Shown piece after piece: positions 1 to 60,556 of a DNA stretch of 60,556 nucleotides. The stretch's first letter is position 1. The number at the start of each line of letters is the position of its first letter. Below the pieces are notes generated by a model that saw nothing but the letters and a program-made list of their open reading frames with translations, was not told the DNA's origin and ran no database searches. Origin of the DNA: Amanita rubescens. Taxonomy: Eukaryota > Basidiomycota > Agaricomycetes > Agaricales > Amanitaceae. The DNA is taken from the NCBI GenBank assembly GCA_015039365.1, contig WION01000313.1, positions 1 to 60,556 on the forward strand, written 5' to 3'. The position numbers were made by a program, and so were the translations under genes.

Positions 1-999
1 GACGCTACCTTGAGCATCAGCGGCCTCCCTCTCCGCGGTAGCGATGGGCATGCCGAGCGCAGCAGTGAGGAGGCGACGGACATAGTGTGTGGGGTTGGTG
101 TCGTCGGTGACGCGAAGAAGGTGTGGACCTGACAGCTTCTCCACGGCTCCCTCGTACCATTCGACCACCGCACCTTCGACTCCATTGGCCTTGAGAAGAG
201 CGAGGATCTCCGGGGAAGCGTCGTGTGCGTTCTCGGAGGTGGTGGTAGTGGGATGAGTCGAAATCCAAATCACGACGGGACCGATAGTGTCCTTCCCGTC
301 CTCGCCGTGTGTGACGAAACGAGCTGTCTTGATGGCCGAGTAGCGAATCTTCCAAGTTTTCAAGATCTGGCGGATCTGGGGAGCGACAGTGTCCCAGACA
401 GCGTTGAGCGGCGTGTTAAAGACTCCATAGGCGGTCTTGGTAGAGAGATGAGGATGTCTGCCCTTGGGGATGGGGAAGGGATGTTCGAGGAGATCCGAGC
501 GGTAGAGGAGGTCGGGATGGTCGGGAGAGATACCGTGGTAGTACGTGGTTCTCTCCCAGTCCGAGATAAAGTAGGGGGAGAGAGTGGCACTATCCGTGGC
601 GATGGAGCGGTAGGAAGACGCCTCGCTCAGAGTCGGGGAGGCGGGTGAGACAACAGACTTGCGATGGCCCGAATAGTTGATACACTCGAGCGTGAAAAGT
701 GACAGGTCTAAACGGGAAGTGGTAAGTGTGGTACAGACGCGGAAAGAAGATAAGGGACTCGCCTAAGAGTTCCGGGTGCTCCCTCATCGTCTTCATTGCC
801 TGTACGACGAATTCAGAAACGCCTACAAGGGAGATGGTAAGTGTGGGATAGACACGCAAAATGACTAAGGGATTCGCCTTCTCCCCGAAGACCGGCAGCA
901 TCCAATTCCTCGTCGGTGAATGGAAAAGGTTCTAAGAAAATGCTGGTCAGTGTGGAACAGATGAGGGAAAAGACGGGTTGAGTCACTCGATGGATCCAT
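1..999 (-). CDS. Unidentified multi-exon protein, C-terminus beyond window
   Basis: I do not recognise the family. The start ATG is at 999-997 and opens MDPS, then an intron, then KPFPFTDEELDAAGLRGEGE. A long open stretch (about 690 to 1) reads continuously off the left edge and includes ECINYSGHRKSVVSPASPTL and, further on, SAIKTARFVTHGEDGKDTIG. Composition is protein-like and the frame is consistent across two predicted introns with CCACACTTACCA branch regions. The exact 5' splice site of the third exon is unresolved, because two candidate junctions differ in phase. Upstream (1000-1070) is only a short spacer before the end of the next minus-strand gene. Function unknown. Confidence 0.6.
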
Positions 1000-1070
1000 A
1001 TTGAAGTTGTTCTTGCAGGTAGGAGCCTGAGAGTAGTTGACTGAGGTGCGAAAGGAGCGAGTTGAGCGCG

Positions 1071-1262
1071 TTAGGAGAGGTGGACCTCCTTTTTAGGTTT
1101 TTGTTTCACAGGCGCTTGGGCTTCGCTGAGATCAATTGCGACGCGAGTCGGGAACGTTTTTCTCTCTGCAGTGAGTCTGTACGGTACAAGGTCACAAAGA
1201 CGTCGAGAACTTACCTTCAGGCTCGACAGAGGTCGTAGCAGGCTTAGCGGCTGCCGATGACG
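1071..1262 (-). CDS. 3' end of an unidentified minus-strand gene
   Basis: Two exons splice cleanly. The exon at 1262-1215 (reading SSAAAKPATTSVEPE) has a GTAAGT donor. The exon at 1165-1071 (reading KTFPTRVAIDLSEAQAPVKQ and ending KKEVHLS stop) follows a CTGCAG acceptor. Phases agree. Exons further upstream (to about 1600) could not be joined with confidence: an acidic stretch near 1385-1325 (EDDNIFGSEDK) and an open stretch at 1603-1385 may belong. The product is not recognised; its tail is lysine-rich. Confidence 0.4.
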   Translation of the reverse strand, partial: RHRQPLSLLRPLSSLKVSSRRLCDLVPYRLTAERKTFPTRVAIDLSEAQAPVKQKPKKEVHLS

Positions 1263-2443
1263 CTAAACGTACCAAAGACGATGTGAGTCACTGTCTGGCA
1301 AGAGTTGCATAGAACAACGAACCGTTTCCCTGGGTTTGACTTTGTCCTCACTACCGAATATGTTGTCATCCTCACTCTCGACCTCTATGTATCGAGTGGA
1401 AAGTCTTCGCGATGAAGAAGCCAAGGTTTTAGATCGCTTTGTAGTTTATCAGCTGATGTCAGATGACTACGTTGAGTGACGACATGGTGTTTGGCAACAA
1501 CAGCTGATGCAAACATTTCTTTGGTGCCTAACACGTCGCTTTCCAAAAATGGAACGACGCCAACTACGTGCGATAACTGAAATAACATGATCAGATGATT
1601 CAAGCATTATCATGAGTTTCACATCTTTTTCTTCAAACCGTCCGCCCGATGCAATTTTTCAAGTAACAAATCCGAATAATGGCAACAGTAAATATAAGTT
1701 TGATCACCTTAAGATTTGGGAACCTGCGCCAACGTTCATCAAGGCGATTAGGAGATTCGCCGAGAAATCCCAACAAAGTCAATTGTGTTTCTAGCGCCAA
1801 ACCTTTAAAAGGCTTGAAACCAATTCGATGCTATCATCATGGCCGTGACTTCAGCCATAGAGCAATCATCGGCTATGCTATATATGGCGTGTGACAGTCA
1901 CCAGGCCTCAACGGGCCATATTCGGCTCCCTCTGTGCACCGACGCCCACGGCTCCCGAGCGCCCAGAGCGCTGTTATAACCAAGACCACCACAGCGATAC
2001 CCACAAATCATGCCGCCCATGTATGTGCACTTCTATGTTTAATAACCTCGTTAATCCAAACTCTCCAGAGAATTCGAAGTTCAAGTCCCTGAGTAGGTAA
2101 CATCACCCTGACGCTTTGTTCGCGAGTCAAATTCAACGTCATCAGGTTCGTTCCACCTCCAAAAGCATATGCGGTGTCCGTAAAGCCAATTTACGCGTCT
2201 GGGTCGCGAAATGAGGATGTATCCCACGAGTACGAGGAGAAGCAGCCGGAGGGGAGAGGGCGCCGTATCTCAAAGTCAAGCAAGGGGGAGAACAAGAAAC
2301 CCAAGAATCACTCACAAGACCGCGCGATCAACTTCTCGAACCTTTCATTCCTCCAAGCGAACTGTCATAAAACAGGAATACATCACTATAGGGAGCTCCG
2401 CGGTCATCCACTTCGGGAAATATTCCAGTTCCTGGGTTTGGCT
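1263..2443. other. Mostly unassigned stretch upstream of the metacaspase
   Basis: The only open frames are under about 90 codons and show no recognisable motif, apart from possible 5' exons of the preceding minus-strand gene near 1320-1600. The last 200 bases are the probable promoter and 5' leader of the metacaspase gene. No TATA box that I would defend. Confidence 0.4.
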
Positions 2444-4076
2444 ATGCCAAATCCTCGATTCATAAGCTCGAAATGTACTGGAAAAAGGAAAGCGTTATGT
2501 GTTAGTAACGCGTGTCTCCGCGGACAGACTAGCCGAGTCGCTCACCACCTCGACAGATTGGTATTAACTATTTGGGGCAAAGGAACGAATTAAAAGGCTG
2601 TGTTAATGATGCTTTAAACGTTCGAAAGTTTTTGATGCGTAAGTGGTCTGTTCTGCGATACGCGCCCGTCATGCTAACTTCAGCGCCGCGTTAGAGAACT
2701 ATGGGTTTCGATCAAGCCAAATCATGATATTAACGGACGACAACCGTGACCCTCGGCTTCATCCCACCCGCCAGAATATGATTGGTGGTATGCAATGGCT
2801 AGTTGAGGGCGCTCAGCCTCATGACTCACTATTTATACATTGTGGGTGTTATCACCATGGCGCATCGGTTTGCTTATATCATCTAGATTCGGGACACGGA
2901 GGACAGAAAAAGGCCGAAGATGATGAAGAAGCAGATGGACTAGACGAAGGTAAACCCATCCATCACTGTTATCCGTACACCTCTCCACGATGATATGCCG
3001 CCTAGTCATATTTCCCCTGGACTTCAAAAAGAATGGTGACATCATAGACAACGTGAGTGATTCAGTTTGGTATTTCTACTAATCACGCAAACAACGTCGT
3101 TCTATATAGGAATTGAACAAGATACTGGTAGGCCTATCAAACGCAGTCACTCCGATCATGACCTTCAACACCCGATGCTTTGTAGGTCCAACCACTACCG
3201 CCCGGCTGTAGATTAACGGTGAGTCTATTACCCCCAACTTCCATAATCTTTCACACTTATTGGTATTAGGGTTTGTTTGATGTAAGTTACGTTATGTACA
3301 GCTCAATGCCACCGTCCTTACGATCCGGTACCGGTATTAGTGCTGTCACTCCGGTACTGTGCTCGGTAAGTTCCATTGATCGCGGCATGCACGAATAGAC
3401 ACATGACCCATTCCCTTCTGGCAGATTTGCCATACTTGGTACGTTCAACGATCGATCATACATCCAACTGGGTTGACGTTTGTTCTATTCTCTTCTCTTC
3501 ACAGCATTCTGCCCATGGGCGTATCAAAAAGACACACATCAGCAAGCGAGCGAGGCGCCGCGATCCACCTCCAGCTGACGTTGTACGATTTTTTAGTACT
3601 TGTTGTCATATTCAACGTGGAAAGGAACTTTTTCTCAGATATGTTTCTCGGCATGCAAGGATGACGAAAAGAGTGCTGATACTTTCGAAGGCGGGATGTA
3701 TGTCGGCGCGATGAGCTATGTGAGTGTTTTTCCCATACCCCCGGATTTGAACGTTTCTCAAGGTGATCAGTAGGGTTTGATACAGGTTTTGAGTCAGTTC
3801 GCTTTTGCTCATAAGTGTTGGAACTGAACACGATGGTCAAGGTAGAGGAAAATCCTAATCAAACTTACGATCAAGTATTAGAGTCGGTCCGGTACGTTGG
3901 ACAGTCTCTCGAGTCATATCGTCCGTTGATCTGACCATTTTGCAGTAATCTCTTACGACCAAAGTACAAGCAGAAACCCCAACTGGGTGCAACGAACCTC
4001 GTCGTACGATCGCTATCTTGTTTTTTTTCACGCGCTCACAACGTCTTAGGATCTCCAGGCCAAGTTCATTCTTTAA
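2444..4076 (+). CDS. Metacaspase (caspase-like cysteine protease, type I)
   Basis: The family cleaves after Arg/Lys and is Ca2+-dependent, acting in fungal stress responses, protein quality control and cell death. Spliced by eye from at least 14 exons: CTGKRKALC, then IGINYLGQRNELKGCVND, ILTDDNRD, the catalytic-His motif IHYSGHGGQ (His at about 2890), PLPPGCRLT, GLFD joined to CCHSGTVL (catalytic Cys in D-C-C-H-S-G, where the family usually has D-S-C-H-S-G), DLPYL, ACKDDEKSADTFEGGMYVGA, then NPNQTYDQVLESVRNLL and a last exon DLQAKFIL stop (4050-4076). Nearly all junctions are GT-AG and in phase. The junction after the exon ending at 3719 is not resolved and may hide a frameshift. Several exons are tiny (12, 14 and 18 nt). 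Start 2444 (MPNPRF) is the first in-frame ATG before CTGKRKALC; a longer N-terminus from an upstream exon is possible. Confidence 0.88.
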
Positions 4077-4530
4077 TGATGCCTGAAGGAGGAATCCTTG
4101 AACGCGTATCCATGATGGACCTGTCTGGATGCCTTCAAGTTAGCCGTACGCCACGAGGCTGGACTATACCGAATTTGTCATAAGGTTGTCTAGGGCGTCC
4201 CTGGAACGACTGGTTGAGTCACCGGTTCTGACGTCGAAAGGGCATTTTGATAGGGACGTTATCAACCGGAACCGTAGTGGATATGTCAAGTGGGAATTTG
4301 ATTACATTACAGAATGTGGGTAACACAGGATAAGATAAGATAATGCGATTGTCATAAAATTTGCCTGTCAGCTGTGGAAACACAAGAGGGCTACGTGGAC
4401 GACCAATCATAATTCGGGGGCGAGTACTACTTAAATAAAGTCATATTACGGAGGTCATGGAATTGATCCCAGAACATATTTCAGCGCCTAGGCGGCGGCC
4501 GCCAGCTTTTGTTTTATTCAAATAGTATTT
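4077..4530. other. Intergenic, convergent 3' ends
   Basis: Lies between the stop of the metacaspase (+) and the stop of the F-box gene (-). Nothing recognisable; presumably holds both 3' untranslated regions and polyadenylation sites. Confidence 0.5.
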
Positions 4531-6170
4531 TCACCGCCCGCCGATAGATGAGGCGTTCTCGGTCACGAGAAATTCCTGGCACAACCTTCCATTTGCGAAC
4601 AAGGCAAATCGTCCAACTTCTGCCTCTTGCAAAGCCGCAATACTATCCCCAGGGAAAAGGTCGACCTCCGTTGCCCTATATTCTAACGTGAGACACTTTA
4701 GCGCCCGTGCGCCGCCAGTGCCATTACGCCCGACAACCGCCTCGACGACATTCTTTGAGTCCACGTCGCGGCAGTGAAGAGCTGTAAGATCCGGACAAAC
4801 TGCTTCTTCCGGTCCGTGGAGGCGCGAGTTCAGGGAAAGCACAGCCTCATCATTCGTGTCGCCAAGGACGAGGCGTTCCAGACTGATCATGTAGCCCAGA
4901 AACGATGAAAAATCGTCCCGTCCAGCGCACAGCCCCCTCAGCTCGAGACTGGTAATCTGGTCGAGCGGGACACCCGGGGAGCTGTAACCAGGGGCTGCGG
5001 CGATGGTGCGCATCCGATTGCTTGTCAGGAACTTTAATACCGCGGACGCGTTACGTTCCTCCTCATATGGATCCAACGTCAACGATACGTCTTCTATCTC
5101 CATTTCTCGGAGTGCGGGGAGGCGGAACAAAGATAGTAGGTCAACGGCATACGTTACGTCAACGAATCCGATTGCAAAGCAAGTCAGACGCTCTAAGGTG
5201 ATCACAGGATGGATGATTGGCGATGGGGTACGCCGCGGAGAGTCCAGTCGTGGTGACTGAGGTTGATTTTCGTATTCTGGAAACCGGGGACCGGAGCCGA
5301 TAAGCGACAGTTTGGTCAGGTGAGGGCAGGCGGAGAGCATATCTAAGAATTCGTCAAGTGACGGCATGACATCGCTGGCGTGATATTTGAGTTCAAGTTG
5401 ATGAAGGTTGACGAGATGGGAGCGGCTCCAATCGATGTGCACACCCACGAGTGACACCTTGCGGAGTTGGGTTAATGGGATCTCTCCAAACAGCTTTAGC
5501 GGTGGTCGGAGAGATTCAGGCTTGAAGACTTCTCCCTTGCCGGCGAAATACGCGTTGCACCGGGATAGGCTTAGCGAGCTGAGCATTGGCGCAGACTCGA
5601 CCGAACAGCTCGTCGTGAGCAAAAATGTGAATATCGGGAGCCAAGTGTCTGTCAGCACCGCAAGATTGCGCCAACGGGAAACGTGAGGAAGGAGTGTGCG
5701 AATGACCATGGTCATTTCGCGGAATCCAAATTGATGCGTATCCTCTTCTTCCCAGTCCCATTGAGGGTCCCGAAAATCGAGTTGAATGTCGATAGGATGG
5801 GACTTTGACCTGAGCAAACGAATATTCGTTTCCAGAAGCTGTGCGCGCGTCAAAGGAAATGTCATGGCAATATTGCACCACAAGACACTGTTGGCGAGTG
5901 CAACGGCCGCCCATCGTTTGCAAATGTGAGTGAATAGTCTTGGAGATATTTGCGATTCGTTTGATTCGCGGTTTCGTGTGAGGCAGAGGTGAAAGATATG
6001 CGCTAATACCTCATCTGGCAAGAGGTGTGTTGGAGAGGACGAAAGGGACCATGCCTTCCGGTTTGTACCGTCGTTAGCCACGTCTGCTGTGGTAATGACT
6101 CTGCGTGGGATCATTAGTCGGGAGTACATCGAGGTTCTGGCACTTACGTTGGATGAGGCATCGGGTTCAT
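4531..6170 (-). CDS. F-box-like domain protein with leucine-rich C-terminal part
   Basis: Probably an SCF ubiquitin-ligase substrate receptor that binds Skp1 through the N-terminal F-box. The F-box-like motif THLLPDEVLAHIFHLCLT lies about 35 residues from the N-terminus. The rest (~450 residues) carries irregular leucine-rich segments such as LTKLSLIGSG and ITSLELRGLC. A short first exon (ATG at 6170, MNPMPHPT) joins the long exon at 6100 across a 47-nt GTAAGT...CGCAG intron in correct phase, which I prefer to the ATG at 6129 because that one lies inside the intron. Such genes are strongly expanded in Agaricomycetes. Specific substrate unknown. No damage seen. Confidence 0.85.
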
Positions 6171-6214
6171 ATGAAGTGGGTTTAGAGGGGGAGTAATAAA
6201 CGTCGCTCCGTCCC

Positions 6215-6229
6215 GTATTTATTTATAAT
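6215..6229 (-). promoter_or_regulatory. TATA-like box of the F-box gene
   Basis: On the minus strand this reads ATTATAAATAAATAC, about 45-60 bp upstream of the start codon. A match to the consensus only. Confidence 0.45.
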
Positions 6230-6235
6230 CCAGTT

Positions 6236-7386
6236 GATATGCGTGCGAGTGTTTACCCCTAACGGTGACCAACCTAGACCTCTCAACGTAGCACCTTTTT
6301 GCAAGCGGTCTGGAGTTGAAACAAGAAAACAATGGCAGTCTGGCCGAGCATCAAAATAGTTCTATATACCTGCGAGTAATTGTGCGTGTATCGGCCTCGT
6401 GGATGGCGTTAACGTGACTGTGGGCGCAAGACTTCCACCCTGCACGGTCGTAGAATCGATTTTGGAGAACGATGGATTCGCCAAACTTTTGTGGATATCA
6501 GCAACCATCTGCCTGAATGGCTGGACAGTGCGGTTACCTTTCACCTGGCAGATGATAAGCCCCCAAGATCGAGTGAGTCATGATGCATGATGGATATAGG
6601 GGCACTTTACCTTGTTTAAGAATCTCCGCTCCTCACTGGGTCCGCCTGACAGCGAAGAAGACAACAAAGCCCGCCTGCTTATCGATTGACGATATATAAC
6701 GTGGCGCGTCGGGATCAATTCAGCCACGACTCCTGCGAGGATGAGATTGACATCCCACCCCGTCATCCGGTTGCCCTAAATGGTCTTCCCACACAGCATC
6801 ATCACTCTGGACAGCCACCGCCCGCGCCAGCGATAAGAGCTCAAACGAGTAACGCTGGGTGAGAGTTGCCTTATTCTCAACAAAGGCAAAGGCATAAAAG
6901 CGCGGTGACGTTTTGGGTCCCTGGAAATTCCAATCACGCTACTAGCCGTTCCTCCGGGAATCAACTGTGGAGTCGTGAGCGCGGTTGAAACCTATAAGTA
7001 CGGTACTTACCATTGTTTGATGGCCAACCTGTCAACCTGTTGATCGGTGCAGTTACCCTAATAGAGTACAAAGACATTACCACACTTGTCAAAGTGTTAT
7101 TGGCGGCCGTTAGAAAAGGGCTACGACTCACTTTGAATGTCACGCCCCATCATCTGGCCGCCGCTCTGCATAGGTATGTTGCCAAGGGCGCGTTTTGACA
7201 GATGCCAGCCACATCCCCTACAGAGAGTACCACACAAGCATCGTGGCAATCACACGCCCATTCAGTTCCATGCTTTTGGTGCCCTTACTCTTCGCTTCAG
7301 ACATCAGAAAGACCTGCAAGGACTAGCACGAGTGTTCATTCATAGCCAGAGACAACAAAGCATGTGAAGTTACGCCTAGAATCAAA
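6236..7386. other. Region with possible gene remnants, no intact gene
   Basis: On the plus strand around 6445-6560 one frame reads RWIRQTFVDISNHLPEWLDS followed by AVTFHLADDKPP, which looks like real coding sequence but is closed on both sides by stops. Around 7013-7198 an open stretch contains RLTLNVTPHHLAAALHRY; the TPHHL motif occurs in dihydroorotase/allantoinase-type amidohydrolases. Neither piece extends into a full domain, so I regard both as relics or chance. Confidence 0.25.
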
Positions 7387-8781
7387 TTACTCGTACGCGG
7401 CGTTCAGGAACTGGAGCAGCTCCTGACGGTTTGCATCCCTCTCATGATCCTCTCTGCCCTTCTTGACCTTTAATTTTATCTGGTATACCGATGGTTAGCT
7501 AGGCATCGTCTCAAAGTATAATCATACCTTCTTGCCAGTAAGAATGCTTCGTCGCTCCTCCTTGTCCTTATCCTTATCCTTCTTCTGGGATTTGTCTTTC
7601 TTTCGTTTATCCTTCTTCTTCCTCTTCTTCTCGCGCTCCTCGGAAGAAGACGTGGACCCACTCCTACTCCGAGTCCTACTTCTATGCCTGTGCTTCCTCT
7701 TGGACGAAGAATGAGGCGAGCGCTCAGAAGCCCTTCTGCCTCCAGCCTGGCTGTCGCTCGAACGAGACCTAAATCCTTTGGTACCACGATAAGACGAGCT
7801 TTCGGAACCGGAACTGCTACTTTCGTCCCGACTCGAATGCGTCGGTGATCGTTCGCGTGGACGGCCCCGCTCAACGACTGGACGATGACCGTGACGGTCA
7901 TCATCCTTTCCATCATAGCGGTCATACCCGGACCGACCGCCGGACACGTGCGACTGATGGCGGCGGTCGTTGTCGTTGTCGTTGTCACCCTACAACACCA
8001 TATCCAACATCCGAGGGTATAGTGTATAGTTCATGTAATCGCCAAAGTCATTGCCATACGTACAGGGCAAACGCGTACCTTCGAATGTTAGTTATGCCTG
8101 TAACAAGCAAAGCGTATACGTACAATGTTGTTCGCCCTAGAGCTGCTTGTTCTTGAGACTTCGCTGTGTCTTGGACCGTCATCGCATTTCTAGAGGGTGG
8201 TGGATTAAAAGACTGGGAAAGACTGGTTTCGAGAACGTACGCACTCTGTGATGTCTGTGCCGCTCTACTTCGTCTTCTACGTGCTTGCCGTTCCCATGAG
8301 TATGTTCCTGAAACGAGATGTTGCTAGCTCGTCCATGATGCAAGAAGAAAAAAAGTACCTCGTGTTCCTTGTGAAGATAATATCTTCCACGAGTGTCTAG
8401 GTGCTTGCCGTTCCCATGAGTATGTTCCTGAAACGAGATGTTGCTAGCTCGCCCATGATGCAAGAAGAAAAAAAGTACCTCGTGTTCCTTGCGAAGATAA
8501 TATCTTCCATGAGTGTTTCCATCGTCCCATCCGCGCATATATCCACCTGGGCGCTTGTTATTCACGTCCCGTCCGTTTCCCTTATGGTCATGACGATAAC
8601 TGCGGTCATGCCTGCTTCTGTAGCGTTCAGATTCATCCGGACATCTATGAGTTTCAGGGTCTTGGCTTCTCCCTAGCAACGACGGCAATGAGATGAACCG
8701 AAGTCATCCGGATCCAACCATACCTGAAGGCCTTTTCAGGTCATCATAATCTGTGGGCGCCTTGTCCCGCCGGTGGCTCAT
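7387..8781 (-). CDS. SR/KR-rich nuclear protein with duplicated exon
   Basis: Seven exons splice in phase: 8781-8724 (MSHRRDKAPTDYDDLKRPS), 8672-8479, 8427-8359, 8307-8245, 8189-8124, 7989-7528, 7479-7387. The long sixth exon is arginine/serine-rich, with stretches such as KRKHRHRSRTRSRS, then lysine/aspartate-rich (EKKRKKKDKRKKDKSQKK), and ends GKK. The last exon reads IKLKVKKGREDHERDANRQE and ends LLQFLNAAYE. Such composition is typical of splicing-associated or other RNA-binding nuclear proteins, but I do not recognise a named family. Exons 3 and 4 derive from a 120-bp tandem duplication (see 8281-8520) that adds 23 residues in frame. Arrangement is divergent from nothing nearby; the next gene (phosphatase) is on the same strand. 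Confidence 0.75.
8281..8520. repeat. 120-bp tandem duplication containing one exon and one intron
   Basis: 8281-8400 and 8401-8520 are aligned base for base and differ at only a handful of positions. On the minus strand each unit holds a complete 51-nt intron (GTAC...TTTCAG) and 69 nt of exon, so the copy adds an in-frame 23-residue repeat (core RGRYYLHKEHE then HTHGNGKH). Confidence 0.95.
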
Positions 8782-8983
8782 GGTCAATGGACCCGCCAGA
8801 CGCTGTAAATCGGGAGCAGAAATGAATTGTTTGTTCTTGTTATGCTACAGCTTGTATATGTACGACCCATGACCCAAAACATTGACAAATAGCCCTAGAA
8901 GGATGAAATGAAACGGTATCACGAAAAAGACCCTGGATAGCAGAAAATGGAATGGTATGCGGTATGCGTGATGTATGACGATT

Positions 8984-9604
8984 CTAGGCAACTGGTGCAA
9001 CGGTGCACGTTGTATCCGTGCGTTTAAACTTGAGCACAAAGTCATACTGGGCACCTGTTTCTGGACTCTGCGAGATCCGCTTCGATTTCGGAACGGTCTT
9101 CCACAACGCATCAACGATAGACAGCGCCTCCTGTCCGTCCCTGGCAATGTGGCTGTGTACAAGCCAGCAACCAACCAATGTACCTGTTCTTCCGACACCG
9201 CCTCGACAATGAATTGCGGATATCCTTCCTCGAAGTTCGTTATCCTCCAACACGCTCATAACCTGATGGACAAGCTGCAAAGATGTAGGAAGACCCCTAT
9301 CCCGTATAGGGAAGCAGTGGTATTCGATAGCGGAGGGGTCAATTCCTTGTTGCATTGCGCGCTGTCCCAAAACTTCATCGTAAGGTTGGAGCTCCCCGCG
9401 CTCCGTCAGGTCAATAAAAGTGCGTATGCCCGCTCTGAGCAGCGCGTCGATTTTGGAATTGTATTGCTCCCTGGGATCCCATGGAAACTCGCACGCGAGT
9501 AGGAAAGGAGTCGCCCAATATGAGTTTGGTATAGGACGTGGAAGGACGGAACGTGTGGTAAAATGAGAAGAGTATAGAGCGTTCGCGGTACTGCAGGAAG
9601 CCAT
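8984..9604 (-). CDS. Protein tyrosine / dual-specificity phosphatase
   Basis: A single-exon frame of 206 residues. The CX5R signature HCRGGVGRT is at residues 132-140 (nucleophile Cys133, phosphate-binding Arg139), and the likely general acid Asp102 sits in FPIRDRGLP. The family dephosphorylates phosphotyrosine (sometimes also Ser/Thr) by a cysteinyl-phosphate intermediate. The N-terminal part contains FDL-like IDLTERGEL, common in atypical PTPs of this type. No signal peptide or membrane segment. Start 9604 (MASCSTAN) is the first ATG of the frame. Confidence 0.85.
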   Translation of the reverse strand: MASCSTANALYSSHFTTRSVLPRPIPNSYWATPFLLACEFPWDPREQYNSKIDALLRAGIRTFIDLTERGELQPYDEVLGQRAMQQGIDPSAIEYHCFPIRDRGLPTSLQLVHQVMSVLEDNELRGRISAIHCRGGVGRTGTLVGCWLVHSHIARDGQEALSIVDALWKTVPKSKRISQSPETGAQYDFVLKFKRTDTTCTVAPVA

Positions 9605-9647
9605 ACTTAGGGCGTTTTAGGAGGAAAAAAAAGGGAGAGGGCAACGC

Positions 9648-9657
9648 CCCTTATAAA
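9648..9657 (-). promoter_or_regulatory. TATA-like box of the phosphatase gene
   Basis: Minus strand reads GGTTTATAAG about 45 bp upstream of the ATG at 9604. Consensus match only. Confidence 0.4.
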
Positions 9658-10402
9658 CCACAGCCACAGCCACGGACCTAGATCCGCGCGCCGATGAACT
9701 TGAATTGCCACCCCCCGAGCTATTTTAAAATAAACTTGGAGCCAGAACACGGGGTTACAATGTAACACTTACAGGATACCTGCTATCTAAATTCCCTCGG
9801 CGCTCCGAGTTGTGCTCCCAAAAATGCAATCTATGACGCTGGTAGCGCTGGTAGTCGGACGGGATTCGCATGTTGTGCGGCACGTTGTAGAGCGTCCTTC
9901 ACGCTTGACAGATTGCTTGCACGCCCGAGCCAACAAGTCCAGAACATGTGTCAAATAGAAGTATCTTTCCTTTATTGTTGAGTTGTTCCCCTCCGTTTCA
10001 GCCGAATATAAGCAGCGCCCAAATCAGCTAGTAGGAGAACCCTGGAGCTGTTCCTAAGAGACGGACCGCAAGCGAACCCGACGTTATCGTAACTCTACTA
10101 ATAAGGCTTACAACTGTCTCTAGGCTTAGGTCAATGAAATTCGGTTGGTACTAGTTCAACCTTCTGGGCTCGGCGAGTCCGTCTTGCCGTATCACATTGC
10201 ACATTGCACATCACCATGTGGGCCTTCCATGTTCACCGCCCTTCATCTCGGGAGACGCTTGATATTGTGCGACCCCATCGCCCTTTGGTACCACCTCGGT
10301 ATTGTAGTCCGCGGAGAGTATAGTGTTATGTTTGTCATCCCCCTGGCGACGAGTAAGTAGGAAACCCTTCGGAACATGCCGTGACCAAGACCGTTCTTAC
10401 CA
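9658..10402. other. Divergent intergenic region
   Basis: Lies between the phosphatase (-) and the ChaC-type gene (+). Short open frames only, none recognisable. Presumably carries both promoters. Confidence 0.4.
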
Positions 10403-11729
10403 ATGACCATCTCTCCTATCCCGCCTTATATCGTCTTCGGCTATGGCTCCCTTATATTCAAGGTAAGCAAAAGGCAAAAAGCTTGGCTTACGAACAAAAC
10501 TGATTCATCACAAGCCTCCCCCTCATGTTATCAAGCAAGGTACATCGTGCTGGACATTTCACTGATACCGCGGGGCGCTGACCTTGGCAAGTACCCGGGT
10601 TTCTGAAAGGATATGTTCGTCGATTTTCACAACAGTCGCATGATCACCGTGGTACACCCGAGGTACGCGCCCATGATTTGAATTTGGATCTGGAAGGGAC
10701 CACACGGTACTAGAACCCCGGGAGAGTTGTGACACTAATACACAAAGGAGATTGGGATTCCTTCTCTGATTCAGTGCGCCATGTTTTCTTTCTGCTCCTT
10801 CTGATTCATGTTTCCTCCGATAATATAGGACCCATTTCCTGAAGACGATATTGTATGGGGCAAGTCACCTCCCAGAAACCACATAACCGTCTCCTCCTAA
10901 ACCGGCTACAGGCGTTGCATACACCATCGATCCAGCACACGTTCCAGAAGTCCGTGACTACCTAGGTACCTCCCTCCTTTCACTCGCGCTGCAAGTCAAC
11001 CCGATCCAAACCCATGCCATCTCCAGACTACCGAGAAAAGGTCCCTCTAACCCCCTTCCCAAACACTCTCTAACCAAACTCAAACATCCAGGACGGTTAT
11101 ACCCTAGAAACACTAGACATATACGGCATAGACCAAGACGTGAACAAGGCAAAAGTAATTATACATGGCGTAAGTCGTGGCAGCTCGTCGCCCGCGTCCG
11201 GATAACGTCTTCACCATATGTACTTGTGATTGTAGGCATACGTAAGTCGCATCGTTCGGATCCGGAGAGAACGGGGGACTGATAAGTAAATACTAGTGCT
11301 ACGTTGGCAGAAAGGATAACCCTTCTTTTGGTTCGTTTCCTTCTTTCACCTCTTCCCCGGCTCTCTTCCTCAGCAGCTGACTCTGGACTCTGTACAGTGG
11401 GCCCTGAACCAGTAGATCAACTCGCAGAACGGATATGGCGGTCAATTGGTCCCTCGGGCGCTAACAAGGTTCGTCATTATCCCATCTCTCCTCGCCTTGC
11501 AACCGTTACCGACTACCTCAGGACTACCTTTTCAAACTCGCCTCTTGCATCCGTGGTCTTTCCCCCGACTCGTTCGACTCGCATCTTTTCACGCTCGAAG
11601 TACGTTTTCACTATCAATTGCGATACACTTTTTGTTCGCTTCCCATGATATATGTATCGATAAATAACTCAACAACAACCCAAACAGGCTAAAGTCCGGC
11701 AACTAGACGCAGAACCCACACAAAACTAG
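10403..11729 (+). CDS. ChaC-type gamma-glutamylcyclotransferase (glutathione-degrading)
   Basis: ChaC enzymes release 5-oxoproline and Cys-Gly from glutathione. About eleven exons splice to a full-length family member: MTISPIPPYIVFGYGSLIFK (the YGSL substrate loop), PPPHVIKQ, VPGFLKGYVRRFSQQSHDHR then GTPE, NPGRVVTLIHKGDWDSFSDS, DPFPEDDIVWG (with the acidic region expected near the catalytic Glu), VAYTIDPAHVPEVRDYLDYR, DGYTLETLDIYGIDQDVNK, CYVGRKDNPSF, VGPEPVDQLAERIWRSIGPS, DYLFKLASCIRGL and a short tail ending AEPTQN. The intron at 10860-10911 begins GCAAGT, a GC-AG intron. Stop at 11727-11729. The junction between HG (11166) and CYVG (~11297) may contain one long intron or a 6-nt exon. Convergent with the next gene, 96 bp apart. 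Confidence 0.88.
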
Positions 11730-11825
11730 ACAATGTCACAAGACGCGAGACGTATACAGACAACGAGATAGATAAGAGGGAGAGGAGGGGAGGGGAGAGA
11801 GTGGCAACCCACGGGCGACCCAGCG

Positions 11826-14078
11826 TCACGTCGCTACGTGCTGTGTATGGCATTTGTTGGTGGACGGTTCCGTGTCTTGTAGGATAGCTTTTGGCAGACT
11901 GGCCCATGATAAATCTGTATAGTCCTGAGGACCATTGCGCTGTCCGAGTCCGTTCAGGTACGGCGCTGGAGATGGATTGTTGCTCAACAAGGGCGTGCGT
12001 TCACCAACCGAGTCTCCACGTTTGGCGGCACGTTCGACGATACTACGACTCGTTGGTCACTAATAGACGTATCGCATTTCGAAACTCACCCTCTCATAAC
12101 CGCTGACGTTGTTAATCGTTTAGCCCTTCTCTTGCTTTGATTGTCCTCGTAACGGTCAGTCTCATCCACAATCTCTTCAGATATGATTTCCTTGGCAGAT
12201 TTCACTGTGTCAGCAAAGTACCCGTCTCTGTGAGAGGAATATGCCCACCTCGATAATATCTATGTAACGAGAGTCAGTACCGCGAACGCAAGAATATGGG
12301 CACAAGCACCTTCAAGAGTTACAACACCCAAAGCTCCACCTGCTTTTCCAGGCGTACGACTCACCAACAAAAGATGCGCTCGTCCAGTCTGGCTAGAGAT
12401 AAAGAGTCCATCAATCACCAATTTCTCTCCATTTCGCACATCACACTCACAAATAGTCCAGTGCCTGGAAGCAGTTGATATCTGGAAACGCCTCTGGTAG
12501 AATCGACAAAGTAAAACTGGACACAGGCAGCGCTTTCGAAGGGTCGTAATTCAACAACTGGGCGATCACCCGGGATCAGCGTGACAAATTTGGCGTGAGC
12601 TTCGATTCACACCGGCATACCTTCTTGATCAGCAGAAGCCCTATAAATGCCGTACGATTGGCGGGTTCGTGGACAGGAAAACGAGAATAGCCACTGAGCA
12701 TACTGTGAAACCATCATTCGGTCAGCACTTTGTAATCTTGATGAAATGACGAAAACGCACATGGCATCTACGGTAGGATAATCGAGTATGGTATCGGCAC
12801 TGAGTACGACAGTATCCTGAGTGCCAGCAAGTCACCGATGCGAAATAATAGAAACCGTGTGAAACAAAACGGACCTTGAGCGGGGTCATAATCTGGTCGA
12901 CTTTCTTGTTGTTCAGCTCGAGAACGCCGTTAAGAATAGCGATCTCGTCATCTCGCAGGGGTTCTTCACCGGTGCGGTGAAATTGAAGGAAAGACTTGAG
13001 TTCAGCCTTCTTGTACGTCTGCGACTCGTTGGCACCAAGCACATTGTCCAGAAGCTTTGCTATTGGCCAGGCGATGGGAGCTTTACTTCAAGTGGTTACT
13101 TGGATGAAGCTTGAGAATGAGTGCGTCGAACCCACCGAAGATGTACATGAGTGCGAGAACTAGTGGTGCAAAGGTGGCACCGATAGATAGGCCATATCGA
13201 ACACACACAGCTTGAGGAATGATTCTAAAATAGTCTCATTACAATGTCAAAAGAGTAAACAGAACAAGCTCACTCTCTGCATAAAGTTTATAATAGATCA
13301 AGTTAGTCGATAAAGCCAGGTGCAACGTACCCGAAAATGACTAATCTGATCAGTACAGTTTAAAAATACATAGAGTATTAGCTTACCGATAGCAACAGTA
13401 GATATTACGATAGCCGCGATGCCACCTCCTAACTGTGAAAGGTAAGCAAACTATAACGCCCAAGAAGAGGGACGATGCATACAGCGCTGTCGAGGAATAT
13501 GGGGAGGGTTTCGTTGACAACCTGTTCATGCAATCAAAACGTGTCGCTAATCCGTTTGCGATCTGTTAACATACGACGTTGCCTAATAATAGGACCTTCA
13601 TAATGCGTCAGAACAGAGATCAAGGTTGACGTTGACAAGACTGACCACCAGAACCCAATGGCGGCCCTTTCCCATGAGCTCTAGAACTGCAACGAGACGT
13701 CAGATAGGCGGATATTGTGGGCCTGAGTGGAAGCATGCCTCGCTTAGCGTTTTGCTTCTCCTTCGGATCATCGGACGACGCGGCAAGTACACGAAGGTGG
13801 AGTTCATCCAAACCCATCAAGCCGAGGGTGAGGCTATGAAAACAGAGAATATGAGAGACAAAACGAGGAGGGAACAAAATACGAGACCCAGCAAAAGCAC
13901 CGCCGAGCAGGACGAGCATTGCGCTGACTAGCAATTTGTAGTAGAACTCCGGAGAGCCGATTTCAGGCATTGGGGATCCATGGCCGATTCCTTTTCGGAG
14001 AAAAGAGTTAGAAAGTGGTGAAGCATGGACGGCGTGCAGAAGAAAAATGAGCGCTGGCGACCTGAGCTTCAGAATCAT
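11826..14078 (-). CDS. CNNM/Mam3-type membrane protein (DUF21 + CBS pair)
   Basis: The family sits in vacuolar or plasma membranes and is linked to Mg2+/Mn2+ homeostasis. The N-terminus [19 protein letters not shown] looks like a signal peptide or anchor. DUF21 follows over several exons: [70 protein letters not shown], then [19 protein letters not shown]. After it come [40 protein letters not shown] and IMTPLK, and the CBS pair with [11 protein letters not shown] and [20 protein letters not shown]. The tail ([20 protein letters not shown]) carries an ERTPLL acidic/dileucine-like sorting motif. Splicing by eye gave consistent phases; one intron (near 13738) seems to start GC rather than GT. 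Stop at 11828-11826. Confidence 0.85.
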
Positions 14079-14256
14079 GAGTGCCAGCGGTTGGTGAGAC
14101 GCGCTGATGGCATCATTACTTGTTGTTCTTTGTTTGTTTCGGTTCGCATCACGGGCGGCTAATGGTCAATGTCACACGTAGATATAAGTCGGGAGATGAC
14201 GGCCATGATTCTGCAGCCGTGTCAGCCTTGCCATCTCCTAACATTTTGCCACCAAC

Positions 14257-15543
14257 ATGGTGAACATTTATCTGCACATCGAAGACCGACAGGTTCTCGC
14301 ACTCTCCATCCCCTTCAGTGACATCGAGAGGCTCTCCGTCCGCCCTGCCAAATGGCTCCGATTTGTTACATTCGCCATTTGTGGGGTTCGTGGAGATCTC
14401 TCTGCGATGCCCAATGGCCCCCCTGTCGACTACGACAGTATCTCCCTTCATGATATTTCTGAAACTTACTATTGTACTCCTGAGGGTAACATTCACAGAT
14501 CCCATATTTGTTGCTTTTTCGCTAATATTTTGGTTTACGCCCCTATAGGGGATTATCATCTCATCGACCACAATGCAAAGAACGATCGTATCACCTGCCA
14601 TGCTCTTCACGTTTCCGCCGTTATATGCGATGCAGCACACCTACTCGCCAAAAGTAAGGGCGATGAAGTATGTATCCGTCGTTCGCGTCATTGTTCCATG
14701 TCATCGCCTTGCTAAGCGCTTTCCTAGTACATTGGGGCTGTTCTCCAAGATCGTCTCAATTCATACGACCCCGCTCTAGGCATCAACTCTGTTGAGAACG
14801 GGATGTTTCTGAGCAAGAATCTGCATGCGTCGTTGGCGCTCGGGAGCAGCGCTTTCTTAAAGGTACGTGAAGTAGACATATATTCCGAAAAATTCTGAAT
14901 CTGGTGATTTCTAGACGCCCAACTTTGCTTTGGACCCCACCGACATCCCTAGGGTTGAGGCAGATCCAACGCCACCCAGTCGCATCACATTGCATCATTT
15001 GAAACCAGACACTAGCCATGATCCGATCCTGCAACGTGACGCGCGCATCGCCGGTACGGGCATATCGCCACCATCTACCATCATCCTTGACTTCACCGTA
15101 TGGTGTTGCTGCCTATCGACGCTGGGGAAGTGGACAGGCCATCAAGGAAGTGATGCAGCGCCGTTTTGCCGAGCGCTATGAATCTATACCTATACCACCA
15201 GCCTCTCCGCACTCAAGTGACGACGATAGTTCCCTAGAATGTGATGACCTCTACGATGACGATGAATGTATATCCAATAGACGGCCGAGAGGGAGAAATC
15301 ATAGCTCGAAGATGTCAGATGAAATGCTTCGTGCGATGGACGTCGTCGCTCTCCATGTTGGTCAAGGGAACCACTCCGGCCGCAGAAAGACAGAAGCGAG
15401 AGGAGGCGGAAGAGTTGCGTGCGCAGGAGGCTAGTCGAGCGAAAGTGCAGCAGTGGATGCAAAGCTCTCCGTCTCTCTTACCTCCTGATCTTAGGTTAAA
15501 TAGACCGAATTCCAGTCAAACGCAAACCAGACTACGGGAGTGA
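14257..15543 (+). pseudogene. HNH-endonuclease-family gene, core deleted and frameshifted
   Basis: The N-terminal exon (VLALSIPFSDIERLSVRPAK then WLRFVTFAI) matches the N-terminal domain of the paralogue at 30.7-31.6 kb. The next exon goes straight from DHNAKNDRIT to CDAAHLLAKSKGDE, missing about 20-30 residues that in the paralogue contain the first HNH half (CVVTG). Later exons give INSVENGMFLSKNLHASLAL and TPNFALDPTDIPR. Near 15098 the frame must shift by one base to continue as YGVAAYRRWGSGQAIKEVMQ, and again near 15350 to reach KREEAEELRAQEASRAK. The family is common in Agaricomycetes, with unknown role. I therefore call it a pseudogene; sequencing error could explain the two shifts but not the missing core. 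Confidence 0.65.
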
Positions 15544-16424
15544 ACGATAAATGACCGTTTCTCTGTAAGACATACTTTGGTGCCCATCCGCAGTTTTGTT
15601 ACGAACCCTCGAATACAATTATTACCTCGCTTGGAAAACCCCATTGATGGCCCTAGCCTCGTCACCCGACGTGTCCCGCGACGAAGAAGCAACGTCACGC
15701 GCGCACAGTTGGGAGTCTGGGACGGGGTAGTCGCTCAATGTAATTGTGCTGTGCCACTAATTAAGCTACAAATTGAAGCCATTTTTGAATGCTCTCCCTG
15801 ATTTGCTCTTCCTCCATCATACGTGCCTGGCACACGTCCTTCCTTGCATTATGCGCCCACAATCCCACGACCAATAGTTATTCCGAGGCCGACTGAAAGG
15901 AGGTCTCGGTCTTATGCCGGCGGGTCGCGCGGAGTTTTGTAACGCAAGTTGAGATACCGGTAACTTCCGGGAACCATATACGTACAAACAAACCCGGTCC
16001 AAGACTCCAAGGGCCAAGTAACAAGTGTCAACGATGCACTAAGTGCATCATGCTACCATCCCAAACCACCCAATCCCTCATGCCAGAGTATAGTAATTTA
16101 ATAAATCATCTGGAGGTAGTACATAAGTAGTAGACGACACTGAGCGCCAAATATTGCCAAAGAGAGCCAGAGGAAGAACACCAAACATTGCCAAAGAGAG
16201 AATAAGAGAGGGCCTCGGACCTGCCACTTGGTGGCCGAGTAGCCAGGAGCTTGACTCCGTGGGTACGACCTCCTTTTAAATGCCTTATTCGGGACCAAGG
16301 GAGAATCAGGTCACAGGAGTGTACGCACTTGTTTGAAATGCCTTGAGACAGTTCCACAATGTACTAGTAGCACCTGAGACAACTTGAAGCACCCTCTGTC
16401 ATATCAGAATTTTGTTGCAACCAA
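15544..16424. other. Intergenic, nothing recognised
   Basis: Only short unmatched frames. A 16-base motif (AATATTGCCAAAGAGA-like) occurs twice at about 16148 and 16186. Confidence 0.4.
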
Positions 16425-17466
16425 TTGTATGCTATATCCTATTCTTACTGGCGTCTACAGACTGATGATCTACCGCTTAGGAAGCCTACCATGACATCAC
16501 TCAACATCCCAAATATGGAAATTGAATATTCGAGGAAGCATCGACATGATGATAAAAAGGAACAAGTGACCAACGCCAGCCTCCCCATCTACACTCTCTA
16601 CCCAACTATGGCCCAACCTCGGGAACTTCTTCTTTCGCTTCATGCCTGCCAAACCATTGACCATTTCTACGACAAGGTACACGGGTTCTATTCCCGCCAA
16701 CCCCACGGATCAGCGATTCTTAACGACCCAGCTTTGCATATATCCCGAATCGCGATTTATAAGAGACATGCTGTAGTTCAACACGAGGCCATTGTTATAA
16801 CCCTTGGCCTCCCTGGCCAAGACCCCATCCAGGATTTCAATATTCTAGTCGACCGAACAGTTACCTTCGCTACCATTGCGCATGGCCTCTCAACACTGTG
16901 TCCATGCCAGAAGGCTGCCCTTGACAGGGTCGAAATTCTGCCAGTTGCAACTGCCTGCCCACCATGGACTGGAACCCGTGTCTGGACGATGACGGCTGCT
17001 CGTGCTGCTCCAGGCGAGAATCAATCGGATCGGCTCAACCTCCTTCACTTAGCATTACTACTCCGCACCGTTTCCATGCATGCTGGGACTCGCTATGATG
17101 CTTTACACAAAAACTGCTTTTGGTTTACCTCCGTGATCCGTGAAACTCTTGGGTTGCTCGCCCACAACAACCAAGTGCTGGGTGCTTTTCAGTTTACACA
17201 GCCACGTCCACGCTGCTTATTCGTTATGGGGTCCTGCCTTGGGTTCCCAATGGGTTGGCCATCCCCTGGCAAGCTTAGGGAAGTTTATAGAAGCTTTTTG
17301 AGGGGGTATACCGACTGTCGAGATAACGTAAGTTGACTCTTCAAGTTGTATTAGTAGTCTGTCGCACCAATCCTGACTTGCTCCCTCGCAGCTAGGAGTT
17401 AATCGGAATCTTACCCTACCACTGTTAGTTGCAGGACCGGTGGCTCAGGCCGACAATCATGTTTGA
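16425..17466 (+). CDS. Unidentified protein, ~325 residues
   Basis: A long exon (to 17329) plus a second exon after a GTAAGT...CTCGCAG intron (17330-17391) that adds 24 residues, reading LGVNRNLTLPLLVAGPVAQA before the end. Features: HACQTIDHFYDKVHGFYSR, then AIVITLGLPGQD, and a cysteine/histidine segment YDALHKNCFWFTSVIRETLG. That last layout (aromatic, His/Asn-Cys, aromatic) recalls the active-site helix of papain-like NlpC/P60 or PPPDE folds, but this is only a resemblance. The start could be 16425 (MYAISYSY) or 16491 (MTSLNIPN, better Kozak context). No signal peptide. Confidence 0.6.
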
Positions 17467-17558
17467 GAAGTATTTAATATTCTATCATAGGCTACAACAC
17501 TATGTTTATTATTTAACATCCACATACTATCCCATACACAAATCCATTGTCTATATAA

Positions 17559-18134
17559 TTACACAACCTGGTAATTTTCCAGTACAAACGGACACATCCA
17601 CCGAAAAGTCTGCGCTTGGAAACAGAATTGATGTTCACCTCGGCGAGACATCCTTGGCCCACGAAGTTCACTTTGACTGGGAAGAACAAGGCTGGATCGT
17701 CCCCGTTGACACTGAAAACTAGCGAACCAGACCGGAGTGAGCCTGTGTCATCATTGGGTGACATTGCAGGAATGGACCAAACAAGGGAATGTGATGCCAA
17801 TGAGTCAGGTGAACATTTGCTTGTATAAGAGCTGACTGTTGGGTACGAACCGTCCCTGTTCGGCACGAAATATAAGAGTCAAGCTGGTGCCGAAACTTGC
17901 GCATACTTACGGTAGAGGTATCAGGATGACAACGTCGTACAGAGTGACGATCTCGTTGACAAGCTCGTATTCCATGCTGACTTCACATGTCCCGTTGTTA
18001 TTTGGAGTAGGCCAGCAATTACTGTAACTCGGTTTCAATCAACGATCCCGAGTACCACGCTCGAACTTACTTGACAGGGTCAAATTTGACTGTATGCGGG
18101 TGTTGCTTGAATTGCAGTGCGTGGCCGAAATCAA
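17559..18134 (-). pseudogene. Truncated, frameshifted coatomer delta (delta-COP) C-terminal fragment
   Basis: Delta-COP is a COPI coat subunit for Golgi-ER transport. Recognisable pieces of its C-terminal mu-homology domain are HALQFKQHPHTVKFDPVK, then NCWPTPNNNGTCEVSMEYEL, YDVVILIPLP, DGSYPTVSSYTS, GSLVFSVNGDDPALFFPVKV and NFVGQGCLAEV. Between the first two pieces a normal gene has about 50 more residues (missing here). Near the end two single-base frame changes are needed to reach a family-like terminus ENYQVV followed by stop (17561-17559). The N-terminal two thirds of the gene is absent. Confidence 0.75.
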
Positions 18135-18392
18135 CTGAAGGCAGTCACAACGTCAAAACTGATATGAAAGTTCCGGATTTTATTGATGACGATTCACGAA
18201 GAAGCGAATTTGGTGGCAGTCAGGACTTCGAAGATGAAGACGAAGAGTCCAGTGAAGATGACCTAGACTCCGACGGTGAATGGTGCGGAGTGAGGCTTAC
18301 GGTCAGCAACCAATCAGAAAATGGATAAGAGACCGTGTCCCATTTCCAGCCAACTATCCACCAACGCTCACCACTTTAAGAAAGAAAATCGA
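18135..18392. other. Short acidic plus-strand frame between two gene fragments
   Basis: A plus-strand ATG at 18165 opens a 54-residue frame rich in Asp/Glu/Ser (FEDEDEESSEDDLDSDGEW). It may be another captured exon. Not identified. Confidence 0.25.
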
Positions 18393-18860
18393 TCAAATCA
18401 AAACGAACGGCGCGCCATCATTCAAGGCCTCTCCCCGAAAGCCAAAAGTCCGGACAGTAGAGAGGTCATCAAAGGTAGCTAGTTTGGACGTGTAATACTT
18501 CAAGCCTGCAATCAAATACGGGGAGTTGAAATGGGAATGGCCCAAGACGCGCCGAGGACGTACCAATGCTCTCCCAATCTTTCTCGGCAATACCGCATCC
18601 ATTGTCGATGACTTCAACGTCTGTTACACCATACTGCTTGAAGCGCACCTCTGAATGACGCGATAGAACCAAAGATGAGTGATCAAACACGAACGAGGAG
18701 GTTTAAACGTGATTGACTATACTTGTCGCGCTTGCATCCAAGCTGTTCTCCACGAGTTCCTTGACAGCCGTCTGAAGATCTGACCAGACGATATCCTATG
18801 TATAGATCCCTTGTCGAGCGCTTTGATTCTGGAAATATCTTCAGTGGTTGACTTTTCCAT
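18393..18860 (-). pseudogene. Truncated PMS1/MutL-type mismatch-repair N-terminal fragment
   Basis: MutL homologues dimerise and nick DNA in mismatch repair. The N-terminal GHKL ATPase is clear: start MEKSTTEDISRIKALDKGSI then HRISSGQ; motif I KELVENSLDAS (Mg/ATP Asn and Glu present); EVRFKQYGVTDVEVIDNGCG (motif II DNGCG); GLKYYTSKLATFDDLS; TVRTFGFRGEAL (motif III). The sequence leaves the family right after FRGEAL and hits a stop at 18395, so about 85% of the protein is missing. Between SSGQ and LQTAVKEL a few bases are lost and the frame shifts. Confidence 0.8.
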
Positions 18861-19082
18861 TATTGCAAGGTATTCTGCGTGCCTGGCGCGGGCGATTCAA
18901 CATGACGATGTGACGGTAACGAACCAGTCACATGATAGTAGTGCGTCATTGCGCACACAAAAAGACTCGCGCTCTTCGCCTCTTTTATATGCTTTTTTTT
19001 GGGTCAAGCTGAAAAGCTCATATGCGTATAAATACAGTTGCTCTCGTAGTCACCGAGTCAGTCCGATCTACGAGACTGATTA
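18861..19082. other. Short intergenic stretch
   Basis: No recognisable feature. Confidence 0.4.
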
Positions 19083-19367
19083 CTACCCTTGAAATGGCAC
19101 CTTCCGAGTCCAGATCCAACCTCCCATAAGCCCCGTTTGCTCCTCCTTCTCTTCCGCCTTCCGTCCCCTACGAAGGGATTCGTTACGCCGCTGACCCACT
19201 TGTCGTTCCGCCTCCAATGCTCGATCATCCCAGTCCACCGTATTCTTGAAGTATTCCGACGGCGACGGCTTCTGACTCATTTCTCGTTCCACCTCCAGGA
19301 TTCGATTGTTCCGGGCTACAGTATCCTGGTCCTTCGGCCCCTTGCGAAGGTCGCGCTGCTGACCCAT
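19083..19367 (-). pseudogene. Cut-off coiled-coil tail of copy A
   Basis: In frame with the gene above, directly after its TAA. It reads coiled-coil units (NNRILEVEREMSQKP, then DRALEAERQVGQRRNESLRR) homologous to copy C. It would be translated only with stop readthrough. Confidence 0.6.
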
Positions 19368-20656
19368 TTATCGTTCCGCCTCCAGTGCTGGATTGTTTTG
19401 GTCCACCGTATTCTCAGAGTATTCAGGCTTCTCGAGCCTATGGCCTGTGTTATCCCGATGCATCGGCCCCTTTTGCTTCTTTTCCTGCTCCTGTATCTTG
19501 CGAAGGTATTCGTTGCGCTGCTGACCAATTTGTCGTTCCGCCTCCTCCCGCGTGACTACGGTAGCCTGAGTAACTGAATCGAGGTCACCCGCCAATCGCT
19601 TCTTCTCCGCCTCCCATTTCTCTATATCTTTTTGGAGCCTGGTTTGCTCTGCCTCCAGCTCCTTCCTCAACTCCTCGTCTTTCTCCGCAATCGCCTCCTC
19701 CATCTCCTCTATCAAGTTCTTCATCTCATTTGCGTGCTTCTCAATGAGTTTGTTCATTTCCGCTCTGAGTTCAATGCCAGCTGTAGTCTCTTCAACTTTC
19801 TTTCCGTCGCGCATCTCGATCTGGATTTGGAGAGGGATAGGTTCCTTGTCCACAAGCTGATCCATGGTCCTGCGAGCGGATTCGATAGTGTTATCGTGAC
19901 GAAGAAATCGACCGCCAGCAGCAATGATTGGCTCGAAGAACATTCCCTTGGTCTTCATCAACTCTTCTTCCCGCCTTTCTGTCGCCTCTCTGTCTTTCTC
20001 CTGAACGTCGTCCCATCGGGTAGTCACAACGATGACGTTCTTCAGAGCGTCTACACCGCAGAGCTTTTGGAACATTTTCAAATTGCGATTCAAGGCGCCC
20101 CCCATTCTGGGATCAGTGATGCGATGCAGATAGATGATACCGTTGAGATTCTTGCCACGTTTGAATCTACGTGACGTCAGGGATTGCTGTAGGTCGAAGA
20201 AATAGATTACGCACTCAACGTCCAAGAAAGAGGCAATTTCTCGCAGGATATCGGTGTCCGTGACCCCTTCACGGGAATCATCAAATCCCGGGGTGTCTAC
20301 GAAGGTTACGCAGCGGCCACCCTCCGTGAAGTAGTTGAAGCGCCCGATCGTGGATGTCATAGACTCAACACTGTGTCCAACCGCAACGTTTTTGTCGCCC
20401 GTGATTAACCGAATGAACTATCATTTATCATAGAATCAACGTGTTGAATGCGTGTATGTGTCTCGAGCGCTCACCGATGACTTTCCAGTCCCAGTCGGAC
20501 CCATGATGCTGGAAGTGCGAGTTTGGTCAGTAGTACTCCGAACAAAGTCAGTGCTGAAGCTTACCCTATTGTCACATCTGGGGACCGCCTCGGTAGCTGG
20601 CCATGTTTACCATCAGCGCTTTTGGAACCAACTTGAGCATTGTGAGGGGGCGTCAT
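19368..20656 (-). CDS. AIG1-like P-loop GTPase with coiled coil, copy A (truncated by nonsense codon)
   Basis: Start ATG 20656 (MTPPHNAQ...PDVTIG). G1 GPTGTGKSS is in its own exon, G3 VTFVDTPGFDDS follows, and a G4-position motif VVTTRWDDV replaces the usual NKxD. Introns lie after TIG, after GKSS and after LDVE, as in the three sister genes. The C-terminal half is a charged coiled coil (EELRKELEAEQTRLQKDIEK). The frame ends with TAA at 19370-19368 where copy C has CAA, and the same frame continues open from 19367 to 19083 with more coiled-coil repeat (VDWDDRALEAERQVGQRRNE). This is a single C-to-T nonsense change that removes about 94 residues. Possibly still functional as a shorter protein. 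Role unknown; such genes are abundant in Agaricomycetes. Confidence 0.8.
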
Positions 20657-21717
20657 ATAATGTCAAACGTCGTCTTTGCGGTGCAGGTTATGGTTAACGA
20701 TAGGGAGTGAGTTAGGCATCCGTTGCGTGCCTTATGTAAGACGTTTGCTGGGACTGGTACGTAACAATAGTAGTAAACAAATGGTTGCCTCGCTCACTTT
20801 GTGTTCGTGTACGAACGAGAGAATTGCCATTCGACTATCACTCCCGCGCACCCAAAGCACTCGTCAACAGCAAACAGCACACCTCTCCGTGTCGAAGTAC
20901 AATGTGACGCATGTCCACTGGTTGCTCCCGGCGGTTCGGAAAAAGGAGGTAACGATCTTATGCTGATCGATTCAGCGTGATATTGCGCCCTCGGACAACC
21001 TAGCGCACCGGCTAGCACATAGTGCATGCTCAATCATAGCCGTGCACATCGCATTCCCAACAAGGTGCAAGGTGTGACCGGTGAACCGGTGATTGACAAA
21101 GTTTGCTTTAGCTCAGATCTTGGGCGGAACTGTTAATGTTCTACTATGCTGGCAGGACTCGTTCGCGTCGGCGCGAGCACCTGAAGAAAGGCCTCAGTCT
21201 CAGTCTCAGCACCCAACCGTGAATCTCGTTTCACCGACGGTGCCAAGAAACCTCAGGAACGCGTCGCGCGTCCCGTAGTACCAACGTGAACGCTCCCCTT
21301 CGTTGTCGCCTCCGAGTGATTCACACCTGACTCGGACGCGAAGCCGATGCATATGATCAGCACACTGGGACTTTCTTTTCACGCATTTTAATTCCCGCAG
21401 TGAGCAGGAACCGTAACGTCAACTTGAACTTCAATCGTCGTTGCCCAACATTTGACTCGGACACCCCTCAGACGACGTCTGTCAGAAACAACACTGGCGG
21501 TGATAAGGCAGTGGCTACGCTTCAGTCTGCGCAAGCATCAACTCGCAAACGATTCCGATAACGTCGTTATTGGGTCGCTACTTCTTGTACGTGCGCCGTC
21601 ATGAACAAAAGTAAATGGTTTGTACTACTAATAGACTATAATGTGATGTAACTCGCAGATGCCAGACCTGTAATGAGTAGTATGTCATTGGAATCCCATT
21701 GCAACGTAAAATCTAGC
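20657..21717. other. Intergenic between GTPase copies A and B
   Basis: Upstream region of copy A and 3' flank of copy B. No gene recognised. Confidence 0.4.
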
Positions 21718-23063
21718 TCAGTAGCCGCGCCCGGCACGTAGCAGTTGCTGATACCTGCGGTCGGCCGCTTCTCTGTCTCGTCTCGTTTGATCAAGCTGTA
21801 CCTGGAGCCGTGCCTGCATGGTTCGATTGTTCTGATCCATCGTATTCTTAGTGCTTTCTAGGTTCTTGAGCCTGTAGCCAGTGTCGTTCTTCTCCCTCGA
21901 CACCCGGTCTATCGTCCCCTTCAGCTCCTTTCGTTCCTTCTCTGCTTTCTCTTCCGCCTCCCTTACCCTGCGGTTCAGTTCGTCACGCTGCTGAGCCATT
22001 TTTCGTTCCGTCTCCTTCCGTGCAGCTGCAGTGGCTTGTTTAACTGAATTGACGTCAGCCGCCAATTGCTTCTTCTCCGCCTCCCATTTATCTTTATCTC
22101 TTTGTAGCCTAGTTCGTTCCGCCTCCAGTTCGTTCCTCAACTTGTCGTTCTTCTCCGCCATCGCCTTCTCTATTTCCTTTCGCGTGTCTTTCATCTCGCT
22201 CGTCTGCTTCTCAACGAGTTTGTTCATTTCCGCCCTGAGTTCAGCGCCGGCCACAGTATCTTCGACTTTCTTTCCATCGTGCATCTCGACCTGGATTTGG
22301 AGGGCGATGGGGTCGTTGTCCAAAAGCTGGTTCATGATCCTGCAAGCAGATCCGAAAGTGTTATCGTGACGAAGGAACCGGCCGCCAGCAGCGATGAGTG
22401 GCTCAAAGAACATTCCCTTTGTCTTCATTAACTGGTCTTCCCGCCTTCCCATCGCCTCCTTGTCGTTCCCCGGAATCTCGTCCCACCGGGTGGTCACGAC
22501 AACGACGTTCTTCAGGGCGTCATCACCGCAGAGCTTTTTGAACAGCCTCAAGTTGCGATTCGAGATGCCCCCCATTCTTGGATCAGTGATGCGATGCAGG
22601 TAGATGATACCACTGAGTTTCTTGCCGCCTTTGAAGCTATGTGAGTTACATCAGGGACTGCTGTCTGTCGAGAAGTTAGATGACATACTCAGCATCCAGG
22701 AAAGAGGCGATTTTTTGCAGGATGTCAGTGTCCGTTACCCCTTCGCGGGAATCATCAAATCCCGGGGTGTCTACGAACGTTACGCAGCGGCCGTCTCTTT
22801 CAAAGTAGCGGAAGCGATCGACCTCGGATGTCACCGAGTCAATGCCATGTCCAATCCGAACGTTTTTGTCGCCCGTGATCAGCTGGATGAACTATCATTT
22901 GGGTGAGAATCAAGATTGGATGGATATATAAAACTCCAGGGCTCACCGACGACTTTCCGGTCCCAGTTGGACCCATGACTCTGAAAGATGCGAGTTTGGT
23001 CAGTAGTACTGCGAAAAAGGTCAGTCAAGCTTACCCAATTACCACATCACGTCGAGTGATCAT
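21718..23063 (-). CDS. AIG1-like P-loop GTPase with coiled coil, copy B
   Basis: Spliced from 23063: MITRRDVVIG, VMGPTGTGKSS (G1), FIQLITGDKNVRIGHGIDSV, VTFVDTPGFDDS (G3), FKGGKKLSGIIYLHRITDPR and VVVTTRWDEIPG (G4 position). Then FFEPLIAAGGRFLRHDNT and a single coiled-coil block (KMAQQRDELNRRVREAEEKA ... RLQVQLDQTRRDREAADRRY), ending LLRAGRGY. About 400 residues, intact. A GTP/ATP-binding switch with a dimerising coil is the likely architecture; cellular role unknown. Flanked by close paralogues in the same orientation, which points to unequal crossing-over. Confidence 0.88.
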
Positions 23064-23153
23064 CGTATAATGTCAAACGTTGTCTGTGCGGTATGGGCAA
23101 TGATTGACGAGGGGAAGGGTGTTTCGCTGAAGCACCGCCTGGGCATTTATAAT

Positions 23154-23163
23154 GCACTCATAC
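23154..23163 (-). promoter_or_regulatory. TATA-like box of GTPase copy B
   Basis: Minus strand reads ATTATAAATG, about 90 bp before the ATG. The same distance is seen for copies C and D. Confidence 0.45.
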
Positions 23164-24355
23164 CTGTGTTTTGATGGGAACTTCACGAATGGGGGCCCAG
23201 GGAGACCTTCACGCTATACCGTGTAACTCACTCGGACAATGGACCTTGCATTGTTCCGGCAAGCGTGAAGAGCTGTATCAAAATCAATCCACGTGACATT
23301 GAAACTGTTCATGTCGAGGAGGCGACAAGTTCTTTCAAATCCCCGTCCGATGGTCCTTATTGCTATTTGAACTCGCACTGAAATCTGCTACGACGACCAG
23401 TGCCTCAATCCTAAGGGCACGTCTGATTGCTCAAGTTTCGGCACAAATTCATCTCATAGAGCTAATGCCCTATCCGACACGAACGTCCTCATTAACCCAA
23501 TGTAGGTTTAAATGGCAAACGTTCATTGCGCAGTAACTTGGCATGCGTGATGCGCGTGTATTGATCTTTTACAGAGATAGGCGCCTCAGTTCTGACAGCG
23601 GGCTTGAAGCACTAGATCAATTTCCTGTGCGTTTCTATTTCTATTCTTGTCATCACATCGTGGTGAACGGCAGACGTACAGCATCAAGTTCATAGTGAGA
23701 ATGAACCTTATTCCGAGGAAGGGCTGGCTTGAAACTCCTCCGCGTCAGACAATCGCCAGTGAATGCGTGAAACCCCGATATTCCATTCGAAAGGAATTGC
23801 AACTTTAATTTCCGGTAACTTCCGGTGCCAAATATATCACAACATTTGACCACGGCGTGACTGGACCAGTTACTTCAACGCTTTTCGACTTCATTAATCA
23901 TTGCTTCATCCTCATTTTCTATTCGTCTATTCAAATGTCGCTATTTCAAATAAACGAGATCTTCAAAACCCACTCCGGACTACTACAACTCAACTCAAGC
24001 AACAGATGAACTCCCATAACCTGATTCACCACGACGCTCAGCCAACGAGACATGAGGCCCACCCCTCCCACCCCGCGATGCGACATGGCTCAAGCGTGAA
24101 ACAGGAGACTCAATAACTGGAAACTGAGCTGAGCTTTGAAAACGGGAACTGCTGAAGCTAAGAGACTTAACTTCTGCCAGTGAGCCTCGAAACCCGCCCA
24201 GACGAGTTCAACTGACTCGTCTATGGATTGATCCGAGCACGTCAAAGCCGGTCTCCACATCCACACCTCGAAAACTACGCCGAGAAAGGTTGAAGTCAGT
24301 GAAGGCTTTCGGGGTTCACAAGTCGTTGATAAGTCATCGAAATGTCGAGCTGTCG
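23164..24355. other. Intergenic between copy B and a small plus-strand gene
   Basis: No gene recognised. A cluster of Gln/His-rich plus-strand codons near 23990-24116 is open but shows no motif. Confidence 0.35.
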
Positions 24356-24620
24356 ATGTCGCTTCCAGTCTCCAATGAGTCGCTGAAGAATCTCTTATCA
24401 CTTCTTTTCGGCTCGGGACTCATCAACCGGTTTCGTACGATCCCAGTTATATTCAATGGGAGGAGAACGTTAGGGTTGGGTGTCCTTGTGGTATGTATCG
24501 TGCAATATTGTCCTACATGTTTTGCATGTACTAACTGTACACTTCTCTTAGATGATCACAAGTACCGCTGCTGTTGCAGTTGTCACTACAAGCCGGGAGC
24601 ACGCTTCATTCAAGACTTGA
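24356..24620 (+). CDS. Small putative membrane protein
   Basis: Two exons (24356-24490 and 24552-24620) joined by an intron with GTATGT donor, CTAAC branch site and CTTAG acceptor, in phase. The product is about 67 residues: MSLPVSNESLKNLLSLLFGS, then NGRRTLGLGVLV joined to MITSTAAVAVVTTSREHASF. One hydrophobic helix spans the splice junction. Family not recognised. It lies convergent to GTPase copy C, 98 bp from its stop. Confidence 0.4.
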
Positions 24621-24718
24621 ATGAATAAATGCTTCGTACTAATTGATTGTAACTAGTTGTAGCTAGAAATGCCGCAAGCAATCAATTGTGTCATCTCAAT
24701 GTCAATGTAACTTGTGGT

Positions 24719-26626
24719 CTACCAGAACCAGGAACGTGGCATGTTCCGGAGCAGTCGCCGATGCTTGCGCTCGACTTTTTCTTTCTCTCGTCTCGCTTCA
24801 TCGATCTGTGCCTGTATCTGTGCCTGAAATGCTCGATTGTCCCGGTCCAACGTATTCTTAGTGTTTTCCAGGTCCCTGAGCCTGCGGCTGGCGTCCTCCT
24901 TCTCCCTCGACACCCGGTCCGCCTCCTCCTTTTTCTCCCTCTCCGCCTTCTCTTCCGCCTCCCGTCTCCGACGGTATTCGTCATGATGCCGATCCATTTG
25001 TCGCTTCACCTCTATGGCTCGATTGCTCCAGTCCACCGTATTCTTGGAGGATCCTGACTGCTCGAATCTGTGGCTGGTGTTGTCATTTTGCCTCGACGCC
25101 CGGTCCATCGCCTCCTTTCGTTCCCTCGCTGCCTTCTCTTCCGCCTCCCGTACCCTGCGAAGTGATTCGTTAGTCTGTCGACGGATTTGTCGTTCCGCCT
25201 CCAGGGCTCGATTGTTCCCGCCCATCATATTCTTGGGGTATTCTAGCCCGTGGCTGGTGTGGTCTTTCCCCCTCGACGCCCGGTCCATCGTCTCTTTCCG
25301 CTCTTTCCGCTCCCTCTCCGTCTTCTCATCCGCCTCTCGTACCTTACGAAGGTATTCATTGCGTTGCCGTTCTTCTTCCAGGGCTTGATTGTTCCAGTCC
25401 ACCGTACCCCTGGAGTATTCTGGCTTCTCTAGCCTGCGGCCGGTGTCGTCCCCATCCCTCGACATCCGCCGGTCCGCCGGCCCCTTTTGCTTCTCCTCCG
25501 TCCCCCGTACCTTACGAAGGTATTCGTCACGTTGCCGACCCGTTTGTCGTTCCGCCTCCTCCTGTGCGACTACGGCAGCTTGTGTAACTGAATCGAGGTC
25601 ACCCTCCAATTGCTTCTTCTCCGCCTCCCATTTCTCCATATCTTTTCGCATCCTAGCTTGCTCCGCCTCCAGCTCCTTCCTCAACTCCTCGTCTTTCTCC
25701 GCAGTCGCCTCCTTCATCTCCTCTATCAAGTCCTTCATCTCATTCGTGTGCCTCTCAATGAGCCTGTTCATTTCCGCTCTGAGTTCAATGCCGGCCGCAG
25801 TCTCCTCGACCTTCTTTCCGTCCCTCATCTCGATCTGGATTTGGAGAGTCATCGGTTCGTTGTCCACAAGCTGATCCATGATCTTGCGAGCGGATTCGAT
25901 AGTGTTGTCGTGACGAAGAAATCGACCGCCAGCAGCAATGATTGGCTCGAAGAACATTCCCTTGGTCTTCATCAACTCTTCTTCCCGCCTTTCCGTCGCC
26001 TCTCTGTCTTTCTCCTGAACGTCATCCCATCGGGTAGTCACAACGGTGACATTCTTCAGGGCCTTTTCACCGCAGAGCTTTTGGAACATCTTCAAGTTGC
26101 GGTTCGAGGTGCCTCCCATTCTGGGATCAGTGATGCGGTGCAGATAGATGATACCGCTGAGTTTCTTGCCACGTTTGAATCTACGTGAGTTATATCAGGG
26201 ACGGCTGTAGGTCGAGAAATTATATTACGCACTCAACATCCAGGAAAGAGGCAATTCTTTGCAGGATGTCGGTGTCCGTTATCTCTTCGCGGGAATCATC
26301 AAATCCCGGGGTGTCGACTAACGTTACGCAGCGGCCTCCCTCTGTGAACCAGTTATAGCGCCCGATCTCGGATGTCATAGACTGAACACCATGTCCAATC
26401 TCAACGTTTTTGTTGCCCGTGATTAGCCGAATGAACTATCATTTAGCATAGAATCAACGCGTTGAATGCATGTATAAATCTCGAGCGCTCACCGACGATT
26501 TTCCAGCCCCGGTAGGACCCGTAATTCTGAAGGTGCGAGTTCGGTCAGTAGTACCGCGAAGTCAGTTCCCGGAGCTTACCCGATCGTCACATCTGGAGGT
26601 CGCTTTGAATCACGAGTGGCCATCAT
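24719..26626 (-). CDS. AIG1-like P-loop GTPase with expanded coiled coil, copy C
   Basis: Start at 26626 (MMATRDSKRPPDVTIG). G1 is GPTGAGKSS, G3 is VTLVDTPGFDDS, and the G4 position is VVTTRWDDV. The G domain is followed by about 330 residues of coiled coil. The coil is built from imperfect ~50-residue units, each with a variant of ERQ..NEYLRKVREAEEK...R.S...DDT..RLE..E..KNTVDxNNRALE. I count four to five units here against one in copies B and D and about three in A. It ends LLRNMPRSWFW. About 590 residues, no stop or frameshift. Intron positions match the sister genes. Confidence 0.88.
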
Positions 26627-26706
26627 ATGTCAAACGTCGCCTTTGCGGTACAGGTAATGATTGACGATAGTGAGTTTCACTGAAGCAAACACCCGCATCC
26701 ATTGCG

Positions 26707-26716
26707 GATTTATAGC
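26707..26716 (-). promoter_or_regulatory. TATA-like box of GTPase copy C
   Basis: Minus strand CTATAAATCC about 85 bp upstream of the ATG. The surrounding 130 bp resembles the upstream region of copy D (30.28-30.45 kb). Confidence 0.5.
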
Positions 26717-27712
26717 GAACTCATGCACGTGTATCGATGCGATCTTTCCTAGATAGGTCCGCTGGCGCAGAATCATCGAGAGCGTCTAATAACCGCCCGA
26801 GTTTGTTTTTGCTTCAGTTGTCCCTGCTCCTCTCCTCTCCTCTACTTTTTATCACCGCGATGAAAGCTTCTGTTTCGTTTTCACACCTCATACTTTCCCC
26901 TTTTCCTTCTTGGGCACTTCCGTACACCGTATTATGCGCGGCCAATTACTTGCATTGCCTCGTTGATACTAACACGGCAGGCGCGCGTAATTTCGTTTGT
27001 GTATCAATTCACGCAGCGCCAGATTTTTTGGTACATGGTCCGAACTCGCCGAAAACCGCTCATGCTGAAGAGGCGACATTAAAGTTCCTCATTCCCATCT
27101 GATCATCTTATCTCTACTCAAATTCCGACCTTCCACGCTCAATGCAATGAGAGTCGGTATATATAGAATCGACCTTCTCGAAATGATGTTCATATTCTGA
27201 GTTGTGACCGTGTCATTGGAAGGGTGGAGGTGGATCCGTTAATTTGAGCATATGAATTGAAGATGCCTTCGCGCCCATGACAGTCTCGTGGCTAGCTGGG
27301 TATTTTCTTATTTTTGGTGCGGCGCATCGCGCCACCTCCTAACGTCCAGACTGTGCCAGGGAGAAGATCGTTGTAGCGGAAGCGTGAGATCAACTATCTC
27401 CCACCTACCACTTGCGATTTGAGGTAGTGGTTAAATCCCTGATCGCTTGCACACTACACGTTTTGTTGTGACGATGGCAAAATGTAATCCCCCGTGAATG
27501 CCCATTGCCCAGTTGCTAGCCTAATGAGGAAAGTTCAGTACCCCGTGGGCCACACCTACGATTTCAGCTTTACCCGCCAATCGCCATTTGAACCAATCGA
27601 TAAGCGGACGGAATCAAGCAGACTTAATATTTAGTATATTTAGTAACGCTTAGTACATTATTTCACGAATAACCTCATCTGACCGACTACCCCCAGATCG
27701 TCCTACAGTGCT
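26717..27712. other. Intergenic, decayed duplication of the GTPase promoter flank
   Basis: 26717-26840 shares blocks (GCTTCAGTTGTCCCT, CACGTGTATCGATG) with 30310-30450 upstream of copy D. The rest holds nothing recognisable. Confidence 0.4.
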
Positions 27713-28137
27713 TCACCACCATCCTTGTTGGTGACGCTTGTACTCTGCCACTTGTCCCTTTCTCTCCTTATCCAGTTCGGATGTTTCCGCTCGAATCCTC
27801 TTCACTTCTCTTAATAACTCGGACCTCGTCACCTCATCCCCATCCCTTCTTGCCTTTTCAGAATACTTCCGTGTTTCATCCTCCTGCCTCTCATACCGTT
27901 CAATATCTCTACTCCCTTTCCAGCGCTTGTTTGATCAACATTTATATTCTTGTCAACGAGCTCTTCTTGGATAGCGAGTGCTTCAGGATGGTTCTTTAAC
28001 ATTGATCTGATGATCGCGTGTACAGTCGTCCCACCGGTATAGTGCATCAAACGAGCGCCCTCTTCGATTGCTGGTGCGAAAAAGTCGCTTGTGAACTCCA
28101 GATCGCCAACTCTCCTCCTGCCATCTTTCGCGTTGAC
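27713..28137 (-). pseudogene. Decayed fifth copy of the GTPase/coiled-coil family (fragment)
   Basis: It reads DLEFTSDFFAPAIEEGARLM, then GTTVHAIIRSMLKNHPEALA, IQEELVDKNINVDQTSAGKG. That is the segment just after the G domain in the sister genes (compare FFEPLIAAGGRFLRHDNT and ALQIQVEM). One base is missing after SAGKGVEI; in the shifted frame a coiled coil follows (ERYERQEDETRKYSEKARRD) to a stop at 27715-27713. The G domain itself is absent. Confidence 0.6.
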
Positions 28138-28230
28138 CTCGTTCCGATATATACAATCATACTAGAATGACAGGAGTAGATAAGAGAAGGAGCGGAAGAA
28201 AGGACTCTTATCCACCAAAAACGGCCGTAA

Positions 28231-30212
28231 CTACGCGTATCTGTAACAGAGAACGTCGTAGCTCTGTCAAGATCATGGAATTAGCGATATCGCCTTACGC
28301 TTTAGCGTCTTTGATGTCATACATACCTCAGCTGTTACAATTTCGGCATTACCGATGGCTACATTCCCCGAGGCTAGAAACACGGGTCCACTGGATCAAC
28401 TCGAGTAGATTGCTCCAAGTTGGCACTGCACATACCTTTGCAACCCTTCGATACCGAGGCAGGATGGGTACCGCCTGCATGGTAGAAACGTGCGACAAAA
28501 GAATCCGTGGAATCGACTTGTTTGTTCCCAAAAGGGACGGGGGCGTAAGAAATGGAATTAACATTGAAGGACCCACGAAACGAGACCCAGATTAAGCCCT
28601 TCACGTCCCCAATAAGTACTTCATGCTCATGGTAATCCAAGTGATGATATCCTTCCGCGATCCACCCATTGCTACAGCGTGTGTTCTTGAGCCGTGTTAT
28701 GAAACGGGAGAGGCTATCCTTAACCCCGCATTCGATAGGGTACTCGTTGAAGGAAGAACTACGGAATGTATCGTAGCCGCGGAAGGACGCCCAACTGCAG
28801 ACCTAATGCTCGTGCCAAGTCAGTGTGATCATGCAGGGCAAGGGACCGGCTTACTCGAGCACGCGTAGACAGGAGCAGTTGCTGTTGCTTGCGATCAGCC
28901 TCTTCTCTCTCGCGTTTCGCCTGATCAATTTGTGCCTGGATCTGTGCCTGCAGCTTTTTATTATTCTGGTCCGCCGTATCCTTGGTGCTTTCTAGGTCCT
29001 TGAGCCTGCGGTTAGCGTCCTCCTTCTCCTTCACCATCTTGTCCATCGCCGCCTTAAGCTCCTTTCGCTCCTTCCCCGCCTTCGCTTCCGACTCCCGTAC
29101 CTTGCGATCGAATTCCTCACGCTGCTCACCCATTTTTCGTTCCGCGTCCTTCTTTGCGACGTCGGCAGCTTGTTTAACCGAATCGAGGTCACCCGCCAGT
29201 CGCTTCTTCTCCGACTCCCATTTCTCCATCTCGCCTTTCAACCTAGCTCGCTCAGCCTCCAACTCTTTCCTCAACTGCTCGTCCTTCTCCGCAATCGCAT
29301 CCGACATTTCCTTTCGCAACTCATTCATCTCTTTTGTGTGCTTCTCAATGAGTTTGTTCATTTCCGCCATGAGTTCTGTGCCGGCCTCGGTCTCTTCGAC
29401 CTTCTTTCCGTTCTTCATCTCGACCTGGATTTGGAGAGCGATCGGGTCCTTGTCCAAAAACTTCTCCATGATCCTGCGAGCGGATCCGATAGTATTATCG
29501 TGACGGAGATACTGACCGCCAGCGGCGATGAGTGGCTCGAAGAACTTTCCCTTGGTCTTCATCAACTCTTCTTCTCGCTTCGCCATCGCCTCTCTATCTT
29601 TTGGCGGAACGTCGTCCCACCGGGTAGTCACGACGATGACATTCTTGAGGGCATCTTCACCGCAGAGCTTTTTGAACATCTTCAAGTTACGATTTGAGAT
29701 GCCCCCCATCCTGGGATCAGTGATCCGGTGCAGATAGACGACCCCGCTGAGTTTCCTGCCATCTTTGTATCTACGCGAATTACATCAGGGACTGCTGCGA
29801 GCAGAGAAACTAGATTACGCACTCAGCATCAAGGAAAGAGGCAATTTTTCGCAGGATGTCGGTATCTGTCACCCCTTCACGGGAATCATCAAATCCCGGG
29901 GTGTCAACGAACGTCACGCAGCGGCGGCTCTCCGTGAAACAGTTATAGCGCCCAATCTCGGATGTCATAGACTGAACACTATGTCCAATCTCAACGTCTT
30001 TGTTGCCCGTGATTAGCCGAATGAACTATCATGTAACATCGGCGGTAAGAATCACGAATGTATTGAATGCGCGAAAATTCAAATGCTCACCGACGACTTT
30101 CCAGTCCCAGTTGGACCCATGATTCTGAAGGATGCGAACTTGGTCAGTAGTACTGCGAAAAGGTGAGTCAAGCTTACCCGATCATCACATCTTGCTGAGC
30201 CTGAGGTGGCAT
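28231..30212 (-). CDS. AIG1-like GTPase - coiled coil - DM9 (DUF3421) fusion, copy D
   Basis: Start 30212 (MPPQAQQDVMIG). G1 GPTGTGKSS, G3 VTFVDTPGFDDS and G4-position VVTTRWDDV lie in the same exon layout as the sister genes, then one coiled-coil block ending QQLLLSTRAR. There a GTAAGC donor in phase 0 joins, across a ~55-nt intron, an exon open for over 120 codons: SNGWIAEGYHHLDYHEHEVL, IGDVKGLIWVSFRG, SFVARFYHAGGTHPASVSKG. Two more exons give ASGNVAIGNAEIVTAE and SYDVLCYRYA stop (28233-28231). This is the DM9 pattern (EVLIGD...W...ARFYH.GGTHP...YDVLCY). DM9 proteins are lectin-like, with immune recognition roles known in animals. If spliced as read, the protein has ~560 residues. The alternative is two separate genes, the second lacking its own start. 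Confidence 0.78.
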
Positions 30213-30301
30213 CGTATAATATCAAATGTCGTCTTTGAGGTACAGGTAATAATTGACGATGGGGAGTGAGTTTGACTGAAGCAAAAACGCGCATCCGTTG
30301 T

Positions 30302-30310
30302 GGATTTATA
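30302..30310 (-). promoter_or_regulatory. TATA-like box of GTPase copy D
   Basis: Minus strand TATAAATCC about 90 bp before the ATG at 30212. Confidence 0.45.
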
Positions 30311-30748
30311 GTGCATCATACACGTGTATCGATGGGATCTTTCAGAGGGTTGGCGTCTAGCGGAACGTTCATGCCGGTGAGCGCTGCGGGCGTGGAATCA
30401 TCGATGGTGTCAAAACACTGCCCGGGTTTGTTTGGGCTTCAGTTGTCCCTTCTCCTCCTCGGACAAGCTACTTCTGTTTATGCGAGGCCTATTACCTTAT
30501 CGATACTAACGGCGTAGTTCAATTTGTCACACACGTGTATCACACCTTGCTGTCGACAGCTGCAACAAGATCAGTTCATGTGGCGCCGCAGAAGCCCGCA
30601 AATTACAAAAGAAGTTAAGGAACACGAGCATACGGTGACTCCGGATTCAATGTTCAGCGCTTTGAAGAAGCAATTTCCGCATGCACTTACATCTATTCCC
30701 ATACGATTTCAAATTTCTGCCGCTTTTATCCACCAATCGTCATTTGAA
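30311..30748. other. Upstream flank of copy D
   Basis: Shares blocks with the copy C flank; no gene recognised. Confidence 0.4.
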
Positions 30749-31605
30749 TCAACGCCTAAGGGCGACTGATGGATGCACAGCGAATTGAAGATGGTCGACA
30801 ATCGTGCGGTGTTGCATGACGAGGGGCACATCGTCGACGTTCATCGCAAAGTTGGGTGTCTAGAAACCCATTCAACTCAATCACATTGAAGATAACTGCG
30901 TCGAGTAGCTGACCTGTAAAAAGGAGACCTGGGAGGTTCCGAACGGGGGGTGCAACATTCGGTTAAGCAGGATCCCATTCCGCGTATCGTTGATGCTCTC
31001 TAAGCGTGGATCGACGAGTTCTTCCCTGTAGGCGACGAGGTTCTTTATGTACTTCGTCTGGAATGAGCGACGTGAACGGTACAAAGGGCCGGAACGCACC
31101 TGGTCTCCATTTGCATGCGGAATTATATGACAGGCCTCAAACTGTGCTGTACCAGTCACCACGCAACACCGATCACGATTGACCACATACTGTTTGAAGT
31201 TCGCCCAGCGGCTAGTGACTAGTGACTTCCGACGCGTAGGAGGTTCTGTCGTCCATCACCTTCGGATCAAGCAACCGAAAGTCGTTGTCTATCATTAGTA
31301 AAGATGAATGACAGGTCCCGATTTGCTTGAAATGACTCGCCTTGCGATATGTAGTAATAATTACCAGCCGATATAGCCACGCCGTCAGGACGATAATCCG
31401 CGACCTGTTCGCCATCGCGTTCACGGGAGATGTAACCTTCCTTGCCGTATATGGCGTATCCCAGAAAACGTAACCAGGTGAGAGGATGCAATGAGAATCG
31501 CTGACACTCGTGAACGGGGATGGAGAGCGCATGTTGATACTCATCACCGAAACGAATCCAGAGCTGAACGCTAACGCTTGTGGCCATTGCGAACTCAGAC
31601 ACCAC
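30749..31605 (-). pseudogene. HNH-endonuclease-family gene broken by a 7-bp duplication
   Basis: The N-terminal domain reads VQLWIRFGDEYQHALSIPVH, then LTWLRFLGYAIYGKEGYISR, paralogous to the gene at 14.3 kb. Later exons give DNDFRLLDPKVMDDRTSYAS, then the nuclease-like core NRDRCCVVTGTAQFEACHII followed by PHANGDQ (Cys/His positions of the HNH fold kept), SINDTRNGILLNRMLHPPF and TPNFAMNVDDVPLVMQHR. Between SEVTS and RWANF the 7-mer TAGTGAC (plus strand) occurs twice in tandem at 31213-31226. Removing one copy restores the frame. It ends early (TGA 30751-30749) compared with its sister. Confidence 0.7.
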
Positions 31606-32140
31606 AGGCAGGGGACGATTTCATGATGGCTGACATAGGGCTCAAAGAGAGTGAACGCTATCAGACGCTATCCTACAATTCTACGCATCACGTGACCCGG
31701 TAACTTCCACCTGCTCACATGTCGTGTCGCCGCCGTCCTGACTCCTCGCCGCCTAAGCCTGAGTTCTAGCATAGTACGAGGTGGATTGGGGAGCAGCAGG
31801 GAAAGATACCTGGGCTATAACAAGCTCGTGTGAGACTAAATTATATTGAATGCTGTAGCACGCCATTGCTAGACTGTAACGAACGTACGAATTACAACAC
31901 GCCCACCCACCCAGGAGAAGGTTGTATGAGTGTTGAGCGCTGAGCGCTCAAGGGGTCCATTTCGTTAACGATAAAGTTGTGGGAATTAGTCGGATAAGAC
32001 TCCTGCTTAGGGTATGAGGCACGGTCAAAAATACGAATTCAAAGCCAATGGACCACGTCTTCCTGAGGGGCAGGTTGTTTAATCTTAGCATAGATGTCAT
32101 ATAAATGATGGTTACTTGTGTGTTACAGAGGAGCCGACTT
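31606..32140. other. Intergenic, nothing recognised
   Basis: No open frame or repeat worth naming. Confidence 0.4.
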
Positions 32141-33480
32141 TCATGTCAACGACTCCATTATTTGTTCCATTTTCGGTCGTTTGGAAGGGATAGATTCCCA
32201 ACAGCTCCGGATAAGATTCCATGTGTTATCGTCCATTTGTGGACTTTCCAACCGATCAGGGCGTTTTCCGCTCATGAGAAGTGGCACGATCTGGAAGCCG
32301 GTTGCTTCACGAAAAGGAACAGCGTCAAAGAATATCTGCGTAAATCATAAGTCTCTCAACATGCTGGGTTAAGTTAACGACAACTTATAACCCACCGCAT
32401 AGTAAAGGCACCCAAACGCGTAAACATCAGTTTCCATTGTTTTGAAGCTATGTTGCTTCTCGCGACCTTCGTGGAATCGGTCGCAATCAAACTGGCCACA
32501 CTCGATGCACATTCCAAATAACTCAGGTGCAGCTGAATTTAAGGAAAGCGCTGTCGTGGATCGCGTAACAGTGGCTTCAAAATGCCGCGTCGACCCGAAA
32601 TCAGTGATTTGGCAATGGAACTTAGAATCAAGTAGAACATTCGCCTGGTAAGAAATGACACTCAGCATTCCCGAACAGTTCGTGTCAAAACACTTACCCC
32701 ATGCAAATCCCCATGCACAATCCCTTCTGAGTGGATATACTGAAAGCCCTCAGCTACTTCTAGCATCTAACGGGAGTGGGTGATGTTATTAAAATTCTGT
32801 CAACCACTCAGGTGACCTCACCAGCCTACGGAGCTCAAATATGGGTGGTCTATGCTTCTTTCTCCAGTCACTTAATGTTCCGTTCTGCATGAGTGGTGAG
32901 ACGAGGTATAGCTGCGACTTCTTTTCAAATATTCCCAGTAGGGGGATGATAAACCGATGCGCGAGTGATCGCCACGCTAGTGCTTCTCGACAGAAATCTT
33001 GACCGACTGAACCCTTACCTAAAATCAGTACTCTCGGTGAGAAAAGAACGGCATCGTGCTAACGTCTCTATGGCCTCTGTCCACTATCTTTAGTGCCACT
33101 TGTTTTCCTTTGTATTTGCCTTTGAAAACACGCCCAAAACCCCCGATCCCAATGGGGTCAAAATCCGTCTTGACACCAGCAATGAACAAAGATTTGGGCA
33201 TGACGTCGGTCGATATCAACTTGAGCATCAGTTTCCTGGCCTTCCGGTTTGCATCTTGAATACCCATATTCGAAAGGGTACCGTTGCTGAGCAGCTTAAA
33301 GGAGTGAATTATGAACAAACTAGTGGAAAATGCACATACGTGAAGAAGAGAATCGAGCAGGGGCATAGTTTCTGAAGTACTCAATTCAGGTACAACAATA
33401 GAAGATTCGGATCGATCCAATAGGTCACATATACGATCAAGAGTAACATTGCTAACTGTTGACTCAGTGAGTGTCGGTGA
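32141..33480 (-). CDS. Protein kinase domain (TKL-like), in frame with the CBS-PB1 gene upstream
   Basis: A serine/threonine (TKL-like) kinase of a type numerous in Agaricomycetes. The exon at 33480 opens SPTLTESTVSNVTLDRICDL, followed by RKARKLMLKLISTDVMPKSL. Glycine loop IGIGGFGRVFKG; VALK lysine; IVHGDLHGANVLL (HGD in place of HRD); DFG in CQITDFGSTR; APE in NSAAPELFG; C-lobe YAFGCLYYA, AVPFREATGFQIVPLL, SCWESIPSKRPKMEQIMESL. Stop TGA 32143-32141. No in-frame ATG precedes the first exon. It is immediately preceded by a stop and an AG acceptor, so it must be spliced to something upstream, and the nearest phase-matched donor is the end of the CBS-PB1 gene. Confidence 0.8.
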
Positions 33481-33524
33481 CTAGCATTATTAGTTGCGGA
33501 TTGATACATCGGTGGTGCACACAC

Positions 33525-35527
33525 CTTGGTCTCCTTGTCTGCTTCTGCTTCTGCCCAACCTTTTCCTCCTTGTATGTCCAGCAGAACACGGTCCGTACCG
33601 CCGGTGCGAGCAATCTTTACGGCATCCGTTACATCGTTGTCGGAAGTAATAATAACGGAGTCACCGTCCGTGTCGGTGTAAGATAGGAGGAAGTCATTGG
33701 GATCGGGGGGTGTAGCGCCCTCGGAAGACTTCAACTCGGTGAAGAATGGATCAGTCGCGAGCTTCCCAGCGACAATCTCACGAAGGTGTTCAACATCGTC
33801 ATGACGCGACTTGAAGCGATGAGTGCGATCACTTGGAGTGCGGAACTTGAATACATAGGTTCCATCGTCAACAGGCAAAGGTGTAGCACCGCCGGGTATA
33901 GTAACACCTTTCTTACGAGCGTAACTTTCCAAAACGGATCCAGAGTCCTCGTCCACAACTGAAGCAGAGTCATTCGAGTGAACCGCTGAATAAGGCGATT
34001 GTTGCAAGTGCAAAATATCTCCGACTGATGGGTGCGAGCGGAGGTCTGGATGATGCGAGCCGGATAACATCGACTCTGTCTCCTCATGGCCTATAGAGTC
34101 GAAGAAGCGGCCCCACATGGGACCTCCTTCATTCTCCGATGTCAAATTCTCTCCAGCCATAGCATTCATCTATGAAAGGTTAAGAACCACGGATTGGCGT
34201 TGTCAACAGCAAAGGCTCACCTGCTCAAGAGTGGCATAAGTCAACTTGAGAACGTCAACAATGGCCACCAATCGACCGTCGGATTCTAAAACGGGTAAGT
34301 TGAGATAATACCCGTCTTTCATCCTGTTAATTAAAATTCCAAACTCAGTTGACAAGCGAACTCACTATGCATCTTTTTCAATGCATCATGGACACTCAAT
34401 GTCGGCGGCGCGGTGTCTGGGTGGGGTGTCATGACACGAACGACGCTACATCTTCCGGCATCCAACCCGGCGGCGATGACGCGGAGAACAACGTCCTTGC
34501 TGGTGAAAATCCCCGCAATCCTGGGGTGAGCAGTAGGCGTGGCAGGACTTGGTTGTTCCATAACGCATACAGCCGTTGTTCTTCTCTCCTTCATGAGTTT
34601 GGCGACTTCGCGGACGGTCGTCTTAGGTCCAACCGTTGCAGGTTGGGTACGTGAATCCATGACGGTTGTCAAATCAGACAGAGCTGTCTTCTCGCGCAAC
34701 TTTTCTGCCCAAGCCAGCATAGCGGTCGCTTGAGGATTGGAACCCACTGCGCCGAGTTCAGATTGCACGCCGGCTATTGTTGTGAATAACTGCTCCGAAG
34801 TAGCAGAGCTCCTTTCAACTTTGTCTAAAGCTTCGTGAAATACCTTCGTGATGTCGAGCAAACCGACAACGTTTCCTTCTTCGTTACAGACAGGCTAACG
34901 TAGGATATGAAAGTGAACAGATGGCTCCACGAGGCACAAGACGCGACTTACAAGATGCCTAAAGTGTCTCGAAACCATGAGCTCCAAAGCCTCGGTCGCG
35001 CTGGTTGTGTCGCGAATGACCATAGGATTCCTGGTCATAATTTGGTGCACATATGTTGAATGAGGGTCCAACCCTTCTGCGGTAACCTGTCATGACATTG
35101 TCAGGCAATAAAAATTAGCTAGCCAGACTAGACGTACTCTGTATGCTAAATCCCTCGCGGTAAATATACCACTCAATCCTTCGTCATCAACGACAAGTAC
35201 ACAGTCGGTCCTCTTAGCAGCGCACAGCCAACTAGCCTCAGCCACGGTAATATTCTCGCGAACCGTCAATGCAGGTGAAGGCTTTAGGGCAGGGACACTG
35301 CCTTTCGCAGCCGAGGGTTTACCACCGCGCTTCGACGAACGTTGGTGGTGCGTCATGGATACAGTTCGTTTTCGAGCCAGTTCAGTTTCTATTTTTTTTA
35401 GAATTGCCTACGCAAAGATTAAAGATGCGACGATGCTGACTTGGACGAAGAGCACCTCATCCTTTTGGGATTGTTTTTTCCGAGTATCGAACGAAGAGTT
35501 ACTTTGGTGTCCAGACAAAGTCGACAT
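33525..35527 (-). CDS. CBS-domain and PB1-domain protein (Mug70-like)
   Basis: Start 35527 (MSTLSGHQSNSS), splicing in phase to ILKKIETELARKRTVSMTHH. CBS motifs: VRENITVAEASWLCAAKRTD with GIFTARDLAYR; VHQIMTRNPMVIRDTTSATE with VVGLLDITKVFHEALDKVE; TVREVAKLMKERRTTAVCVM with GIFTSKDVVLRVIAAGLD; VMTPHPDTAP with YYLNLPVLESDGRLVAIVDV. PB1 follows: YVFKFRTPSDRTHRFKSRHD through LLSYTDTDGDSVIITSDNDV. The architecture (four CBS plus PB1) equals fission-yeast Mug70-type proteins, which usually end in a membrane anchor. Here the PB1 exon ends DKETK with a GTGTGT donor at 33524, 44 nt before the kinase exon and in the same phase. Without splicing the frame runs on through a hydrophobic stretch (SQQLAMLLLIVYVTYWI) to a stop at 33381. 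Confidence 0.85.
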
Positions 35528-36012
35528 TGTAACGGAGTCAGAACGATGTGAGTGATGACGGGCAGGGGATGGCGAAGAAGGACGATCTGGGAGGGGAGAA
35601 TCATGCCAAAGGCCGGGAAATCGATAAAGGGGGCATGGCCGGAGATTTCGATCATCTGCACCTTATGTAATGCATCACGTGTAGCGCGCGTTACTATATT
35701 GAGCAAACATGCGTTTTGCCATGACCGCGACCCATACGGCGCCCGAAATCATCAAGAAACATGCGGCAGTGGCCATCTGGCCCTTGACCTTTCCAGTTGG
35801 ACTGCTGGGTCAAAACTCTCGCGAAAAAGCCTGTTGTGCAGCCTGTGCTCATATCCTGATCATGCAAGATCTGATTCATAATCCACGCCCTCACATCCTT
35901 CAACCTATATTATGATTGAACACCCATTTGACAACCAATATGTGAGTTTATAGTTTCGTCTTCTGTTCTTATCGAGCTCGAATTTGATTGTGGAGCTGCA
36001 GGATGGTAACAG
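35528..36012. other. Upstream region of the CBS-PB1 gene
   Basis: Holds a 68-codon plus-strand frame at 35709 (MRFAMTATHTAPEIIKKHAA), not identified. Nothing else. Confidence 0.3.
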
Positions 36013-36480
36013 GTGTTTGGGCCCACGAACGAGGTCATCCACTACCGAACAAGCAATAGAGGGCAGACATGGTGTCCACTTGAGATGCCCGCATCCCCTG
36101 CCATGGTGGCAAGGCTGCTTTCGTTCCACTCGGACAAACGGTTACATTCTCTATCAGGGCACTGCATCGTACGAGCAAGATAGAGGATGGGGGCTGAGCT
36201 GCACGGACATTGTACGTATTGATTTATGGCTTCCTTTGCCTAATTACAAGAACTAACGTTCTCGACACAGACTTACTACACCAAAGAAGCTGTCAGTGGC
36301 GAGCCTCAACTCTTGTAGAAGAGACCTCCAACTGTCAATTCGGTCATAGTTCCTCCATCATGCTTGGTCTACACGTGTCCGCGAGAATGGGTACACGATC
36401 GTGGAGTCGACGACGCGTCGCTTGCGTGCGAAAACACTCAAAATCTTTGACTCCGCCCGGCTCACTCACATGGGACTCAA
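36013..36480 (+). pseudogene. VPS10/sortilin-family fragment with frameshifts
   Basis: Vps10 is the Golgi-to-vacuole sorting receptor. Pieces in different frames: VFGPTNEVIHYRTSNRGQTW, then LEMPASPAMVARLLSFHSDK; after a shift NGYILYQGTASYEQDRGWGL with SCTDI; after a GTACGT...CACAG intron TYYTKEAVSGEPQLL; after another shift LVEETSNCQFGHSS. These match the Vps10 domain (NEVIHY..D.G.TW, TYYT..G....P.LL, C.FAHSS). At least two frame changes; both ends missing. Confidence 0.7.
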
Positions 36481-37129
36481 AGCACATCGGCTTGCTCATT
36501 ATGACTGGGAACGAGACTAGTATTTTTCGGCAAACACCCAGGACGCTCCAGCCGACGCCTCGTGGAGGTATTGTCGTCACTGAGCTGTGGAACCACTACT
36601 GACTCACAGTGGCAGACAGGGGTCGTTGTGATCAAAAAATTCTATTTATTGCTCGCAACGCGGTTTATCTGAGAGGGATGGAAGTAAAGAGGGCTTGATC
36701 AATTTGTCGTGGGAGAGATATCTGGTTGGAAGGGTTGGATTGGACGTTAGGGGTTGTGCCAGAGCGGTGCTTTTCGTTCCTGTCCTTTTTTGCTCAAGTT
36801 ATGTCTTGAAGGTACAAGAATCTGGTGAACCTGAACCTAAAAGGCTGAACATTTTAACGTGTCGCAAGTACTACTGTAAGATCCGGTGTGGCTCAGTACT
36901 CTTGTTACCTCGGCAAACTGCGTACTGCTCGCGGTAAGAGGACGAATCAGGTCCTTGGACAGCGCCATGAAAGGTGATATTGGCCCGGGGGAGGTGGGGC
37001 CTACGATAATGACTCGGCAATGGCGTTATCATATTGCACCTCGCATGATGGACGAGGCACCGTGGTCTCTCGAATGAAGCAATAGGTAGCCTCTCCACAC
37101 CAACTTGAGCAAGAACGGTGGAATTCGTT
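36481..37129. other. No gene recognised
   Basis: Short frames only, between the VPS10 fragment and a dispersed repeat. Confidence 0.4.
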
Positions 37130-37345
37130 TTCGAGGCGTAAGATCATCGCTCAGCGTACCTTTGCTTCTCTGCAGTGTGTTTCATCCCACCAGTGACGCA
37201 ACAATACAGATGGGTGCGCGCGCCGCTCCTTCGCTGACCTGCTTCCACAGGCTACAAATTATCCACGCTGCCCAATCACCATCTTCTATTCGCGTCTCCG
37301 CCAGTTCACCACAGCCTAACCAATCTTATAATTGAGCCAACAAAC
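37130..37345 (+). repeat. Dispersed repeat R1, copy 1
   Basis: Shares blocks with 41225-41335 (GCTCAGCGTAC.TTTGCTT.TCTGC then TTTCATCC..CCAGTGA), with 43010-43130 (CCTTCGCTGACC.GCTTCCACAGG, ACCATCTTCTATT.GCG.CTCCGCCAGTTCA), and in reverse with 54370-54500. Non-coding; unknown element. Confidence 0.7.
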
Positions 37346-38646
37346 GTATGAAAAAGACGAGAGCTGAAGCCTGGTGGATCACTACAAACATCTACCATCT
37401 ACCCCCACCTGGAGATATGGGGCTTAGCGAGAACTCACTAGCCCTATGATTTCGGCTCGGAACGCCTTTCGTTATCCTCGATGACTACATGACGTCCTAC
37501 CAGGCAAATGATGGGGCACGCGCCGGCTAAAAGCGCAAGGGATGGAAAACGACGGAGACAGGCAAAAGGGGTACGAAGGTGCTTTCATCCTTTCTGTATA
37601 TACCTCTTCCGCAGGCCTCATGTCGTTCAGATAGTTGAAATTTCGTCTACACAGGATTTCTAGTCACGGAATACGTTGTATGTGTTACTGTTTCTTGAAT
37701 TGTACAGCGACGCTACAAAGTACTAGTATCTCATTAGAATTGTTCGACATATCTATCCCGTACTATAAGCCTCTCGATCATGTCGCTGCTCCTTCGCGAT
37801 ATTCCCGCCGACGGAGACCAGGCGAAGGCAAAACCCCAAAACGACACAGCAGGAGGAAATTGAGGGCCTGAACACGGGATTGGCGAAGCTGGATGAGGTA
37901 TAATGCAAGCATCTAATGGGGAACACCAGTGCGTGCCCTTCGCCGCACATCTCAACTCAAAACATGCTTATGGTCATATGATATGCGGCATTTACGGTAT
38001 TGATGATTGAACATCACCTTTCTGTCGGGAAAATCGTAAGCAATTCAACTAAAAGCTAATCAAAATGGACTAGAGCCTGAATCCATCAAATCGTTAATGC
38101 CACCTGTCGTGACGTTTGACGTAAGTAATGCATCGACTTTATCCCGCGGGGTACAGCAGGAGCTCGTAGAACCATCCACCTAGCGGTCAATACGAGGATG
38201 AAATCGCTTTCAATGCGTTCAACGATACATTGGTATACTTAAAGGTCAAAGTGTCGTCAGGCAATTCGAACCGTGGAGAACGCGTGGCCCGGCAAATCAA
38301 ATCGTTACCGCCCAACAATCAGGTTGTCGTAATCAGAGCCTGCTTGAATCCTAATTCAGCTCATTGAAACTGTTCTTATGGTTCACACTTGAAGTGTTTC
38401 GTGAATCCAATCCATGCTCACTGAATTCAAATTGTTAGGATTCATCATCCTGGAGAGCGCGATGGAAATATGCATGTACCGGCCATGACGCCAATGGAAG
38501 CAGTACGTGAGGGCAGGGATGAGGATCATATTTTATGCGAAATTATTGGGGATTATATAAGTTCAAACTAGAACATAACCGGCAAGTATATTCCCGCGTT
38601 TGCAATCTTGAATGTCAACTTGTTTACGCTCTAGCCCGTCCTCACG

Positions 38647-38654
38647 TATAAAAG
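38647..38654 (+). promoter_or_regulatory. TATA box of secreted-protein gene 1
   Basis: TATAAAAG 84 bp before the ATG, conserved in the duplicate at 48560-48567. Confidence 0.65.
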
Positions 38655-38730
38655 CAGGTCTGTAACAGACTGACCTTCATCAGGCGATCACCGCTTCTCT
38701 TTTTCCCCGACACCCAACATCTCTTCTCCC

Positions 38731-39421
38731 ATGGTCAAATTCACTTTTGTGTCCGTGTTCTTGATCGTTACCGCCATGTCGGCGCTCGTCTTCGCTGCGC
38801 CCCCGAGCCTTGAGAAGTACTCTATCAACATCAGCGGTACCGACTACTTCCTCTTGAGCAACGGCACTGAACAGGCCGGCCAGCCAGTCACTCTGGTTAC
38901 AGGGTACAACCCCGATACAACCGTACGAGTCCCTATCATCATTACCTGTATGACAGCTAAAAGATCCTGGATGGCAGGTGGTCTCCATTCGTAAGGTCAC
39001 GCGGAGAGGGCTTACTGTGTCCCCTGTGATAGGCAAGGCTGGGCTTTCGGTCACAGCCCCCGAGGTAAGTCCAAGTTTACTCTGATTCATCCGTTACTGA
39101 GAGTCCTCTGATTAAATACTAGGGGGAACATTACCTCGTCTGGGACACTCCTGATATTTACACGTTACCCCCTTGGTGGGGCTTTCACAGCCGCTTTCCA
39201 GAACCAGGTTATTTGTAAGCCTTCACGCGATTGATCACATGGAAATACCTAACGACGCTTGGCATATAGCATTAGAGAAGGGGGACCTTTGGCTTGGGTT
39301 AAAGGTAGTAACGATGATGTACGTTCATATTATATGAACAAGAAGGGATACTCACGATTTGGCACAGCTTGTTCTTCATCTTGGACATGGGGCTATATTC
39401 ACGGTCCAAGTCGCTGTTTAA
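38731..39421 (+). CDS. Small secreted protein, paralogue 1 (probably disabled)
   Basis: A clear signal peptide (MVKFTFVSVFLIVTAMSALV FAAPP, cleavage near residue 24) and mature start KYSINISGTDYFLLSNGTEQ then VTLVTGYNPDTT. Downstream exons correspond to DPGWQVVSIRKV, GKAGLSVTAPE, GEHYLVWDTPDIYTLPPWWG and a last exon AQLVLHLGHGAIFTVQVAV stop (39419-39421). Relative to paralogue 2, seven bases (GTACACG) are missing at the end of exon 1, so the phase across the first intron no longer fits. Unspliced, the frame ends at 38992. The general pattern (about 170-190 residues, beta-rich) recalls beta-trefoil lectin/protease-inhibitor proteins of mushrooms, but I cannot assign it. Confidence 0.5.
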
Positions 39422-40488
39422 TCTACTACAGCAGTTACTATCGGTGTTTGTTTGGCCTTCTGAATCATTATCTTTCTGAGTTGGAAAAGAAAAGAAATAG
39501 TGACGTCCTCTCTGCTTCCCGATGCGGCTCCTACCGTCTACGGCTAGTGCTGCGAACGCTGAGCAAGATGCCTGGTACATGCAAAATTTCTGCCACCCTC
39601 TAAGTTCTACCCCCCCAATCGCGGCAAAATTGCCCAATGAGCAAAGAACAACAGCTCATCTTTTCGCTGTACCACTCAATTCGTTCCAAGGTGATTCCGG
39701 TGGCAAAGATTTGAATATCCGAGATGACGGATGCGAGGTTGTTGTGGCACGCGTGCCGATTTAAAAAGGAGGGCAAGTGAGCTGGCTCGTCCGACATCTA
39801 CAGCGCTAGCCTCCACACTTCATTCTAACGCCGTCCACGGAGGTTCAATATGCTAACCGCCATACCTGGGCGGGCGAACGGAGAAGTAGGTCATGACGTT
39901 TCATAACAAGCATATACACCTCTCGCAGTGCCTCCTTGCTTCTTGGAATCGTACCCGACTTAGCTTTCCCTTCTTTATGTCATGTCGCGTTGCGCAACAA
40001 TATCACGTCCATCAATCCACCCATCCATCTACTTGCGCAAAGAAACACTTTTGGAACCATCATAATTGGGATTAGTGACCGAAAAAATAGATCTCAGTCC
40101 ATAGCTGAGCAGCACGACACCATTCTTATCTTTTGTGGAATCGATCCAACTTGTTTTCGCATTTATATCATTTTCTGTCTTTCCCTGCTATGGCTTTCAA
40201 ATTTTGTATTCCTGGAGTACTACCGGATGATCTATGACACCACAAGGCGACGAGGGAATGCAAGAGCGCCGGAGAGGGATCCCTCGTCGTGCCTCCCGTT
40301 CTTCTGTGCCGTCCGGTCTGATAATAGGAGAAGTGGTGCTAAACACCGAGACGTGTCCTCCCGATCATCAGTCTCCACACCGCGTCCTGCTTCTGTTCGC
40401 ATTGGTGAACTTTGAGTTGGATCTATACGAAGTTGGCATCGCCAAAAGTAATTGTAATACATCTCACGTATAGATCCAAGGCTCATCC
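39422..40488. other. No intact gene
   Basis: Includes the end of the segmental duplication (to about 39620), then unassigned sequence with short frames only. Confidence 0.4.
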
Positions 40489-41010
40489 CTATCCGCGGGG
40501 AAGATTGGATTGCAAAGGGGGAAGTATATTTGTTCGAGATGAGATCCGACGACTTCGTCGTGATTTTGCAGAAGGCGGTGTAGCTGAGTTCGGTGTAGGA
40601 TCGGAGGTTGGAGATGTAGAGTTAGGTGAGGCGGCGTTTGAGGGGGCAGCTGTCGTAGGCTTGGAGTTGGATTGGAAGGTCCAGATCGAGTCGGGATTGG
40701 CGTCGAGGAGGGCGATGGAGGAGGGTGAGCTGGTGCGAAGCTAGAGGGACTGTAAAGTGGAGGCGACTGCGCCTGCGCTGGGTTTGGAGCTGGGAGTAAG
40801 AGTGAGAATGGGGACGGAGAATCTGGGAGTTGAAAATGCGCACTGCGGGGTTGTTTCGGGCTGGAGGTTTCTCCGTGCTTCGGCTTACGCTTTCGCTATC
40901 ATCCTCTTCGTCGTAATAAGAGTGGTGGATCCCGCGTTCTTCAACGCGTTTTACGGTGGCTTCGACGTTGACACGTGGAAAAAGGGGAATGGCGTGACCG
41001 GTGAACGTAA
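40489..41010 (-). CDS. Unidentified low-complexity gene fragment
   Basis: One exon (after a CTCTAG acceptor near 40746) reads SSIALLDANPDSIWTFQSNS then KPTTAAPSNAASPNSTSPTS and a basic SAKSRRSRRISSRTN, stop 40491-40489. Upstream in another frame lies YYDEEDDSESVSRSTEKPPA, which may be the preceding exon. Codon composition looks real, but the start and the joining are uncertain. Function unknown. Confidence 0.3.
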
Positions 41011-41224
41011 CTGGTGAACCGGTGACTAGGACTGCGCGCTGAACGACCCAACTTGCTCACCAACCCACCTCCCACTCCGTCTGCAACAACCTCACCAGCA
41101 TCCTCACCAGGCAACTTTTCTAACATGAGGGCGCAGTACTTTCTCAGCACGCTGACTGCGCGCCTGGCGCGGCTCACTGCTAGCAGGTCTCTCAATGCTT
41201 CGCTAATCAACGCTCGAGCTCTGG

Positions 41225-41335
41225 CGACAATATCTCTGGTCACGCACGTTCACGCTCAGCGTACTTTTGCTTTTCTGCTGTGTATTTCATCCTGCCAGTG
41301 ATGCGACAACACGGACGGGCGCTCGCTCATCAGGA
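41225..41335 (+). repeat. Dispersed repeat R1, copy 2 (partial)
   Basis: Matches the first half of the copy at 37130. Confidence 0.6.
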
Positions 41336-43009
41336 AAACCCCAAATTGCGAATTAGATATAATTAGATGTAGGGCGTATTACAGCCTGTTAAAATGTCTA
41401 GTGCCAGTTAAACAGTGTTAAATAAGTGAATTATGGTGAGTTACTTGAACTACAATGGGGGACCGTGAAATAACAAGTAAGTATGAGAGTCTGCAACAGA
41501 GTTAACAAGGAATGTGTTATGGAAGTCTAGGATGGTATTATTATTCCATCCCGAGGTATCATTCTTCTGGGAACAGGTGATAGATTTACTGGCGAGCCAG
41601 GCCTCGAGACGACAAGAATGCAACCAACCACATCCAAAGCACCAGCTTGGACAATGCGGCCCCTAATCGACTCGCCCAGAGTTGGTGAGTGGCAGTGTCG
41701 ACATTCCCATCGACGAGGTTCAGGAAAACGGCGCGCCGAGGCCGTCAACGATGAGAAGCTCATCGAAGAAGCCCGCCAGGCTCCACTGTGGCCCAGCAAG
41801 GTGGAAAGACTGCGAGACATGCCATACGTCGTCAATAAAGGGGAGACAAGCGTGAATCTATACTCACTTGTACCAAGCTTCGCTCATCTGCGCCCACCTG
41901 TCCCACGCAGCCCGTTCCAGACTTCCAACGCTTCAGCTGAAATGCACCCTCCTCTCCTCAAATCGCATTGGCTTGCGCAATCTTCTACACGGTCGAACTC
42001 GACTGGTTTGATACCATCCCACGGTTTCAACTACCAACTACAAACACGGATATACCCATGCTATTGAAACCTATCCATGATATTGAGCTCGATGAGACTA
42101 GGGTGACACTCCGTACTCACCATTGACACGGTCGGAACCGTCGGATGGAGCGCAGGTCCGCAGGACTGGGACTTAGCAAGTTCTTGTCAAGTGGACACGT
42201 GTTTTTGTTGGCTATTATTATTAAGTTCTCACGCACAGTTCAGGTATTAAATAAACATGTTGAACGTTCGACTTTGCATCCTCGCGCTTGTCTCTTCCCA
42301 CAAGCATTCCTGCCGCACCAGCTAGTTCTTCAGTGGTCCTCAATGCAGACCCGCGTGGTCGTGGTGAGCATTCCCTCTAGCCCATCTATTCGTCTACTAA
42401 AGCCTTCTGCCCGGTTTCCAACTGCATAACCCTGCAATCGCGCCCATTGAGCGACTCGACGATCGTTCATAAGCATTCTCCACTCACCATTAGACGTTTC
42501 CCCTAGGGCTTCATTGGTAAGCCCTATTTCTACGTGCTGAGCCTGTCTCACCACGCCCATTTTAGTATATACGGGCACGCCTGCATCTGTTAGGTAAGTA
42601 AGCCTCACTCGTTGTGTAGGTCCTAGCTAACAAACGCTATTGCTCAGCCTGTACAATGCTTCTATGGTTGCATACTCTGTCCAGCATGCTGCACCACCCC
42701 GTACTATGGCTGTATTTCTTAATATTAGGGTGTACATGTACACCATACATATGTATCCTGTATGTATATAAAGCTGCAATAGGAATATAGTTTGGTTTGT
42801 TGCCATGAACCTGGATAACCTGTGAGAATAGGCTGAGGTAGGACGAATTAGCTCAGAGTAATGTGGTTGTATTTCACCATAATTATGTGAACTTACCCGT
42901 AAAATAAGGGTAGCAGTTAGGGAGTCCAGTGAAAAAAGTTTGCACCTAATTACGGGTAATTTGAGGTAATTACCCATAATTGTCAGTTTGCCGTTTTCCT
43001 GATGCTTAC
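41336..43009. other. Unassigned stretch
   Basis: The longest frame (+ strand, 41618-42067) has no motif. 42690-43000 is A/T-rich with a palindromic GTGTACATGTACAC and short inverted TTACGGGTAA/TTACCC motifs, possibly a degraded small transposon. Confidence 0.3.
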
Positions 43010-43130
43010 GAAGGTACTCGCCCCTTCGCTGACCCGCTTCCACAGGCTTATCACCATCTTCTATTTGCGCCTCCGCCAGTTCATCACAACCTAATCGATC
43101 TTATAGTTGAACCAACAAACGCATGAAAAA
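43010..43130 (+). repeat. Dispersed repeat R1, copy 3
   Basis: Close match to 37222-37345; also the left edge of the right copy of the segmental duplication. Confidence 0.65.
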
Positions 43131-43380
43131 GACGCGGGCAAAGATGCGGAGGATGGGGCTCAGCGAAAAATCACCCCGGTAGCGCCATGATTTCGACTCG
43201 GGATGAATGTGTGGACTACATGACGTCCCACCAAGCAAATGATAGGACATGTTCAGGCTATAGGCGCAAGGGATGGAAAACGACGGCAGAAGGTGCTTTT
43301 ATCCTTTCTGTATATACCTTGTCTGACTCTCCCGCAGGCATCAGATAGTTCGTTGAAATTTGGTCTACATAGGATTTCTA

Positions 43381-43388
43381 GTTACGAA
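43381..43388 (+). repeat. hAT target site duplication, left
   Basis: GTTACGAA, identical to 47564-47571. Confidence 0.95.
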
Positions 43389-46300
43389 TAGTGTTGTGCA
43401 CGGCCCGGCCCCAAGCCGTCGAGCCCCGGCTGCCGAGCCCTCGAAGCCGGAGCCGAGCCGAGCCCTACTGAACGGCTCTGAACGGCTCAGGGCTCGGCTT
43501 GCACTTGAAGAAGCCGTGAGCCGGGCCGCCCAGCCCCGGCTTTCCACCGCACATTGTCGTTCTTCATCGCGCCTTGTCAAAAGTATTGGTACGTACCAAT
43601 TCAATGCCTGATTAGTAATGGTCGGGAAAACTTGGCCAAACCCGACCACGCCGCGTTGTAATTCACACGGTAATGATCACCTAGTGGCGACCACAAGACT
43701 GGAGAGGGAGAGTAGCTGCGTGCGGGCAGCTTTGGAGCGGGTAAGCCCATCATTCATGCGTCCTCGGCGTTCGCTACTAACTGTATTGTATAGAAGTGTT
43801 TGTTCTTGGGCGAGCCAACTCCGCGAAAGGCCTGTTCCCTCGGATACAGACGGGTTACCCAGGTTTTCTCCTCGAATGTGCATATGGTTTTGTCTACATT
43901 TGTTATGTTCCAGGTACTGTACAGTTTATTCAGCAGGCTGATTGCCGCATTCTGACATACTTGAAAAAGGGAAGTACAGACCGAGCACACGGCCACGGCT
44001 GTCAGTGATGACAGCTGACGCCACCTCATCAGTGCCACGCCCAAAGCGATCGCTGACAGCATCCGGGAAACTCCTCGACGCCTCTAATTCAGCTGCACCC
44101 GCCCTCTCTGCTCATAGACATGCGATTGAAGCGAAGCGAGCTGACGAAGCTGCTAACTCTAAATTAACGTCATCTCAGGCTGATTCGGCAGTCCCGACTT
44201 CGAGCCCGTCATCTCCGCCGATCACGGACGCTTTGCAGGTCGGCTCTGACTCAGATCTCGAGTCGCAACGACCCCGTAAGCGTTTCAACACACACGGCAC
44301 ATTCTATACTGATATTTGATACTAGGCCGGAAGAAATCACGCATCCAGATTATCATTGATGACGAGAACCCCGCTTCGATCAAGAAAACCGCTCCACCTG
44401 TCGATAATTCTGTACAAGAGCCCCCCACTCAATCAGACGTGATCAATGCAGACGGATTCCTGGCTGATATCGACGTTCAAGCTGTCCCTGAAGTCCCGAA
44501 GGTTACTCTCAAAGATCGTAGCCGTGATGTAGACCATTTCTTCTCATCATCTTATCAAAATAATGGCAAGAGCTACCGGAACTGTAACCTATGCTCGTGA
44601 GCAAAATGTGTTTCATATTATCATCGTACTGACTCGAACTTAGCAAAAAATCGATTGCAAATCCTGTGTCCCTGGTTGCCGAGGTAACGACGCTGAGACG
44701 ACACATGCAATCAAGCCATAAAGTGCGTCACGAAATATGTAGTTTGATATAGCTAATGTGGTTGCATCATTCTAGGCAGCGTACCAGAAATGGGCCGAAG
44801 CGAATAGTTTCTTATCTATGCTACCAAAGGATGCTGAAAAACGTCGTAAAGATGCACTGGCCAATGACCAGCTACGCCTCGATCCACATCTTCGGGAGAA
44901 GCCACAGAGAGAGGCAATAATACCATATAGTGATGAGCGCTTTCGTGATGCAGCCATTGAGTGGCTTGTGTCAACGGATCAGGTATGTAACGATGACTAG
45001 TCTCTCAATCTTGGTACTAATTTATCACGCAAATCACAGCCTATCCAAGCCTTTGAACACCCGAAGTTTCAGAATATGATCAACATAGCAGCCCGTGCCA
45101 CCAATGGAGTTAAAATTCCTGATCGACGCCAGACTCGACAAGCCATCATTATTATGTTTAAGCAGCAGTTGGTGGCGCTTCGTGACCGGTTGAATGTACG
45201 CACAATTCCGCACAAATATCATGCACTAACATTCTACTTAGAATGCGAAGGGAAAGGTAAGTATAACATGTGATGCATGGCAGGCCTCCAACAGCGACGG
45301 ATACCTGGCGGTGACTGGATCTTGGATAGAAGACGAAAACGGAAGGTGGCAAGTCCAAACGGCACTATTCGGCTTCGTACAGCTGAACAATGCACATAAC
45401 GGGACACGGCTAGGACAAGCACTGTTCAAAGTCATATCACGGCTCCATATAGGCCACAAAGTAAGTGTTCTGAGTCGTTATATGCAATGAGTTCTAATAA
45501 ATATGTACTTGTATTGTCTAGATGGGATGGGTGACCTGCGACAACGCGTCAAACAACAACACCATGTTCATCGAGTTTGCAAAGCACATCTCAGCATCTA
45601 ACGGAAAGATTCTTGATCCGAAGGCCCATCGCATCCGGTAAGTTTCCCTGATTATCAGTATGGTCATTGATAATGATAAAGCAGGTGTCTTGCGCATATC
45701 ATTAACCTTGCAACACAAGCTGTAATAACAACATACAGCAAATCGAAGCATTACAATCACGCGGAGCCTGAGGCAGTCCTCACTGCTGGGGTTGAACGGG
45801 ATGGGGTTGGACTGGTGCGGGCAATCTGCGTGAAGGTATGAATTTGCCGCTATGCATTCACTTTGACCTTGACCTCGATTCTTAGGCTCGTTCTTCCGCA
45901 AAACGCAAGCAACTTTTTGTCGACATTCAAAAGCGGGGAGGTGCAAAGAATGTTTATCAACTTCTGCTTGACATGCCCGTGCGTTGGTCATCGACATATG
46001 TCATGACATCACGGGCTGAAGCGATGCGCGTGGTAATATAAATCCTTCCATGTAGCTAAAACTGCGACTGCGCTAACAAATCACACTAGTTTGTCGACAC
46101 GTTTGTATACGAGATGGGACGAGAGGAAAAGGATCTTGCAAAACGACAGAAGATAGATGATTTACAGCTCTCAAATCGTGAATGGGAGCACATCGGGTTG
46201 TTTAATGATCTTCTTGCTGTAAGACATACATACTATATCTGACATTTGACTTTGCTGATGCCGTCTAGCATGCTGATAATGCGCAACAGGCATTTTCATC

Positions 46301-47563
46301 TGACCGGGCAACAACGCTTCATCGCGCATTACCCGCTCTCGAAGCCTTACACAAGGCATGGACGAAACGAGCTGAGCGCTCCAAATATTTTGAATTTGTG
46401 CCCGCTCTTAATGCTGGCCTAGCGAAGATCGAAGAATACTATCATCGTACGGCTGAGAGCGATGCATATACATTTGCTATGTGTTCGATTCCCTGTCTTT
46501 TTGAGTCCACTCTCTTCTAAACATGATTATTTGTTTCAGTGCTTGACCCATCACAGAAAACGGAACATATTCGCAAATACTGGGGTGACGACAAGTTGGA
46601 AAGCCTACTCAAGCAGGCCGAAGAAGCAGTTAGTAATCATATGCCAGGGTTCTTCGTGAATGGTAACAAACATTTTTGACAGTACAAGAACCGCTATCTT
46701 GAGATGTATGGCAATAACTTGGCACCAGCCCCACGACGACGAACTGGCCAGTCTGCAACCCGCAAACTTGGGATACTAATCCGTGAATTATCTGATGATG
46801 AAGACGATGCTGACTCGTCACCGGCATCCCCTATTGTGCCTGAGGATCTACGTCGTGCACCATGGCAAAAAGATTTCAATGGATATTTGAACTCGAAGGA
46901 TCAACTCGGCAATCTGACTATTACTGAGTGGTGGGGTGTACGTATTCCTCGCATTTTACCATTATGATTACAATCTGATTATGAAATAGTGGAATGCTAC
47001 TCGGTATCCTGTCTGGGCATCTCTTGCGCGTGACATGCTCCCCATTATGGCGTCATCGGTTTCTAGTGAACGGGCATTCTCATCCGCAGGAATCACTATC
47101 ACTAAGCGCCGAAATCGACTAAAACCAGACATCGTGGAGGCACTACAATTCCTGAAATGCCTCTACCACCATGATCTACTATTTCGTGAAGAGGCTAGCA
47201 CTCAATTTGAGGTGGAGGAATTTGGGAATCCGAATACGGAGGATATCGTGGCAGAGAATGACAAAGGGTGGGATAGAATGGTTGAGGATCTTGCTGATGA
47301 TGAGGGCTATGTAGACAGTGATGGAGAGGAAGTATTCGTACAAGAAGTAGGATTATGATACGACTAGTACATTTCTGTTTGCCAAGCCCTGGCCTAAAAC
47401 CCAAGCCCCGGCTTCACCCAAGCCCCGGCCTGAGCCTGAGCCGGGCCTGAGCCAGCCGTGAGCCCTCTACTGGGGCCCGGCTTATATTTCTTACAAGCCG
47501 GAGCCGTCCCAAGCCGAGCCTGAGCCGGGGCTTTTGAGCCGAGCCGGGCCGTGCACATCACTA
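43389..47563 (+). mobile_element. hAT-superfamily DNA transposon, 4,175 bp
   Basis: Terminal inverted repeats of 21 bp differ at one position: TAGTGTTGTGCACGGCCCGG at the left end, TAGTGATGTGCACGGCCCGG (reverse complement) at the right. The 8-bp target duplication GTTACGAA flanks it perfectly (43381-43388 and 47564-47571). Both subterminal regions are packed with GAGCCG/AGCCCCGGC motifs, usual for hAT transposase binding. It encodes a BED-finger transposase. The insertion split one copy of the segmental duplication; the other copy shows the empty site. Confidence 0.95.
44008..47358 (+). CDS. hAT transposase (BED finger, RNase H-like, hAT dimerisation domain)
   Basis: Catalyses cut-and-paste transposition. 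About a dozen exons, open as far as I can splice: MTADATSSVPRPKRSLTASG; BED-type finger DVDHFFSSSYQNNGKSYRNC then NLCS and RRHMQSSHK; MINIAARATNGVKIPDRRQT; the catalytic Asp region KVSITCDAWQASNSDGYLAV; MGWVTCDNASNNNTMFIEFA; RCLAHIINLATQAVI; LLLDMPVRWSSTYVM; DPSQKTEHIRKYWGD; and the C-terminal dimerisation motif WWNATRYPVWASLARDMLPI then MASSVSSERAFSSAGITITK and RRNRLKPDIVEALQFLKC. No stop or frame shift seen, so the element may be recent and autonomous. Confidence 0.88.
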
Positions 47564-47571
47564 GTTACGAA
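47564..47571 (+). repeat. hAT target site duplication, right
   Basis: GTTACGAA, identical to 43381-43388. Confidence 0.95.
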
Positions 47572-48559
47572 ATATGTTGCGTATGTGTTAGTGCTTCTTG
47601 AATTGTTTGACAACGCTACAAAGTACTAGTATCTAATTGGAATTGATTGACATATCTGCCCCGGACTATCGTGGCTTAAGCCTCTCAATTGTGTCCCTGC
47701 TCCTTCACGATATTCCCGCCGACGGAGATGAGGCGAAGGCAAAACCCGAAAACGACACAGGGGGTGGCTAAGCTGGATGGGGTATATTACAAGCATCTAA
47801 TGGGGGAACACCAGCCGCCGCACATCTCAACTCAAAGCATGGTCATATGATATACGGCATTTACGGTATTGATGAAGCATCACCTTTCTCCTGCCACCTG
47901 TCAGGAAAATCGTAAGTAATTCCGTCGGAGACGTGTTCGGCTAGTACATAAAAGCTAATCAAAACGGACTAGAGCCAGAATCCATCAAATCGCTAATGCC
48001 ACCTGTCCTGACGTTTGACGTAAGTAATGGATAGACTTTATTTTGCAGGGTACAGCAGGAGCTCGTAGAACCATCCACCTAATGGCCAATATGAGGATGA
48101 AAGCCACATGTTCAATGCGTCAACGATATATTGGTACAAAGGTCAAAGTGTCTCGATCAATTGTCATGCAATTCGGATCGTGGAGAACGCGTGGCCCGGG
48201 AAATCAAATCGTTACCGCCCAAAAATCAGGTTATCGTAATCAGAGCCTGCTTGAATCCTAATTCAGCATAGCGCATCATTGAAACCGCTCCTATGGTTCA
48301 CACGTGAAGTGTTTCGTGAATCCAATCCATGCTCACTGAATTCAAATTGTCAGGATTCATCATCCTGGCGCGCGATGGAAATATGCATGTACCGGCCATG
48401 ACGCCAATGGAAGCAGTACGTGAGGGCAGGGATGAGGATCATATTTTATGCGAAATTATTGGGGATTATATAAGTTCAAACTAGAACATAACCGGCAAGT
48501 ATATTCCCGCGTTTGCAATTTTGAATGTCAACTTGTTTACGCTCTAGCCCGTCCTCACG

Positions 48560-48567
48560 TATAAAAG
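48560..48567 (+). promoter_or_regulatory. TATA box of secreted-protein gene 2
   Basis: TATAAAAG, 60 bp before the ATG. A stretch between box and ATG present in copy 1 is deleted here. Confidence 0.65.
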
Positions 48568-48619
48568 CAGTCTGTAACACCGTTTCTCTTTTTCCCCGAC
48601 ACCCAACATCTCTTCTCCC

Positions 48620-49321
48620 ATGGTCAAATTCACTTTTGTGTCCGTATTCTTGATCGTTACCACCATGTCGGCGCTCGTCTTCGCTGCGCCCCCGACTGTT
48701 GAGAAGTACTCTATCAGCATCAGCGGTACCGACTACTTCCTCTTGAGCAACGGCACTGAACAGGTCGGCCAGCCAGTTACTCTGGTTACAGGGTACAACC
48801 CCGATACAACCGTACACGGTACGAGTCCCTATTATCATTACCTGTATAACAGCTAAAAAGACCCTGGATGACAGCTGGTCTCCATTCGTAATCTCAGACG
48901 GGCCAGGACTTCTGCGTCCAAGATCATAGGCAAGGCTGGGCTTTCGGTCGCAGCCGGAGAGGTAAGTCCAAGTTTACTCTGATTCATCTGTTACTGAGAG
49001 CCCCCCGATTAAATAGGATGCTGGAGGTGCACCTTACCTTGTCTGGGACTCTCGTGTTTCTTCCAAGGCTTGGTGGACATTTCAGAGCCGCTCTCCGGAA
49101 CAGGGTTATTTGTAAGCCTTCACGCGATTGATCACATGGAAATACCTAATGACGCTTGGCATATAGCATTAGAGGCGCTGAGGAAGGTTGGGCTTGGGTC
49201 GGAGGTCCTAACGGTGATGTACGTTCATATTATATAAACAAGGAGGGATAGTCACGATGCGGCACAGCTTGTTCTTCAACCTGGAGGCGGGAGTGTATTC
49301 ACAATCCAAGTCGCTGTATAA
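48620..49321 (+). pseudogene. Small secreted protein, paralogue 2 (nonsense codon)
   Basis: Same signal peptide and mature N-terminus as paralogue 1 (KYSISISGTDYFLLSNGTEQ). Exon 1 ends ...ACC GTA CAC G with a GTACGA donor, and the phase across the first intron is correct (DPG). However, the next codon is TGA where paralogue 1 has TGG (Trp). Later exons keep similarity (GKAGLSVAA, last exon AQLVLQPGGGSVFTIQVAV with stop at 49319-49321), so the loss looks recent. Confidence 0.6.
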
Positions 49322-49560
49322 TCTACTATAGCAGTTACTATCGGTGTTTGTTTGGCAAGCTGCTTCTGAATCATTATGCCACGGTCGCTTTCTGAGTTGG
49401 AAAAAAGGAAGCGAAAACGTGCTCTCTGCTTCGAGTCCGATCCGTTGCGGCTGCGGGCCTACCGTCTACGGCTAGTGCTGCGAGTGCTGAGCAAGATGCC
49501 TGGTACATGCAAAATCTCTGTCACCACCTAAGTTCTACCCCCCAATCCCGGCAATCCACG

Positions 49561-50340
49561 CTCCTCTTGTACATATTTCATTGGGCGGAATGTCGCGAAG
49601 AACAGGTGCTTCTGCTGAGCGGGTCAAGGCTGAGCGATTGGGTTTGCCTCAAGAATTCCTTCCCTTATCAGTCCCAAGGGTACCCATTTTCTTGAGGCGT
49701 CGTCGGAAAGAAAAGGTGCGTTGAAGCTTTTGGGCATCTCGCATTCATTTACTTACCTAAGGTATTCTTCGGGCTATTCTTCGACACCATCCATCTTAAT
49801 TTTTTACGCTTTCTCATGGTTCCTGTTTGAAGCTCATACGGATGACAGTTAGCAGCTACTTATCATGGCGTTGAGTGGCATGCATTTTCTTGGCGATGAA
49901 CGTGGTATGGGAGGCTACATGTGAACCATGAACTCACTATCCAAGCCTCAAGGTGCGGCGTATGTCTATTAGAACTACGACAGGTAAACAATTACATGCA
50001 TCCAGACCGCCATTTAGTCTAGCAATATGTCCTGAAGCCAGCGATCCAGATTGATATGTCGGAGTTGGATGTCGAGTCATTTTGCTTCTTCGCTTCGGAA
50101 ATGGCTGCACGTCACTCGCGTGTCCCACGTTGCTCACTTCAACTTTCCAACGTTCTTGGAGTGGTGGATGAATGCACCATATTCAGCTGTTAATCTTAAG
50201 ATTATGCCCTGTTTTCATGGCTTACTCGTCTTAGACTGTCCCCTAGGTTTTGTTAGTCTAAGCCTGCATATATAATGGTATTTTGGTTGACGCAATAGTC
50301 TTAGCCTATGCAGATAATAATACAAGGGATGCACGAGCAA
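49561..50340. other. No gene recognised
   Basis: Short frames only. Confidence 0.4.
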
Positions 50341-50489
50341 AGAAACAATGATAATAGTCTTACCAGCCAATTACCGGAGAGCAAATCCGAGCATTGTGCG
50401 AGAGCCAAGCCACGGCAAATAGAAGGCAGTAGATAGCGAGCGTTGAAAGCGAAGTGCAGCGGGTGTGGTGGGTTGCGGTGGGTGCAGCT

Positions 50490-50860
50490 GAGTGGGCGAG
50501 GGAGGGCGGTGGGGGTCAGCAACGTCGATATCCACGTTTACGCAGCTTACCTGGGGTTCAGCGGGGTCCGAAAGAGTCCGGTGGGCGAGGTTGAGTGGTG
50601 GGAGGACGACGGAGGGGTGGTGGATCAAGAACGTCAAAATCCGAGTGGGTTCGGGGGTGTGTGACAGGGTGCCAGGTGGGCACTGGCGGATGCGGAGGGG
50701 TGCAACGCGGCTTGGTTGAGTCGCGAAGGGCAAGGGAGGGGGTCAGTAACGTCGAAACATAGGTGTATGCGGCTTACCTGGGGTCTGGCAGGGTCCGAGA
50801 GGGTGACGTGCATGCAGTTGGGCGCAACGGGGCGTGGTTGAGTAGCCGAGGGCAAGGGAT
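50490..50860. repeat. Diverged tandem duplication of ~200-220 bp
   Basis: Blocks such as GGGTCAG.AACGTCGA, GC.GCTTACCTGGGGT and GG.GGTCCGA.AG occur twice, near 50510-50580 and 50735-50805. In minus orientation each copy carries a GGACCC...CCAG/GTAAGC exon-donor boundary, so an exon end and its intron were duplicated. Confidence 0.55.
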
Positions 50861-50865
50861 GCGGC

Positions 50866-50970
50866 GTATCATCGGTGACGAGTGACAAGATATTGTTGAG
50901 CTCGTTTGACATGCCTCCGGACTTTGATACGTAACCAACGGAACCAGGCCGGTAAAGCTTCGAGGAAAGA
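50866..50970 (-). pseudogene. Short ATP-citrate lyase fragment
   Basis: Minus strand reads [20 protein letters not shown] then [14 protein letters not shown]. The run [20 protein letters not shown] is a highly conserved segment of the CoA-ligase-like part of ATP-citrate synthase. Only about 35 residues are present, fused to unrelated sequence on both sides. Confidence 0.7.
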
Positions 50971-50974
50971 TAGC

Positions 50975-52256
50975 ACGGGGTTGCAAACCATAGACGAAAG
51001 AGGGGGTGTTTCCATCGAATGGTCTGTATGACGGCCGAGAAGTCCCTGAGGAAGTCCGGAAGCGGATAATCTGATCCAATGCCTGGGTGCGCTCCCTACC
51101 AGGATGGATCGCACCGACGTTGGGATTCTCCGGAGGCTCCTCGACTCTGGCATCCTGCATAGTGATAGCAAGAAGCGTGTCTTCCTCTTGCGGTGGCAGT
51201 GCGGCTTTTGGTTTAGTGGGAATGTACGGCGTTGCCCATGTGCTGTTGAGTGTTGCAGATGAAGTCGTCGTTGTCGTGGTAGTAGAATTAGCAGTGGTTG
51301 TCGTTATAGTTGACATCGTACTGGTAGCGGCGGCCATAGTAGAGGACGAAGTCGCGCTCTGCGCAGGTTTTGGCTTTGGAGGAATGGGAGCATTCAAATT
51401 CGCCGCATTCATCCACGCGTATCGTCCTCCCAACCTAGCAGCTTGCGTAGCTACCGCATTCGACATTTTCTTTCGCACGTCTTCAGACATATTTCGAGCA
51501 GTTACGCCCGGTCCTTCTTTCCTCCGTTTCTTCTTCGCCCCGCCTTCGTCGTCTTCGCCTAACCCCGCTCCTAACGTTGCTCCAGCAGCGTTTGCTTGGG
51601 CAGCCAAAGCCGCAGCATGGGCAGCAGCCAACTCGGCTCGTTCTTTCCTTCTCGTCTTACGCTCGTTTCTTCCTCCCTGTCAGCTTTTCGCCGCAAGCTG
51701 TTTTGCGACGTCTGAACGGACGACGACAGACCACATTGGTTGATTATCGGTGTATAAAGAGGCAGGGGGGTCGAATTGTGTAGAGGTGCGGTGTTGGGCT
51801 GCGGTGATCATGGAGGTGACGAGGTCCTGGAGACGTGCTCGCAAGGCGAGAGCGAGGTAGTTTATCGCGTCATCTGGGACGCGGGTTACTTTGTGGGAGG
51901 GCCTGATGGTGCGCATGATTTGTCCTACAAAGCGAACGTCGAAAGAGGGGTGTTCGGCTGTTTTTTGCTACGGTCGTCGTAGACTCTGAAAGATTGGTGG
52001 TCGTGAGTTTGTTGAAGGCTTTCTTCCTCTGCCTAGAAAAAAGAGCTGGAGGAATAAAAGAATGGTATTGACGATGGATTACATACCCACACCTCTACTC
52101 CTGCGCTTCCCAGGGCATCATTGAGGGTCGCAACGTCTGACGTGTCGACATTGTTAGCTGTTGAATTGCCTCCCGCTGTTGTTGAAGTAGATTGGCGTTG
52201 AGTGTTTTGCCGGGCAGTTAGCCGCTTGGGTTTGTGATTTGAGTTTTGTGAATTTA
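50975..52256 (-). pseudogene. TAF4 (TFIID subunit 4) gene, 5' truncated and frameshifted
   Basis: TAF4 is a histone-fold subunit of the TFIID initiation complex. Recognisable: DTSDVATLNDALGSAGVEV; AEEESLQQTHDHQSFRVYDD; the histone-fold region HPSFDVRFVGQIMRTIRP, VPDDAINYLALALRARLQDL, VTSMITAAQHRTSTQFDPP, NQPMWSVVVRSDVAKQLAAK; then KKRRKEGPGVTARNMSEDVR and GRYAWMN. A run of six A (minus strand, near 51962) is one base short of what would join VYDDRSKK to EHPSFDV. Upstream of about 52256 the sequence turns into an unrelated gene fragment on the other strand, so the 5' end is lost. The 3' end runs into the ATP-citrate lyase fragment. Confidence 0.7.
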
Positions 52257-52274
52257 TGACTTTGATGATCAACG

Positions 52275-52829
52275 GAGTTTGTGACCTACTGTTACGGTGG
52301 ACTCGGACACTTCTGGCACGACCTACCGCACGCGTGAAGAAGTCCAAGGTATGCGCAGCACTCGCGATCCTATCCACGGTCTTCAACAATACATCGAAGA
52401 GTGGGGCCTTGCTACCGAACAAGAGCTCAAGGTATGCTATTCGGTTTTCATTGGAACCTGGATTTTTGGAATAACGATCGCGAGTTTAAGCAACTCGACA
52501 AGGAAGCCAAGGCAGAAGTCGACGCTGCTGTTGAAGAAGCCAAGGCTTCGCCATTCCCGTCATCTGAGGACGTATACTACTCAGACGTTTATATCAAGGG
52601 AACCGGAACACCGTTCCTTAGGGGCCGTGAGCGTGAAGAGGTACGTTGACAACCGCGCGCGAAAGTCATAGAGTCTAATCGGGGTTCTCTCCAGGTTCAT
52701 CGTTATCAGAGAGTTAGATTGGGAGATTACTGGATTTTTTACGTTGAATGCAATAACCTAAAACGCATGTTTGAATCTAAGCTTATTATGCATTTGCACT
52801 TGCTCGTCCGAGCTGAACGGGATTCATGA
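52275..52829 (+). pseudogene. Pyruvate dehydrogenase E1 alpha, C-terminal fragment
   Basis: A piece of the mitochondrial E1 alpha subunit (thiamine-diphosphate enzyme). EFVTYCYGG is followed, after a small indel, by GTTYRTREEVQGMRSTRDPI and HGLQQYIEEWGLATEQELK; then, after a GTATGC...TTTAAG intron, QLDKEAKAEVDAAVEEAKAS and YYSDVYIKGTGTPFLRGRER with EE; and after another intron VHRY. In the family VHRY/VHQY is the end; here the stop is missing and the frame continues to 52829. The N-terminal two thirds is absent and the break coincides with the TAF4 break at about 52260. Confidence 0.8.
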
Positions 52830-53143
52830 AGCCCTCATTATCTCACAAAGTGAAACTCATGACGAAAAAGAAACAATCCGCATATGCCCAGGCACAGATA
52901 CCAACGAGGCAGCTCGTGGACGTCCTTGCGCTTGTACCAACGGAAAAACTAAGCATTTGCTTGCTTTGCCTGGCTCAGGATTTCGGAGAGGTCAAGGAAC
53001 TTGTGCAAAGAGTTAAGTTTGAAGGTGGGATTGGGGGGTGGGCCGGGAGTGAAAGGCAAGAAGGGGAGGAAGAGGAAAAAGGACGGGATGGCAGGGAGGG
53101 GAGTGAATACGGGTTACAGCAGAGCTTGTTGGACTTGGTGTAA
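52826..53143 (+). CDS. Unidentified 105-codon open frame
   Basis: MKPSLSHKVKLMTKKKQSAY, then LVDVLALVPTEKLSICLLCL and a Gly/Glu-rich tail (GERQEGEEEEKGRDGREG-like). Helical in character but no family recognised. Overlaps the end of the preceding fragment. May be chance. Confidence 0.2.
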   Translation: MKPSLSHKVKLMTKKKQSAYAQAQIPTRQLVDVLALVPTEKLSICLLCLAQDFGEVKELVQRVKFEGGIGGWAGSERQEGEEEEKGRDGREGSEYGLQQSLLDLV

Positions 53144-53816
53144 TTTATGTTAATTTTTCGAATTAAGGAAAAAATTATCATTGTACTGGTTATACAGTTT
53201 ATACAGTGCTAGGACCCGGGCTGAAAATAGGTTCTTCAACCTCGTCAACACATTCCCCAAGCATAGCGAAGAGACCATCCGAGCGAAATAACCTTCGCAT
53301 CGCGCTATGGTTGCAAATCCAAGCGTTACGAACTGTCGGAGATATTAGGTTGAGCGAGAAGATGTGGTAAGGATTTATGGGTGCACCTTTGGGTTCTTTT
53401 GTACAGAGGTCTCGGCGTCGACCGTGATGGGATTAATGAATAGCAGGTGGTGATAATACGTGGTTATCGTCACTGTTACGGTAGTCGGATTGGACAGATA
53501 AGGGCGAGGAGGATATGAACCGAACTAACCGTCAAGATTTACGCTATCGTATGACCAGTGCATCGGGCAGCTCATCCGACTCACGAGACGATCGGTTGCT
53601 GCCTCAGTAGTTATTGGGGTAGGTGATGAGATTGAAGGAGGTAGCCATCTGCCTGTTATTCCTCGATTTCGACCATGGAAGAAGATCGGTAGGCCGGACT
53701 GAAGGGGTTGTTGGTAGAGGCACATGATCCGGCCCTGCGCATCACCGAGGTAGTGGATTAGATCATCCATTGTAAGAGAAGGAGTGAACGACTTACTAGC
53801 TAGAGCAGGAAGAACG
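53144..53816. other. No gene recognised
   Basis: Nothing but short frames. Confidence 0.4.
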
Positions 53817-54330
53817 TCATCGTCGTCTTAGCCACTCTGTATCTTGACGCAAATCTCTTCTGAACTGAGAGAACCAGCGATTTGAGGGTGACGTCGACTC
53901 CGACCGAGTTTTCTTTGTGATTGTACACGGCAGGAAGAGAAGGGACAGGCGGCGCATAAGCGGAATGGAATACATGAGAGGTGCAGGAAGTGCTGGCTGT
54001 ATGACGAGAATCTGTGAAAGGGCGAGGTTGGTGGCAAATGAATGGGAGACACGGGTAGCAGTGACTGCGAATGAGATAGGTGTTGATGTTCATCGTTTGA
54101 CCTTGTCCCAGATCACGATGGCGCCGATGACGACGAGAGGAAGGACGGCAACGGCGGGTTTTCCGTGGGAAGAACAAGATTGGAACAGAGGAAGATGAGG
54201 TCGTGTTGGACATGAGCGAGGGAGTTGCAGACTGGTAAAGATCGAGTTCCAGGAGTACTTGAGAGGCAGAATCGTTTCACAACCGGGGCAAAAGTTGGAC
54301 GCGACTTCAATGATTTCTCGCTTAGCCTCA
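53817..54330 (-). CDS. Possible two-exon membrane protein, unidentified
   Basis: One frame reads WHEAKREIIEVASNFCPGCE, then a hydrophobic segment KPAVAVLPLVVIGAIVIWDK. A GT...TTTCACAG intron joins it in phase to ILVIQPALPAPLMYSIPLMR and a basic tail ending DTEWLRRR stop (53819-53817). No start codon in this frame close upstream, where the R1 repeat begins. A competing frame opens at 54331 (MRLSEKSLKSRPTF). Tentative. Confidence 0.3.
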
Positions 54331-54369
54331 TGCCAGGCCGTGGACCGTGGTAGATGTTGGCTCGACCGT

Positions 54370-54500
54370 AAAATTACGATGAATTGGTGGAGACGCGAAT
54401 AGAATATGGTGGTTGGGCAGCGTGTGGAAACGGGTCAGCGAAGGGACGGAGCACCTTCGTAAGCGAGCGCCCGTCTGTCACTGACCTGAGAGTCCGTAGT
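54370..54500 (-). repeat. Dispersed repeat R1, copy 4 (reverse)
   Basis: Reverse complement matches 37200-37345 (CCCTTCGCTGACCCGTTTCCACA, ATTCTATTCGCGTCTCC.CCA, GAGCCAAC). Confidence 0.6.
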
Positions 54501-55091
54501 TTCGAGAAAGAGCTAGAATAGAAGGAAGAAGGGGTGAGACGGAGTACTACCCACGTTGCTGAATGGAGAAGTTATCCAAATATGTAAGACTGGGCCTGCC
54601 AAGCGACCTGGTTCCTGGGGGTCAGTGCGGCCTTGTGAACTTATAGTCCTGCGTGCTCTCGATCTTTTGACCAGACGCACCATTCGATTTCGCTCGTACC
54701 CGTACCACACAGTACACTCGCATAGCTCTGTGCGCTCTCAAGTCTTGACCAAACGCATCGTTTCTAACCAATTGTCGCCTATCGCACGGTCATCTGACGT
54801 ACCATTATCTCTTTGATCTCTCGGACTCCGAGTCGCCCGCTGCCCTACACACAATCTACGCTTCGCGTACTAGGGGATCATCACCACTTCTGCCTGCCAA
54901 TCTGAGATCTCTTAATCCAGAGTCCGAGACACATCATCCGTGGCCTCTGTCGAGTTCGGTACACAACTCTTCTTGATTCACACACCCAGCTATTGGCACT
55001 GCTTTTTTCCATCATCTCTGGTGAGCATTTCCATTTCACCACTGCCCCCTCAATCAAATAATCTGATCTTGATCCTAGCACAACATCAGTC
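54501..55091. other. Upstream region of the GTPase/micro-exon gene
   Basis: A partial direct repeat (CTCTGTGCGCTCTCAAGTCTTGACCA-like versus GTGCTCTCGATCTTTTGACCA) at 54650 and 54728. Base composition becomes more A/T-rich towards 55000. No other feature. Confidence 0.35.
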
Positions 55092-58000
55092 ATGGCAGAT
55101 ACAACTGGTGCACCTTCTTTGAGTAGGCTAATTTATGTGACTCAGCATTGCTAACCCTTGACTGACACATATCAGATGCAGACTCAGATGAGACACATGT
55201 TCAAATGCTCAGGGAACGCTACCTATGCCCACACTTTCGCATCCTTGTCATTGGGAGGGCTAATGCAGGCAAGACAACCATCCTTGAGAAGGTTTGTGGT
55301 GTAGCAAAGGGGACAAAGCCCATCATATATGGCAAGAATGGTAAGTGAGTCTGGATCTTGTGCTTCCTTCAATTGTTGAGTCTCTTGCAGGTAATCAGCT
55401 TGAACAGTCTGTGATTCATTTGATGCCATCACTTGAGGTGAGTTAGATAATGATGTATGAATGTACCCATTCACATGCCATAATAATAGAGGGGCCTGCA
55501 TGATATTGAGCATCAGATTACATACCCTGGAAGTAACTTTATCTTCCATGACTCTCAGGGTTTTGAATCTGGTTCAACTGAGGAATTGGAGATTGCTTGG
55601 AAGTTCATTGAAAAGAAGTCTGCAGAAACTGAGCTGAAAAACCAGCTGCATGCAATTTGGTATTTTGCTCTATCCCTTTACAGTACTGGCTAACCTGGCT
55701 TCCTCTAGGTACTGTATACCCATGGACAGCCCTCGACCCATTCTACCTGCAGAACTTGAATTCTTCAATAAAGGGACAGGCAGAGGTAAGTCCTAATGAA
55801 TTCATATCTCATCTTGTAACTTGTTGGTTTTGGTTACCCTTAACTATTGTTACCTCCTTTCCATTGGCCAACTTGTCACAAAATCTACTAGTACTGACTA
55901 GTAAATATTTCCTTTACAGTTCCTTTGGTGGTTATATTCACTAAATTTGATGGTCAAATAGCCAGTGAATCTGTCAACTTGACTCCTGATGCAAAGGATG
56001 AAGATAAGTGGGAGAGAGCCAGGGAAATTGCTGAAATCACTTTTCAGAAAGTTTATCTTCCTCAAGTTTTGGATGCCATATATCCTCCCAAGGCATATGT
56101 GCGATTGGAAGGTGAGAATGATGAGGATTTCTTCCTGAAAAATGGTAGTAATGTTGTTTCATAGACATGGATTTACCAGAGAAGAATTGTGCTGAATTAA
56201 CTCAGCAAACTGCTGATGCAATAGATGATGCCAGCATACATCAGCTGTTTGTTTCAACACAAATGAATAATCTTGACCTTTGTGTTAAATCTGCACTTCA
56301 GTGAGGGTCACATTCAAAATGTCACTTACTAACATTGACATTATCCAGACATGTTCTGAAGTATAAAAATTGGACATGGGATGATGTCATTATCATAGTT
56401 TTTTCAAAATTTCCACATTTTTGGGTATGCATTTTTGTCAAACTGCACATCAGCATAGGAAATTTTAAATGGCAATAGGTGGACAGGGAGGCAGGTGACC
56501 TTCATATGGAATGATAAATATTTGCAAATGTTCATCAGGTGGTAAGTAACACTCCAATGCCTTCACATGAAAACAAGATTAGTCATGCTTCAGATGGCCA
56601 ATGAACAACTGAGTGAAACACAGGTTAGTCACTGTCACCATATTCTTGGTGGCATGATCTGATGATATTGATATCAGTGGGTAAGTGACATTGAACTACT
56701 ACATACATAGCATAGATCTGATATATTGTCTCATGACACTAGTTTGTGAGTAATGCTTCCTTTTGTGATCAGCAGTCTTGTCCCATAATCTACAGGAAGT
56801 GAGTGACATGACTCCATTTTGATCTTTGGTAAATGATCCCATGGTGCATCATATGTCCAATAGCAAGTGAGTTGATCTATCATTGTAAGCATACTTGTGA
56901 ATCCAGTCTCTCATGGACAGGGAGTGGGTATTACAACATTGTTTCACACCACATCTGACCTGGTTAAAGAAAGTAAGCAACATTGATGTTCATACAGCTT
57001 ATCAGACATAACTCAATAAACAACAGAAAGTTGGTAACATATTATTATCTGAAAGAGAGTCTCAACAAATTTCATTGGATTAATAACAGGAAGTAAGTAA
57101 CATCTCCTTTCTGTCTGCTTATAAACATTGCATCATGTCCCAAAACAACAGACAGTAAATATCTCTCCTTTTCAAAGCCTCTTCAAACTTCAAAGCTATT
57201 GCAAAACAAACAGGATGTATGTGATCCTTTTGTGACATGTGAATCCATCATATAAAATACTATGGCAAAAGAGAGTCAGTGGCATTGTTTTCTTTTTTCA
57301 CAACTCCTCATGATACTAATTCCATTCTAAAAGGAAGTGAGTGAGTGATGCTGGCTGCTACAGGTCACATTATTTTGTTCTACAGATTGTGAGTGATATT
57401 GAAAGTTTTGTGAAAAGCAGTGAAATCACAGCTTTTCTTATAAACATAGAAGGTTAGCAGCATGTCATACTGGTTTAATGGTTCAAAAGATGACCTTATC
57501 AAAATTTTGCCTGTGTCCAACAGTATGTGAGTAACATTGCACATTTTGTGAAAGGCAGTCTCATCACATCTTTTCCTATGACCAACAGGGAGTGAGTGAC
57601 ATTGCACATTTTGTGAAAGGCAGTCTCATCACATCTTTTCCTATGACCAACAGTTTGTGAGTGACATTGCACATTTTGTGAAAGGCAGTCTCATCACATC
57701 TTTTCCTATGACCAACAGGATGTAAGTGACATTGCACATTTTGTGAAAGGCAGTCTCATCACATCTTTTCCTATGACCAACAGCAAGTGAGTAACATTGC
57801 ACATTTTGTGAAAGGCAGTCTCATCACATCTTTTCCTATGACCAACAGTTTGTGAGTGACATTGCACATTTTGTGAAAGGCAGTCTCATCACATCTTTTC
57901 CTATGACCAACAGGAAGTGAGTGACATTGCACATTTTGTGAAAGGCAGTCTCATCACATCTTTTCCTATGACCAACAGGATGTAAGTGACATTGCACATT

Positions 58001-60556
58001 TTGTGAAAGGCAGTCTCATCACATCTTTTCCTATGACCAACAGGATGTGAGTGACATTGCACATTTTGTGAAAGGCAGTCTCATCACATCTTTTCCTATG
58101 ACCAACAGCGAGTGAGTGACCACTGACATTGCACATTTTGTGAAAGGCAGTCTCATCATATCTTTTCCTATGACCAACAGTACGTGAGTGACATTGCACA
58201 TTTTGTGAAAGGCAGTCTCATCACATCTTTTCCTATGACCAACAGTTTGTGAGTGACATTGCACATTTTGTGAAAGGCAGTCTCATCACATCTTTTCCTA
58301 TGACCAACAGCGAGTGAGTGACATTGCACATTTTGTGAAAGGCAGTCTCATCACATCTTTTCCTATGACCAACAGGATGTAAGTGACATTGCACATTTTG
58401 TGAAAGGCAGTCTCATCACATCTTTTCCTATGACCAACAGTTTGTGAGTGAGATTGCACATTTTGTGAAAGGCAGTCTCATCACATCTTTTCCTATGACC
58501 AACAGTTGGTGAGTGAGATTGCACATTTTGTGAAAGGCAGTCCCATCACATCTTTTCCTATGACCAACAGCGAGTGAGTGACATTGCACATTTTGTGAAA
58601 GGCAGTCTCATCACATCTTTTCCTATGACCAACAGTCCGTGAGTGACATTGCACATTTTGTGAAAGGCAGTCTCATCACATCTTTTCCTATGACCAACAG
58701 GATGTGAGTGACATTGCACATTTTGTGAAAGGCAGTCTCATCACATCTTTTCCTATGACCAACAGGATGTGAGTGACATTGCACATTTTGTGAAAGGCAG
58801 TCTCATCACATCTTTTCCTATGACCAACAGTTTGTGAGTGACATTGCACATTTTGTGAAAGGCAGTCCCATCACATCTTTTCCTATGACCAACAGTTTGT
58901 GAGTGACATTGCACATTTTGTGAAAGGCAGTCCCATCACATCTTTTCCTATGACCAACAGCAAGTGAGTGACATTGCACATTTTGTGAAAGGCAGTCTCA
59001 TCACATCTTTTCCTATGACCAACAGTTTGTGAGTGAGATTGCACATTTTGTGAAAGGCAGTCTCATCACATCTTTTCCTATGACCAACAGCGAGTGAGTG
59101 ACATTGCACATTTTGTGAAAGGCAGTCTCATCACATCTTTTCCTGTGACCAACAGCGAGTGAGTGACATTGCACATTTTGTGAAAGGCAGTCTCATCATA
59201 TCTTTTCCTGTGACCAACAGGGAGTGAGTGACATTGCACATTTTGTGAAAGGCAGTCTCATCATATCTTTTCCTATGACCAACAGTTTGTGAGTGACATT
59301 GCACATTTTGTGAAAGGCAGTCTCATCACATCTTTTCCTATGACCAACAGTTTGTGAGTGACATTGCACATTTTGTGAAAGGCAGTCTCATCACATCTTT
59401 TCCTATGACCAACAGATGGTGAGTGACATTGCACATTTTGTGAAAGGCAGTCTCATCACATTTTTTCCTATGACCAACAGCGAGTGAGTGACATTGCACA
59501 TTTTGTGAAAGGCAGTCTCATCACATCTTCTCCTGTGACCAACAGGAAGTGAGTGACATTGCACATTTTGTGAAAGGCAGTCTCATCACATCTTTTCCTA
59601 TGACCAACAGGATGTGAGTGACATTGCACATTTTGTGAAAGGCAGTCTCATCACATCTTTTCCTATGACCAACAGGATGTGAGTGACATTGCACATTTTG
59701 TGAAAGGCAGTCTCATCACATCTTTTCCTATGACCAACAGCGAGTGAGTGACATTGCACATTTTGTGAAAGGCAGTCTCATCACATCTTTTCCTATGACC
59801 AACAGCGAGTGAGTGACATTGCACATTTTGTGAAAGGCAGTCTCATCACATCTTTTCCTATGACCAACAGGATGTGAGTGACATTGCACATTTTGTGAAA
59901 GGCAGTCCCATCACATCTTTTCCTATGACCAACAGCGAGTGAGTGACATTGCACATTTTGTGAAAGGCAGTCTCATCACATCTTTTCCTATGACCAACAG
60001 TATGTGAGTGACATTGCACATTTTGTGAAAGGCAGTCTCATCACATCTTTTCCTATGACCAACAGCGAGTGAGTGACATTGCACATTTTGTGAAAGGCAG
60101 TCTCATCACATCTTCCCCTGTGACCAACAACAGGAAGTGAGTGACATTGCACATTTTGTGAAAGGCAGTCTCATCACATCTTTTCCTATGACCAACAGGA
60201 AGTGAGTGACATTGCACATTTTTGTGAAAGGCAGTCTCATCACATCTTTTCCTATGACCAACAGGATGTGAGTGACATTGCACATTTTGTGAAAGGCAGT
60301 CTCATCACATCTTTTCCTATGACCAACAGCGAGTGAGTGACATTGCACATTTGTGAAAGGCAGTCTCATCATATCTTTTCCTGTGACCAACAGGGAGTGA
60401 GTGACATTGCACATTTTGTGAAGGCAGTCCTCATCATATCTTTTCCTATGACCAACAGCGAGTGAGTGACATTGCACATTTTGTGAAAGGCAGTCTCATC
60501 ACATCTTTTCCTATGACCAACAGTTTGTGAGTGACATTGCACATTTTGTGAAATCA
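55092..60556 (+). CDS. P-loop GTPase with a tail encoded by single-codon exons (3' end beyond window)
   Basis: Exons 55092-55122, 55176-55340, 55391-55437, 55490-55659, 55709-55785, 55920-56111, 56165-56300 and 56349-56424 splice in phase. They encode MADTTGAPSL, FRILVIGRANAGKTTILEKV (G1 GRANAGKT), NFIFHDSQGFESGS (G3 DSQG), WYCIPMDSPRPILPAELEFF, VPLVVIFTKFDGQ (G4 TKFD), PEKNCAELTQQTADAIDDAS with IHQLFVSTQMNNLDLCVKSA, and a hydrophobic DDVIIIVFSKFPHFW. This is a GTPase type abundant in Agaricomycetes, different from the copies at 19-30 kb. After 56424 only tiny exons remain: a 30-nt exon (56594-56623, MANEQLSETQ) and then at least 61 exons of 3 nt. The 30-nt exon is open only in phase 0, so every 3-nt exon is one whole codon. 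None of the 61 is a stop. The tail would be rich in Arg, Asp, Glu and Phe. The junction between 56424 and 56539 is uncertain; a frame reading NGNRWTGRQ keeps phase. Confidence 0.8.
56678..57526 (+). other. Single-codon exons separated by diverged introns
   Basis: Triplets between an AG acceptor and a GT donor start at 56678 (TGG), 56743 (TTT), 56796 (GAA), 56864 (CAA), 56921 (GGA), 56970 (AAA), 57027 (AAA), 57090 (GAA), 57152 (ACA), 57214 (GAT), 57272 (AGA), 57334 (GAA), 57386 (ATT), 57450 (AAG) and 57524 (TAT). The introns between them are 46-71 nt, mostly unlike each other in sequence, with donors GTAAGT, GTGAGT, GTTGGT, GTATGT, GTCAGT and others. Confidence 0.75.
57527..60556 (+). repeat. 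65-nt minisatellite: near-identical 62-nt introns separated by variable triplets
   Basis: 46 complete copies of an intron-like unit (GTGAGTGACATTGCACATTT ... CCTATGACCAACAG) from 57527, each followed by a triplet; the next unit is cut by the window end. Triplet starts run 57589, 57654, 57719 and so on at +65 with few indels (58109-58181, 60066-60134, 60199-60265, 60330-60394). The 46 triplets: CGA 12, TTT 10, GAT 10, GAA 4, GGA 3, CAA 2, and one each of TAT, TAC, TTG, TCC and ATG. Unit differences are few (TCTCATCA/TCCCATCA, CCTATG/CCTGTG, ATCACA/ATCATA). Confidence 0.95.

Follow-up and report, generated by a model that had tools for sequence, protein, structure and literature searches.

Evidence for long runs of one-codon exons in a GTPase gene family of Amanita rubescens

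Introduction

In the micro-exon genes (MEGs) of schistosomes, a variable part of the protein is encoded by series of tiny symmetric exons set between ordinary ones. Most of the coding sequence of a MEG lies in symmetric exons of about 6–36 nt, and the product is secreted and carries a signal peptide. In recursive splicing, an intron is removed stepwise at zero-length AG/GT sites (slashes mark splice junctions here and below), with the 5' splice site being rebuilt at each step.

Isolated ultra-short exons have been described in several organisms. They include a 1-nt exon in APC11, for which intron definition in combination with recursive splicing has been proposed (PMC4674806), 3-bp exons listed for hth, troponin T and NCAM (PMC7392893), and plant microexons of 1–15 nt (PMC8831610). 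Fungi also carry introner-like elements, near-identical introns that are present in many copies per genome and have been gained in different genes (PMC4457414).

Here we analyse a 60,556-nt stretch of A. rubescens DNA (contig WION01000313.1; 'the window'), in which a predicted GTPase gene runs into an array of 3-nt exons. The array resembles MEGs in being a run of tiny symmetric exons between ordinary exons that encodes a variable protein part. It differs in that nearly all exons of the run are one codon long, with up to 81 in a row, that the introns are near-identical in young loci, and that the host is a GTPase with ordinary exons. Coding sequence mostly in exons of 6–36 nt, as in MEGs, is thus not what we find: the run exons are 3 nt and the 309-codon part ahead of the array consists mostly of ordinary exons. 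The isolated ultra-short exons share with the array exons that they are too short for exon definition, but the examples given in the cited sources have one or two per gene, as against dozens consecutively here. Our literature search found no gene with such a run of one-codon exons.

Results

A GTPase gene that continues as an array of 3-nt exons

The predicted GTPase ahead of the array is open over 309 aa (Table 1). Three short exons separate its last ordinary exon, which ends at 56424, from the run: one of 12 nt, a GTG single-codon exon and one of 30 nt. The region of the 12-nt exon reads FPHLW-VDRA-V and FPHFW-VGRD-E in the homologous proteins P0001 and P0013, and some paralogues have GAG or AAG at the position of the GTG exon. 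From 56678 to about 60526 there follow 61 consecutive AG/NNN/GT units, none of them a stop, separated by introns of 46–71 nt (mostly 62); the run ends because the contig ends (60556). Most paralogues share the head of the array, its first 15 triplets (WFEQGKKETDREIKY), and the counterpart of this head appears joined in P0001 as KWFEKGKKESDREIEY. Rfam gave no match within the window.

Table 1. Features of the window on the plus strand
Feature	Position	Strand	Basis or remark
GTPase first coding exon (ATG)	55092..55122	+	gene model, splice sites, open frame; paralogues built alike
GTPase exon 2, G1/P-loop GRANAGKTT	55176..55340	+	gene model; conserved in homologue alignment
GTPase exon 3	55391..55437	+	gene model
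GTPase exon 4, HDSQGFESG (G3)	55490..55659	+	gene model
GTPase exon 5	55709..55785	+	gene model
GTPase exon 6, FTKFD (G4)	55920..56111	+	gene model; FTKFD invariant in 31 aligned homologues
GTPase exon 7	56165..56300	+	gene model
GTPase exon 8, C-terminal end ..KFPHFW	56349..56424	+	gene model
12-nt exon GTGGACAGGGAG (VDRE), GC donor	56479..56490	+	homologue comparison
Single-codon exon GTG (V)	56539..56541	+	gene model
30-nt exon MANEQLSETQ	56594..56623	+	gene model; counterpart in P0001, P0013
Array head, 15 single-codon exons TGG..TAT = WFEQGKKETDREIKY	56678..57526	+	mutually different introns, 46–71 nt
Hypervariable part, 46 single-codon exons (GGA..TTT)	57589..60526	+	continues to contig end
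Tandem array, 62-nt intron + 3-nt exon	57506..60553	+	period 65, 46.7 copies, 94% matches

With 3-nt exons the chain score of the array is 142, whereas no other length between 1 and 12 nt scores above 3.0. Dinucleotide shuffles (n = 200) gave scores of at most 5.6 and no more than three exons, and positions 1–54900 of the window scored at most 4.3 on either strand. The first-pass annotation had described a regular, stop-free AG/NNN/GT run of at least 61 triplets, and these values bear it out. Because the scorer at times picks a cryptic AAAG/GCA/GT inside an intron, and some spots in locus L020 may be GC donors, the number of exons per locus is accurate to within a few units. As a check on these counts we measured the gap from each intron-end motif to the next intron-start motif, allowing 0 to 14 nt and so leaving exon length free. 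All 43 of the 43 gaps in the window were 3 nt, which, together with the stop-free parse, agrees with the earlier reading of the triplets as phase-0 codons, each its own exon.

The part ahead of the tandem satellite (56425–57505) yields 14 exons by itself, compared with at most 2 in 1,000 shuffles, and none of the other exon lengths from 1 to 30 nt tried there was comparable to 3 nt. The introns of the head do differ from one another, as had been claimed for the first 15 triplets.

Single-codon exons at the related loci

Single-codon exons are present in all 21 related loci that we fetched, at 5 to 81 per locus. The length-free measure gave 3 nt for 331 of 341 gaps across 12 loci, and 908 triplets contained no stop in a parse that permits 2-, 3- and 6-nt exons; the stop triplets that the 3-nt parse shows in L014 and L015 arise where it loses register, either at a 2-nt or 6-nt exon or through a shift of a few bases. 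The gene models of L011, L014 and L022 were left out (not open or cut), and heads were compared without L010, L011 and L014 (out of register). At some loci the introns have diverged strongly and the last exon shares only 44–56% identity with its L009 counterpart, yet 23–43 single-codon exons persist. The array is therefore unlikely to be a by-product of recent satellite growth, a point on which the first-pass annotation holds. Three of the 12 loci (L011, L012, L015) have exons of 2 or 4 nt, with which full inclusion would disrupt the reading frame, so some copies may be broken.

Codons vary more than introns in young arrays

Codon diversity in six young arrays is 34–291 times that of the 62-nt introns. 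The array-intron consensus differs at 0–1 of 62 positions across all 14 loci compared, the upstream sequence of the same loci differing by up to 14%; in the older loci L021 and L025, intron members average 8–10 bases off this consensus. The probable haplotypes L025 and L026 show no codon excess, with codon change at 14/241 versus intron change at 191/4110 (p = 0.43). Block duplications are absent from the codon order except weakly in L013 and L015, and equal neighbouring codons are only slightly in excess (80 versus 59.7). Growth by simple unit duplication is thus not well supported. Most of the visible diversity is found at the DNA level, where loci and haplotypes differ from each other.

High-copy, near-identical introns are shared with introner-like elements and are found here at 14 loci, with at least 410 matches to the array intron. 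The difference from the elements as described in the cited source is that here they form arrays with one codon between introns, in one family. A 62-nt intron family of this kind could have invaded an ordinary exon between its codons, which would make the codons old and the introns new. We regard such an origin as conceivable but doubtful. It would account for a consensus that stays near-constant despite upstream divergence and the drift of introns at older loci, and for codon words that are mostly unduplicated while introns are nearly identical. However, random insertion would not give exact one-codon spacing in 331 of 341 gaps, and among the matches listed the ten other contigs all carry the last exon of the GTPase family.

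Database proteins contain joined array codons

Two single predicted database proteins read array codons in joined form. P0125 is identical to the L022 gene, which lies in the same genome as the window, in 114 of 114 aligned residues, and this alignment covers eight single-codon exons and one exon of 6 nt; the match starts inside a retained array intron, and the last L022 array codons are read joined and in order. In this alignment one 3-nt exon takes a 12-nt form, via an upstream AG, that was picked after P0125 was seen, and the first six residues are unaccounted for. For P0121, 57 of 60 residues match the chain of 81 exons at L025, with one residue fewer at one place. When eight proteins were compared with all arrays, only these two clearly matched a fetched locus. 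A retained-intron search of 153 database proteins placed four (P0125, P0143, P0148 and P0106) above all 200 shuffles; we take P0143 and P0148 as unspliced readings and reject the P0106 match as chance.

The P0125/L022 and P0121/L025 matches indicate that one-codon exons are spliced in this GTPase family. The first-pass annotation had left to cDNA whether the block is removed whole or retained. In the relatives it is neither, since P0125 joins the last L022 codons exactly and about 60 L025 codons are joined in P0121. The copy in the window is presumably spliced as its relatives are. A protein search with its predicted array returned no candidate product; a search of the window's genome with P0001 pieces at 1e-40 had no match and is uninformative, because the query is spread over several exons, each of which may by itself miss the cut-off.

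The window copy might instead be a decaying pseudogene whose array merely replicates as DNA, with other family members functional. The empty search for its product, the frame-breaking exons of three related loci and the contig end, which cuts the array and hides its 3' part, are all compatible with decay. We nevertheless consider it unlikely for a copy with an open 309-aa GTPase, 61 stop-free triplets and 3 nt in every one of 43 motif gaps.

Quite unlikely, too, is that the exons serve alternative splicing, being skipped or included to give many one-residue variants per gene. The exons are symmetric, so skipping would leave the frame intact, and both the residue missing from P0121 and the retained intron end and 12-nt exon form of P0125 could be signs of such variation. 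But the agreement of P0121 with L025 without further gaps amounts to near-complete inclusion, and the proteins found, which are single predictions, include no isoform series.

A non-coding minisatellite within one long intron, with splice-like motifs that are copies of one 65-bp unit, fits the tandem stretch and the public protein models P0002 and P0003, which stop ahead of the array, but it is very improbable given the 14 exons of the pre-satellite part and the 908 stop-free triplets, and for the family we reject it on P0125 and P0121, which read L022 and L025 codons in order, and on old loci that keep the architecture with diverged introns.

Very probably, then, the block is functional coding sequence in a large A. 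rubescens GTPase family, with one 3-nt exon per codon. From the first-pass interpretation, phase-0 one-codon exons that are stop-free and not of recent satellite origin stand; the ordered splicing that it proposed is plausible.

A possible resemblance of the predicted fold to immunity-related GTPases

In structure models, the G domain and helical domain appear to resemble immunity-related GTPases (IRG), the best fold matches being Irga6, Irgb6, Irgb10 and GM4951; the array part is modelled with low confidence. The models would also accommodate a relation of the G domain to septin, EngB or Arf. A match to MMR_HSR1 fell below its cut-off. The apparent likeness to IRG lies in these two predicted domains. 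The A. rubescens family differs in its one-codon exon array and in that phmmer, run with one sequence against PDB chains up to E = 1, found no IRG. To our knowledge, no one-codon exon array is known in IRG GTPases.

Discussion

The array codons would form a linker that joins the G domain to the C-terminal helical domain. The approximately 62 nt between codons are predicted to be spliced out as ordinary GT-AG introns, probably one by one, because the two splice sites flanking a 3-nt exon are unlikely to be bound simultaneously. Each splice would set NNN before the next GTGAGT, so that the triplet would supply the exon side of the 5' splice site that follows. Ordered splicing of this kind would fit the zero-length AG/GT that follows the array at 7 of 10 loci compared (L016, L017, L019, L020, L021, L023 and L024, as opposed to L009, L013 and L015). 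These are candidate ratchet sites like those of recursive splicing, with the difference that each step here would leave one codon behind. P0125, in which an upstream intron is retained and downstream codons are spliced, may argue against a strict 5'-to-3' order.

The array probably diversifies in DNA codon by codon, through gain, loss and replacement of units, with the introns staying alike. By analogy with the predicted IRG fold, the variable linker may be a recognition surface. We tentatively propose a codon-cassette gene. Each exon would specify a single residue, and the near-identical introns would supply the homology for in-frame recombination that adds, removes or swaps single residues. 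In this way a fungus could acquire a large set of recognition GTPases whose linker changes fast and whose introns are spliced one by one.

Our results indicate that a spliceosome can join exons that are as short as the frame permits, dozens of them in succession, which offers a direct test of exon and intron definition models. Because public models such as P0002 and P0003 stop before the array, similar genes may be hidden elsewhere. The family also suggests a new route to protein variation, in which single residues are held as separate genomic cassettes.

A run of single-codon exons follows the GTPase exons

The window, 60556 bases long, corresponds to contig C239 in an assembly of 75.7 Mb. 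The first-pass annotation had proposed that the GTPase gene at its end continues into at least 61 exons of one codon each, and scoring for chains of units AG|NNN|GT, a 3-nt exon between two introns, confirmed this run. The chain of 61 exons scored 142, compared with maxima of 5.6 and 3 exons in 200 dinucleotide shuffles. It opens with WFEQGKKETDREIKY, continues with 46 variable codons and reaches the contig end. The portion preceding the tandem array, in which a 62-nt intron and a 3-nt exon recur with a period of 65, holds 14 exons, against a shuffled maximum of 2 (1000 shuffles). Alternative exon lengths of 1 to 12 in the same scoring gave scores of at most 3.0. The gene model of 309 aa leaves out the 12-nt exon.

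Features of the window gene and of the minus-strand frames
Feature	Position	Strand	Remarks
GTPase, eight exons	55092-56424	+	motifs G1 GRANAGKTT, G3 HDSQGF, G4 FTKFD
12-nt exon, one single-codon exon, 30-nt exon, in this order		+	downstream of GTPase exons
61 units AG|NNN|GT	56678-60524	+	scored chain
Four similar open frames	19368-20417, 21718-22650, 24719-26194, 28759-29784	-	VVTTRWDD(V)/EI-type motifs

The four minus-strand frames bear coiled-coil-like tails and resemble a second, GTPase-like cluster, which we take to be AIG1/GIMAP-like; none of the four had a Pfam match at 0.001.

A second assessment of exon length presupposed no value: it measured how far each intron-end motif lies from the intron-start motif that follows, with motifs modelled on the 62-nt intron so that mainly young introns are detected. 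The distance was 3 nt in 43/43 gaps in the window and in 331/341 across 12 loci, where the other ten gaps comprised three of 6 nt, four of 4 nt and three of 2 nt. The 4-nt and 2-nt exons within 3-nt arrays lie at L015:5545, 5612, 6196, 6652 and 6716, L012:4968 and L011:6721; an adjacent 4+2 nt pair in L015 preserves the frame, and the total of the odd exons of that locus does not. Seeming 7-nt exons NNNGCAA ahead of GTGAGT (L020:313, 611, 1318 and 3670) probably each consist of a triplet followed by the donor GCAAGT. The 62-nt intron consensus, in the window and the other loci, itself contains AAAG|GCA|GT, in which GCA is a cryptic exon of one codon that could be used by mistake.

Related loci carry the same architecture

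The 62-nt intron consensus has at least 410 matches in the genome, and the last exon (AIIIIAKLSFW..) at least 150, with zero internal stops among the matches listed. We fetched 21 loci, ten from intron-consensus matches and eleven through the conserved last exon, and the single-codon exon architecture was present in 21/21. Exon counts were 26-63 in L009-L016 and 22-81 in L019-L028; L017/L018 have seven, located where their contigs begin, and L029 has five, with a retroelement-like pol frame upstream. Retroelement-like frames of 656 and 584 aa lie beside these last five exons, and one of 656 aa is present in L028.

Single-codon exons were called despite diverged introns in L027 (39), L028 (23) and L024 (43), loci whose last exons share 44%, 50% and 56% with the query. 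The L027 introns are barely recognisable as members of the 62-nt family (local score 10.9 versus 7.2 shuffled; L028, 17.2 versus 6.5; L024, 16.7 versus 7.0).

L017 and L018 are identical across the 1400 bases compared, and their contigs (C650:1 and C88:1) both start within such an array. The assembly breaks inside arrays, and haplotypes may have been kept separate.

Database proteins read through joined single codons

Database proteins on short jgi contigs hold the array region uninterrupted. P0125 (120 aa, contig of 993 nt) starts with a six-residue lead that has no counterpart in L022, followed by SHHIFSYDQQ, a translated 62-nt intron end (0/200 shuffles), and QLQSHLEAG, the final codons of the L022 array. 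A reading built from L022 begins with the intron end, CAA, CTT, CAA, TCT, CAT, CTT, GAAGCA and GGA, and ends with a 12-nt form of the following exon, CTT and three larger exons. The 12-nt form, present in P0125, arises at L022:4786-4797 from an AG nine bases 5' of the normal acceptor of a 3-nt exon. Because this reading equals P0125 at 114/114 residues, the upstream AG having been selected with P0125 already in view, P0125 appears to stem from a message of the L022 gene itself or of an identical allele, with its single-codon exons joined and one array intron still partly retained.

P0121, from a contig of 2135 nt, comes from a relative; its last exon is 92% like those on contigs C207 and C278. 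The single-codon chains of L025 (81 exons, called by the general locus scorer independently of P0121) and L026 (79) agree with it at 57/60 and 51/59 residues when 6-nt exons are permitted, compared with scores of 19-36, near or below shuffle maxima, at 11 other loci (L010, 36 versus 34). P0121 further fits two 6-nt exons and TGT as the final codon ahead of DELFSMFG. The matched L025 codons cover about 3.7 kb, more than the whole contig of P0121.

P0001 (386 aa on 1446 nt) reads KWFEKGKKESDREIEY in the head, the first 15 single-codon exons, followed by 43 residues and IVRFHF.., the translated intron that comes after the array. P0132, P0130 and P0149 are also continuous across the array region. 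No clear match to any fetched array was found for these four proteins or for P0013 and P0017. Coding and splicing of single-codon exons are well supported for the family, and we infer both for the window copy.

Splice sites and order of splicing

Array splice sites are ordinary GT-AG, with a few GC donors. With A or T as the third codon base in 643/716 cases, most donors lack the customary CAG on their exonic side. In 7/10 loci (L016, L017, L019, L020, L021, L023 and L024) the array is followed by a zero-length AG|GT site, which is missing in L009, L013 and L015; a single-codon exon TGT, CGT or ATT was called after it in L019, L020, L021, L023 and L024. Such sites would fit stepwise splicing, and, judging by P0125, introns may leave in an order other than strictly 5' to 3'.

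A case has been made for intron definition, with introns removed in succession, at a 1-nt exon; until then the smallest exons known had been 6 nt (constitutive) and 3 nt (alternative) (PMC4674806). Three further sources describe isolated 3-bp exons (PMC7392893), microexons of 1-15 nt in plants (PMC8831610) and introner-like elements in fungi (PMC4457414). No published account of one-codon exon runs appeared among the papers listed from the literature searched, with most subscription papers and bioRxiv outside it.

Coding signal and variation

No stop occurs among 908 single-codon exons from 20 loci; position-wise base frequencies predict 54 in 873 triplets. Head codons differ less than their introns (7.1% versus 11.9%; ten loci, 45 pairs), and between the window and L021 the head has 45/45 codon bases equal with 16% of intron bases different. 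The recent group L009/L012/L013/L015 shows the opposite pattern, with codons differing by 4-13% and introns by 0.6-1.5%; between L009 and L012, 9/159 codon bases and 11/2818 intron bases differ (p = 3e-7). Between L025 and L026 this codon-over-intron excess of change is absent (p = 0.43). Codon/intron diversity ratios are 34 (window), 56, 291, 58, 78 and 84 in young arrays and 5.6 in L022.

The array-intron consensus is constant over 14 loci (0-1 differences), and in a comparison of 11 loci the upstream sequence diverged by 1-14%. Codon-word duplication beyond chance was not detected, save weakly in L013 and L015, and equal neighbouring codons are slightly in excess (80 versus 59.7). Given the constant intron consensus, the diverse codons and the little codon-word duplication, introns seem to be copied or homogenised while codons are not. 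One-residue variants through exon skipping, as the first-pass annotation suggested, would be a hypothetical source of diversity; the data mainly point to diversity held in DNA.
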